Shown here one piece after another: positions 1-36,194 of a DNA stretch of 36,194 nt. How positions within the stretch are numbered: position 1 is the stretch's first letter; every line of letters begins with the position of its first letter. Below the pieces are notes generated by a model that was not told the DNA's origin, did not search any database, and saw only the letters and a program-made list of their open reading frames with translations. The position numbers and the translations under genes were made by a program. The stretch lies in the IMG/VR virus record IMGVR_UViG_3300043409_000255, positions 1 to 36,194 of that record; one strand, written 5' to 3'. This DNA comes from a virus.

Positions 1-127
1 CTGATGTACGAGCTGTTGCTGGTCCACCTGCTGATGATGCTTGGTTACGTACTAAAGCATACTCCATGTCACGTTTCATTTCTTTACCAGCTTTCATAAG
101 TTGGTAAGCAACTTCAGACTTACGACC
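1..127. repeat. Left copy of 127-bp terminal direct repeat
   Basis: Bases 1-127 are identical to 36068-36194 (both start ctgatgtacg and end tacgacc). The repeat lies inside the major capsid gene and keeps its frame. An exact 127-base overlap is what a de Bruijn assembler with k=127 leaves when it closes a circle, so I read it as an assembly overlap of a circular or terminally redundant genome of about 36,067 bp, not as a biological terminal repeat. Confidence 0.95.
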
Positions 128-430
128 GTACTTACGTACTACGTCATATGTGTTTGAAATTTGAACTGTTTTGCGTGAAATTTGAGTATAGTTGCCTAAT
201 ACTGTTGTTGCTGCTAATGTTGCGAATGTAGCGTCATCACCTTCAAGGTTTGCATTAGTATTTGCTGCTGCTAATGAGTCTGTTTGCCATTGATGGTAAG
301 TTTGACCTGCTGACATTCTTTTTGCCATTGAGAGTAAAGGTGTATCTTCTGGAGAAATATCAAAGATAATATCTTCAAATGACTCCGCTATACCTTTACC
401 CGTATAGGTATTGGTTGCTGATTCTGACAT
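1..430 (-). CDS. Major capsid protein, N-terminal part (gene continues at 36067)
   Basis: This is the 5' part of the major capsid gene; the rest is at 35544-36067. Joined across the circle it has 954 nt and 317 residues. The ATG at 430 follows AAAAGGA with good spacing. The N-terminus (TGKGIAESFEDIIFDISPED, then TPLLSMAKRMSAGQTYHQWQ) has the pattern of the DUF5309/SU10-like major capsid family: an 'I.PEDTP' element followed by an aromatic-W-x-T-D element. It lies just downstream of the scaffold gene, the usual order scaffold then capsid. The truncation at position 1 is caused by linearisation and does not mean the gene is broken. Confidence 0.9.
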   Translation of the reverse strand, partial: MSESATNTYTGKGIAESFEDIIFDISPEDTPLLSMAKRMSAGQTYHQWQTDSLAAANTNANLEGDDATFATLAATTVLGNYTQISRKTVQISNTYDVVRKYGRKSEVAYQLMKAGKEMKRDMEYALVRNQASSAGGPATARTS

Positions 431-447
431 AATGTTTTCCTTTTAAA

Positions 448-1431
448 TTAAAGCATGTTTTCTATAAGTTTTTGAGCTGCATCTGACTTACCTGTCTTAC
501 GTAATTTCTCACGTAAGTTACGTACGTTAGAGTTAGCTTCCGCTTTTGTATCTTTAGCACCTGGTCTCACTACAGGTTTAGCGCTTGATACTTTTTTCTT
601 TACAGTAGAATTCTGTTGTAGTTTGCGCCATTGCATAGCGTCATGCAGTACCTTAACGTGTCTAGGATCTACAATTGAATTGAGTTCAGCATCTGAAAAG
701 CCATACTCTTTGCCTACAGATACAAGTTTTTGGGTGGTCTCTTGACTCCATCCTGGTATCTCTTTAGCTAAGACTTCTTTTCCTTTTGCTATTCTCTCTG
801 ACATCAATTGAGCTTGATGACCTGCTATTTGTTGCTTTTTGGCTTCAAATTGTGAAACGAGTTGACTACGTTGTTGCTGTAGTTGGTTATATGTAAAGAA
901 ATGTTTTTGCGCTTCCACAAAGTCATTATCAGACAATTCTTGCCAATTCACGTTACCGTATTGGGTTAATTGTTGGTCTAATGCTGTGATCTTCGCTACA
1001 TCTTCAATTAGGACATTGTTAAGTTGCATCTGCTCTTGAAAGGCTTGCTCTTGAGCTTTTATACTCTCAGCATAGGCTTCTAGCTCTTTGCGTTGTTCTG
1101 CGACTTGTTGTGTCTTTTGCGTGTAGTCTAAGCCTTGTTGAGCTAATGCTACGACTTCGTCTAGTGGTTTTTCAACATCTTCACCATTGACTTTAAGTTT
1201 AAGGATAGCAGGAACTTCATCTTGCGACTGTTCTTCTTCCTCAACCTCTTCATCTGGTTCTTCTGTTGCTTCTTCTGACTCTACCTTTTCAGTAGCTTCA
1301 GCCTCAGCTTCTAGTGGTGGTTGTTCTTCTTCGTCTTGAAGTTCAGGTGGTTTAACATCTGACTCAACACTATCACCTAGCATAGCCTCTAATCGGCTGT
1401 GTGGTGACTGTTCTGGGACTTGGTCACTCAT
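448..1431 (-). CDS. Capsid scaffolding protein
   Basis: 327 residues. The first ~75 residues are extremely acidic (many E and D with P), residues ~105-215 are rich in Q, A, K and E and probably form a long coiled coil, and the last ~50 are basic (KKKVSSAK..., RNLREKLRKTGK). An acidic, helical protein with a basic C-terminal tail placed directly before the major capsid gene is typical of podovirus scaffolding proteins, which guide procapsid assembly through the basic tail and then leave. The ATG at 1431 has AAGGA upstream. It is preceded by an intrinsic terminator (1458-1480), so its expression may depend on read-through. Function rests on composition and position, with no diagnostic motif. 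Confidence 0.8.
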   Translation of the reverse strand: MSDQVPEQSPHSRLEAMLGDSVESDVKPPELQDEEEQPPLEAEAEATEKVESEEATEEPDEEVEEEEQSQDEVPAILKLKVNGEDVEKPLDEVVALAQQGLDYTQKTQQVAEQRKELEAYAESIKAQEQAFQEQMQLNNVLIEDVAKITALDQQLTQYGNVNWQELSDNDFVEAQKHFFTYNQLQQQRSQLVSQFEAKKQQIAGHQAQLMSERIAKGKEVLAKEIPGWSQETTQKLVSVGKEYGFSDAELNSIVDPRHVKVLHDAMQWRKLQQNSTVKKKVSSAKPVVRPGAKDTKAEANSNVRNLREKLRKTGKSDAAQKLIENML

Positions 1432-1457
1432 AGTTTTATTTCCTTGAAATTAGACAA

Positions 1458-1480
1458 TAAAAAAGACTCGTAAGAGTCTT
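1458..1480 (-). terminator. Intrinsic terminator between the 90-aa gene and scaffold gene
   Basis: Read on the minus strand this is a perfect 7-bp stem AAGACTC / GAGTCTT with a TTAC loop, followed at once by TTTTTTATTG. Stem arms are 1463-1469 and 1474-1480. It lies inside the late operon, between the packaging genes and the scaffold/capsid genes. Confidence 0.75.
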
Positions 1481-1494
1481 AAGTGGGCTTGTCC

Positions 1495-1767
1495 TTACCC
1501 AAATATCTTAAACTTAGGTCTGTCCGTTTGGATAGATGCTAACTTACCTGTTTGCATTACGTCAGTAAGTTGCTTGTTTATTTGGTTTAATAGTTGTAAT
1601 GCTATTACTAATTTGTTATGTGTCTTCTCGTCACCTAATGGACTGTTCGCCATACTTGCAATAAGACTTTCACGAACCTTATCCATAGCTTCTTGGTAGA
1701 TAGGGTTATCTAATATCTGTGATGCTTGTTCACCACGCTTAACTTCTTCTAATGACTTATCCGCCAT
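1495..1767 (-). CDS. Conserved-looking phage protein, 90 aa, between portal and scaffold
   Basis: 90 residues, charged and mostly helical by composition, ending TDRPKFKIFG. I do not recognise a family. It overlaps the portal gene end by 11 nt (ATGGCGGAT inside the portal's last codons), so the two are probably translationally coupled. Its place between portal and scaffold suggests a role in head assembly, but nothing in the sequence proves this. A terminator follows its stop codon. Confidence 0.7.
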   Translation of the reverse strand: MADKSLEEVKRGEQASQILDNPIYQEAMDKVRESLIASMANSPLGDEKTHNKLVIALQLLNQINKQLTDVMQTGKLASIQTDRPKFKIFG

Positions 1768-3760
1768 ATATCATTCCTGACTGTGCTTTAATTTGTGCGA
1801 TAGCTAAGTCTGTTTCTGCCTTCAATTGTGCTTTAAAGCGTTCTAACTCAGCTTGAGCTGCTATCTTCTCACGTTCAATTATAACATCATTCTCTGATCT
1901 AACTTGCTCTTGTTGTAGTTGAGCTTGAGCTTTTTGTTGTTCAATAGCTAACTGACCTTGTATCATGATCTCAGCTTCTGAAGGTTTTTGTTGCTGACCT
2001 TCTTGCTCAGGTGTATTAGCTGGGTTGATCCAGAACTCTTCAGGGTTCTTAAAGCCTGCGTTCTGTGTAAGTTTAGCTAATGCGTTATAGATCTTCTCAG
2101 GTGAAGTAATGCCAATTTGCAATGCTTCTTTTTGAGCTTGTAGAATAGTATTCAAGTGCATAAGTTGTTGGTCTTTATTGCCAGCACCTAAACCTACAGA
2201 GATAGATAAGTCTTTACGAGCTTTCCATTCTCTAGGGTCTACTTCTACCCATTTGTTACGTAGACGAATAATGTCAGGTTTAGTAAGCGTTGTTCTCACT
2301 AAGTAATGTACAAGTTTAAATAACTCTTTTACACCTGTCTCAGCAAATGTTCTAGCTACTAACTCAACTCGTTGTTGAGCAGCAGTCATAATTTGTTGTA
2401 CGCCTGTAGCTGTCTTGTTAAGACTGTTAGAGTCTAAGCCTTGGTTATATGCTGTGATACCTGTTCTCTTCTCTTTCATAGAGTCCATGTATTCAACCAT
2501 ACCGAATGATGATGCTGGTAGTGGAGGATGTGATAAAGGCAAAATACCTGAGCCTGGGTCACCATCTACACGAACAATACCGCCTGGACGGCTTGTCAAC
2601 ATATCGTCTAGGTTTACTCTATCTGAGATAGCATAACGACCATTGTTAGCTAGATACATGTTATCTAACTGACCACGAATAAGCGTAGACTTAATTAACT
2701 GAATGTCCATAGTCAAGTCCGCATAAGAACGACCAATATGTCTATGTGGCATTATCATAGGTGTGATACATGCAAAAGGTACATACTCACACTTCTCTTT
2801 ATAAAGAACTGTGTTACCTAATACGACTACTCTATATCGTTCACCATCTAACTTAATGTATGTGTCTTTAACGAGCGCTTCTTGTGACTCAATAGCTCTA
2901 TCATATTCTTCATCATAGATATCACGTGCATTAGACTCTTCTTCAAATGTATCACGAAGGTCTGACATAATAGACTTGATGTATTCTAGTGGCTTGTCAA
3001 ACGTCTCAGCAATGTCAGCTAACTGCATGACTTCTCTGTGTTGAACAAACTTAGCATCTTGTAAGTTAGGGCCAGTAACTTCTACAGATATCATCATGTT
3101 TTCTGGAGCTACGTTCTCAATATGAATTTCTGTTTCTTTTTCTGTAACTTTGAGCTTAACGTCATGAAGCATAGGTTGAATAATAGTAGCAGGGTCTTGG
3201 CCCATTGCTAATGCTTGATCCATAAGTGCATTCATATCTACACTAGGATCAGGATAAGCCTCATGCTCTAATACTTCTGTATTCTCATCTGAAGCCAACA
3301 TTTGTAGTTGGGCATCTGTAAGGCCTTCGTATTTGTACTCTTCTTCTTCTTCTTCGTCTTCAGCATAAACTTTAACGTATCCGTTTTTAGATAGTAATGC
3401 GTCCTTAAACCATACGTAGAATATCTTGAAGCCTTCATTATTTTCCATAACAACATGGTTTACATAGTCAGTTTCTTGATCAGCAGCGTCTTGATCTTCT
3501 GGGCCTTTAGGCTCAAACCTAACTACTTGGTCACCTGCTACAAAGACTTTTAATAATTGTGGTAATGCTGACTCGATAGTATCTTGCACGTCATAAGATA
3601 CAACTTGGCTACGACCTTCTTGCTCATTTCCGAATGGCTGACCTAAGTAATACTCAATAGCTTCTGCTCTATCATTAGACAATGCTGAGTCATTTACACC
3701 GTAGGCGATATTTTCTTGCGCCTCTATCTGTGCAATTATTTCCATGTCTTCTATCTTCAT
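1757..3760 (-). CDS. Portal protein (P22-like head-tail connector)
   Basis: 667 residues from ATG at 3760, which overlaps the terminase stop as TGATG and has AAGGA 8 nt upstream; a TTG one codon earlier is less likely. The N-terminus has the podovirus portal pattern EGRSQVVSYDVQDTIE followed by PQLLKVFVAGDQVVRFEP and FKDALLSKNGYVKVY. The last ~90 residues are Q/A/K/E-rich (IAQIKAQSG near the end) and would form the helical barrel or crown. The portal forms the dodecameric ring through which DNA is packaged and ejected. The size (about 670-720) is normal for this family. The run of codons for EDEEEEEEYKYE (around 3340) is low-complexity. Confidence 0.9.
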   Translation of the reverse strand: MKIEDMEIIAQIEAQENIAYGVNDSALSNDRAEAIEYYLGQPFGNEQEGRSQVVSYDVQDTIESALPQLLKVFVAGDQVVRFEPKGPEDQDAADQETDYVNHVVMENNEGFKIFYVWFKDALLSKNGYVKVYAEDEEEEEEYKYEGLTDAQLQMLASDENTEVLEHEAYPDPSVDMNALMDQALAMGQDPATIIQPMLHDVKLKVTEKETEIHIENVAPENMMISVEVTGPNLQDAKFVQHREVMQLADIAETFDKPLEYIKSIMSDLRDTFEEESNARDIYDEEYDRAIESQEALVKDTYIKLDGERYRVVVLGNTVLYKEKCEYVPFACITPMIMPHRHIGRSYADLTMDIQLIKSTLIRGQLDNMYLANNGRYAISDRVNLDDMLTSRPGGIVRVDGDPGSGILPLSHPPLPASSFGMVEYMDSMKEKRTGITAYNQGLDSNSLNKTATGVQQIMTAAQQRVELVARTFAETGVKELFKLVHYLVRTTLTKPDIIRLRNKWVEVDPREWKARKDLSISVGLGAGNKDQQLMHLNTILQAQKEALQIGITSPEKIYNALAKLTQNAGFKNPEEFWINPANTPEQEGQQQKPSEAEIMIQGQLAIEQQKAQAQLQQEQVRSENDVIIEREKIAAQAELERFKAQLKAETDLAIAQIKAQSGMIYGG

Positions 3761-5034
3761 CAAACAATTCCTTTTGTATTATATTGTATCTGCTCTTTAG
3801 ACCATGACTCGTTCTTCATTCCGTCTGCAGAGGTACATAAATATCTGAATGCGTCTGCTCCATGAGAATACTCATCATGCAATGGCGCTCCAGGTTCGTT
3901 AGTTGCAGAGTTTATACTTCTGCGATAATGCTTTAAACAGTCAACAAGTCTATTAGCTGACTTATCAAAATAAACTCTATGGAAGTTCATCCGTGCTATC
4001 TTGATGCCGGCTTCTATATCCATGCGAGGTACAATTCTTACATCCCATCCAAACTTACGCATAATATCTTCTGCTGATATTCCATGCTTAAAGTCTTTAG
4101 ACTGTCCATCATGAGGTAAATACATAGTTCCCCAATTGTATGGCAATGCTTTTAACTGAGATGAGTAACTATCTAATGTTCTGTGGTCATCTTCTATATA
4201 ACTAATAACTCTTAAGTCTGATACACCTTTTTGGCATAGGATAACTGACATTGAGTCATTCCATCCTAAGTCCATAACAACATGAACCTTTAACATAGGA
4301 TCATAAGGTACGTTAGTAACACGTCCTGCTTCTTGTGCTTCTCTTATCTCGTTAGAATATATAGCACCATCTACAGCAGCTTTACATTCACCTTCCCATA
4401 TATTGTTATAGTCTGGGTTAGTCTTTTCACTATGTAGACGTTCAATTTCTAATACTTCAGGAAACCAAGGGTTATCTTGCCAATTAACTTTAACTACCTT
4501 AGCATTATCCGGTGGTTCAACCACAAAGCGAAGGTATGTGTCATCTGTATCAATATTAGGGTTAAATGAGACCCATATTTGTGAGTCTGGTTTACGTATC
4601 GTAGGTATAAGAATATCCCATGACTTCTTACTAACAGTTTGTGCTTCCTCTACCCATACGTAGTCACAGCCCTCGAACGACTTAATTGACTCGACCGTAT
4701 TAGTAGCTAAACCAGTAAAGCTAAATGTGCTTCCGTTAATACCACGTATCTCTGACTCAAGAACTTCGTAGAAAGCTCCTAGACCTAATGCTTGTATTTG
4801 ATCGTTCAGCAAAGTGTGTACTGACTGCTTTATCGAACGTTGTATCTCTCTTGCGCATAATATGCGTAATGGCTTCTCTGTAGCTTGGCTTAATAATGCT
4901 CTGGCCATTGACCATGACTTACCAGATCCTCTACCACCGTAAGCTACTTTGTATCTATGTGGTTCAAATAAGAATTGTAGCTTCTTAGGAAAGTCTGCTA
5001 TAGGTTCTCTATTGTTTTGGTTCTGGTTCAACAA
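3760..5034 (-). CDS. terL: Terminase large subunit (PBSX-type)
   Basis: 424 residues. It packages DNA by ATP hydrolysis and cuts concatemers. Walker A is GGRGSGKS at 33-40, Walker B YVWVEEA at 125-131, the coupling region VSFNPN follows at ~155, and the C-terminal nuclease begins at VMDLGWND with Asp 255 and Asp 260. The length is typical of the PBSX/Terminase_3 group, which often goes with headful packaging. In this frame a TAA lies two codons before the first TTG and the next ATG is beyond Walker A, so translation must begin at TTG 5034 or TTG 5031. The gene overlaps the small subunit by 26 nt and the portal by one base. Confidence 0.95.
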   Translation of the reverse strand: MLNQNQNNREPIADFPKKLQFLFEPHRYKVAYGGRGSGKSWSMARALLSQATEKPLRILCAREIQRSIKQSVHTLLNDQIQALGLGAFYEVLESEIRGINGSTFSFTGLATNTVESIKSFEGCDYVWVEEAQTVSKKSWDILIPTIRKPDSQIWVSFNPNIDTDDTYLRFVVEPPDNAKVVKVNWQDNPWFPEVLEIERLHSEKTNPDYNNIWEGECKAAVDGAIYSNEIREAQEAGRVTNVPYDPMLKVHVVMDLGWNDSMSVILCQKGVSDLRVISYIEDDHRTLDSYSSQLKALPYNWGTMYLPHDGQSKDFKHGISAEDIMRKFGWDVRIVPRMDIEAGIKIARMNFHRVYFDKSANRLVDCLKHYRRSINSATNEPGAPLHDEYSHGADAFRYLCTSADGMKNESWSKEQIQYNTKGIV

Positions 5035-5329
5035 ACCTTATTCCAATGCTTAATGGTAAATTAGATCCATCCGCACCTGTAATTTCTTGAGTTGCAATGG
5101 CCTTACCATCTATTCTATCACCTAATTCTTTAATAGCTGATACATCACCTGAGGCTGCTTTATCTAATAAAGCCTCTGCTATCTGTCTTAAGCGTTCTGC
5201 ATCTGACTGAATGACAGCACGTCTAAGTGTTTCTGCCCATAACCTATTGTTTTTACTAGAATGTGTATTGCCCTTATTAACTTCTGAGCTACGTTCTGCT
5301 GCTAGTTTTTTTCGTTCTTCGTTATCCAT
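5009..5329 (-). CDS. Putative terminase small subunit
   Basis: 106 residues, directly upstream of and overlapping terL. The middle is helical (RLRQIAEALLDKAASGDVSA) and is followed by IKELGDRIDGKA, a 'GDRxDGK' element common in phage small terminase-like proteins. Small terminases bind the packaging start site and stimulate the large subunit. ATG at 5329 has AGGAG 11 nt upstream. No clear HTH is visible, so the call depends on the DGK motif and position. Confidence 0.65.
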   Translation of the reverse strand: MDNEERKKLAAERSSEVNKGNTHSSKNNRLWAETLRRAVIQSDAERLRQIAEALLDKAASGDVSAIKELGDRIDGKAIATQEITGADGSNLPLSIGIRFVEPEPKQ

Positions 5330-5366
5330 TGTTTTGCAACTCCTAATAGGTTGGTTGCCCTCTTAA

Positions 5367-5702
5367 TTATCGGCTTAATAGCCCTCTATAGTACATTTGT
5401 TCAATAAGTCTTGGGTCTATATAGTTTTGTTGCATTGTCATACCTGGGTTCATTAGGTTTTGTCTATATTGATCTGCCATTTGACCTTTACCTGAAATAG
5501 GAGGTGTCATGTTACGTCTCATTTCAAGCATCATCTCTGGTGTCATTTTCATAGGCTCTGGCATTGGCCCAGCTTGTTGTGATAATAAACCTTGAAGTGC
5601 TTGCTTTTTAGCTTCTTCTTCTGCCATCTTGCGTACCATTAACTCCTGTTGAGTTGGTTGACCGCCTGTCATAGCATTTGTTAAGTAGTCTAAGAAGTTC
5701 AT
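5367..5702 (-). CDS. Small Met/Gln/Pro-rich phage protein
   Basis: 111 residues, strikingly rich in Met, Gln and Pro (PEPMKMTPEMMLEMRRNM is an example at ~48-65). I recognise no domain. It starts at 5702 and overlaps the upstream glycosyltransferase-like gene by 4 nt (ATGA). The composition resembles small disordered virion or assembly proteins; that is inference only. Its position before the terminase pair would suit a head-assembly or packaging accessory role. Confidence 0.6.
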   Translation of the reverse strand: MNFLDYLTNAMTGGQPTQQELMVRKMAEEEAKKQALQGLLSQQAGPMPEPMKMTPEMMLEMRRNMTPPISGKGQMADQYRQNLMNPGMTMQQNYIDPRLIEQMYYRGLLSR

Positions 5703-6406
5703 AGTTCGCTTTCCCTTTTATTTCCTTTTAGAGGATATATCATTCTTTGGTATGTTTCCCACCATTCTTGGCTATAGTCTGTAGACTGATAGTCTTTAAA
5801 GCATGGTGTGCCAAGCGTGTGGTGTACCAACTTAGCGTCTGGGTTATATTTGTATTCTGTTTCTAGCCAGTTCCATGTCTCGTCTAGCTTACCTACTTGT
5901 TCTTCTGGATACTTGAGCCATTGAAACCTGTGAAGATATTTACCTGTTTGCTCTTGAATAAACTTAGGAGTTAACTGGCGGTTCAACCAATGTGAACAAT
6001 TCCATAAAATAACTGAACTCCAATTTTTCTTCTCGTAATCTTCGTTCTTTGCACCTAGATATTTAACAGGATGCTTTGTTTTATAACTATGCTTAACAAC
6101 TTTGACTGCTTCGTCATTATCAAAGTTAGCTAATATCTCTGCAATATCTGTGCGGCATATCATATCACCATCTACGAATAGTGCGATACCTTTAAAGTTA
6201 TTTAGATATGGCACTAGAAAGCGTGAGTAGATAAATGCGTTACTACCGTCTGTATGTGTTTCTTTGTAGTCTTTTAAAGTGTTTAGTGCTAATGGTGTAA
6301 AACTTACCGGTATAGATGACTTCTCTATAACTGACTGGCAAAAGTTATGATAAGCAATTGGTTCTACCTTGCCATCATATCCTACATATATATCTAGCTT
6401 TACCAC
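5699..6406 (-). CDS. GT-A fold glycosyltransferase, GT8-like
   Basis: 235 residues. It begins LDIYVGYDG, has YSRFLVPYL at ~60-67, and a metal-binding DxD motif DGDM at 79-82 after a hydrophobic strand (IALFVDGDM). This is the GT-A sugar-nucleotide site of GT8-like enzymes. A later HHTLGTPCF would be the His-rich acceptor-side motif. The start is GTG at 6406, overlapping the upstream gene. The substrate is unknown. With the sugar-modifying island at 31.8-35.0 kb it implies glycan modification of host surface or virion. Confidence 0.75.
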   Translation of the reverse strand: MVKLDIYVGYDGKVEPIAYHNFCQSVIEKSSIPVSFTPLALNTLKDYKETHTDGSNAFIYSRFLVPYLNNFKGIALFVDGDMICRTDIAEILANFDNDEAVKVVKHSYKTKHPVKYLGAKNEDYEKKNWSSVILWNCSHWLNRQLTPKFIQEQTGKYLHRFQWLKYPEEQVGKLDETWNWLETEYKYNPDAKLVHHTLGTPCFKDYQSTDYSQEWWETYQRMIYPLKGNKRESEL

Positions 6407-6651
6407 TTAACTTTGTTAGCCCAGTATGCTGCGGACATTTTTCCTTTTGCAATGTTTTTAGCGTGTCTTGCTTTAAATGACTTGGCTCTATCTGTATTTG
6501 TTTTGTCACCTGATACGCCTTTTTGACCAAAGCGGATAAGTTTTTCTTGGTCACCATCTTTAGCCAATACTGCATGTGACTTAGTAGGATGACTAGGAGT
6601 TTTCTTAGGTTTATTATAACCTGAGAATGTTTCTTTACCTTTTTTGATCAT
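6400..6651 (-). CDS. Small basic conserved phage protein, 83 aa
   Basis: 83 residues, very basic. It contains the sequence KLIRFGQKGVSGD and ends KARHAKNIAKGKMSAAYWA, followed by NKVKW. I recall this pattern from small proteins in many tailed phages next to terminase genes, with unknown function; the length and end 'YWANKVKW' match that group. It starts at 6651 in an ATGA overlap with the upstream 50-aa gene. DNA binding would suit the charge but is not shown. Confidence 0.75.
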   Translation of the reverse strand: MIKKGKETFSGYNKPKKTPSHPTKSHAVLAKDGDQEKLIRFGQKGVSGDKTNTDRAKSFKARHAKNIAKGKMSAAYWANKVKW

Positions 6652-6800
6652 TTCTTTTTAGCTGTTTTTGCTGACTCTTTGAATGCTTTAGCAGTTGGTG
6701 CGCCCTTAGAACCCACTTTTCTCATTCGTTCCCCTGAGCCAGCTTTAATTCTAGCTTTTTTGGCTGCAATGTTGGCGTATAGACCTGGCTTATTTGCCAC
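6648..6800 (-). CDS. Small basic phage protein, 50 aa (GTG start)
   Basis: Reads from GTG at 6800: M-ANKPGLYANIAAKKARIKA, then GSGERMRKVGSKGAPTAK and a lysine-rich end. The 'NKPGLYANI.AK..RI..GSGE.MR..G..GAP' pattern is familiar from short phage proteins of unknown function. GTG lies inside the end of the 47-aa gene (11-nt overlap), with AAGG upstream; its stop overlaps the next start as ATGA. The chain of overlaps and the charged, low-complexity but ordered sequence support a real gene. Confidence 0.7.
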   Translation of the reverse strand: MANKPGLYANIAAKKARIKAGSGERMRKVGSKGAPTAKAFKESAKTAKKK

Positions 6801-6933
6801 GTTTAGCTGCCTTTTTCATAGGCTTAGCAGCCATTTTGCTACCTGTTTTCTTTGCGTATTCTTTAGCTTCCATTTTACCTTTTGAAGTGTAAGGAAATGC
6901 TTTAACTCCGCTTTTTGTTTTTACCATTGGCAT
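6790..6933 (-). CDS. Very small basic protein, 47 aa
   Basis: Begins MPMVKTKSGVKAFPYTSKGK and ends MKKAAKRGK. 'GVKAFPYTSKGKMEAKEYAK' resembles short phage proteins found beside DUF6496-like ones. It is strongly basic and has no known domain. It lies 2 nt after the stop of the upstream gene and overlaps the following GTG-start gene by 11 nt. A nucleoid- or DNA-binding role is possible but only from charge. Confidence 0.65.
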   Translation of the reverse strand: MPMVKTKSGVKAFPYTSKGKMEAKEYAKKTGSKMAAKPMKKAAKRGK

Positions 6934-6935
6934 AA

Positions 6936-7109
6936 TTATTTACCTTTCTTTTTAGACATACCTGCTTCGCTAAGTGCGATCGCTACGGCTTGTTTTTTAG
7001 ACTTAACTACTGGACCTTTTTTACCTGAATGTAATGAACCTGCTTTAAATTCCTTCATTACTTTTGAAACTTTCTTTTCTTTGCCCATCTTTGTTGTTGG
7101 CTTTTTCAT
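6936..7109 (-). CDS. DUF6496-like small protein, 57 aa
   Basis: 57 residues from ATG 7109, with AGGAAATGAC upstream. The core KVMKEFKAGSLHSGKKG is followed by KSKKQAVAIALSEA; this 'KVM.EF..G.LHSG...V.(R/K)KQA(I/V)AIALSEA' pattern matches the family I know as DUF6496, present in many phages and bacteria with unknown function. Its first 65 nt overlap the 3' end of the zinc-ribbon gene in another frame, so the two share DNA. Confidence 0.75.
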   Translation of the reverse strand: MKKPTTKMGKEKKVSKVMKEFKAGSLHSGKKGPVVKSKKQAVAIALSEAGMSKKKGK

Positions 7110-7215
7110 TGTCATTTCCTAACTTGATAAAAGTATCTGTTTTACATTCTGGACACGTGTCGTATCCTGTGTAGTCAAAGGGCTGACCACATTCATTACA
7201 TACGGAGAGTTTCAT
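7045..7215 (-). CDS. Small zinc-ribbon protein, 56 aa, first gene after the late terminator
   Basis: Begins MKLSVCNECGQPFDYTGYDT and then CPEC: two C-x2-C knuckles 12 residues apart, so a treble-clef or zinc-ribbon fold is likely. The ATG at 7215 touches the T-run of the terminator (GCATTTTTTTATG), so there is no ribosome site upstream; translation would need read-through plus an unusual start. The 3' part overlaps the DUF6496-like gene by 65 nt. Short zinc ribbons can bind nucleic acid or transcription complexes. I am fairly sure of the knuckles, less sure that the gene is expressed as drawn. Confidence 0.6.
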   Translation of the reverse strand: MKLSVCNECGQPFDYTGYDTCPECKTDTFIKLGNDNEKANNKDGQRKESFKSNEGI

Positions 7216-7241
7216 AAAAAAATGCCCTGGTTGAACAGGGC
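7216..7241 (-). terminator. Intrinsic terminator tR'-like, ahead of the late genes
   Basis: On the minus strand: stem GCCCTG / CAGGGC (7241-7236 with 7229-7224), loop TTCAAC, then ATTTTTTT (7223-7216). A strong classical terminator. It ends transcripts leaving the Q-like gene or the promoter at 7290-7317, unless polymerase has been made termination-resistant. Confidence 0.9.
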
Positions 7242-7289
7242 TAGATGGAGAGTTACATTTCTTTGGGCAATAGTTGTCCCTATGCGTGT

Positions 7290-7317
7290 ATTATATCATG
7301 TTTTTTTGCTTTGTCAA
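7290..7317 (-). promoter_or_regulatory. Strong sigma70 promoter, candidate late promoter pR'
   Basis: Minus-strand -35 TTGACA (7317-7312) and -10 TATAAT (7295-7290), both full consensus, with a 16-bp spacer. Expected start is near 7283. The -35 box contains the TGA stop of the Q-like gene. The leader of about 60 nt runs straight into the terminator at 7216-7241. The first transcribed bases GGGACAACTATTGCCC can pair as a short hairpin with one bulged A, which might act in pausing. Confidence 0.9.
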
Positions 7318-7643
7318 GCATTTATACGTCTTGAACTAATAGTTAGCATATTATCTAGTGCTATCTCTAATTTGTATGGATATGCAAGTGGCTTTTTAGC
7401 ATCTAAATACTTAGCGTATATAGCTTCCTGTTGCTCTTTAGGTAAACTATGCACTATAGCGTCTAGCGTGCGTATATTGGCCATGTCTTGAGCCTCTACC
7501 ATCTCTGTAAATGAGTCAACTGTTGACTCACCACCTGAATACATGCCAATTGACTTAGATGGATAACCCAGGCGGTGATTATCCGACTTCATCCATGAGG
7601 CCCATAAGTCTAATAGTTCTAATAAACGGTTAGTATCTATCAT
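7314..7643 (-). CDS. Q-like late antitermination protein
   Basis: 109 residues. The N-terminal LLDLWASWMKSDNHRLGYPS matches the 'L..W..W......YPS' start of lambdoid Q-type antiterminators, and LPKEQQEAIYAKYL later resembles their helical region before the DNA-binding part. Family proteins load onto polymerase paused near the late promoter and let it ignore terminators. Here the gene ends inside the -35 box of a consensus promoter that is followed by a terminator, exactly where Q sits in lambdoid phages. It overlaps the upstream HTH gene by 4 nt. Sequence resemblance is moderate and context strong. Alternative: another small early regulator. Confidence 0.65.
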   Translation of the reverse strand: MIDTNRLLELLDLWASWMKSDNHRLGYPSKSIGMYSGGESTVDSFTEMVEAQDMANIRTLDAIVHSLPKEQQEAIYAKYLDAKKPLAYPYKLEIALDNMLTISSRRINA

Positions 7644-8038
7644 TCTGCTAAGTTATACATTGAACTAAAATTAAATGTTTCGTAAGGAGTTCTTACACGT
7701 TCATTATGTTTTGTATGCTTTTCTGTATAAACTTTACCCTGCATATTTTCATAACCTTTAGGTAATGGATGGAATATGTTTTGAAGCATTGACTTTGGAT
7801 GGTTATAGTAAACTGCAAAGCGTTTATTATTGTTTAACTTTTCCATAAGTACAATGTGGTTAGCTGACATTCCAGTCATAATAGACATAAGACGTTTATG
7901 TGGAAAGCCTAATGCTTCTTCAATTTCTCTTATGGTTAATTTCTTATCACCAATAACTTCCATAATGCGTTCACGTAATTGTGTTGTATTTAATATTTTA
8001 CCATGTACGTTGTATGTTGCTTGACAGTTTGCTGCCAT
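7640..8038 (-). CDS. HTH-containing phage protein, 132 aa
   Basis: Residues ~33-56 (LTIREIEEALGFPHKRLMSI) look like a helix-turn-helix with recognition helix at PHKRLMS. The remainder contains HPLPKGYENMQGKVYTEKHT and is basic. ATG at 8038 has TTAGGAGAT upstream. It is the second-last gene of the leftward early operon, just ahead of the Q-like gene and overlapping it, so a regulatory role in early/late control is plausible. I do not recognise a named family. Confidence 0.7.
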   Translation of the reverse strand: MAANCQATYNVHGKILNTTQLRERIMEVIGDKKLTIREIEEALGFPHKRLMSIMTGMSANHIVLMEKLNNNKRFAVYYNHPKSMLQNIFHPLPKGYENMQGKVYTEKHTKHNERVRTPYETFNFSSMYNLAE

Positions 8039-8046
8039 ATTATCTC

Positions 8047-8370
8047 CTAAGAAACGTTTACTTCTTTAACATGCCATCTATTGTTTTTCTTGTACCATCC
8101 ATGGACTAATACAGTCCACCCAGCTTTTCGTATATGTTTAATTGCTTCACTATCACTAATTTTTTTTATTCTAGCCCCTACGTTAGTAAGGCTGGTGGTC
8201 TGAATGGCTACTGTATCACCTTCTTCTGAAATTGCCAATACATCAATTATGCCAAACAGATCAACACGCACACGCCCCCAGCTATTCCATTTCTCCACTA
8301 CTTGGACTAGAGGGTAATTGTCCTTCTGGAGTTTCGCTAACGTTAGTTGTGTCGGTGACTTTCCTGCCAT
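8047..8370 (-). CDS. Putative PD-(D/E)XK nuclease or Holliday-resolvase-like protein
   Basis: 107 residues from ATG 8370, chosen because AAGGA lies 7 nt upstream. SPTQLTLAKL starts the fold; RVDLFGIIDVLAI followed by VAIQTTSLTNVGARIKKI reads as the D...(x)xQ/T core of a diverged restriction-like nuclease often annotated as Holliday-resolvase-like in phages. The usual E-x-K is replaced by IQTTS, so activity is uncertain. It overlaps the upstream 63-aa gene by 89 nt in another frame. It sits with NinB and YbcO-like genes, a recombination set. Confidence 0.55.
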   Translation of the reverse strand: MAGKSPTQLTLAKLQKDNYPLVQVVEKWNSWGRVRVDLFGIIDVLAISEEGDTVAIQTTSLTNVGARIKKISDSEAIKHIRKAGWTVLVHGWYKKNNRWHVKEVNVS

Positions 8371-8473
8371 CAAATTGTCCTTCGTGTGGTTTACGTTTAA
8401 AAATACTATCCCAATTACTTTCAAAAGTTTCTGCGTCTACGCTATATGGTCTTGGTGCTGAACCCTTACCCAT
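8282..8473 (-). CDS. Small conserved phage protein, 63 aa
   Basis: Begins MGKGSAPRPYSVDAETFESN, followed by WDSIF. This 'MGKGS.PRP...D...F..NWD.IF' opening is common in short phage proteins near recombination genes; function unknown. ATG at 8473 overlaps the YbcO-like stop as TAATG. The Pro/Ser/Glu-rich tail (PEGQLPSSPSSGEME) overlaps the start of the nuclease-like gene and may be disordered. Confidence 0.75.
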   Translation of the reverse strand: MGKGSAPRPYSVDAETFESNWDSIFKRKPHEGQFDGRKVTDTTNVSETPEGQLPSSPSSGEME

Positions 8474-8763
8474 TATTTAACCCCCAAATGTCCGTTAGTA
8501 AATAGCCAACCTATAGTTTTACGGTGTGCTTCTTCCCATGCTGCTATTCTATCATGTTTATCTAACATCTTGTCATTATCTATCATGTGATGGCATTGAT
8601 GACATAAAAACGCTATACGATAGTCATGCCCCTTAATACCCGTTCCTTTACCATCACGCAATTGGTTAGAGTGCGCAGATACTACAGTTCCATCTTGCAT
8701 AGAACACATCATACATGGTGCGCCATCTGCTAGTTTAAGTAATTTAGGGTTTCTATAGTTCAT
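8473..8763 (-). CDS. YbcO-like HNH-type nuclease (DUF1364)
   Basis: 96 residues from ATG 8763 (TAATG overlap with ninB). RNPKLLKLADGAPCMMC, then AHSNQLRDGKGTGIKGHDY and AFLCHQCHHMID show the DUF1364/YbcO pattern: Cys 17 and 20, His 31 and Cys 54/57 with adjacent His can bind zinc, and the HxxxH-like end resembles an HNH ββα-metal site. In lambdoid phages this family lies in the nin region beside ninB and Q, as here. It probably acts as a structure-dependent or non-specific nuclease. Confidence 0.8.
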   Translation of the reverse strand: MNYRNPKLLKLADGAPCMMCSMQDGTVVSAHSNQLRDGKGTGIKGHDYRIAFLCHQCHHMIDNDKMLDKHDRIAAWEEAHRKTIGWLFTNGHLGVK

Positions 8764-9119
8764 TAATAGTCCCAACCCCAACCCATAGTCTGACCCCATA
8801 CCTCTATCTGTTGTTGGTATTCTGTCATTTCACTTGTAGTTAGTTTAGTTGTGCTTTTAATAATTTCGCATGGCATACCTGCTATTTCAGTTTGTGACCG
8901 TAAAAACTTATAACCCATAAGTTCATGTATCCTGTCTTTTTCAATACCTAAATGGTTTCCAATGCTACCATACAATTCCCATAACCTTTCGTTCTGTTCA
9001 AGACTACGGTTAAGTTTAGCGTCTGTTACTGTTACACGCCAACGTTTAGTAAAGTCAAGAGTTTTTAGTTTTTCTATAAGCTGGGGTAAGTTGTCTTTGG
9101 TTAATGCCCACTTTATCAT
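8763..9119 (-). CDS. ninB: NinB-like recombination protein
   Basis: 118 residues from ATG 9119, picked for the AAAGGA 7 nt before it. The signature RSLEQNERLWELYGSI near residue 40, preceded by RVTVTDAKL, is typical of NinB (lambda Orf), which binds single-stranded DNA and helps load annealing proteins in phage recombination. It probably works with ERF and YqaJ products encoded divergently. It overlaps the upstream 57-aa gene by 65 nt and shares one base with the YbcO-like start. Confidence 0.85.
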   Translation of the reverse strand: MIKWALTKDNLPQLIEKLKTLDFTKRWRVTVTDAKLNRSLEQNERLWELYGSIGNHLGIEKDRIHELMGYKFLRSQTEIAGMPCEIIKSTTKLTTSEMTEYQQQIEVWGQTMGWGWDY

Positions 9120-9228
9120 CTTGCCATCCTTTCGTTTTAAATACTTGTCCGTCTTTAGAAGTTGCCTTGTATTGTATATCTGAACCAAATACTTTTTTAC
9201 ATTCTTTTATGAAGTCATTAATTGTCAT
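9055..9228 (-). CDS. Small phage protein, 57 aa, coupled to helicase
   Basis: Begins MTINDFIKECKKVFGSDIQY and ends YRKTKNS. No family recognised. Its ATG (9228) overlaps the helicase stop as ATGA and GGAGAG lies 7 nt before, so translation is well supported. Its final 65 nt overlap ninB in another frame. Charged and probably soluble; may be a replication or recombination accessory by position only. Confidence 0.65.
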   Translation of the reverse strand: MTINDFIKECKKVFGSDIQYKATSKDGQVFKTKGWQDDKVGINQRQLTPAYRKTKNS

Positions 9229-10142
9229 CTTGAACTCTCCGTATATCTTAAACCTTTTTTATCAAACCAAAAAGACCATTTGCCTTCTACAGGATAATTA
9301 CGTTGTTTCTGTAAATATACCAAACAGTCTGGTATCTTTTTTAATTCATCTTCAGTCTTGTTATTTTCTGCTACATCTAATTCTTTTTTCTTATTACGCC
9401 AAACACAAATAATATTATCGCATAAATTACGAATATGTGAAGAACCTAATATGTGAGTTGCATCTGGTATTTCTGTTTCATCTGCCATCTTGCGAGTATG
9501 AGCTACTAAGAATACATGAACATTTAAGTCACGACAAGTGGTAGCAAGTCTATCTATAAACAATTTTTGTTTCTCATAATTGTCTTCAGATATATCACTC
9601 ATTTTCATTAAACTATCAATAATAAAAACACCACATCCTAATACATGCTTTCCGTAATACATTGTAGCTATCATATCGTCTGAAGTAGTGCTTCCTGTTT
9701 GATCGTACAGATACAGCTTTTCTGCAGCACGAGAACACCACGTAGAAATATATTCAGGAGTTGGGTCTGTAGTTCTCAAAGTTTGTTGTATCATACGAGC
9801 CAATGTTAATACAGGTCTCATTTCAAGTGATGAAATAAGGCATTTAGTATCTTGACCCATAAGAGACAATACCACTTGTGATAACCACATACTCTTACCA
9901 TGACCAGATACACCGGTAAGAACTGTAAGTTCAGCAGGTCTAATTCTAAAGTCTTCTTCTGTCTTTACAAAACCTAGAGACTTTCCTGAATGAATTTCAT
10001 CTGAAAAATAACGTATAACATCATCTGTAAACACATTGGTGTCCTTGACCTTGAACTCGCTTGTGCCATAACCTGCATTGTAGTAGTCAGTAATAGTTTG
10101 TTTGTTTACTGTTAAAGCATCTATGACTTCATCTAGTTTCAT
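9225..10142 (-). CDS. DnaB-type replicative helicase
   Basis: 305 residues of RecA-like helicase. Walker A GVSGHGKS at 77-84, SSLEMRPVLTLARM (the helicase 'SLEM' motif) at ~104-117, Walker B GVFIIDS at 171-177 and sensor VFLVAHTRK at 210-218. It is much shorter than bacterial DnaB and has no primase or long N-terminal domain, like several phage ring helicases. It would unwind DNA at the fork using host primase and polymerase. ATG overlaps the upstream replication gene as ATGA. Confidence 0.9.
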   Translation of the reverse strand: MKLDEVIDALTVNKQTITDYYNAGYGTSEFKVKDTNVFTDDVIRYFSDEIHSGKSLGFVKTEEDFRIRPAELTVLTGVSGHGKSMWLSQVVLSLMGQDTKCLISSLEMRPVLTLARMIQQTLRTTDPTPEYISTWCSRAAEKLYLYDQTGSTTSDDMIATMYYGKHVLGCGVFIIDSLMKMSDISEDNYEKQKLFIDRLATTCRDLNVHVFLVAHTRKMADETEIPDATHILGSSHIRNLCDNIICVWRNKKKELDVAENNKTEDELKKIPDCLVYLQKQRNYPVEGKWSFWFDKKGLRYTESSR

Positions 10143-10741
10143 TTAGCATTGTCCCATGGGTTTTTAACTTTCATTTCAGAGTCGTTCCAGCGTTCCTGGT
10201 TAATAAGCACCTCTGGCGCACATACGAACCCTTCCTTCCATTGCTTTGTTTGTTTCATAGCTTTTACATATCCTATAACTTTATCAGCTATCAAGTCAAG
10301 ATCTTTTGCTTGCCATTTTTCTAAACAACCTTTTTTATTTTGTTTCCTTACGCTAGGGTACTCATTCCAGAACTCATCAAACCTAAGGGAGGTTTTTATT
10401 ATCTTATCTTCATCTAATCTATCTCTACTCTTATCTGTTATATAATTACTATATAATTTTTGTGCATCATCATGTTTTATAAGCCAAGTGTCTAATTCCA
10501 TTAACAATTTTTCTACAAATGCAATAGGCTTTCTTAAACGGAAAGCAATATCAAAGGCATTGGGTAAAACACCATTTGACTCACTTGCTAAACACCATAA
10601 TTTTAATAAAGTAGCCTGTTTTACATCATCCATTTTCATAAAGTCAGGATCATTTAATAAGTCACGACCATAACATTTAAACCATTTCATATCGCTTTTA
10701 TGCTTAAAATGCTGGAATTTATCCCAGTTCTTAATTCTCAT
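10139..10741 (-). CDS. O-like replication initiation or helicase-loader protein
   Basis: 200 residues from ATG 10741, which has AGGAG 7 nt before it; a longer in-frame start 10 codons upstream lacks this. MRIKNWDKFQHFK and MKWFKCYGRDLLNDPDF resemble the N-terminal winged-helix domain of phage replisome organisers. RFDEFWNEYPSVRKQNKKG is the familiar C-terminal segment of DnaT/lambda-O-like proteins. It lies directly before the helicase gene with an ATGA overlap, so origin binding or helicase loading is likely. Confidence 0.75.
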   Translation of the reverse strand: MRIKNWDKFQHFKHKSDMKWFKCYGRDLLNDPDFMKMDDVKQATLLKLWCLASESNGVLPNAFDIAFRLRKPIAFVEKLLMELDTWLIKHDDAQKLYSNYITDKSRDRLDEDKIIKTSLRFDEFWNEYPSVRKQNKKGCLEKWQAKDLDLIADKVIGYVKAMKQTKQWKEGFVCAPEVLINQERWNDSEMKVKNPWDNAK

Positions 10742-10751
10742 GTAATATCTC

Positions 10752-10928
10752 CTAAAATAAACATTCTTCAAATTGTTCTAAATTTAACACTTCTTTTACT
10801 TTTGGTAAAGTTAATAGTTTACAGTCAGGTCTATTTTCAAGAAACCATGTAGCAGAGGCCTTGTTACTAAAGGCTCTTAAAGGTTTTCCATCAAATTCGT
10901 CTAATATTATGTATCTTAAATTTACCAT
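10752..10928 (-). CDS. Small phage protein, 58 aa, first gene of the leftward operon
   Basis: Begins MVNLRYIILDEFDGKPLRAF and continues SNKASATWFLENRPDC. No family recognised. It is the promoter-proximal gene of the leftward early operon, 10 nt ahead of the O-like gene. ATG at 10928; no strong ribosome site is visible, the leader being AT-rich. A regulatory or host-takeover role would be usual for such a position but cannot be shown. Confidence 0.6.
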   Translation of the reverse strand: MVNLRYIILDEFDGKPLRAFSNKASATWFLENRPDCKLLTLPKVKEVLNLEQFEECLF

Positions 10929-10987
10929 AGCAAACGAACACTAACATGAATAAAATATAAATACAATATATTTTTTATATAAAATGC

Positions 10988-11015
10988 TTGACTTATTTTT
11001 TAAGAGGTTTAATAT
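10988..11015 (+). promoter_or_regulatory. Rightward early promoter
   Basis: TTGACT (10988-10993), 16-bp spacer, TAATAT (11010-11015), or AATATT with 17 bp. Start would be near 11022, giving a ~20-nt leader with AGGAGAG (11031-11037) before the ATG at 11042. It drives the plus-strand early operon. Confidence 0.65.
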
Positions 11016-11026
11016 TCAATTGTCAA
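10998..11026 (-). promoter_or_regulatory. Possible leftward early promoter overlapping the rightward one
   Basis: Minus-strand TTGACA (11026-11021), 17-bp spacer, then TTAAAA (11003-10998), a weak -10. It would serve the leftward early operon starting at 10928 with a ~65-nt AT-rich leader. The two -35/-10 sets overlap face to face, so only one polymerase could bind. Other AT-rich -10-like sites lie downstream, so this is a candidate only. The rest of the 113-bp divergent gap is AT-rich and holds no gene I can see. Confidence 0.35.
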
Positions 11027-11041
11027 CTTTAGGAGAGAGAC

Positions 11042-11137
11042 ATGAAAATTTCAACAATGATAGCAATAGCAATACTATTTTGGTTTTATGTAGCTTTGTG
11101 CCTTTGGGCTATGGGTAAGTTTGCAGGAGCTATATAA
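11042..11137 (+). CDS. Single-pass membrane peptide, 31 aa
   Basis: MKISTMIAIAILFWFYVALC then LWAMGKFAGAI: almost wholly one transmembrane helix. ATG at 11042 has a strong AGGAGAG site. It is the first gene of the rightward early operon; its stop overlaps the next start (TAATG). Tiny early membrane peptides in phages often affect the host envelope or exclude other phages; that role is speculation here. Confidence 0.7.
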   Translation: MKISTMIAIAILFWFYVALCLWAMGKFAGAI

Positions 11138-11247
11138 TGGAAAGACATTTAGATCCAGACGCATATTTAGATGACATGGAACGTCTTGAGCAAAAAGAAC
11201 AAGAGGCGCAATATAAACTTGAGCAACAGGAGAAACATGATGAATGA
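11137..11247 (+). CDS. Small charged protein, 36 aa
   Basis: MERHLDPDAYLDDMERLEQK followed by EQEAQYKLEQQEKHDE: highly charged, helical, likely coiled coil. Starts in a TAATG overlap with the membrane peptide and ends overlapping the next gene. No family recognised. Confidence 0.6.
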   Translation: MERHLDPDAYLDDMERLEQKEQEAQYKLEQQEKHDE

Positions 11248-11443
11248 CTATAAATGGGATAAAGATAAACACCATACCTGGTATAACCAATGGGACTTTA
11301 AAACACCTAGAAGTTATAAAGAAAGATATGGAATTGACTATAAACATGATAATTCTTACGAAGAAGAAAAGTTTACACAAAAGGTTTTTGTTGTGCTAGT
11401 ATGTATTTTCGTAATAGGTTATGTGGTGACAATATGGCTTTAG
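11240..11443 (+). CDS. Tail-anchored small membrane protein, 67 aa
   Basis: The first part is very polar (MNDYKWDKDKHHTWYNQWDF...), followed by one C-terminal hydrophobic segment VFVVLVCIFVIGYVVTIWL ending at the stop. ATG 11240 lies 7 nt after AGGAG; ATG 11237 is 4 nt after it and also possible. A type-II or tail-anchored inner-membrane protein of unknown role in the early operon. Confidence 0.6.
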   Translation: MNDYKWDKDKHHTWYNQWDFKTPRSYKERYGIDYKHDNSYEEEKFTQKVFVVLVCIFVIGYVVTIWL

Positions 11444-11595
11444 AACACATATCAGAAATACTTAAAAAATTAACCGAAGAGTTAAAACTTGATAATGACA
11501 ATTGGGAGAAAAAAGAAAATGGAAGATCAATTTTACCAACAAGTGATGCAGGAACTACACGAAATACAAACGAAACAACAGGAGATGCTAAATGA
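11434..11595 (+). CDS. Small helical protein, 53 aa
   Basis: Begins MALEHISEILKKLTEELKLD and is a likely amphipathic helix for ~30 residues, then a polar Ser/Thr/Asn-rich tail. It overlaps the end of the membrane-protein gene. The second half is read in a different frame by another possible 28-codon gene (11519-11605) that looks more protein-like, so the tail here may just reflect that overlap. Confidence 0.5.
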   Translation: MALEHISEILKKLTEELKLDNDNWEKKENGRSILPTSDAGTTRNTNETTGDAK

Positions 11596-11605
11596 GCGTT
11601 CATAA
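11519..11605 (+). CDS. Possible 28-aa coiled-coil peptide
   Basis: MEDQFYQQVMQELHEIQTKQ then QEMLNERS: a regular amphipathic helix, unlike the low-complexity reading of the overlapping frame. GGGAG lies 11 nt before the ATG. It overlaps the start of the ERF gene by 14 nt. Real coding is plausible but unproven. Confidence 0.4.
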   Translation: MEDQFYQQVMQELHEIQTKQQEMLNERS

Positions 11606-12131
11606 GAAACTAATGCAAGCTAGACTTGCTTTGCAAAATACAGAACTTAAAAAGTCTGGCAAGAATAAGTTTGCTGGATACCAATATTTTGAGTTAGGTG
11701 ACTTTTTACCTGTTATTCAAACTATATGTAATGATGTGGGTCTCTGTGGAACTGTTACATTTTATACAGATATTGCTATTTTAACTATAACTGACATGGA
11801 TGATACGTCACAGTTTATTGAGTTTAAATGCCCTATGTCTTCAGCAGCTTTAAAAGGATGCCATGAAGTGCAAAATTTAGGTGCAGTTCAAACCTACTTA
11901 AGACGTTATTTATGGACTAATGCTTTTGAAATTGTAGAGCATGACGCAATTGACTCTGCTAAACCTGTAGAAGTTGAAGATACTATTACAGAAGAGCAGT
12001 TAGAAATTGCCAAGAATAACTTAGAAGAAGCTGCTAAACGTGGTGAACTTAAACAAGCATTTTTTAAATTAACACCAAATGCTCAAGAAAAACTACGTGA
12101 GTATGCTAACGAACTTAAGAAGTCTGCATGA
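11592..12131 (+). CDS. erf: ERF-family single-strand annealing recombinase
   Basis: 179 residues. MSVHKKLMQARLALQ, SGKNKFAGYQYFELGDFLPV and the later EVQNLGAVQTYLRRYLW are the conserved blocks of the ERF superfamily, ring-forming annealing proteins (P22 Erf-like) used for phage recombination and genome circularisation. The C-terminal ~50 residues are a charged helical tail. It overlaps the exonuclease gene as ATGA, making an exonuclease/annealase pair. ATG 11592 is preceded by ACAGGAG. Confidence 0.9.
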   Translation: MSVHKKLMQARLALQNTELKKSGKNKFAGYQYFELGDFLPVIQTICNDVGLCGTVTFYTDIAILTITDMDDTSQFIEFKCPMSSAALKGCHEVQNLGAVQTYLRRYLWTNAFEIVEHDAIDSAKPVEVEDTITEEQLEIAKNNLEEAAKRGELKQAFFKLTPNAQEKLREYANELKKSA

Positions 12132-12676
12132 GTCATTTAAAGGATAATAGGCGTCATAACGTCATTACAGCTAGTACTGCATGGTCGGCTGTATATGAGA
12201 GACAAAAGTTATGGCGTCAAATGACTTTACGTGAAGCACCATTTGAAGGTAATGAGATGACTGAGTACGGTAATATTCATGAGGCTATTGCATTATCTGC
12301 TTTGGAAAAAGAGTTTGATGACATTGTAGAGCCTGGTAATAAGTTTGTATTGCATGACAAATTACCGTTTGGTGCAAGTCCGGATGGGTATTATGATGGC
12401 AATGTTATTGAGATAAAATGTCCGTATTCTCAGGAAGTATATAAAGAGATACCTGAACGCTATTACTTTCAAATGCAAATGCAAATGGAAGTATGTAAAA
12501 TGCCTCATGCGTATTTTTATATATGGACACCAAATGAAACAAAGATACAGGTAGTAAACAGAAGTAAGGAATGGCTTGAATGGTATACGCCATTAGCGCT
12601 AGAGTTTATAAAATATGTTGAAGATGACATAGAACCTAAACGCTGGACTAAGAAACCAATTTTTAATAAGGAGTAA
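12128..12676 (+). CDS. YqaJ-like (lambda-type) recombination exonuclease
   Basis: 182 residues. Active-site pattern of the YqaJ PD-(D/E)XK group: GNIHE at 49-53, SPDG with Asp 86, EIKCP with Glu 95 and Lys 97, and the QMQMQME helix at 115-121. It would resect duplex ends to make single strands for the ERF annealase encoded just before it. It ends 3 nt before the SSB-like gene. Length is close to other phage YqaJ exonucleases. Confidence 0.9.
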   Translation: MSHLKDNRRHNVITASTAWSAVYERQKLWRQMTLREAPFEGNEMTEYGNIHEAIALSALEKEFDDIVEPGNKFVLHDKLPFGASPDGYYDGNVIEIKCPYSQEVYKEIPERYYFQMQMQMEVCKMPHAYFYIWTPNETKIQVVNRSKEWLEWYTPLALEFIKYVEDDIEPKRWTKKPIFNKE

Positions 12677-12679
12677 AGT

Positions 12680-12922
12680 ATGGCACAGTATGACAATACA
12701 AACACTTTTGCATTATTTAAGAACGATCAAGGCGATAACCCAAAAAGACCTAACTACACAGGCAATATGAATGTAGATGGTATTGAGTTTCGTATTAGTG
12801 GCTGGATAAGAGAAAGTGCTAATGGTAAGTTTATTTCAGGTACAGTTCAATTAAAAGAACCTAAAGCTGAAACAAGAAGTGGACCTGCTGTTGAAGGTGC
12901 AGATGAGGATGTTCCTTTTTAG
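12680..12922 (+). CDS. SSB-like single-strand DNA-binding protein, 80 aa
   Basis: Begins MAQYDNTNTFALFKNDQGDN and continues RPNYTGNMNVDGIEFRISGW, a β-rich core followed by GKFISGTVQLK. The C-terminus is an acidic tail ending GADEDVPF, which is almost the protein-binding tip of bacterial SSB (D-D-x-P-F). With an annealase and exonuclease upstream, a small ssDNA-binding or SSB-mimic role fits. The core resembles short phage proteins of unknown function, so the OB-fold call is inference. Good GGAG site before ATG 12680. Confidence 0.6.
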   Translation: MAQYDNTNTFALFKNDQGDNPKRPNYTGNMNVDGIEFRISGWIRESANGKFISGTVQLKEPKAETRSGPAVEGADEDVPF

Positions 12923-12930
12923 GAGCATCC
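12907..12930. terminator. Hairpin between the convergent SSB-like and pqqA genes
   Basis: GGATGTTCC (12907-12915), loop TTTTTA, GGAGCATCC (12922-12930): a 9-bp stem with one mismatch that includes the last codons of the SSB-like gene. Neither side has a T-run directly after it, so it may be a weak bidirectional terminator or an RNA-stabilising hairpin. Confidence 0.45.
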
Positions 12931-12945
12931 CCAAACGCATAACAA

Positions 12946-13017
12946 TTACTTGTTCATTACGTACATAGTTACTTCGAAGCCAAAACGCATTTCAGTAGCT
13001 GCTGGAGTTGTCCACAT
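12946..13017 (-). CDS. pqqA: PqqA, precursor peptide of the PQQ cofactor
   Basis: A 23-residue peptide: MWTTPAATEMRFGFE (1-15) then VTMYVMNK (16-23). It has the length and pattern of γ/β-proteobacterial PqqA (MW..P...(D/E)(L/M)R.GFEVT(M/L)Y), with Glu 15 and Tyr 19 at the exact positions that PqqE joins to build pyrroloquinoline quinone. AAGGA lies 8 nt before ATG 13017 and a perfect TATAAT is at 13060-13055, giving a ~30-nt leader. It runs against the surrounding early operon and no pqqB-E genes are present, so host enzymes would process it. PQQ serves methanol dehydrogenase, pointing to a methylotrophic host and an auxiliary metabolic gene. The gene is too short for usual callers. Confidence 0.9.
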   Translation of the reverse strand: MWTTPAATEMRFGFEVTMYVMNK

Positions 13018-13054
13018 AATAAGTGTCCTTTTAAAATGTTAATTAAATGTTGCA

Positions 13055-13060
13055 ATTATA
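13055..13060 (-). promoter_or_regulatory. Candidate -10 box for pqqA
   Basis: Minus-strand TATAAT, with an overlapping GATAAT 5 bp upstream. No -35 hexamer is recognisable at 16-18 bp; the region above is AT-rich. The start would be about 13048, 31 nt before the pqqA ATG. The 183-bp gap 12923-13105 is thus explained by pqqA, its leader and a hairpin. Confidence 0.5.
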
Positions 13061-13105
13061 TTATCTCACACAATTAAAAAATTGATATAAAGAAAACCAT
13101 GATAA

Positions 13106-13393
13106 ATGCCTAATATATTATTAAGTTTAGAGTCTAAAAAGTCTTTAAGAAACGAATTAGTATCAACACCTGAGGGTAGGTTATTTATTGCTATATTAAC
13201 TCACGCACTACTTGACGTTATAGAAAAGAGAGATTACCATACTAGGCGTACAGCATTAAATTGGTTTTTAGTTAAACATAACCCTATGAGAGACTTTTGT
13301 TTACTTCTTGCTGAAATTGATAGAGAATACGTTATACGTATGATAAAGAATAAAGTAGGTATGACAGAATACGAGAAATTAAATGGACATTAA
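13106..13393 (+). CDS. Conserved-type phage protein, 95 aa
   Basis: Helical protein; the middle reads TRRTALNWFLVKHNPMRDFC followed by LLLAEIDREYVIRMI. A pattern of 'A..WFL......F...C.LA.ID..YVR..I' is shared with many small phage proteins of unknown function. The ribosome site is weak (AAAGAAAA). It follows the pqqA gap and overlaps the SleB-like gene by 11 nt. No function assigned. Confidence 0.7.
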   Translation: MPNILLSLESKKSLRNELVSTPEGRLFIAILTHALLDVIEKRDYHTRRTALNWFLVKHNPMRDFCLLLAEIDREYVIRMIKNKVGMTEYEKLNGH

Positions 13394-13754
13394 TACACTA
13401 GACTTAAACATGAGCTGTTATGCTCACGCTGCTTATCATGAGGCAGGAACACAGCAAGAAATTATTGGTGTGATGAATGTGATACGTCAACGCATTAAGG
13501 CAGGATATGGCAAGGACTCGTGCGAGGTGGTCTACGCCAATGGGCAATTCCAGGGTGTGACAGATGAAAACCATGATGAAGTAGATATGAAACGTTTTCT
13601 TAGTATTAAATTATTAGCTATAGACGTTATTCATAGAAACCGTTATAACAACCCAGTACCAAAAAAATTACATTTTTATGATGATAGTATTAGTACTCCG
13701 GCAGGATGGAAAAACTGCAATATTAAAATAGGAAGGTTGGTATTCTGTGACTAA
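13383..13754 (+). CDS. SleB-like cell wall hydrolase (Hydrolase_2)
   Basis: 123 residues. AAYHEAGTQQEIIGVMNVIR, then CEVVYANGQFQGV and the C-terminal KKLHFYDD...GWKN match the SleB/Hydrolase_2 fold; the His-Glu-Ala near residue 19-21 carries the likely catalytic Glu. These enzymes cut peptidoglycan glycan strands. There is no signal peptide. It is on the early strand, away from the holin/lysozyme pair, so it may have a different job (entry, early wall change) or be a second lysin. It overlaps both neighbours. Confidence 0.65.
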   Translation: MDINTLDLNMSCYAHAAYHEAGTQQEIIGVMNVIRQRIKAGYGKDSCEVVYANGQFQGVTDENHDEVDMKRFLSIKLLAIDVIHRNRYNNPVPKKLHFYDDSISTPAGWKNCNIKIGRLVFCD

Positions 13755-13980
13755 GCCAGTAGCGTACTTATTTGAAGAGTTTGATGTGAGAACAGGTGAC
13801 CTTATGAAGTCTTATTTATGGTCATTTCACCCAGACCAGTTATCTTATTTAAAAGACCTTAAAGGAAAAACTCACCATATTAAGATCACACCGTTGTTTC
13901 CTGGAGAACCTGTAGAAGAATATAAAGGCTTATCAAAATACGATAGTAAGCGTTTAGTTGAGGCAAATAATGGCCTCTAA
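13747..13980 (+). CDS. Hypothetical phage protein, 77 aa (GTG start)
   Basis: PVAYLFEEFDVRTGDLMKSY then LWSFHPDQ...; ends EANNGL. A short pattern 'PVAY.FE' is seen in small phage proteins of unknown role. GTG at 13747 overlaps the hydrolase end by 8 nt. The end overlaps the next start by 11 nt. Confidence 0.6.
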   Translation: MTKPVAYLFEEFDVRTGDLMKSYLWSFHPDQLSYLKDLKGKTHHIKITPLFPGEPVEEYKGLSKYDSKRLVEANNGL

Positions 13981-14176
13981 ATACGAAGGTAACGGATATT
14001 TAATTGTAGGTGCTATTATTGGATCTTTAATTACATGGTCACTTATGTCATATAATAGCAATATGAACAAATACAGTATGAACTTAAAATGTATTCAAGG
14101 TGAGTTATACGAAGAAATTAGACCACATGTTTATGCTAAAAGTCATTTGGAATGTTTTGAGGAAACAAGACTATAA
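13970..14176 (+). CDS. Membrane-anchored small protein, 68 aa
   Basis: From ATG 13970 (GAGG upstream): MASKYEGNGYLIVGAIIGSL then ITWSLMSY, one N-terminal transmembrane helix with ~40 polar residues after it, including two Cys. An in-frame ATG at 13958 lacks a ribosome site. Function unknown. Confidence 0.6.
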   Translation: MASKYEGNGYLIVGAIIGSLITWSLMSYNSNMNKYSMNLKCIQGELYEEIRPHVYAKSHLECFEETRL

Positions 14177-14400
14177 TGTATACAGTATTAGATGATATAA
14201 AAAAAGCAAAACAAGTTAAAGCATATATGGAAGCTAACCCAAATGCTATACGTAAATTTATTTATTTAGAATGTAATTTAACCAAATATAGGGCTAAGAT
14301 GCTAGAGGATCAGGGTCTTATTAAATTGCCATTACCATTGACTCCAAAACAGTCTTTGATGAAGGCACGCAAGAAGTCATCAATGTTGTTTTATTTATAG
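14176..14400 (+). CDS. Small basic protein with possible HTH, 74 aa
   Basis: MYTVLDDIKKAKQVKAYMEA, then IYLECNLTKYRAKMLEDQGL could be a helix-turn-helix followed by 'IKLPLPL'. Basic tail KARKKSSM. TAATG overlap with the upstream gene. No family recognised; DNA binding is a guess from charge and helix pattern. Confidence 0.6.
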   Translation: MYTVLDDIKKAKQVKAYMEANPNAIRKFIYLECNLTKYRAKMLEDQGLIKLPLPLTPKQSLMKARKKSSMLFYL

Positions 14401-14408
14401 GAGGAAGT

Positions 14409-14684
14409 ATGTCAGATAACGTAAACCACCCTAAACATTATAATATCGGAGGGTTAGAGACAATAGATATTATTGAAAGTCGTTTAACTAAAGAAGAGTT
14501 TGTAGGGTATTTAAAAGGTAGCAAGATGAAATATGACTTACGTTACCCATTTAAAGGTAATGTAGAAGAAGACTTAGCTAAGTCTGAATGGTTTAAAAAC
14601 AAACTTATTTCAGTTTTAAGGGATGAAGAAGTTGTAAACCCACCTGAAATTGAAGCTCAATTACAAAGGTTTGATGATGAATAA
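14409..14684 (+). CDS. DUF3310 protein (T7 gp1.7-like nucleotide kinase family)
   Basis: 91 residues. VNHPKHYNIGGLETIDIIES and later FVGYLKGSKMKYDLRYPFKG are the DUF3310 signature (VNHPxHY...E.I.I...F..YLxGxxxKYxxRY). T7 gp1.7, a relative, phosphorylates dGMP and dTMP. ATG 14409 has a perfect AGGAGGAAGT site, the strongest in the operon. The acidic C-terminal tail continues past the family core. Confidence 0.8.
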   Translation: MSDNVNHPKHYNIGGLETIDIIESRLTKEEFVGYLKGSKMKYDLRYPFKGNVEEDLAKSEWFKNKLISVLRDEEVVNPPEIEAQLQRFDDE

Positions 14685-14829
14685 AACATATTGGGTATTT
14701 ATTGTGGTATTAGCTGCATTAGCTATTTGGGGAACAGAAAGGGCTATGGCTCAAACTACGACTATACTAGCACCAGATGGTTCAGTAACAGTATGCCAAG
14801 TTTCTAATGGGATAGTTATTTGTGTCTAA
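14674..14829 (+). CDS. Small secreted or membrane protein, 51 aa
   Basis: MMNKTYWVFIVVLAALAIWG then TERAMAQ: a signal peptide with AMA-Q cleavage site, followed by ~25 residues TTTILAPDGSVTVCQVSNGI and a second Cys near the end (VICV). Short phage proteins with 'TTTI..PDG....C......C' are common and of unknown function. Two in-frame starts, 14674 and 14677. It overlaps DUF3310. Confidence 0.65.
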   Translation: MMNKTYWVFIVVLAALAIWGTERAMAQTTTILAPDGSVTVCQVSNGIVICV

Positions 14830-15187
14830 TGGAATGAGAAACAGTCAGGCTGCGCATATAGACTTTGGGTTTTTACAAGGATCTATTAAGGCTAAGCCTG
14901 CTGTTATGCCATCTAATATAGACATGGTATTGTGTAAGAATGGTGTTAGGTTTTTATTTGGGGAATGGAAACATGATACTGAAGAAATGCCATTTGCACA
15001 GAAGATCATCCTTAAGGGACTAGCAAGTAAAGATAATTTTACTGTACTTATTATTTATGGACATAGTGACGAAAATTCAACAGAAGTAAATGACTTTTAT
15101 GTTGTACGTGGTGACTATATGAGGCGTGTAGGTACTGGTATAGATGCTTTAAAAACGTATATAAATAATTGGTGGGATAATTATTAG
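14822..15187 (+). CDS. PD-(D/E)XK-like phage protein, 121 aa
   Basis: PSNIDMVLCKNGVRFLFGEW followed by KHD: D-x(n)-(E)-W-K with Asp at ~34 and E-x-K at ~48-50 is the spacing of a PD-(D/E)XK nuclease core. Then FAQKIILKGLA and VLIIYGHSDE complete an αβ fold. I recall the pattern from phage proteins without assigned function. GTG at 14822, or ATG 14834 without clear ribosome site. It is the last plus-strand gene and its stop overlaps the convergent minus gene by 4 nt. Confidence 0.55.
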   Translation: MSNGMRNSQAAHIDFGFLQGSIKAKPAVMPSNIDMVLCKNGVRFLFGEWKHDTEEMPFAQKIILKGLASKDNFTVLIIYGHSDENSTEVNDFYVVRGDYMRRVGTGIDALKTYINNWWDNY

Positions 15188-15345
15188 TCGTCTAAGGCAG
15201 GAACTTCTGAGTTAATAGAGTCACAAGCAATTTCAATATAAGTATCGTCATCTAGTTCTATGATAAGCACACTATCTGAGTAGTGTGCTTCTGCTACCAC
15301 AATAGTTTTTCCTACCATGTGTTCGCATAATTCCATAATATCCAT
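15184..15345 (-). CDS. Small acidic protein, 53 aa, last late gene
   Basis: From ATG 15345, with TAAGGA 5 nt upstream: MDIMELCEHMVGKTIVVAEA then LIIELDDDTYIEIACD. β-rich, acidic; 'LVGKTIV.A......L.I.L.D...' is a pattern of small phage proteins of unknown role. It is the final gene of the minus-strand late operon and contains a perfect 10-bp inverted repeat (15265-15290). Confidence 0.6.
   Translation of the reverse strand: MDIMELCEHMVGKTIVVAEAHYSDSVLIIELDDDTYIEIACDSINSEVPALDD
15265..15290. repeat. Perfect 10-bp inverted repeat at the convergent junction
   Basis: AAGCACACTA, loop TCTGAG, TAGTGTGCTT. The stem lies within the 53-aa gene and 78 nt after the stop of the last plus-strand gene. 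There is no real T-run on either side. It could block both converging transcripts. Confidence 0.7.
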
Positions 15346-15353
15346 AATTTTCC

Positions 15354-16091
15354 TTACATGCTGGTAACTTGCTCTTGTTGTAATTTCTCTGACTTCGTAG
15401 ACTTGCTCCATGAACCGCACTCCATACATTGATAGCGTTGGTATTTTTTTGTACTAGTAATTGCAAAACCACGTTTGTGTAATTTAAGTGATGCGCAATT
15501 TGGGCAACATAAATTTGTAGAATAAGCATTATGGTTTGGATGTGACTTTATCCATCCTTTAAATTTATCGTATACTTTTTCTAACAATACCACGTCATTC
15601 TTATTGTATTCTTCCATGCGTTTCCATGCTTTACGATCACCGTTCATACACTTTAACCATAACTCATGGCCTTCATGGTCAGTCTTTTTACCTAGTCCTA
15701 AACGTTGTGCAACATAGTCTAGTTTATTTGAAACAAACCTAAATTTAGTTCTTGCTGTTTGTAATAGGTCTATATGCTTGGATGGGCTTGGAGGAGGCAT
15801 ATTCTCTTCTAGGAACTCTTTATGTAGCATTGGAATATCAAACCTATTTCCATTGTAATGCACAATAGCGTCTGCTTCATCCATCATCTTATGTACATCT
15901 AATAACATTTGTTTTTTAGATGACTTATGTACAGAGTTAAAATACATTTTAGGTTCGCCATACCATTTAGCTGCGTAACACATAATGTATGATGACTCTA
16001 GTAATTGGTTTAGTGAAATGTTCTGTTGCCAGATACCCCACACAGTTGCTAGGTTTGGTGCTACTTCTAAGTCAATAAGTAATATGCGCAT
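15354..16091 (-). CDS. DnaQ-like 3'-5' exonuclease with C-terminal zinc ribbon
   Basis: 245 residues. RNase H-like exonuclease motifs: Exo I IDLE with Asp 7/Glu 9, Exo II HYNGNRFDIPML with Asp 85, Exo III YNKND with Tyr 162/Asp 166 (RNase_H_2/YprB-like). Residues 195-225 hold a zinc ribbon with Cys 196/199 and 222/225. Such proteins in phages without their own polymerase may edit or degrade DNA. It lies after the lysozyme gene in the late operon. Its start codon is inside a hairpin (16090-16117). Confidence 0.85.
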   Translation of the reverse strand: MRILLIDLEVAPNLATVWGIWQQNISLNQLLESSYIMCYAAKWYGEPKMYFNSVHKSSKKQMLLDVHKMMDEADAIVHYNGNRFDIPMLHKEFLEENMPPPSPSKHIDLLQTARTKFRFVSNKLDYVAQRLGLGKKTDHEGHELWLKCMNGDRKAWKRMEEYNKNDVVLLEKVYDKFKGWIKSHPNHNAYSTNLCCPNCASLKLHKRGFAITSTKKYQRYQCMECGSWSKSTKSEKLQQEQVTSM

Positions 16092-16117
16092 AGTATTCTC
16101 TATTGTTGAGATACTAT
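16090..16117 (-). promoter_or_regulatory. Hairpin over the exonuclease start codon
   Basis: On the minus strand ATAGTATCTC, loop AACAATA, then GAGAATACTAT: ten base pairs with one bulged A; the 3' arm holds the GAGA ribosome site and reaches the ATG (16091). A TATAAT lies just upstream at 16123-16118. It could limit translation of the exonuclease. Confidence 0.4.
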
Positions 16118-16118
16118 A

Positions 16119-16568
16119 TTATAACCCTAAGAATAGCTTTCGTTCATCTAATCTTCTGTTTTGTAAGCCTTTTAATATCTTACCACCAGCTCTACAATAT
16201 TTAACTAACGACTCCATAGCCGCTTCTTTATCGCCACGTAACAACGCTTGACGGATGGTTGAACGCTGAAAGCATCCAAGACCCAAATTAAAGCAAAAAG
16301 AAACAATGCTATCAAATTCATGTTGTCTAAGGCGCACGTTAGGTAGCATCTTAGATACTCCCAACTCAAAACGGTTGAGGTCGTGTTTAAGAATTCCATC
16401 TATTTCTTCCTGAGTAAATGTTTTATTCCATTCTTTTGGTAGCGTTTTACCATCACCGATAAGATGACCAACACCCACAGTCCAAAGCCCAGCAGGACAT
16501 TTGTAAGGTTTGGCACGAACTCCCTCATGATGACGTATTAGCTTGATAGCCTCTTTAGATACTTTCAC
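16119..16568 (-). CDS. Endolysin, GH24 lysozyme (muramidase)
   Basis: 149 residues from GTG 16568. KVSKEAIKLIRHHEGVRAK then PYKCPAGLWTVGVGH has the GH24 triad pattern E-x8-C-x5-T (Glu 15, Cys 24, Thr 30), as in λ-like/P21-type lysozymes. FNLGLGCFQRSTIRQALLRG is the conserved C-terminal lobe. It cuts peptidoglycan for lysis and follows the holin gene. An in-frame TTG at 16643 would add a 25-residue signal-like leader (KKWLLLHLLLVSISALV), read within the holin's last helix; if used, export would be Sec- or SAR-type. I chose GTG as family proteins start at this point. Confidence 0.85.
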   Translation of the reverse strand: MKVSKEAIKLIRHHEGVRAKPYKCPAGLWTVGVGHLIGDGKTLPKEWNKTFTQEEIDGILKHDLNRFELGVSKMLPNVRLRQHEFDSIVSFCFNLGLGCFQRSTIRQALLRGDKEAAMESLVKYCRAGGKILKGLQNRRLDERKLFLGL

Positions 16569-17052
16569 GTTTCTTTTCCCATGTACGAGAGCCGAAATAG
16601 AAACCAATAATAGATGCAGTAATAGCCATTTCTTCAGAACCAAATACTTCTTGAGATGCTACAACAAAGTCTACACCAGACCACATAGCCCATGCTAATG
16701 AAATAAGGTTGATAAGCACTAACTCTCCTACAAAAATAAATGCTACTACAGGTCTTACCATAGCATTCCAGTTCTTAACTGTAGGACTTGCATTTTCTAC
16801 TAACTTTTTATCATGGTCGTATAATGCTTCACGTTCTTGTGCGTATGTTTGAACTTCTATTTGGTCTAGCTTAATAGCTTCTATCTTTTCTTGTGATATA
16901 AAACCTGCTTTAGCTAATTCTAATTCACGTTCTGTTTGTAGTTTAGCCATTTCTCTTTCATGTTTTTGGTCACCCTTTTGCTGAAAGAAACCTAAAACAC
17001 TAGGCAAGCCTGAAGTAGCGAAACCTAATATACCTGATAGAATACTTAACAT
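16555..17052 (-). CDS. Holin, 3TM gene-transfer-release type
   Basis: 165 residues. An N-terminal hydrophobic stretch MLSILSGILGFATSGLPSVL, a charged coiled-coil middle (HEREMAKLQTERELELAKAG), and two C-terminal hydrophobic segments (RPVVAFIFVGELVLINLISL and ITASIIGFYFG). This matches the '3TM holin for GTA release' family. It would open the inner membrane. Good AAGGAG site before ATG 17052. Its end overlaps the lysozyme by 14 nt, or 89 nt if the longer lysozyme start is used. Confidence 0.8.
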   Translation of the reverse strand: MLSILSGILGFATSGLPSVLGFFQQKGDQKHEREMAKLQTERELELAKAGFISQEKIEAIKLDQIEVQTYAQEREALYDHDKKLVENASPTVKNWNAMVRPVVAFIFVGELVLINLISLAWAMWSGVDFVVASQEVFGSEEMAITASIIGFYFGSRTWEKKRESI

Positions 17053-17412
17053 CTATAACTCCTTTGGGTCAAAGCCATACATTTTGGCTACACGTTTTTG
17101 TAATTTAAGAAACAAGCCTTTATGACTTGTGTACTGTTCTGTTTTTGGTGAAACTGTGTATACAGCCATGTGCAATATTTCATGACAAAGTGTAATTAGC
17201 ACAGGATATAAATGAGAGTGTCTAGCTACGCTTATAGTAATGACATGCGGCTCACCTTGTTCTGGTGGCTGATATTCACCACAAATACTATCATCATCTA
17301 CAATAACAAAGTCTACTTTACTTGCCGGTGGTAATTTGTATTCATCAAATATAGGCATCTCTATAATTGCACTATAGAGGTTAGCTATGTTATTTTCTGT
17401 AATGAATGTCAT
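17053..17412 (-). CDS. Zinc metallopeptidase-like protein (HExxH, SprT-like)
   Basis: 119 residues. VLITLCHEILHMAVY holds HEILH at 77-81 with a likely third ligand His 97 in TSHKGLF. This is the zincin layout of small phage SprT-like proteins. Metal-dependent peptidase activity is likely; substrate unknown. Placed between a membrane/coiled-coil protein and the holin, it may help cell lysis or virion maturation. ATGA overlap with the upstream gene. Confidence 0.75.
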   Translation of the reverse strand: MTFITENNIANLYSAIIEMPIFDEYKLPPASKVDFVIVDDDSICGEYQPPEQGEPHVITISVARHSHLYPVLITLCHEILHMAVYTVSPKTEQYTSHKGLFLKLQKRVAKMYGFDPKEL

Positions 17413-17816
17413 TTTGATAATGGGTTCATAGATGAACGTTTAACTGTATTTAGCTTGTCATCCATAGCATTTACAGTAGCTTCTAATTCTTTACGTAAAC
17501 CTGATACCATTGCAGCAGTCTCACGTGAGTTAGCAATAGCATCTGAAGACTTTTCACTAGCTTTCATAATAGACTCAGATAATTGGTATTGTCTTTCGTT
17601 AATAGCTTTAACTTGTATTTCTAAACCATTTAATTTAGACTCTATAGGAGCTAAGTCTAAACTGTCAACAGCATCAATTGCCGAAACCATCTTGTTGTAG
17701 AAAGTTATTCCTGCGTAAGCGCTTCCAGCTAATATCGGCAGAACCAATAAAAGCATCTTGAGGAGTTGAGAGCTGGAGAAGTTCAAGTTTAAAGTTTTCG
17801 TTTTTTCCGAAGTCAT
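17409..17816 (-). CDS. Membrane-anchored coiled-coil protein, spanin-like candidate
   Basis: 135 residues from ATG 17816 (AGGA upstream). One transmembrane segment LLKMLLLVLPILAGSAYAGI near residues 18-38, then ~95 residues of coiled coil (NGLEIQVKAINERQYQLSES..., LRKELEATVNAMDDKLNTVK). This topology is that of an inner-membrane spanin (Rz-like). Its 5' 143 nt overlap the preceding secreted protein gene in another frame. Alternative: a chemoreceptor-like or holin-associated membrane protein. Confidence 0.55.
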   Translation of the reverse strand: MTSEKTKTLNLNFSSSQLLKMLLLVLPILAGSAYAGITFYNKMVSAIDAVDSLDLAPIESKLNGLEIQVKAINERQYQLSESIMKASEKSSDAIANSRETAAMVSGLRKELEATVNAMDDKLNTVKRSSMNPLSK

Positions 17817-18744
17817 TATTAAGTTCCTGATCAAGTTTAAAGGCGTCTGTTAATTCAATTTGCTGTATAATAGGTTTGTTAAGTATTTCTAGTGAAAGGA
17901 CTATCCCAAAGCCATGTACAAGTTGCTTACCTTTTGGTATGTCAAGTTTAGGACTATTCTTGCTATCATTCTTTTGTTCAGCCTTTGGTGGGTCTTTTGG
18001 GCTGTCTTCTTTTGCTTTTGGCTCGCTTTTAGCTTCCTGTTTTGGCTGTTCAACCTTAACGGGAAGAGGAGTAGATAAAACAGGCTCACTAGGGCTATTT
18101 GCAGGTAGCCCAGCAGGGGGTGGTGGGGCTGCAACAGGTGGTGGGTTGTTTATAGGGTTAAGTGGTGAACTAGGGCTTACAGGGCTACTTACATTTGTAA
18201 CATTGGTGGCACTCTTAACGCATGTATTTGTTGTTTCTACCCAAGCACTCCATACAGCATTGCCATAAGGGTCAGGACAAGATGAATTTCTTGTTTCTAT
18301 AACCTCACCTACGTAATCTGGTTGACAGGCTAATTGTCTAGTTTCAACACCTGTTTGACACGTTGCAGGGTCTTGTGTGCAATTGTTGCTAGTTTCTGTC
18401 CAAGCTGACCAAGAGTTTGCAGTACAATTAAAAGTCCTGCTTTGATTAACAGCACCGCTATAGTGAGGTAACGTGCAAGCTGTGGTTTGGTTTTCAACCA
18501 AGTCTGAACAAGCAGGGACTTGATACGCACCACAAATTGGGTCATGAGTGACATAACTTTTGCACCAATAGTCTTTAATGGCAACTTCTGGGTCAATTCC
18601 GTTACATACGAGAGAACCTGGAAGCATATAGCCTTCAGGCGTTGGAGTATATTGGCAAGACCAAGCATAAGCATTATTTTCCTTTAGTATTAGAAGTAAT
18701 AATAGGCTCGTCAGAAACAAGCGGTATCGTGTATGTATCGCCAT
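17674..18744 (-). CDS. Secreted Cys-rich protein with TSP1-like repeats and Pro-rich linker
   Basis: 356 residues from ATG 18744. A signal peptide (YRLFLTSLLLLLILKENNAYA) is followed by Cys-rich segments with WSAWTETSNNC and WSAWVETTNTC, resembling thrombospondin type-1 modules, then Pro/Ser- and Pro/Lys-rich linker (about 205-290), and a C-terminal segment of ~85 residues. It probably acts in the periplasm or on the outer surface. The first 71 nt and last 143 nt overlap its neighbours. TSP1-like W-S-x-W repeats occur in phage adhesion proteins, but function here is unknown. Confidence 0.6.
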   Translation of the reverse strand: MAIHTRYRLFLTSLLLLLILKENNAYAWSCQYTPTPEGYMLPGSLVCNGIDPEVAIKDYWCKSYVTHDPICGAYQVPACSDLVENQTTACTLPHYSGAVNQSRTFNCTANSWSAWTETSNNCTQDPATCQTGVETRQLACQPDYVGEVIETRNSSCPDPYGNAVWSAWVETTNTCVKSATNVTNVSSPVSPSSPLNPINNPPPVAAPPPPAGLPANSPSEPVLSTPLPVKVEQPKQEAKSEPKAKEDSPKDPPKAEQKNDSKNSPKLDIPKGKQLVHGFGIVLSLEILNKPIIQQIELTDAFKLDQELNNDFGKNENFKLELLQLSTPQDAFIGSADISWKRLRRNNFLQQDGFGN

Positions 18745-19183
18745 ATAATTTCTTAAATATAGAAGGGTTACGTTCATACCAGCCACGTTTAGCAGCATCA
18801 CCAATAGAACCGTTTATAGGACATGGTGAACCTGACTGTATCATGGCTTCAAATACTCTTTCGTCTTGACAGAGTATAGATACTGCAGCAACTTTAAGAC
18901 CTAAGTCATTAAGAGTTTTAGCTAGTTTAATACGCTCACAATTAACGTCTTTATAGCCAGAGCCACCACTTACGCCAAACAATGTGCTAGAAACAGAACC
19001 AGTAACAGGAACAAGGCAAACGTCTTGGCTAAAAGCACTTATAGAAGGGCTAATGGCACTTGGTGGTGGTTGACCTTTATAGTTGATAGTAGTTGTATCT
19101 GCTTTAGCGTCCATAGATGTAGCAAGTAACATACCCATAAACATACCTAGCATTAATGCTACTAAGTTTCTCAATGTTTGCAT
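18674..19183 (-). CDS. Exported phage protein of unknown function, 169 aa
   Basis: Signal peptide MQTLRNLVALMLGMFMGMLL...AKA at residues 1-28, then PPPSAISPSI and a domain with conserved-looking Cys pairs: QDVCLVPVTG, NCERIKLAKTLNDLGLKVAA, VSILCQDERVFEAM and GSPCPINGSIGDAA. I know this pattern from phage proteins in lysis or tail neighbourhoods that remain uncharacterised. It overlaps the TSP1-like gene start. Confidence 0.7.
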   Translation of the reverse strand: MQTLRNLVALMLGMFMGMLLATSMDAKADTTTINYKGQPPPSAISPSISAFSQDVCLVPVTGSVSSTLFGVSGGSGYKDVNCERIKLAKTLNDLGLKVAAVSILCQDERVFEAMIQSGSPCPINGSIGDAAKRGWYERNPSIFKKLYGDTYTIPLVSDEPIITSNTKGK

Positions 19184-19341
19184 TATTTCATTCCATTAGT
19201 AAGTAAATATACAATAACAAAACCTGCTGTGCCTAAAAGTATTTGTTCTAAACGTTTGAGTCTTGCATTTATTTGCTCATAACGTAACGCACATACTTCT
19301 TCATGCGTACTTAAACGTGCTTCTACATCTGGTTTAACCAT
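19183..19341 (-). CDS. Tail-anchored small protein, XhlA-like, 52 aa
   Basis: From ATG 19341 (AAAGGAA upstream): MVKPDVEARLSTHEEVCALR then YEQINARLKRLEQILLGT, an amphipathic helix followed by one C-terminal membrane helix AGFVIVYLLTNGM. This layout resembles haemolysin XhlA-type lysis accessory proteins. It shares one base with the next gene (TAATG-type overlap). Possible holin partner. Confidence 0.6.
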   Translation of the reverse strand: MVKPDVEARLSTHEEVCALRYEQINARLKRLEQILLGTAGFVIVYLLTNGMK

Positions 19342-19351
19342 TACTATTCCT

Positions 19352-21388
19352 TTACTGTGGAGTACCCAAGAGGCCTGGGAAGTATCTTTCTTGAGTTGTA
19401 GCACCAAACCTACCAGCAACACCGCCTGTTGTATATGGACTAATTGCTCCTCTTGTAGCTTGAGTTAATACATCATAAGCAACTTCAGATGGTCTACGTT
19501 TAGTAAGTTCTACTGCAATTTGTTGTAGTCTCTTAGGATCAGTCTCAGTCAATATCTTAACTACTTCGTTAGCTGTTGACTTGAGTTGCTGCTCATTCAT
19601 TTGTGTAGCATCCATTTTAAGAGCATTAAATATTAAACTTTGTATATCATTAACATTTGGTGACTCTTGTGCAATAGTACCACGTACTGCTTTAGCTGCT
19701 TCTTGTCGGCTAGCTGTTTGCGATCCAGCTAATACTTGACTAGATGTAGTTTTCATTTCCATTTCTGTTTGGAAGTTTTTAATAAACTGGTTAAATTTAT
19801 TTTGGCCTAATTCATTATCTGGAAAAGTAGCTTTAATAAGCGCTACACGTTTAGGATCTTTAAGAATGTTACGTGCTACGTTAGCTGTCATAGGTACAAC
19901 TGTATCTGTAGACTGGCCACCTACACGCTCAATAAGATCTGACATAGCACCTAGTCTGAATGCTTCTTTTTCAGATGTAGACATTTTTTTAATATCAGCT
20001 TTTAATTGATCTGGGTTAGACTTTAAGAATGTTCTACCGGACTGCATAGCATCCATAGTAGCTGTATCATCTGCCCAGTAATTACGTGCTGACTTGTAAG
20101 ATGGGTTATTCTTATCAATATAGTTTAAGAATTGAGATCTGGTATCTTTAATAGAGTTTAATTGTGTATTACCAATACCGCTAGATGGTGACTTACCTGT
20201 ATAAACAAGGTCATCTAAACCCATTTTAACGTAATGTAAAAACTCTGTATCAACTTTATTAACAAGTTCATTATTTGCTGTGACTAATTGGCCTTGAGCA
20301 TTAACTGAGACATTAGGTACTTTAATACCTTTTTCTTGTGCAATATTAATACCTCTAGCGTACGCTTGTTGAACGCTTGGACGGCCTAATAAGTCTGTAA
20401 GTTCTCTATTAACTGGAACTTGTTTATTAAAAGCATTGGCATACATTTTTTTGCCAAGATCAGTTCTAGCTGTTTTAAGTGCATTAAATTCATCAAAGAA
20501 TGATGCTGTGCTACCAAATGCGCTTTGTAAGTCTGAAGTTAAACGTGCTGAAATACCTTTATCACGTTGTTCTAAGAACTTCTTAGCAGTTTGTTTTGCT
20601 GGTGATGGAATAAGACTTACAGCATCTAAATAAGCTCTAGTGTTAGGGCCAATATCAGCCAATGTATATGGTTTACCAGCGTTTTGAAGTACTGTATTAA
20701 TAGCTTCATCTACTGATCCTACGTCAGACTTTAATGCTTCTTTAACAAGGTTTCTACCAGCTTTCAAACCTGTAGCTTCTGGTTCTGCAAACATAGACTT
20801 TAACATAGGCTTAACAAAACCTTGACCTAATCTTGCACCAAATTGTAATGCAGGAGCTGCTGCAGCACCTGTTACGCCACCAATACCTGCAGAAAGTGCT
20901 TGCTGTTCTGGACTGCCTTCACCTGCACCAAAGCCTCCAATAACACCTGACTTAAAGCCTTGTAATGCTGCTTTAGGCAAAGTTAATGGTAATGTAGTGC
21001 CTTTACTAGCAATAGCTGGAATAGCACCACCTACAATTTGTTCGCCAATAGATCTAAGTGGTTTTTCAGAAGATCTTTGTTCTAATGCTAAACGTTCTAA
21101 ACCTATACCAGCTTGTCTAGGTGAAATGTCACCATAACCTGCTTCTTTAGCCGCTTGAGAAATAACACCAGGTTTCTTACCAAATACAGAATTAAGTGTA
21201 CCTAGTAATTCATCTGAGAAATTTAATGTAGCACCTTGCAAATACTGTCCAATGCTTTGTGGCGTTACTACACCAGTTTCAATAGCATTTAAAACACCTT
21301 CGCCTTGTTTACTTAAATTGCCTTGGTCTCTACCAGCAGATAAGTCAAAATACAGTTCCTGTATGACTGCTTTTGGATCTTGAGCCAT
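19352..21388 (-). CDS. Large internal virion / ejection protein
   Basis: 678 residues, Ala/Gln/Lys-rich and largely helical, with an early glycine-rich patch (VIGGFGAGEGSPEQQALSAG, GGVTGAAAAPALQFG) around 145-185. No catalytic motif was seen. Podoviruses place large helical ejection proteins between tail genes and lysis genes, as here. It would be packaged in the head and injected with DNA. ATG 21388 with AAGGAATAG upstream. Family not named. Confidence 0.65.
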   Translation of the reverse strand: MAQDPKAVIQELYFDLSAGRDQGNLSKQGEGVLNAIETGVVTPQSIGQYLQGATLNFSDELLGTLNSVFGKKPGVISQAAKEAGYGDISPRQAGIGLERLALEQRSSEKPLRSIGEQIVGGAIPAIASKGTTLPLTLPKAALQGFKSGVIGGFGAGEGSPEQQALSAGIGGVTGAAAAPALQFGARLGQGFVKPMLKSMFAEPEATGLKAGRNLVKEALKSDVGSVDEAINTVLQNAGKPYTLADIGPNTRAYLDAVSLIPSPAKQTAKKFLEQRDKGISARLTSDLQSAFGSTASFFDEFNALKTARTDLGKKMYANAFNKQVPVNRELTDLLGRPSVQQAYARGINIAQEKGIKVPNVSVNAQGQLVTANNELVNKVDTEFLHYVKMGLDDLVYTGKSPSSGIGNTQLNSIKDTRSQFLNYIDKNNPSYKSARNYWADDTATMDAMQSGRTFLKSNPDQLKADIKKMSTSEKEAFRLGAMSDLIERVGGQSTDTVVPMTANVARNILKDPKRVALIKATFPDNELGQNKFNQFIKNFQTEMEMKTTSSQVLAGSQTASRQEAAKAVRGTIAQESPNVNDIQSLIFNALKMDATQMNEQQLKSTANEVVKILTETDPKRLQQIAVELTKRRPSEVAYDVLTQATRGAISPYTTGGVAGRFGATTQERYFPGLLGTPQ

Positions 21389-21401
21389 TTCTATTCCTTA
21401 A

Positions 21402-22505
21402 TTATTTGAATAAGATATTTTTGTTTTTAATAGCGCCTGTACCGCTTTGAACCATACCTGGAACTTGAGACTTAATAGCAAGTACATCTGGTGCAGTTTG
21501 AGCTTGTAAGTCTTTAGTAAATTGTAATTTATCTTTAAACAATTTAGCTCTAGCTTGTGATGGGTTTCTTTCAAGAAGATCTGCATTTTGCATTTGCCAA
21601 TTAGCAGACCATTCAGCAAGAGCAGCATCACGTTTAGCACCAATTTCAAGCACATCAAGAAGTAATAAGTTACCTTCAGGTGTTTTACCAATACCAAGAG
21701 ATGAGTCAACAATAAATTTTAAGTCTGTATTAGTTGGGTTAGCACCAAGTTTTTTAACTTGAGGAATAATAACGCCTTTAGATAATGCGTCAAATTGTTC
21801 AAGTTTAGATGTAGACTCAACATTAAAGCCTGGTACAAGCAATTGACCTGCTTTAGAAATTGCTTGAGCTGCTTCAGCACCAGTACCTGTTCTTACACCT
21901 TCGTTAATTAAGTTTCTCATAGATGAGTATGTTGGTAATATGTTTTGAGCTTCATAACCAGCAGTTAAACTACCTTCAAGATCTTTAATAGCATTAGATG
22001 CAAACTCTTTATTAGATACGTTAGTAACAACATTAGTTTTTGGCGCTCTAAGGTTAGCCATTGTTTTAGCATATTCAAGAAATTTAGGATCTGTTTGTGC
22101 AAATTGAAACTCACGTACATCTGTAGGTAATGCTTTTAAATAGTCTAATTGTGCGTCTCTTTGTTCTTTTTGTATCTTAAGTCTATTCATTTCATTTTCT
22201 GTAGCTGCATTGTAAGCACCTTGTGAGGCTTGCATACCACCTAAGTATGACTTTCCAAGAATAGCACCTAAGCCAATATTTTGGTTTTTAGGTTGTGCAA
22301 AATATGTAGCAGCCGTACCAATAAGACCAGAAAGTAACGCTTGGTTTCTAAGTTTTTCTTGTTGTGTTTCGTTTAATAAACCAGGTACAGCAGGAGTTTG
22401 TCCTTGAGCTGGCATACCAGTTAAGTAGTCAGGAAGTTTAGAGCCAAATATATTCATACCACTAAACAAATTACCTAACCCACTATTTGCGTCAAATAAA
22501 GCCAT
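21402..22505 (-). CDS. Internal virion / ejection protein
   Basis: 367 residues, helical, N-terminal Gly/Leu/Phe-rich (NSGLGNLFSGMNIFGSKLPD), then coiled coil (ENEMNRLKIQKEQRDAQLDY) near 103-122. NLIGT..TYFAQPKNQ near residue 61 is a membrane-active-looking stretch. Same block as the 678- and 242-aa genes. Function inferred from position and composition. Confidence 0.6.
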   Translation of the reverse strand: MALFDANSGLGNLFSGMNIFGSKLPDYLTGMPAQGQTPAVPGLLNETQQEKLRNQALLSGLIGTAATYFAQPKNQNIGLGAILGKSYLGGMQASQGAYNAATENEMNRLKIQKEQRDAQLDYLKALPTDVREFQFAQTDPKFLEYAKTMANLRAPKTNVVTNVSNKEFASNAIKDLEGSLTAGYEAQNILPTYSSMRNLINEGVRTGTGAEAAQAISKAGQLLVPGFNVESTSKLEQFDALSKGVIIPQVKKLGANPTNTDLKFIVDSSLGIGKTPEGNLLLLDVLEIGAKRDAALAEWSANWQMQNADLLERNPSQARAKLFKDKLQFTKDLQAQTAPDVLAIKSQVPGMVQSGTGAIKNKNILFK

Positions 22506-22509
22506 AATA

Positions 22510-23238
22510 TTATCCTCTATATCCTAATTGCATTAATTGCTGAAGTCTTAGTCTTTCTTCATCCGTCATTGGCATAGTTGTCTTAAGATCTATCATGCCA
22601 GTTTTATTCATTGGACTTGGTGTTGGGCTTGGAGATACATTCATAAGAGTTGATGATGGATCAAAATTTGGTCTGTTTACAGGAAGTGGCTGAGCTACTG
22701 GTTGCTGTGGAGTTGGTTGCATTGTATCCATTACTTGGTTTGCAGCAACATTTCCACCAACTCTTGCTAATATTGGGTTTTCCATAGCAAAGTTTTCAAA
22801 TGGTGCAGTTATTTTATTTACAGCACCTAAAGCCTTATCCATTCCTGTTAAAGGTATAGCGCCTGAAGCTACTTGACCACTTGCTGTAGCTATTCCTGGG
22901 CCTGACATAAATGAAGGACCAATTTCACCACCAAGAGATGTAAAGCCAGCAGGTACGCTTGCAGCTACAGCACTAGGAGCAGCTTGAGATGCTAATGCAG
23001 CATAGCCACCAGACCCTAAACTTGGAGTAGCAGCAGAAACGCCTTTTAAGCCTTCTAATAAACCGCCTGTCCCTGTACCTAATACGCCACCAGCTTTAGC
23101 TGCTTCACCAAATAGTCCTGCAGATCCGCCTAAACCACCTAAACTACCACCCATTAAAGCGCCTGTTAAAGGGCTTTTACCCATTGCTGCAGAGCCTAAA
23201 GCACCTACTCCAGCACCTATTAAAACTGGCATTCCCAT
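22510..23238 (-). CDS. Gly/Ala-rich virion protein, membrane-active candidate
   Basis: 242 residues. The first ~65 are Gly/Ala/Leu-rich (GAGVGALGSAAMGKSPLTGA, GGSLGGLGGSAG) like glycine-zipper membrane segments, then a Pro-rich linker (PTPQQPVAQPLPVNRP), and a C-terminal helix EERLRLQQLMQLGYRG. Glycine zippers are typical of ejection proteins that form a channel in the host envelope. Inference from composition. Confidence 0.6.
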   Translation of the reverse strand: MGMPVLIGAGVGALGSAAMGKSPLTGALMGGSLGGLGGSAGLFGEAAKAGGVLGTGTGGLLEGLKGVSAATPSLGSGGYAALASQAAPSAVAASVPAGFTSLGGEIGPSFMSGPGIATASGQVASGAIPLTGMDKALGAVNKITAPFENFAMENPILARVGGNVAANQVMDTMQPTPQQPVAQPLPVNRPNFDPSSTLMNVSPSPTPSPMNKTGMIDLKTTMPMTDEERLRLQQLMQLGYRG

Positions 23239-23239
23239 A

Positions 23240-24352
23240 TTAAACTACCTTTCCTACTACGTAGCAAATTGGCTCTAAAATAGCACGATAGATACGACCT
23301 AATGTGTCTCTCTTATTACCACGCATTTGTTTATAAATGTCAGCAGTTCTATGTCTAGCAATATGTGCTAATACATTGCGTACTACTTTATTAAGTTTAC
23401 CTTTGCCTTTAGCAAATTCTACTAATGGTAAGAATAATGTGTGATAGCCTTTTTCATATACTTTAGCGTTAGGCATATTAGCTGAATGTTTAAGCCAAAT
23501 TGCATTACGGAATGATCCAAAGCCATAAGCCTGTTCATTCATCATTGTACATACTATCTTACCACCACCACTTTGTGTAGTTGTAGATACTTGACCGCTA
23601 GGTACGCCATAAGCAGCACCAAGGTATGAAGATAGTTTTTGATATGGTAAATTTTGTTGAAAGTTAAAGCGATCAATGTCAGCTTGTAGAGCAGTTTTTT
23701 GATAGTCTTCTGCTGTTTTACCTACGTTAGCTAATTGTGAAATATCAGCGTAGTCAGCTTGTGCTAATGTAGGAGCATATTGTGCAGCTTGGTTTTGCAT
23801 AGCACGTTCATTTGCAAAGTTTTGATAACTAAGTTCTCCATATTTATTAGCCAATGTATTAGCTAAAGTTGTAGCAGCTCTATTTTGAATATCAGCACCT
23901 ACGTTAGATCCAAAACGACCAGCTTTTGATAAAGAGCTTTGAGCTTGTGTAATAGCATCATTATAGTTTTGTGTAGCACCTTGTGCAGCACCGGCTAATG
24001 CTTGGTTAAAGTAAGGGTTGTTTTGTAAATATTGACCGCTAATTACATCTTGTTGTTGTCTTTGAGCTGCAGGTAATAATGGGTTGCCTTGCAATGCTCT
24101 TTGTTGAGTAGCTTGTAAAGCAGCTTGTGTTTGCTCTGAAGGGCCTACATAAGTTTGACCAGAATAATATTGTGGAGTATTTGCATTATAAAGTTGTTTA
24201 GCTTGCTCAAGTCCATATTGTACAAATGGTTTTACTGTAGGATCTAGTTCAGACTTAGTTTGAGACGATCCACCTCCACCTCCTGAATTACCATAAAATG
24301 TAAATGACTCAACTAAACTTGTTAGCCAATTAGATAAATTTAATAATTTCAT
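23240..24352 (-). CDS. Virion structural / internal protein, 370 aa
   Basis: Begins with a Gly/Ser patch (GNSGGGGGSSQTKSELDPTV), then a long Gln/Ala-rich helical part, and a separate C-terminal region KIVCTMMNEQAYGFGSFRNA with YEKGYHTLFLPLV. This C-terminal motif is repeated in phage internal or tail proteins of unknown role. It probably belongs to the ejection apparatus. The change from QA-rich helix to basic globular end at ~265 suggests two domains. Confidence 0.6.
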   Translation of the reverse strand: MKLLNLSNWLTSLVESFTFYGNSGGGGGSSQTKSELDPTVKPFVQYGLEQAKQLYNANTPQYYSGQTYVGPSEQTQAALQATQQRALQGNPLLPAAQRQQQDVISGQYLQNNPYFNQALAGAAQGATQNYNDAITQAQSSLSKAGRFGSNVGADIQNRAATTLANTLANKYGELSYQNFANERAMQNQAAQYAPTLAQADYADISQLANVGKTAEDYQKTALQADIDRFNFQQNLPYQKLSSYLGAAYGVPSGQVSTTTQSGGGKIVCTMMNEQAYGFGSFRNAIWLKHSANMPNAKVYEKGYHTLFLPLVEFAKGKGKLNKVVRNVLAHIARHRTADIYKQMRGNKRDTLGRIYRAILEPICYVVGKVV

Positions 24353-24353
24353 G

Positions 24354-24731
24354 TTATTGTCCTGTAGAAGTATTTGATGTTAGATATTGTCCAGCACCTT
24401 GTGGAGCAACATTAGCACTTTGCATAGCTCCTAATAATGAAGCTGGTGACTGCAAGTAAGCATTAATGTTTGGCATTGATGATGGAGGAATATACATACT
24501 ATAGAGTGGTAAAGCACTTGGGTTTTCAAATGAGCTTGTGTCAGAGCCTTTAATTAACTTTCCTTTTTTATCATATTGAGGAGGTTTAGGAGTTGTTCCT
24601 ATTTGTACCGGTGATGTGTATGCTCCGAAGTAATTAGGAGACTGTGAATATGGAGTGACCGTTTGTGGAACTTGATACATTTGCAATGGTTGTTGTGGTG
24701 TTTGTGGTGTTTGGTTTATCATTCCGCCCAT
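24354..24731 (-). CDS. Pro/Gln/Ser-rich virion-associated protein, 125 aa
   Basis: Low-complexity: MGGMINQTPQTPQQPLQMYQ, many P, Q, S and T, ending SNTSTGQ. No domain. It lies 1 nt after the previous gene and is likely disordered. Perhaps a linker or minor virion protein. Confidence 0.55.
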   Translation of the reverse strand: MGGMINQTPQTPQQPLQMYQVPQTVTPYSQSPNYFGAYTSPVQIGTTPKPPQYDKKGKLIKGSDTSSFENPSALPLYSMYIPPSSMPNINAYLQSPASLLGAMQSANVAPQGAGQYLTSNTSTGQ

Positions 24732-24741
24732 AATTATTTCC

Positions 24742-25140
24742 TTAAAGTATATATTCCCATGTTTGAGGCTTAAAGCCCATTTCTTTGGCTCTACGTTCCC
24801 ATCCTTTTCTTTGTGAAGAGAATGTAACTTTAGACTTGCCGCCTTGTTTTGCTATTGCTTGAATTTCTTGAAATGCTTGTTGAAAAAGTGATATATCATT
24901 AATAGTAGACCAAGAAGCCCATACATGAAGTGCATTTCCTATTGGCTGAAGGACTACGAAACCTACTGGTTTATTATCTATGATACCCATAAATAACATA
25001 GAACGGTTTTCAAAGCAGTCACAATAGACGTCTTCTACTATCCATTCTGTGTGACCTTTTGCCCTTACTAATTCAAGACCATGTTTAACATAGTCCCAAT
25101 GTGAACGTAACTGGTCTTTAGGTATGTAGTTTAATATCAT
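24742..25140 (-). CDS. GNAT-like protein, T7 gp13-like
   Basis: 132 residues. SMLFMGIIDNKPVGFVVLQP is the β-strand pair of a GNAT fold, and FQEIQAIAKQGGKSKVTFSS followed by 'GWERRAKEMGFKPQTWEYIL' is its C-terminal end. T7 gp13 and similar small GNAT-like proteins lie beside internal virion proteins, as here. Acetyltransferase activity is not certain. It overlaps the 269-aa gene by 4 nt. Confidence 0.7.
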   Translation of the reverse strand: MILNYIPKDQLRSHWDYVKHGLELVRAKGHTEWIVEDVYCDCFENRSMLFMGIIDNKPVGFVVLQPIGNALHVWASWSTINDISLFQQAFQEIQAIAKQGGKSKVTFSSQRKGWERRAKEMGFKPQTWEYIL

Positions 25141-25946
25141 CCTACTATTATATAACGATACACCTTATTCGTGCCTGTATTTGCAGGATGCGATATAGTA
25201 GCCTGACCTTGTGACTGTGAACTAACATAAGGCTCTGTAAATAAGTTTGTAGTGAATGAATTAGCACTTAAATACTGAATGGTAACAATAACACTAGGTG
25301 TTGCAGGTCTAGTAGGTGTTGTTTGTGCTGCTAAGTGTTCTACTGTTACTAATGTAGAACTTGTAGCCCATGCTAAACTTACATAGTCATCTTTAGCTAG
25401 TTCTATATTAAAGTTTAATGCTGCAATAACATGGCCTCGAACGCTACCATGTTTACTGTCTACAGAAAACTTACTATTAGACCCTGCAACATCTGAACCA
25501 TTCTTTTTAAACCATACATCTACATCTTGTATTTGTGCGTCATCATTAGCAAACTGAATACTAAACTGAACATTGTAAAGACCAGAATAGTCTACTTTTA
25601 CTTTGTATCCATCTACTAAACTTGTGCCTAAAGAATAGTCTGTAGCATTTAAAGTAACATTAGCCGTGGCTGTAATAGTAGCTAAACTTTGGTCAGTCGT
25701 ATCTTGAAATGCACCGTATGGGAAGTATGTACTAGCTGCTGTTTGTGTTGTAGGTTCTAAACCAATATAAGAATTGTATCCTATACGCTCATCATAAATA
25801 GTAGTAGAAACTGCACTACTTGCAGCCAAAGTAATATTGCCTGTGTTATTAGACTTACCTTCTACAAGGTTATTTACAATTTCAGCTACACTTCTAGGAT
25901 CACCACCTGTCCAAGGTAGTTTACGATACATGTCACGATCAGCCAT
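25137..25946 (-). CDS. Virion surface protein with jelly-roll-like C-terminus, 269 aa
   Basis: N-terminus MADRDMYRKLPWTGGDPRSV is like conserved phage tail/neck attachment segments; the middle and C-terminal region (GYKVKVDYSGLYNVQFSIQF, DVWFKKNGSDV, AKDDYVSLAWA) follows the C1q/TNF-like jelly-roll pattern. Likely trimeric decoration or receptor-binding. It overlaps the nozzle gene by one base. Exact role unknown. Confidence 0.6.
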   Translation of the reverse strand: MADRDMYRKLPWTGGDPRSVAEIVNNLVEGKSNNTGNITLAASSAVSTTIYDERIGYNSYIGLEPTTQTAASTYFPYGAFQDTTDQSLATITATANVTLNATDYSLGTSLVDGYKVKVDYSGLYNVQFSIQFANDDAQIQDVDVWFKKNGSDVAGSNSKFSVDSKHGSVRGHVIAALNFNIELAKDDYVSLAWATSSTLVTVEHLAAQTTPTRPATPSVIVTIQYLSANSFTTNLFTEPYVSSQSQGQATISHPANTGTNKVYRYIIVG

Positions 25947-27370
25947 TATCTAGTGCCTTGTGTAGTAATGTCTATGTCTAAACCTACAGCATGTTTCCAA
26001 TTATCACCGCTAGGTATAAGTTTAAGCCTATGATAACGACCAGAACTTCTTAAACTACATCTTCCTTCAGTTGTTGCTGTGACATCTGAACTGTAAGTAA
26101 TAGTTTCATTAAGGTTCTTACGACTTGCTACAGCTACACTTGCTGATCCATTATCTACCATAGGTCTTGCTAATGTAACTACTGAGTCATATCCTTGTTC
26201 AATGTCATTAGTAATAAGTTTTGCTGGCATGTATGGGCCTGTAAACGCTATTAGTTTTGTAGAAGCTACACCGGCAAATACATATTGACCGCCAGCCCAT
26301 AAACGATCATCTAATGATGCTGGAAGCGTATCTATAGTACCAAATGCGTCTAGGCCTTCTAGTGCTATATTAGATGTTGCAGATGAGCAAATATAGTCAG
26401 CAGTACTATCTGCTCTTGACCATTTTGATAATTTAAAGTTATAGATAAGCATTTCTGTAGTGCCATCTACTTTAAAATAGTTCCATATAACAAGTTTGCT
26501 AATAGGATCAGCTACGCAGCTCATCTTGGATAGTTTAGATATGTCTACGTTAGTGTAAAAGTAGTTATCTACTTTTTCATCACCAATAGCAGTTAATGCA
26601 GTACCATCACATTGATAAAAGCCATCATCTGATAAGAAGAATGTAAGGTTGCCATATTGGGCTACAGATCCTTCAGCATTACATCCTACATTGCGTGAAA
26701 TTGTGTCGAATTGGAAAAAAAGTGGGCTGCCAGAATATGACATGCGAACCACGCTTTTTTCTAACAAGACTAAGCCAAACTCTCCGCCTGTGATCCCAAG
26801 TATATTACCGCCATCTGCGATCAATTGAAAGTCGGCCTGAGATGCACCACCTGCAGTCCATGACCCTTCTGCGTTAATATCACTCCATTGAACCTTGTTA
26901 TAGTCAGAGCCAATATTAGCACTTACTACAAAGTCACGTACAACTGTAATAAATTTAGCTGTAGGAGCATTAGCAGCAACGTCAGCAAAAGCTGTAGAGC
27001 TTCCTACTTGCCATGACTGTATTTTTTCAGAGCCATTAGCAGCTAATACAACGTCACCAAATTGAACAAAGTTCCATCTATTTGATCCTGTATAACCACC
27101 GCCTTTAGATACATTATCTAAGTCTATATCGCTTGGGTTAAATTTGAATAATTTTGTAGCTCCGCCTGCAAATAGTTCTGTAGATGTACCAAATTTACCA
27201 GCAAAAGCATTGCTAAGTGCTTCTGAAGCTGCATTAGATATGTCTTCTGCAGTCATCATAGGAGCATATCCCATGGCTACTGGTACTACATTTTTTGCAT
27301 CTGTTAGACAGTCTAATACTGTAGGCTGGTCAGGTAACCATTCCTTGAAAGCAATTCTTTGTGTTGCCAT
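25946..27370 (-). CDS. Tail nozzle / stabilisation protein (P22 gp10-like)
   Basis: 474 residues of β-propeller-like repeats: NRWNFVQFGDVVLAANGSEK, VVRDFVVSANI, FGLVLLEKSVVRMSYSG, NLTFFLSDDGFYQCDG. This resembles P22 gp10 stabilisation proteins which plug and extend the portal. Residues 337-358 contain LEGLDAFGTIDTLPASLDDR, a motif that recurs in the 297-aa fibre-like gene. ATG 27370 has AGAGGAAAG upstream. Confidence 0.75.
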   Translation of the reverse strand: MATQRIAFKEWLPDQPTVLDCLTDAKNVVPVAMGYAPMMTAEDISNAASEALSNAFAGKFGTSTELFAGGATKLFKFNPSDIDLDNVSKGGGYTGSNRWNFVQFGDVVLAANGSEKIQSWQVGSSTAFADVAANAPTAKFITVVRDFVVSANIGSDYNKVQWSDINAEGSWTAGGASQADFQLIADGGNILGITGGEFGLVLLEKSVVRMSYSGSPLFFQFDTISRNVGCNAEGSVAQYGNLTFFLSDDGFYQCDGTALTAIGDEKVDNYFYTNVDISKLSKMSCVADPISKLVIWNYFKVDGTTEMLIYNFKLSKWSRADSTADYICSSATSNIALEGLDAFGTIDTLPASLDDRLWAGGQYVFAGVASTKLIAFTGPYMPAKLITNDIEQGYDSVVTLARPMVDNGSASVAVASRKNLNETITYSSDVTATTEGRCSLRSSGRYHRLKLIPSGDNWKHAVGLDIDITTQGTR

Positions 27371-27379
27371 ACTTTCCTC

Positions 27380-28531
27380 TTATTTAAAATATGGGCCAAC
27401 CATCCAGGTGACTACTGAATATCTTACCCCTTTAGTGATAGGTTCAACGCCATGAACCATGAATGAAGGAAATACTATTACATCCCCTTTTTCTTGTGGA
27501 GGATATATCTTTTCATGGCTATTTATAATATAAAACTTACCGCCCTCAAAGTCATCATTAAGAATAGCTAGTGCAGTCAATTTTCTTGTTTCATTTCCGT
27601 GCTGGTGAAATGTGTCTACATGAGCCTCATATTTACCATTAGGTTCATACATTAAAAACTCAGCTTGGTTGGAATGTGTAATATTATATTGCCAATATTG
27701 ATGGTTTATACTTAAAGCGCATGATGTCAATGTTGCTCCTATGCCAGCATGTAATGGCAATTGAAGTCTTTGAACGTTTCTAATATCTAAATTAATATTA
27801 TTTTTAAGATCACGACCTTCGCCAATAAACGGCAGTTCTTTTTCGACTTCAGGCTTTGAATATTCTTTAATAAGTGTGTTACTAAAGCCATCTGATATAG
27901 CTTTTTTCATTACATAACATATATCTAATTGTTGAGGTTGAGATACATTATTAATTGTTTTACTTAAACCTAAAGACTCACGCTTATCATACTTCCATTC
28001 AGCATGAGGGCCATTTTGATCTACGTAATGTAAGAATACTTGGGCTTGCCATTTTCCCTCAAAGTAAGGTTCACGCCAATGCCATTTGTCCATGCCACGA
28101 TACATAACAGCATCACCAACATCCATTTCAATTTTTGTGCCATTGGACTTATCTTCATTGTCTCCCATGTAAATAGACCATATACCACCTTCAAAACCTA
28201 ATGTAATAGTTGCCGATATTTCGCAAGCTGGTCTATCTCTATGGTTTTTTAATTCTTCTCCATGCTGACTATAAAGTCTTGCATAAGAGTAAGTAGAATA
28301 TAGTTTTAAACCACTAGCATTTTCAAAGTGTGGTAATAATTGTTCTAATAGACTATCAAATACTTCTGAACCATGTACTGCATCTGATAATGGGCATTGT
28401 TCATCTTTAACTGTTTTATTTTCATTAACTAAACGCTTTAATTCATCTGTTAATTGTTGGCAATTAGCTTTGTCTAAAAAGTTTTTTAAGTGAACGTATT
28501 TATGATCTTGAAATTGTTTTATAGTATTCAT
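27380..28531 (-). CDS. 2-oxoglutarate/Fe(II) oxygenase with two possible domains
   Basis: 383 residues. The C-terminal domain has a complete 2OG-Fe(II) site: His 304/Asp 306 in YEAHVDTFH, His 360 in VFPSFMVHG and Arg 370 in KGVRYSVV. The N-terminal half has a second set: His 97/Asp 99 in LKNHRDRP, His 151 in DKWHWREP and Lys 160. Two tandem DSBH domains are likely. These P4H-like enzymes hydroxylate proteins, lipids or sugars; phage members are common in aquatic phages. It is placed between tail genes. A TGTTATAAT promoter would start transcription at the ATG. Confidence 0.85.
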   Translation of the reverse strand: MNTIKQFQDHKYVHLKNFLDKANCQQLTDELKRLVNENKTVKDEQCPLSDAVHGSEVFDSLLEQLLPHFENASGLKLYSTYSYARLYSQHGEELKNHRDRPACEISATITLGFEGGIWSIYMGDNEDKSNGTKIEMDVGDAVMYRGMDKWHWREPYFEGKWQAQVFLHYVDQNGPHAEWKYDKRESLGLSKTINNVSQPQQLDICYVMKKAISDGFSNTLIKEYSKPEVEKELPFIGEGRDLKNNINLDIRNVQRLQLPLHAGIGATLTSCALSINHQYWQYNITHSNQAEFLMYEPNGKYEAHVDTFHQHGNETRKLTALAILNDDFEGGKFYIINSHEKIYPPQEKGDVIVFPSFMVHGVEPITKGVRYSVVTWMVGPYFK

Positions 28532-28537
28532 TAAAAC

Positions 28538-28546
28538 ATTATAACA
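28538..28546 (-). promoter_or_regulatory. Extended -10 promoter, possibly leaderless mRNA for the oxygenase
   Basis: Minus-strand TGT-TATAAT (28546-28538), a full extended -10. Position +7 from the -10 end is the A of the oxygenase ATG (28531), and no ribosome site lies before the ATG, so a leaderless transcript is possible. No -35 seen. Confidence 0.45.
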
Positions 28547-28549
28547 TAT

Positions 28550-28810
28550 TTAAGTTGGTTCTGGTGCTGGTTCAGGTACAGGATAAATTTCTTTATCGTT
28601 TGTATTGTAATACCATTGATCTGCAACTACATCATCATCACACTCTGTCCAAAATAAAGGTAAAGCAACTTCAAATGTGTTAGTTTCAACCTCTGCTACT
28701 CTGCATGAATTATTAATAGGTGTATAAACAGGTTGAGGAGGTGTATCTGTTGTCCAACTTGATACATATTTAATTGGACTTTCATTAGGGCTAATTAAAG
28801 CATTTTTCAT
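28550..28810 (-). CDS. Small phage protein after tail fibre, 86 aa
   Basis: From ATG 28810 (AAGGA upstream): MKNALISPNESPIKYVSSWT, then VAEVETNTFEVALPLFWTEC and DDDVVADQWYY; Pro/Glu-rich end. The pattern 'ALISPNE....RVAEV....F.VA.PLFW..C.DDVVADQ..Y' is familiar from short phage proteins next to fibre genes, possibly chaperones or caps. Function unknown. Confidence 0.65.
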   Translation of the reverse strand: MKNALISPNESPIKYVSSWTTDTPPQPVYTPINNSCRVAEVETNTFEVALPLFWTECDDDVVADQWYYNTNDKEIYPVPEPAPEPT

Positions 28811-28820
28811 ATTATTTTCC

Positions 28821-29888
28821 TTAACCGACAAATTCTACAAGAACATAACCACCAACACCACCATCCTGGTTACCACCAGGTGCGCTACTGCCAGTGCCAG
28901 CTGAACCCGCACTAAATGGACTATCATAAGAATAAGCTACAGCCGCGGGATTAGTTCCGGGAATATTTCGAAGCCCACCAGCGAAGTCTATTCTTATTGC
29001 TCCAGGAAGTGCTGGAGCTGATATTGTTCCTGAGCCTGGTGTGGCAGGTGTTGTTGCAGTAGGACCGCCAGCGCCACCTGTTGCTGAAATATAAGGTCCA
29101 AAAGAAGATGAGCTACCTGATGATCCAGCACCGCCGCCAGGACCAACTTTAGCAGCGCCACCTGCTCCAACTGTAACAGTTACAGGACTTGTTGGAATAG
29201 TAAAATTAGCATAAGCATAACCACCACTACCAGCAGGACCACTTGTAGTAGGAACGCCTGGAGATACACCGCCACCACCGCCGCCGCCAATAACAGTTAC
29301 TCTTACTTGTGTAACAGCACCAGGGTTAGTCCATGTGGCAGGGCCAGGGGTTGCAAACAATTCAGTTTTAAATTGACCTCCACTAGATGCTTGAGAAGCC
29401 CAGCCAGTTCCTGTTGAAGTAAGTACTTGCCCTGTAGCGCCTGCTGTTACATATTCTAGTGCGTTTAAATTAGTTCTAGCTTGTGCTGCTGTAGTAGCAT
29501 TTGTACCACCTTTTGCTAATGCTAGTGGGCCACCAGTAATGGTGTCTAATGTAATTACTGCACTTTGTGCAACGCTTGTCCAATTAGATCCATCTGATAG
29601 TAAAATGTTACCAGATGCACCTGGAGTTACATAGCCTAAGACGTTTGTACCAATAGCCAAACCTAATGCTGCTCTAGCACTAGCTGCTGTACCTGATCCA
29701 GTACCACCTGCTGTAAGCGGAACAGTATCGCCACTCACACCTGCTTGCAGATCTCTGATCTGTGTCATAAGTGTACGAATAGCATTGTTAATACCTGAAG
29801 GTGCGCAACCCTCATCAATGTTAATACCACCTATATCTGTGTTAGCAGCCGGTGTAAACGCATACTGGCTAATTTTATCCTTTGGCAT
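28821..29888 (-). CDS. Tail fibre / adhesin with glycine-rich C-terminus
   Basis: 355 residues. N-terminal MPKDKISQYAFTPAANTDIG, then INIDEGCAPSGINNAIRTLM is the virion-attachment domain common in podovirus fibres. Middle repeats GGTGSGTAASARAALGL and GGTNATTAAQARTNLNAL are short fibre repeats of ~60 residues. From ~195 the protein is Gly-rich (VIGGGGGGG, GAGGAAKVGPGGGAGSSG), resembling polyglycine-helix adhesins of S16-type phages. It probably recognises the host. Confidence 0.8.
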   Translation of the reverse strand: MPKDKISQYAFTPAANTDIGGINIDEGCAPSGINNAIRTLMTQIRDLQAGVSGDTVPLTAGGTGSGTAASARAALGLAIGTNVLGYVTPGASGNILLSDGSNWTSVAQSAVITLDTITGGPLALAKGGTNATTAAQARTNLNALEYVTAGATGQVLTSTGTGWASQASSGGQFKTELFATPGPATWTNPGAVTQVRVTVIGGGGGGGVSPGVPTTSGPAGSGGYAYANFTIPTSPVTVTVGAGGAAKVGPGGGAGSSGSSSSFGPYISATGGAGGPTATTPATPGSGTISAPALPGAIRIDFAGGLRNIPGTNPAAVAYSYDSPFSAGSAGTGSSAPGGNQDGGVGGYVLVEFVG

Positions 29889-29902
29889 AATAATTCCTTT
29901 GT

Positions 29903-30796
29903 TTAAATATTATTCCAGGTATTACTACCTGGTGTTATGTCATTCCATGTATTTGAGTCAAAATTTGTTTCAACCCATGTATTTGGTCCTGCAGTTACTT
30001 CAGTCCATGTCTCTGTACCTGGAGAAATGGCTGACCATGTATTTGTATCGTAAGATGTATCTATCCATCCTTCACCTAGTATTTTACCACTAGCTACGAC
30101 TGTTCCATTGCATGTAATATATCCTTGGCCTACTTTAATAGCGTAAGGTACGCATGCAACGTCAGCATAAGCATTGACTTCAGCATGGCCTTCATAAACA
30201 ACACCACCTGCAGCTTCTACTTCGGCAATACCTTCTATATCAGCACTATCTGTTCTAATACGTATCATATCAGAAGTGACTGTAGCGTCAGCAGTAATAC
30301 TTCCGTCACCTGTTCTTATTCTGACATAAGTAGCACTTACTGTAGCATCTGAAGTAATATTTGCGTTTCCTGCAAAAATACCTGTACCATTTGCAGATAC
30401 ATTTGCGTTTGCGTCTATGCTTCCAGATGATGTTCTAATACGAATTGCATCTGAAGATACTGTGGCATCTGCTGTAATATTTGCGTTTGCATTTACTATT
30501 TTTGAACCATCTGCTGTAACTGTTGCATCTGCTGTAATATCAGCACTAGCTAAGATAACTAATGCGCCATTTGCTGTAACAGTTGCTGTAGCATCTATAA
30601 GAGCTGCAGCCATTCTTATTCTAAAGGCAGTTGCATCTATAGTAGCATTAGCACTAAATGCACCTTCTCCGTATGCTATACAAACATTAGGATCTTCCCA
30701 TATATAACTATCTAATGAGAAAGGTAATGTGTCTAAATTACCACCAAACAGGTCTAATTGTTCAAGGGTAAATGGCCCACAAATATCTGCTGGCAT
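29903..30796 (-). CDS. Repeat-built fibre-like protein (20-residue and 10-residue repeats)
   Basis: 297 residues. Residues 45-244 are ten consecutive 20-residue units of the type (A/G)xIxADATVxxDxxRIRxxx without length change; residues 251-297 are a 10-residue repeat with Trp 254, 264, 274, 284 and 294. The N-terminus (12-33) holds LEQLDLFGGNLDTLPFSLDS, like the nozzle motif. Such strict periodicity suggests a β-solenoid fibre or spike ending in a Trp-rich tip. It lies between the adaptor/decoration genes and the tail fibre. No known family recognised. Confidence 0.7.
   Translation of the reverse strand: MPADICGPFTLEQLDLFGGNLDTLPFSLDSYIWEDPNVCIAYGEGAFSANATIDATAFRIRMAAALIDATATVTANGALVILASADITADATVTADGSKIVNANANITADATVSSDAIRIRTSSGSIDANANVSANGTGIFAGNANITSDATVSATYVRIRTGDGSITADATVTSDMIRIRTDSADIEGIAEVEAAGGVVYEGHAEVNAYADVACVPYAIKVGQGYITCNGTVVASGKILGEGWIDTSYDTNTWSAISPGTETWTEVTAGPNTWVETNFDSNTWNDITPGSNTWNNI
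29906..30664. repeat. Coding tandem repeats, 60-nt and 30-nt period
   Basis: Ten diverged 60-nt units (30065-30664) and five 30-nt units (29906-30046) within the 297-aa gene, on the minus strand. They are visible as recurring 'gctgtaatat' / 'catctgctgt' and 'ccatgtattt' words. Protein repeats are better kept than DNA. Confidence 0.8.
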
Positions 30797-30798
30797 AA

Positions 30799-31191
30799 TT
30801 AACCAATTGTTACGCTAAGTGAACCTACAGCAATTTTAAAAATGTCACCAGTATCAATAACTTTAGAAGTTGTTAATGGTGTGTGATAAAGTAAATTTCC
30901 AGTTGTAAGAGCATCATTAATGCCTATCCATCCAATAGTACCCCAAGTAGCTGTGGCTTGTGGGAATTCTACTGCGCCATCATTTAATACATTGCCAGAT
31001 GTTCCAGATGCTGTTGCAAATGATACTGCTGTTCTAGCGTAGCTTCCACCGGATACTTCTGTACCACTACCTGCATCTGTAGGGTCTGAAGTCCATAGTG
31101 ATACGTATATGTTAGCTGGTGCTGTGTATGTTGTTGCGTTTAGAGTCGCATTTAAAATTGCATTTTCTAAATAATTGCTTATTTCTGCCAT
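30799..31191 (-). CDS. Phage structural (decoration / tail) protein, 130 aa
   Basis: AEISNYLENAILNATLNATT, then NIYVSLWTSDPTDAGSGTEV and YARTAVSFA form a pattern shared by a family of ~130-residue phage structural proteins with β-sandwich composition. Ends DTGDIFKIAVGSLSVTIG. It lies between the adaptor and the repeat-built fibre. Exact place in the virion unknown. Confidence 0.7.
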   Translation of the reverse strand: MAEISNYLENAILNATLNATTYTAPANIYVSLWTSDPTDAGSGTEVSGGSYARTAVSFATASGTSGNVLNDGAVEFPQATATWGTIGWIGINDALTTGNLLYHTPLTTSKVIDTGDIFKIAVGSLSVTIG

Positions 31192-31201
31192 AATATTGTC
31201 C

Positions 31202-31810
31202 TTATCTTGGTGTTACGCTTAGTGAAGTGTATGGGTATGTTTGGCCCAAGTCGCTTGTTTTAATGTTTGCAATTGCTCTGTCATATAAAGATGACCATGT
31301 TTGAATACGACCATCATTCATCAAATATGGTTCTGCTTCTGCTAGAGTTGCATATAATAAAGCGTCTGGGTAATTAGCTAGGAATAAATTACTAGCAGTT
31401 GTTGTTGATATAAATGTAGGTTGAGAGTAATAAAGTATTTGTACAGTTTGGTTACCATTGGGTTGCGGTGCAAACTGAAACTCTGAACCTAACATTGTAA
31501 AATAAAACGGTCTTCCTGATAATGTCGTTTGAAAGTTTTTAAAGAATAAGTCTGGTGACTGATACTCTAAAATAACAGGAGGGTTACCTTGTAAATGTAT
31601 TTCCCTTACCTCTAACATATCTGCAGGTATAGATACTGTATTGTCTACCATAGTAGTTGTAGCTACTTTTAGCATCTTTTCAGTTCTTAAGTCACGTGAC
31701 ATACGAGTCTGTGCTAACTGAATAAAGTCAGGTATGACGTTTGTTAAGTCTGTTCTAGCTAGGTAATTTTCTACCGTAGATACAAACGTTGTATAGTTAG
31801 TTAATGCCAT
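31202..31810 (-). CDS. Head-tail adaptor protein (P22 gp4 / T7 gp11-like)
   Basis: 202 residues. FVSTVENYLARTDLTNVIPD and LAQTRMSRDLRTEKML are the helical start, and the remainder (VSIPADMLEVREIHLQG, GSEFQFAPQPNGNQTVQILYY) is the typical phage adaptor pattern. It would form a 12-mer under the portal. It overlaps the GT-B gene by 14 nt. Confidence 0.8.
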   Translation of the reverse strand: MALTNYTTFVSTVENYLARTDLTNVIPDFIQLAQTRMSRDLRTEKMLKVATTTMVDNTVSIPADMLEVREIHLQGNPPVILEYQSPDLFFKNFQTTLSGRPFYFTMLGSEFQFAPQPNGNQTVQILYYSQPTFISTTTASNLFLANYPDALLYATLAEAEPYLMNDGRIQTWSSLYDRAIANIKTSDLGQTYPYTSLSVTPR

Positions 31811-32510
31811 CTAATTGTCCTTTTAGTCTATCCCAGCACTTGTCCATTTCGCTCATGTGCCATTCTGCAGCAGCTAATGAACGTAACCAGTCGTGCCTAT
31901 CTGGATAATTTAAGTTTTCTATATCTGTAATGCTATTTGAAATTGGTTTTGCAGGACTATGATCTGATACGATCACAGGTACTCCATAAAGGCTTGCTTC
32001 TACATCTGCAACACTACCAAAACTTACTATTACGTGAGCTTTTTCTAATGCTTTCTTAAAGTCACCTTCGCCTTTACGCTTAATGATAACTTTTCTTTTT
32101 GTATGCTTTCTAATTTCTTCTATGGTTGTGTCTAACCAGCAAGAAGCATTGTAAATGTATGATACTTTATCTGCTGGAGGCAAAATAACTACATGTTCAC
32201 CTGATCTATAGTCTTTTGCTTCAGGAATATCTCTAATAGATGATCGCCAGTCTGTACAATGGTAGTTATTTACACAGAACCTAGCCCATTCTAAGCCAGA
32301 TGACCTATGAAAGTAACCATGGTCTATCAGAATGTAAGGTATATTTTGTTCTCTACAAACTATTTGTATTTTATCTGCGCCATGTAAATTACCTACTACG
32401 ACTGGAATTGACTTACCATCCCATTCTCTTGTTAAAACACCCTTACAATGCTTTTGCAGGCGTTTTAAGACGTTATCTCTGCGTTCTATGCCACTCAGTA
32501 TTAACTGCAT
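31797..32510 (-). CDS. Glycosyltransferase-like protein (GT-B / capsule-type)
   Basis: 237 residues. ADKIQIVCREQNIPYILIDH, KVIIKRKGEGDFKKALEKAH and VIVSFGSVADVEASLYGVPV then IVSDHSP form the C-terminal half of a GT-B fold, similar to capsular polysaccharide synthesis proteins. It overlaps the GT9-like gene by 38 nt. Substrate unknown; part of the sugar-modification island. Confidence 0.65.
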   Translation of the reverse strand: MQLILSGIERRDNVLKRLQKHCKGVLTREWDGKSIPVVVGNLHGADKIQIVCREQNIPYILIDHGYFHRSSGLEWARFCVNNYHCTDWRSSIRDIPEAKDYRSGEHVVILPPADKVSYIYNASCWLDTTIEEIRKHTKRKVIIKRKGEGDFKKALEKAHVIVSFGSVADVEASLYGVPVIVSDHSPAKPISNSITDIENLNYPDRHDWLRSLAAAEWHMSEMDKCWDRLKGQLDGIN

Positions 32511-33228
32511 CTAAAACCTGCTCTACGGTTATTGTTTTGCTTTTTAAAAGGCAATGTTGACACACGCTATCATAAGTCCCACATGGCTCTGAACCGTCAT
32601 GTATATTTCTATGGGTATCATATCCTAAATGTCTCGGTGAAGTAAACCCTGTCCATATCACTACGGAAGGTATGCCTAAGGCTGCTGCTGCATGATGTAA
32701 GCCACCATCTGTCCCTACAAAAACACTAGCTTTGTTTAGTATAGCTAATGCTTCCCTGAATGTTTTTGTTTCTATCCATTTTGTATATTTTTTAGCAGTA
32801 CAATCACCTACTTGTTTCCAAGGTAAGTCATGTTTTACTAATTCATCCCACTTATCCCATGCTTTGTTTACAGTATGGATAAATGTACGCTTTACATTAG
32901 GCTCTATAAGTATAAAAGGTTCTTTTACTTTCTTATCAGCCCATATCTTTTCGTCTTTAGATAAGTATATTTCACCAGGTTTAGGCTTATAGTTATCATT
33001 AAAGACTAAATGTCCGTCTTTAGATCCTTTTAGATAAGGTCTGTGGTTAGGATAATTCTTTACCCATACAACATCTGTATCTGAGTTAGATGCCATGCGA
33101 GGGTTATTAGCAAATACTTGGTGATCGTAATACATACTTACACCATTGCCAATTTTTACTTTCTTACCAGCCTTTTCGTTCTCTTCTTTGACTTCTGCTG
33201 AAGCCATGATCCAATCACCTAGACCCAT
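32473..33228 (-). CDS. GT9 (heptosyltransferase-like) glycosyltransferase
   Basis: 251 residues. FVGTDGGLHHAAAALGIPSV followed by VIWTGFTSPRHLGY is the ADP-heptose:LPS heptosyltransferase (GT9) nucleotide-sugar site. The N-terminal half is shorter than in bacterial WaaC/WaaF (~320-350), so the acceptor domain is reduced. It would move a sugar to LPS-like or virion glycans. GAGG precedes ATG 33228. Confidence 0.75.
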   Translation of the reverse strand: MGLGDWIMASAEVKEENEKAGKKVKIGNGVSMYYDHQVFANNPRMASNSDTDVVWVKNYPNHRPYLKGSKDGHLVFNDNYKPKPGEIYLSKDEKIWADKKVKEPFILIEPNVKRTFIHTVNKAWDKWDELVKHDLPWKQVGDCTAKKYTKWIETKTFREALAILNKASVFVGTDGGLHHAAAALGIPSVVIWTGFTSPRHLGYDTHRNIHDGSEPCGTYDSVCQHCLLKSKTITVEQVLDAVNTEWHRTQR

Positions 33229-33700
33229 TGCTAACCTCTACGATATATTGTTTAGGCTCTATTTCCTCTTTGTCTATTACAAAGTATTTAGTAAGTTCAG
33301 TTCGCCACCATTTATGATCTTTAACGATCAAGTGTGCATTACGACCATCTGGCAATGACTTACCAGCTTTAACTGTACTAATAATGAATAGTCCTTCTTT
33401 TTTCATGCAACGCTTAATATCTTGTAAAACATTATCTAGTAATGTAGGTTCTATATGTTCTAATACATCACCACAAAATACAAAGTCATGTGGCTCATTG
33501 TTGTTTTCTAAACCAAATATACAAGGATCATAATTAGCAATAGGCCTACCTAATTCAGCTTCTAAACTACGCTTGCCACATCCATAGTCTAATATGTCTT
33601 CATGATGTTCAACTCTATCAGCCCACTTCCATGCTGATAAGCCATAAATACCTTCATGCAGTTTCTTTTGCTGATCTAAATATTCTGGTGTAATGAGCAT
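33215..33700 (-). CDS. SAM-dependent class I methyltransferase
   Basis: 161 residues. Motif I ILDYGCGKRSLEAELG, post-I YDPCIFG, DFVFCGDVLEHIEPTLLDNV (motif IV/V) and the strand GLFIISTVKAG. It resembles Methyltransf_23 proteins of sugar-modification clusters. The GxGxG loop is unusual (YGCGKRS). Probably methylates a glycan or small product. One-base overlap with the TPR gene. Confidence 0.75.
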   Translation of the reverse strand: MLITPEYLDQQKKLHEGIYGLSAWKWADRVEHHEDILDYGCGKRSLEAELGRPIANYDPCIFGLENNNEPHDFVFCGDVLEHIEPTLLDNVLQDIKRCMKKEGLFIISTVKAGKSLPDGRNAHLIVKDHKWWRTELTKYFVIDKEEIEPKQYIVEVSNGSR

Positions 33701-35028
33701 TACAATTGTGTAATAACGCTATCGTATACCTCTGTCCATGATCTTTTATCTTGATACATAAGTCTCATAGAACGATACCAAGGCATACTAGGTTGAGCAT
33801 AACGCCATTGATGATATTCAGGTACTAAGCACCATGTTTTAACACCTAGTGCTGCTGAAGCATTTAATGCAGTTGTATTAGGGCCAAGTACTAAGTCACA
33901 TTCTGCTAGTAATGCAGCCGTGTCATCATAGTCATTAGACTGTGTGGCCCATGGGAAATAATGTACGCCATCTATTTTTTCAGTAGGCTTGTAGTCTAAA
34001 CTTACTATTGCATAGTCTTTTAGTTTAACTAGCTTTTCAATACATTCTTTTGGTATCTCACGGCCTTTAGAATTAGTTTGTTTAATGCCACCATGAGTCG
34101 TGATACCTATAACTTTCTTACCCCATGAGTCAAATAAAGCACGCCACATAACACGTCTTGCAGGATCTGCTACTAAGTATGGAGTTCCTGGGAAGTCTTT
34201 ATTATGATGCCTAAAGAATTCAGGAAGACCACCTAAACCACAGCGATAGTCAAATGTTTTATCAGCTATCCATCTCGGATGCTCTTCTCTACGAGTGCCA
34301 TGCACTTCAGCTTGTGGGAAGCTACGTTTAAATAAGTTTTCTAGTTTAGGGTCGCAGTCTACATATACTTTTTTACTAACTGATATAGCATCTGGAATAC
34401 ATGAGCCAAAGAATATTTCATCACCTAGGCCTTGTTCGCCATAGATAATAACTGTTTTATCTTTAGTGCCATCCCATCTTACTTCGTCACCATATACCCA
34501 TTCTTTACGGAATTTGCCACCTAGTGACTTATCCCATTGTTTCCAGCCTTCATCCCATCTTCCTGTAGCAAAATAGCAATGAGCTAAATTCATTTGAGCA
34601 TTGATCTCACTAGGATCACATTCTAAAGCCATGTTAGCTGACTTCTCTGCGTCAGCCCATCTTGATGTTTGTACCAATGATGCTGAAGCATTAGCATAAG
34701 CTAGTGCATAAGTAGGATCTAATTCTGCTGACTTTAAAAAGTATTTAAGTGCGTCTTCAAAGTTATCCATCTCATGGCATGCTTTACCCAAAGATGTCCA
34801 TATAACTTTATTGGTAGGAGCTTCTTGTAATGCTCTACGATACATTTGGTAAGCAATAGCTGGTTTATCAGCCATAAGCCAAACATAACCTAAGAAGTTT
34901 AATGCCATAGCATTGTTAGGATATAGGTCTAATACCTCATAAATAAGAGGCATAGCAGTATCAAACTCATTCTTTTGTAAGAGTTCGTGTATTGCTAATA
35001 GTACGTCTTTTAATTCGTTTTGGTCCAT
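33700..35028 (-). CDS. TPR protein fused to a GT9-like glycosyltransferase domain
   Basis: 442 residues. Residues ~1-165 are tetratricopeptide repeats (NAMALNFLGYVWLMADKPAI, NKVIWTSLGKACHEMDNFED, YALAYANASASLVQTSRWAD, NAQMNLAHCYFATGRWDEGW). Residues ~190-442 resemble a GT-B domain (IIYGEQGLGDEIFFGS, LVLGPNTTALNASAALGVKT). TPR-GT fusions modify proteins or glycans. This is the first large gene of the island and may modify virion proteins. Confidence 0.75.
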   Translation of the reverse strand: MDQNELKDVLLAIHELLQKNEFDTAMPLIYEVLDLYPNNAMALNFLGYVWLMADKPAIAYQMYRRALQEAPTNKVIWTSLGKACHEMDNFEDALKYFLKSAELDPTYALAYANASASLVQTSRWADAEKSANMALECDPSEINAQMNLAHCYFATGRWDEGWKQWDKSLGGKFRKEWVYGDEVRWDGTKDKTVIIYGEQGLGDEIFFGSCIPDAISVSKKVYVDCDPKLENLFKRSFPQAEVHGTRREEHPRWIADKTFDYRCGLGGLPEFFRHHNKDFPGTPYLVADPARRVMWRALFDSWGKKVIGITTHGGIKQTNSKGREIPKECIEKLVKLKDYAIVSLDYKPTEKIDGVHYFPWATQSNDYDDTAALLAECDLVLGPNTTALNASAALGVKTWCLVPEYHQWRYAQPSMPWYRSMRLMYQDKRSWTEVYDSVITQL

Positions 35029-35168
35029 CTTGTCCTAAAGTGCCACCATTTTTTTCTTAACTTACTCATATCTAAGTCAAGTCTTTTATGCTTATCTGAA
35101 CTTCTTTTCTTAAACCATCTTCGTAGTAATAATTTACCACCGACTCGTTTAGCTCCGTAAACTATCAT
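35010..35168 (-). CDS. Small highly basic protein, 52 aa
   Basis: Begins MIVYGAKRVGGKLLLRRWFK and continues KRSSDKHKRLDLD, ending WWHFRTRWTKTN: about one third Lys or Arg. ATG overlaps the upstream 107-aa stop as ATGA, and its end overlaps the TPR gene start by 19 nt. No family recognised. It explains the 136-bp gap 35029-35164. Confidence 0.6.
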   Translation of the reverse strand: MIVYGAKRVGGKLLLRRWFKKRSSDKHKRLDLDMSKLRKKWWHFRTRWTKTN

Positions 35169-35488
35169 CCATTCTTTGTAGTCAATTTGAGATATGGATA
35201 GTTTTCGTTTATTTCTTTTACAAGAGCTTTAGTGTGGTCAGGGTTATACATATCTATACCCTTTTGCTTTAATTTCATTTCCACTACAGGCGGAATACTA
35301 GCAAAGTGCGCCCATTCTTGTTTAACACCTTTATCCCATATTGCAGGGTTATCTCTTGCTTGTTTAATTTTGTCTAACATGCCACTCAAGTCTTGAGTAG
35401 AGGTTAGGTAGTATGTATCTTTAGCTGGGTCATAGTCAAAGTACTGACTTACACCTGTTACGCTATTGTGGTCAAATAATATTGGCAT
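35165..35488 (-). CDS. Hypothetical phage protein downstream of capsid, 107 aa
   Basis: SQYFDYDPAKDTYYLTSTQD, then LDKIKQARDNPAIWDKGVKQ, EWAHFASIPPVVEMKLKQKG; ends KLTTKNG. This looks like a conserved phage protein that follows major capsid genes, perhaps a head-completion or decoration factor. No named family. It is preceded by a hairpin and extended -10 box. Confidence 0.65.
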   Translation of the reverse strand: MPILFDHNSVTGVSQYFDYDPAKDTYYLTSTQDLSGMLDKIKQARDNPAIWDKGVKQEWAHFASIPPVVEMKLKQKGIDMYNPDHTKALVKEINENYPYLKLTTKNG

Positions 35489-35503
35489 AATAAAAATACA
35501 ACA

Positions 35504-35523
35504 GAGGGAGAATTAACTCCCTC
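35504..35523 (-). terminator. Hairpin after the major capsid gene
   Basis: Minus-strand GAGGGAG, loop TTAATT, CTCCCTC: perfect 7-bp stem, followed by TGTTGTATTTTTA, an interrupted T-rich stretch. It may act as a partial terminator that leaves capsid mRNA most abundant, or as an RNA 3' stabiliser. Confidence 0.6.
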
Positions 35524-35524
35524 C

Positions 35525-35533
35525 ATTATATCA
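35525..35533 (-). promoter_or_regulatory. Extended -10 box after the capsid gene
   Basis: Minus-strand TGA-TATAAT (35533-35525), a full extended -10 without recognisable -35. The start would fall within the hairpin at 35504-35523, so initiation and hairpin could not both work on one RNA. Candidate only. Confidence 0.35.
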
Positions 35534-35543
35534 TAGCTAATTA

Positions 35544-36194
35544 CTAAACACCTACGTTTTGAATTTTAGCATGTGCATCTGGGTTTTGAACCACAAGTGC
35601 ATACTCTGCTGTCAATAGGTATTTAGTTGAGTCACCAGTCTTAGCAAGTTCTTCTTTGCTTAAAGGACGTAGTGAAGCTAAACCAACATAGCCTGGATCA
35701 ATACATAGAACTGCTTGGTCACGCATGAAACGATCAAGTTTCACAGTATGGTTACCGAAGTCAGAAACGTAAACGTCTGCTGCACCAGTAATTGAAGCCT
35801 GTGCTTTAACTTGTACGTCTACAAACTTAGTAGCAATACCAGCAAAGCCAGAGAAACGTGCTTTGTTAGTTGCTGACATAAGAATTGTTGATGGCTCGCC
35901 ACCGTCTGTCCAAGCTAATTGTAAAGCTGACTTTAAGTCTGCTTCAATGAATGTTACTGAAGTGCCATCCGTAGGAGCTGCTACTGTACCGTTTACAAAG
36001 CCAGGTGTTGTACCTGCTGTAGAACCTGTAGCAATTACTCGGTTAGTAATCCAAGACTCAATACCTGCTGATGTACGAGCTGTTGCTGGTCCACCTGCTG
36101 ATGATGCTTGGTTACGTACTAAAGCATACTCCATGTCACGTTTCATTTCTTTACCAGCTTTCATAAGTTGGTAAGCAACTTCAGACTTACGACC
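35544..36194 (-). CDS. Major capsid protein, C-terminal part (continues at position 1)
   Basis: In-frame continuation of the capsid gene: residues ~102-317 are encoded here, the last 127 bases being the duplicated terminal repeat. KEMKRDMEYALVRNQASSAG, then ARTSAGIESWITNRV, VTFIEADLKSALQLAWTDGG and DVYVSDFGNHTVKLDRFMRD match DUF5309/SU10-like capsid proteins. Ends DAHAKIQNVGV. The full protein forms the icosahedral shell. Confidence 0.9.
   Translation of the reverse strand, partial: GRKSEVAYQLMKAGKEMKRDMEYALVRNQASSAGGPATARTSAGIESWITNRVIATGSTAGTTPGFVNGTVAAPTDGTSVTFIEADLKSALQLAWTDGGEPSTILMSATNKARFSGFAGIATKFVDVQVKAQASITGAADVYVSDFGNHTVKLDRFMRDQAVLCIDPGYVGLASLRPLSKEELAKTGDSTKYLLTAEYALVVQNPDAHAKIQNVGV
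36068..36194. repeat. Right copy of 127-bp terminal direct repeat
   Basis: Identical to 1-127; marks the overlap used to close the circle. Confidence 0.95.

Follow-up and report, generated by a model that had tools for sequence, protein, structure and literature searches.

The window analysed here, a 36,194-nt stretch of viral DNA (IMG/VR record IMGVR_UViG_3300043409_000255, positions 1 to 36,194), carries on its minus strand, at positions 12946-13017, a gene for PqqA, the precursor peptide of PQQ (MWTTPAATEMRFGFEVTMYVMNK). The assignment is supported by matches to PF08042 and TIGR02107, by identity of the peptide to that of Methylophilaceae, and by a low dN/dS ratio (w). The E-value of the PF08042 match, the TIGR02107 score, and synteny in all 76 relatives of sufficient length establish that this is a genuine PqqA-family gene and not a chance open reading frame (ORF).

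The ORF extends from position 13017 to 12946 and comprises 23 codons followed by TAA. A Shine-Dalgarno (SD) motif, AAGGA, lies at 13026-13030 (minus strand), with the ATG 8 nt downstream, and an exact TATAAT at 13055-13060 (minus strand), ~37 nt upstream of the ATG, forms the -10-like box of a putative promoter belonging to the gene itself. No clear -35 box was found, and a promoter scan of the minus strand gave no 9/12 match. A hairpin 3' of the stop codon (12904-12933, minus strand; -16.4 kcal/mol, z = -4.2) is a possible transcript end; it lacks a U-tract, and its stem extends into the 3' end of the single-strand DNA-binding protein gene on the opposite strand. The Pfam PqqA profile PF08042 scored 38.1 bits in the whole-record search (E = 1e-10) and 40.3 bits on the peptide alone (cut-off 21.1), and the NCBIfam equivalog TIGR02107 scored 38.8 bits (cut-off 20). 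Both residues of the E-x3-Y pair, Glu15 and Tyr19, are present. A preliminary description, made without database searches, had reported the 23-codon minus-strand frame, its AAGGA 8 nt before the ATG, and the perfect TATAAT, all of which held exactly; its identification of the product as PqqA with Glu15 and Tyr19 also held, with both profiles above their cut-offs. No PHROGs family matches PqqA, which is in part why phage annotators overlook the gene.

The gene is situated between a recombination module and more rightward genes, antisense to both. The module consists of an ERF single-strand annealing protein (11592-12131, plus strand; PF04404, 7.7e-10), a YqaJ/RecE-like exonuclease (12128-12676, plus strand; PF09588, 4.1e-14), and the single-strand DNA-binding protein, SSB (12680-12922, plus strand; phrog_18154, 5.8e-15). 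The other flank is a gene (13106-13393, plus strand) for which Pfam and PHROG profile searches were negative. The window also encodes a terminase, portal, helicase, and lysozyme, and since pqqA occurs in complete isolate genomes as well, its carrier is a bona fide phage rather than host contamination. The window lineage has 33% of its genes in common with the OM43 phage Venkman. Amid the structural genes, a glycosyltransferase/methyltransferase/TPR gene group and a 2OG-Fe(II) oxygenase were observed (31797-35028 and 27380-28531, minus strand).

Conservation of the gene was assessed by querying IMG/VR with the adjoining exonuclease instead of PqqA, yielding 80 loci at 63-97% identity. The gene is kept at the same antisense position in 76 of these, which are all of the sufficiently long ones, while the remaining four stop before or around the pqqA position. 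The distance from exonuclease to pqqA in these relatives is 246-476 nt, with a single outlier at 1455 nt. The loci were thus not selected by the PqqA motif, but the recogniser used to call the gene does demand a relaxed version of that motif. For the window lineage, 36 distinct DNA versions give a dS of 0.56 and a dN of 0.022 (w = 0.04), compared with w = 0.068 for pqqA of the P19250A lineage and 0.082 for host pqqA genes. Such a low ratio together with wide synonymous divergence shows that the peptide of the window lineage is under strong purifying selection. Close relatives (L255, L258, L265, and L267) preserve the -10 box together with the sequence around it. The 18-nt upstream flank is identical in two loci with very different exonucleases (L250, 97%; L049, 67%) and differs from that of the window; across L250, L251, L049, and L306, compared with window positions 13018-13035, the type of pqqA flank is independent of exonuclease similarity. 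These flank types suggest, on sequence alone, cassette exchange among phages.

Viral pqqA genes were detected with pattern scans and neighbor-anchored scans, and with tblastn for phage records. Among 50,697 phage records, tblastn matched P19250A, Venkman, MEP301, MEP401, MEP402, four Melnitz isolates, and one environmental phage; the only other match was a mislabelled Acinetobacter chromosome (CAKLQF020000010.1, "Acinetobacter phage MD-2021a"), which was rejected as a phage because it looks like a bacterial contig and includes a complete pqqABCDE operon. Every cultured methylophage record found in the collection (P19250A, Venkman, MEP301, MEP401/402, Melnitz) therefore contains pqqA, a statement limited to this collection, where MEP431-434, Venkman EXVC038S, and further methylophages known by name could not be located. 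In the isolate records the gene is either unannotated or masked by a hypothetical CDS on the opposite strand. Two such antisense CDSs (MelnitzEXVC044M_152, L008:3961-4056; UOF77531.1, L003:2067-2195) are probably spurious and conceal pqqA.

A pattern scan of IMG/VR identified at least 120 contigs with pqqA, and pattern and anchored searches together collected 273 viral loci, whose DNA occurs in 191 distinct versions encoding 70 peptides. Some of these loci possibly come from the same contig, and the pattern-based counts presuppose the core motif. An SD-like motif precedes all 273 copies. Nine residues (M1, W2, P5, R11, G13, F14, E15, T17, and Y19) are invariant across 56 viral peptide types, an invariance partly forced by the search pattern. 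One viral record (G022:C1, that of L304) contains two pqqA matches (1948-2004 and 40838-40894). Outside the Methylophilaceae type, a pattern for Methylobacterium-type PqqA matched a single viral contig (L329:2718-2804, plus strand; MKWSAPIVQEVCVGMEVTSYESAEIDTFN), which also carries a phage DNA polymerase homolog (phrog_11778) and may represent an alphaproteobacterial case of phage pqqA. A looser pattern of this type matched zero viral contigs, and tblastn with an approximate Methylobacterium-type query gave no convincing phage match. Plasmid pqqA genes are merely 59-74% identical and reside on large, mostly Burkholderiaceae replicons.

The 31 larger pqqA-carrying records fall into about 11 gene-content clusters, between which the location and orientation of pqqA differ. 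These differences suggest that the gene was probably acquired or exchanged repeatedly; there is no phylogeny-based count of independent acquisitions. Five Melnitz-type contigs (L346, L347, L351, L352, and L396) keep both flanks and lack a ~141-nt segment (L008:3933-4073) consisting of the promoter region and the ORF, forming what may be read as a natural presence/absence pair in which pqqA behaves as a cassette, an inference from sequence alone. Searches anchored on Melnitz and MEP401 returned many relatives without pqqA, many of the Melnitz-anchored ones distant; since some close relatives of both also lack it, the gene is not strictly required. Signals for separate transcription are found across the viral copies as well: exact TATAAT is enriched in 110 distinct upstream regions (46 versus 21 +/- 5 in shuffles), the excess is less marked for the full promoter score (34/110 versus 20 +/- 4), and downstream structure averages -14.5 kcal/mol (versus -8.4 in shuffles). 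In the absence of transcript data, the TATAAT enrichment and downstream structure suggest autonomous transcription.

On the host side, the window peptide matches, letter for letter, the PqqA found across many Methylophilaceae (OM43, Methylopumilus, and Methylotenera among them), and 140 of the 273 viral copies have an exact counterpart in a fetched host genome. The closest host DNA found differs from the window gene at 3 of 69 positions. From this peptide and the 33% gene kinship with Venkman, the host of the window virus is inferred, without direct observation, to be a methylotroph of the Methylophilaceae. Neither PqqE nor a PQQ-dependent alcohol (methanol) dehydrogenase was found in the window or in seven named phage genomes, and both were found in four Methylophilaceae genomes. 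The inferred host family thus has access to PQQ enzymes; for the virus itself such access is presumed, the actual host of the contig not having been observed. None of pqqB-E was detected near the fetched viral pqqA loci examined, the mislabelled Acinetobacter control excepted, and one or more of them lie near 31 of 120 host pqqA loci. Methylophilaceae are described as having 3-12 pqqA copies and a single pqqBCDE set (PMC4109929), and six genomes counted here have 1-12 copies. Many host copies beside one pqqBCDE set point to substrate dosage.

The gene is a homolog of a host metabolic gene and is under selection in phages, as expected of a phage auxiliary metabolic gene (AMG); an effect on host metabolism during infection is presumed, in the absence of expression or flux data. 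It most likely functions as a stand-alone AMG supplying substrate to host PqqD and PqqE, with expression, processing, metabolic benefit, and exact host all inferred. In the proposed mechanism, the phage would make the peptide from a small transcription unit of its own, PqqD of the host would present it, host PqqE would cross-link Glu15 to Tyr19, and host PqqB and PqqC with a protease would complete PQQ, which would load the PQQ-dependent methanol dehydrogenases of the host (XoxF/MxaF). In PQQ synthesis by PqqD, PqqE, PqqB, and PqqC, PqqA is consumed one for one. Because each PQQ uses up one PqqA, the peptide is the sole part of the pathway needed in bulk; the phage would provide only this part, and methanol oxidation, with its yield of energy and formaldehyde carbon, would continue as host gene expression declines. 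On this basis pqqA probably sustains host energy supply during infection, for which there are no transcript, peptide, proteomic, or mutant data. A bolder reading, also considered likely, is that pqqA belongs to the core genes of phages infecting Methylophilaceae, present as a movable, free-standing copy in at least about 11 unrelated freshwater and marine lineages because methanol-driven energy during infection is limited by how much PQQ precursor is available. Such a core gene would have escaped notice since 23-codon ORFs are skipped by gene callers.

Several other explanations were considered. The gene could be a piece of host DNA kept as an attachment site for integration, its ORF being incidental, as suggested by short host-like DNA in an intergenic gap with up to 66 of 69 nt identical to host copies. 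However, a tyrosine integrase (PF00589) was not detected in the window or in any of 30 further phage records with pqqA (serine integrases were outside the search; MEP301 has merely a resolvase N-terminal domain, PMC8024684), the full ORF and SD are kept despite wide synonymous divergence (dS 0.56 versus dN 0.02), and the gene occurs in unrelated phages at varied loci and in varied orientations, so that this explanation is all but excluded. Equally remote is a neutral passenger, recently captured from a host and without function. High similarity to host genes and patchy presence among close Melnitz relatives speak for it, but retention in all 76 sufficiently long, widely diverged relatives and dN/dS values of 0.04-0.07 in two separate lineages speak against it, and for the window lineage the selection test refutes it.

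The antisense orientation and the hairpin would also fit an RNA element, either an sRNA or an antisense to the recombination operon, in place of a peptide. This is very unlikely given that variation is concentrated at synonymous codon positions and that the same peptide appears in other contexts, in both orientations relative to its neighbors. A decoy peptide that floods PqqD/PqqE and thereby disturbs or redirects host PQQ synthesis is harder to dismiss: many small phage proteins are inhibitors, and sequence alone does not reveal whether the peptide serves as a substrate or competes as a decoy. If it were a decoy, loss or alteration of the cross-linked residues would be expected, whereas the window peptide matches native host PqqA exactly and all copies retain these residues and the E-x3-Y core; the decoy is for this reason considered unlikely, and substrate supply remains the preferred reading.

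Most of what the preliminary description inferred beyond the frame itself is supported by these data. Its methylotroph host is supported, as a member of the Methylophilaceae, by sequence evidence, as is the reliance on host PqqBCDE (PqqE was not found in the phages searched and is present in the host family); the separate acquisition it proposed is supported in the form of a mobile cassette. The physiological benefit during infection remains an inference, with no data from transcripts, peptides, or mutants. Relatives were checked for an outcome it named as refuting, loss of the frame or of Glu15/Tyr19, and the result was the opposite (76 of 76 retain them), as it was for the absence of a host PQQ pathway, at least for the inferred host family. 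The near-universality of pqqA in known methylophages was missed, and the question it left undecided, whether phage pqqA had been described, is answered by the Lake Baikal metagenomic T4-like phage VP_266, which has pqqA (PMC7678222). A 2026 paper also counts pqqA as one of the phosphorus-cycling genes encoded by viruses in reservoir sediments (PMC13188868), and no phage pqqA is mentioned in the papers describing Venkman, MEP301, MEP401/402, and Melnitz. The gene type is therefore known, while its breadth, autonomy, and omission from annotation appear to be undescribed (the literature search did not include subscription papers).

These results suggest that phages of methylotrophs, which are abundant hosts in freshwater and coastal waters, manipulate methanol oxidation through the smallest lever, a consumed cofactor precursor rather than an enzyme, and they make PQQ precursor limitation in infected and uninfected streamlined methylotrophs directly testable. 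In addition, pqqA can serve to mark the host of viral contigs that are still unassigned, and it illustrates how a near-universal gene can be missed when it falls below the length limit of gene callers and is absent from PHROGs.

Compared with known PqqA (PF08042, TIGR02107), the window gene shares the length, the MW-x2-P start, the R-F-G-F-E-V-T-M-Y core, and Glu15/Tyr19, but it is phage-borne, lies away from pqqBCDE, and has an SD, a -10 box, and a downstream hairpin of its own. It resembles the solitary pqqA genes of Methylophilaceae (PMC4109929) as a stand-alone extra copy, apart from pqqBCDE, of the same peptide, although those copies are chromosomal. VP_266 (PMC7678222) is likewise a predicted Methylophilaceae phage with a pqqA read as an AMG for methanol oxidation; there, however, the gene belongs to a T4-like phage and is accompanied by a methanol dehydrogenase of that phage and by further AMGs, whereas in the window, a 36-kb Venkman-type phage, pqqA is the only PQQ-related gene detected. 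Cyanophage psbA, a host gene of energy metabolism, is retained by most of the phages that infect one host group, and it sustains a rapidly consumed component. By analogy, pqqA may work similarly, with the difference that its product is not an enzyme or reaction-center protein but a 23-residue substrate peptide that is itself consumed.
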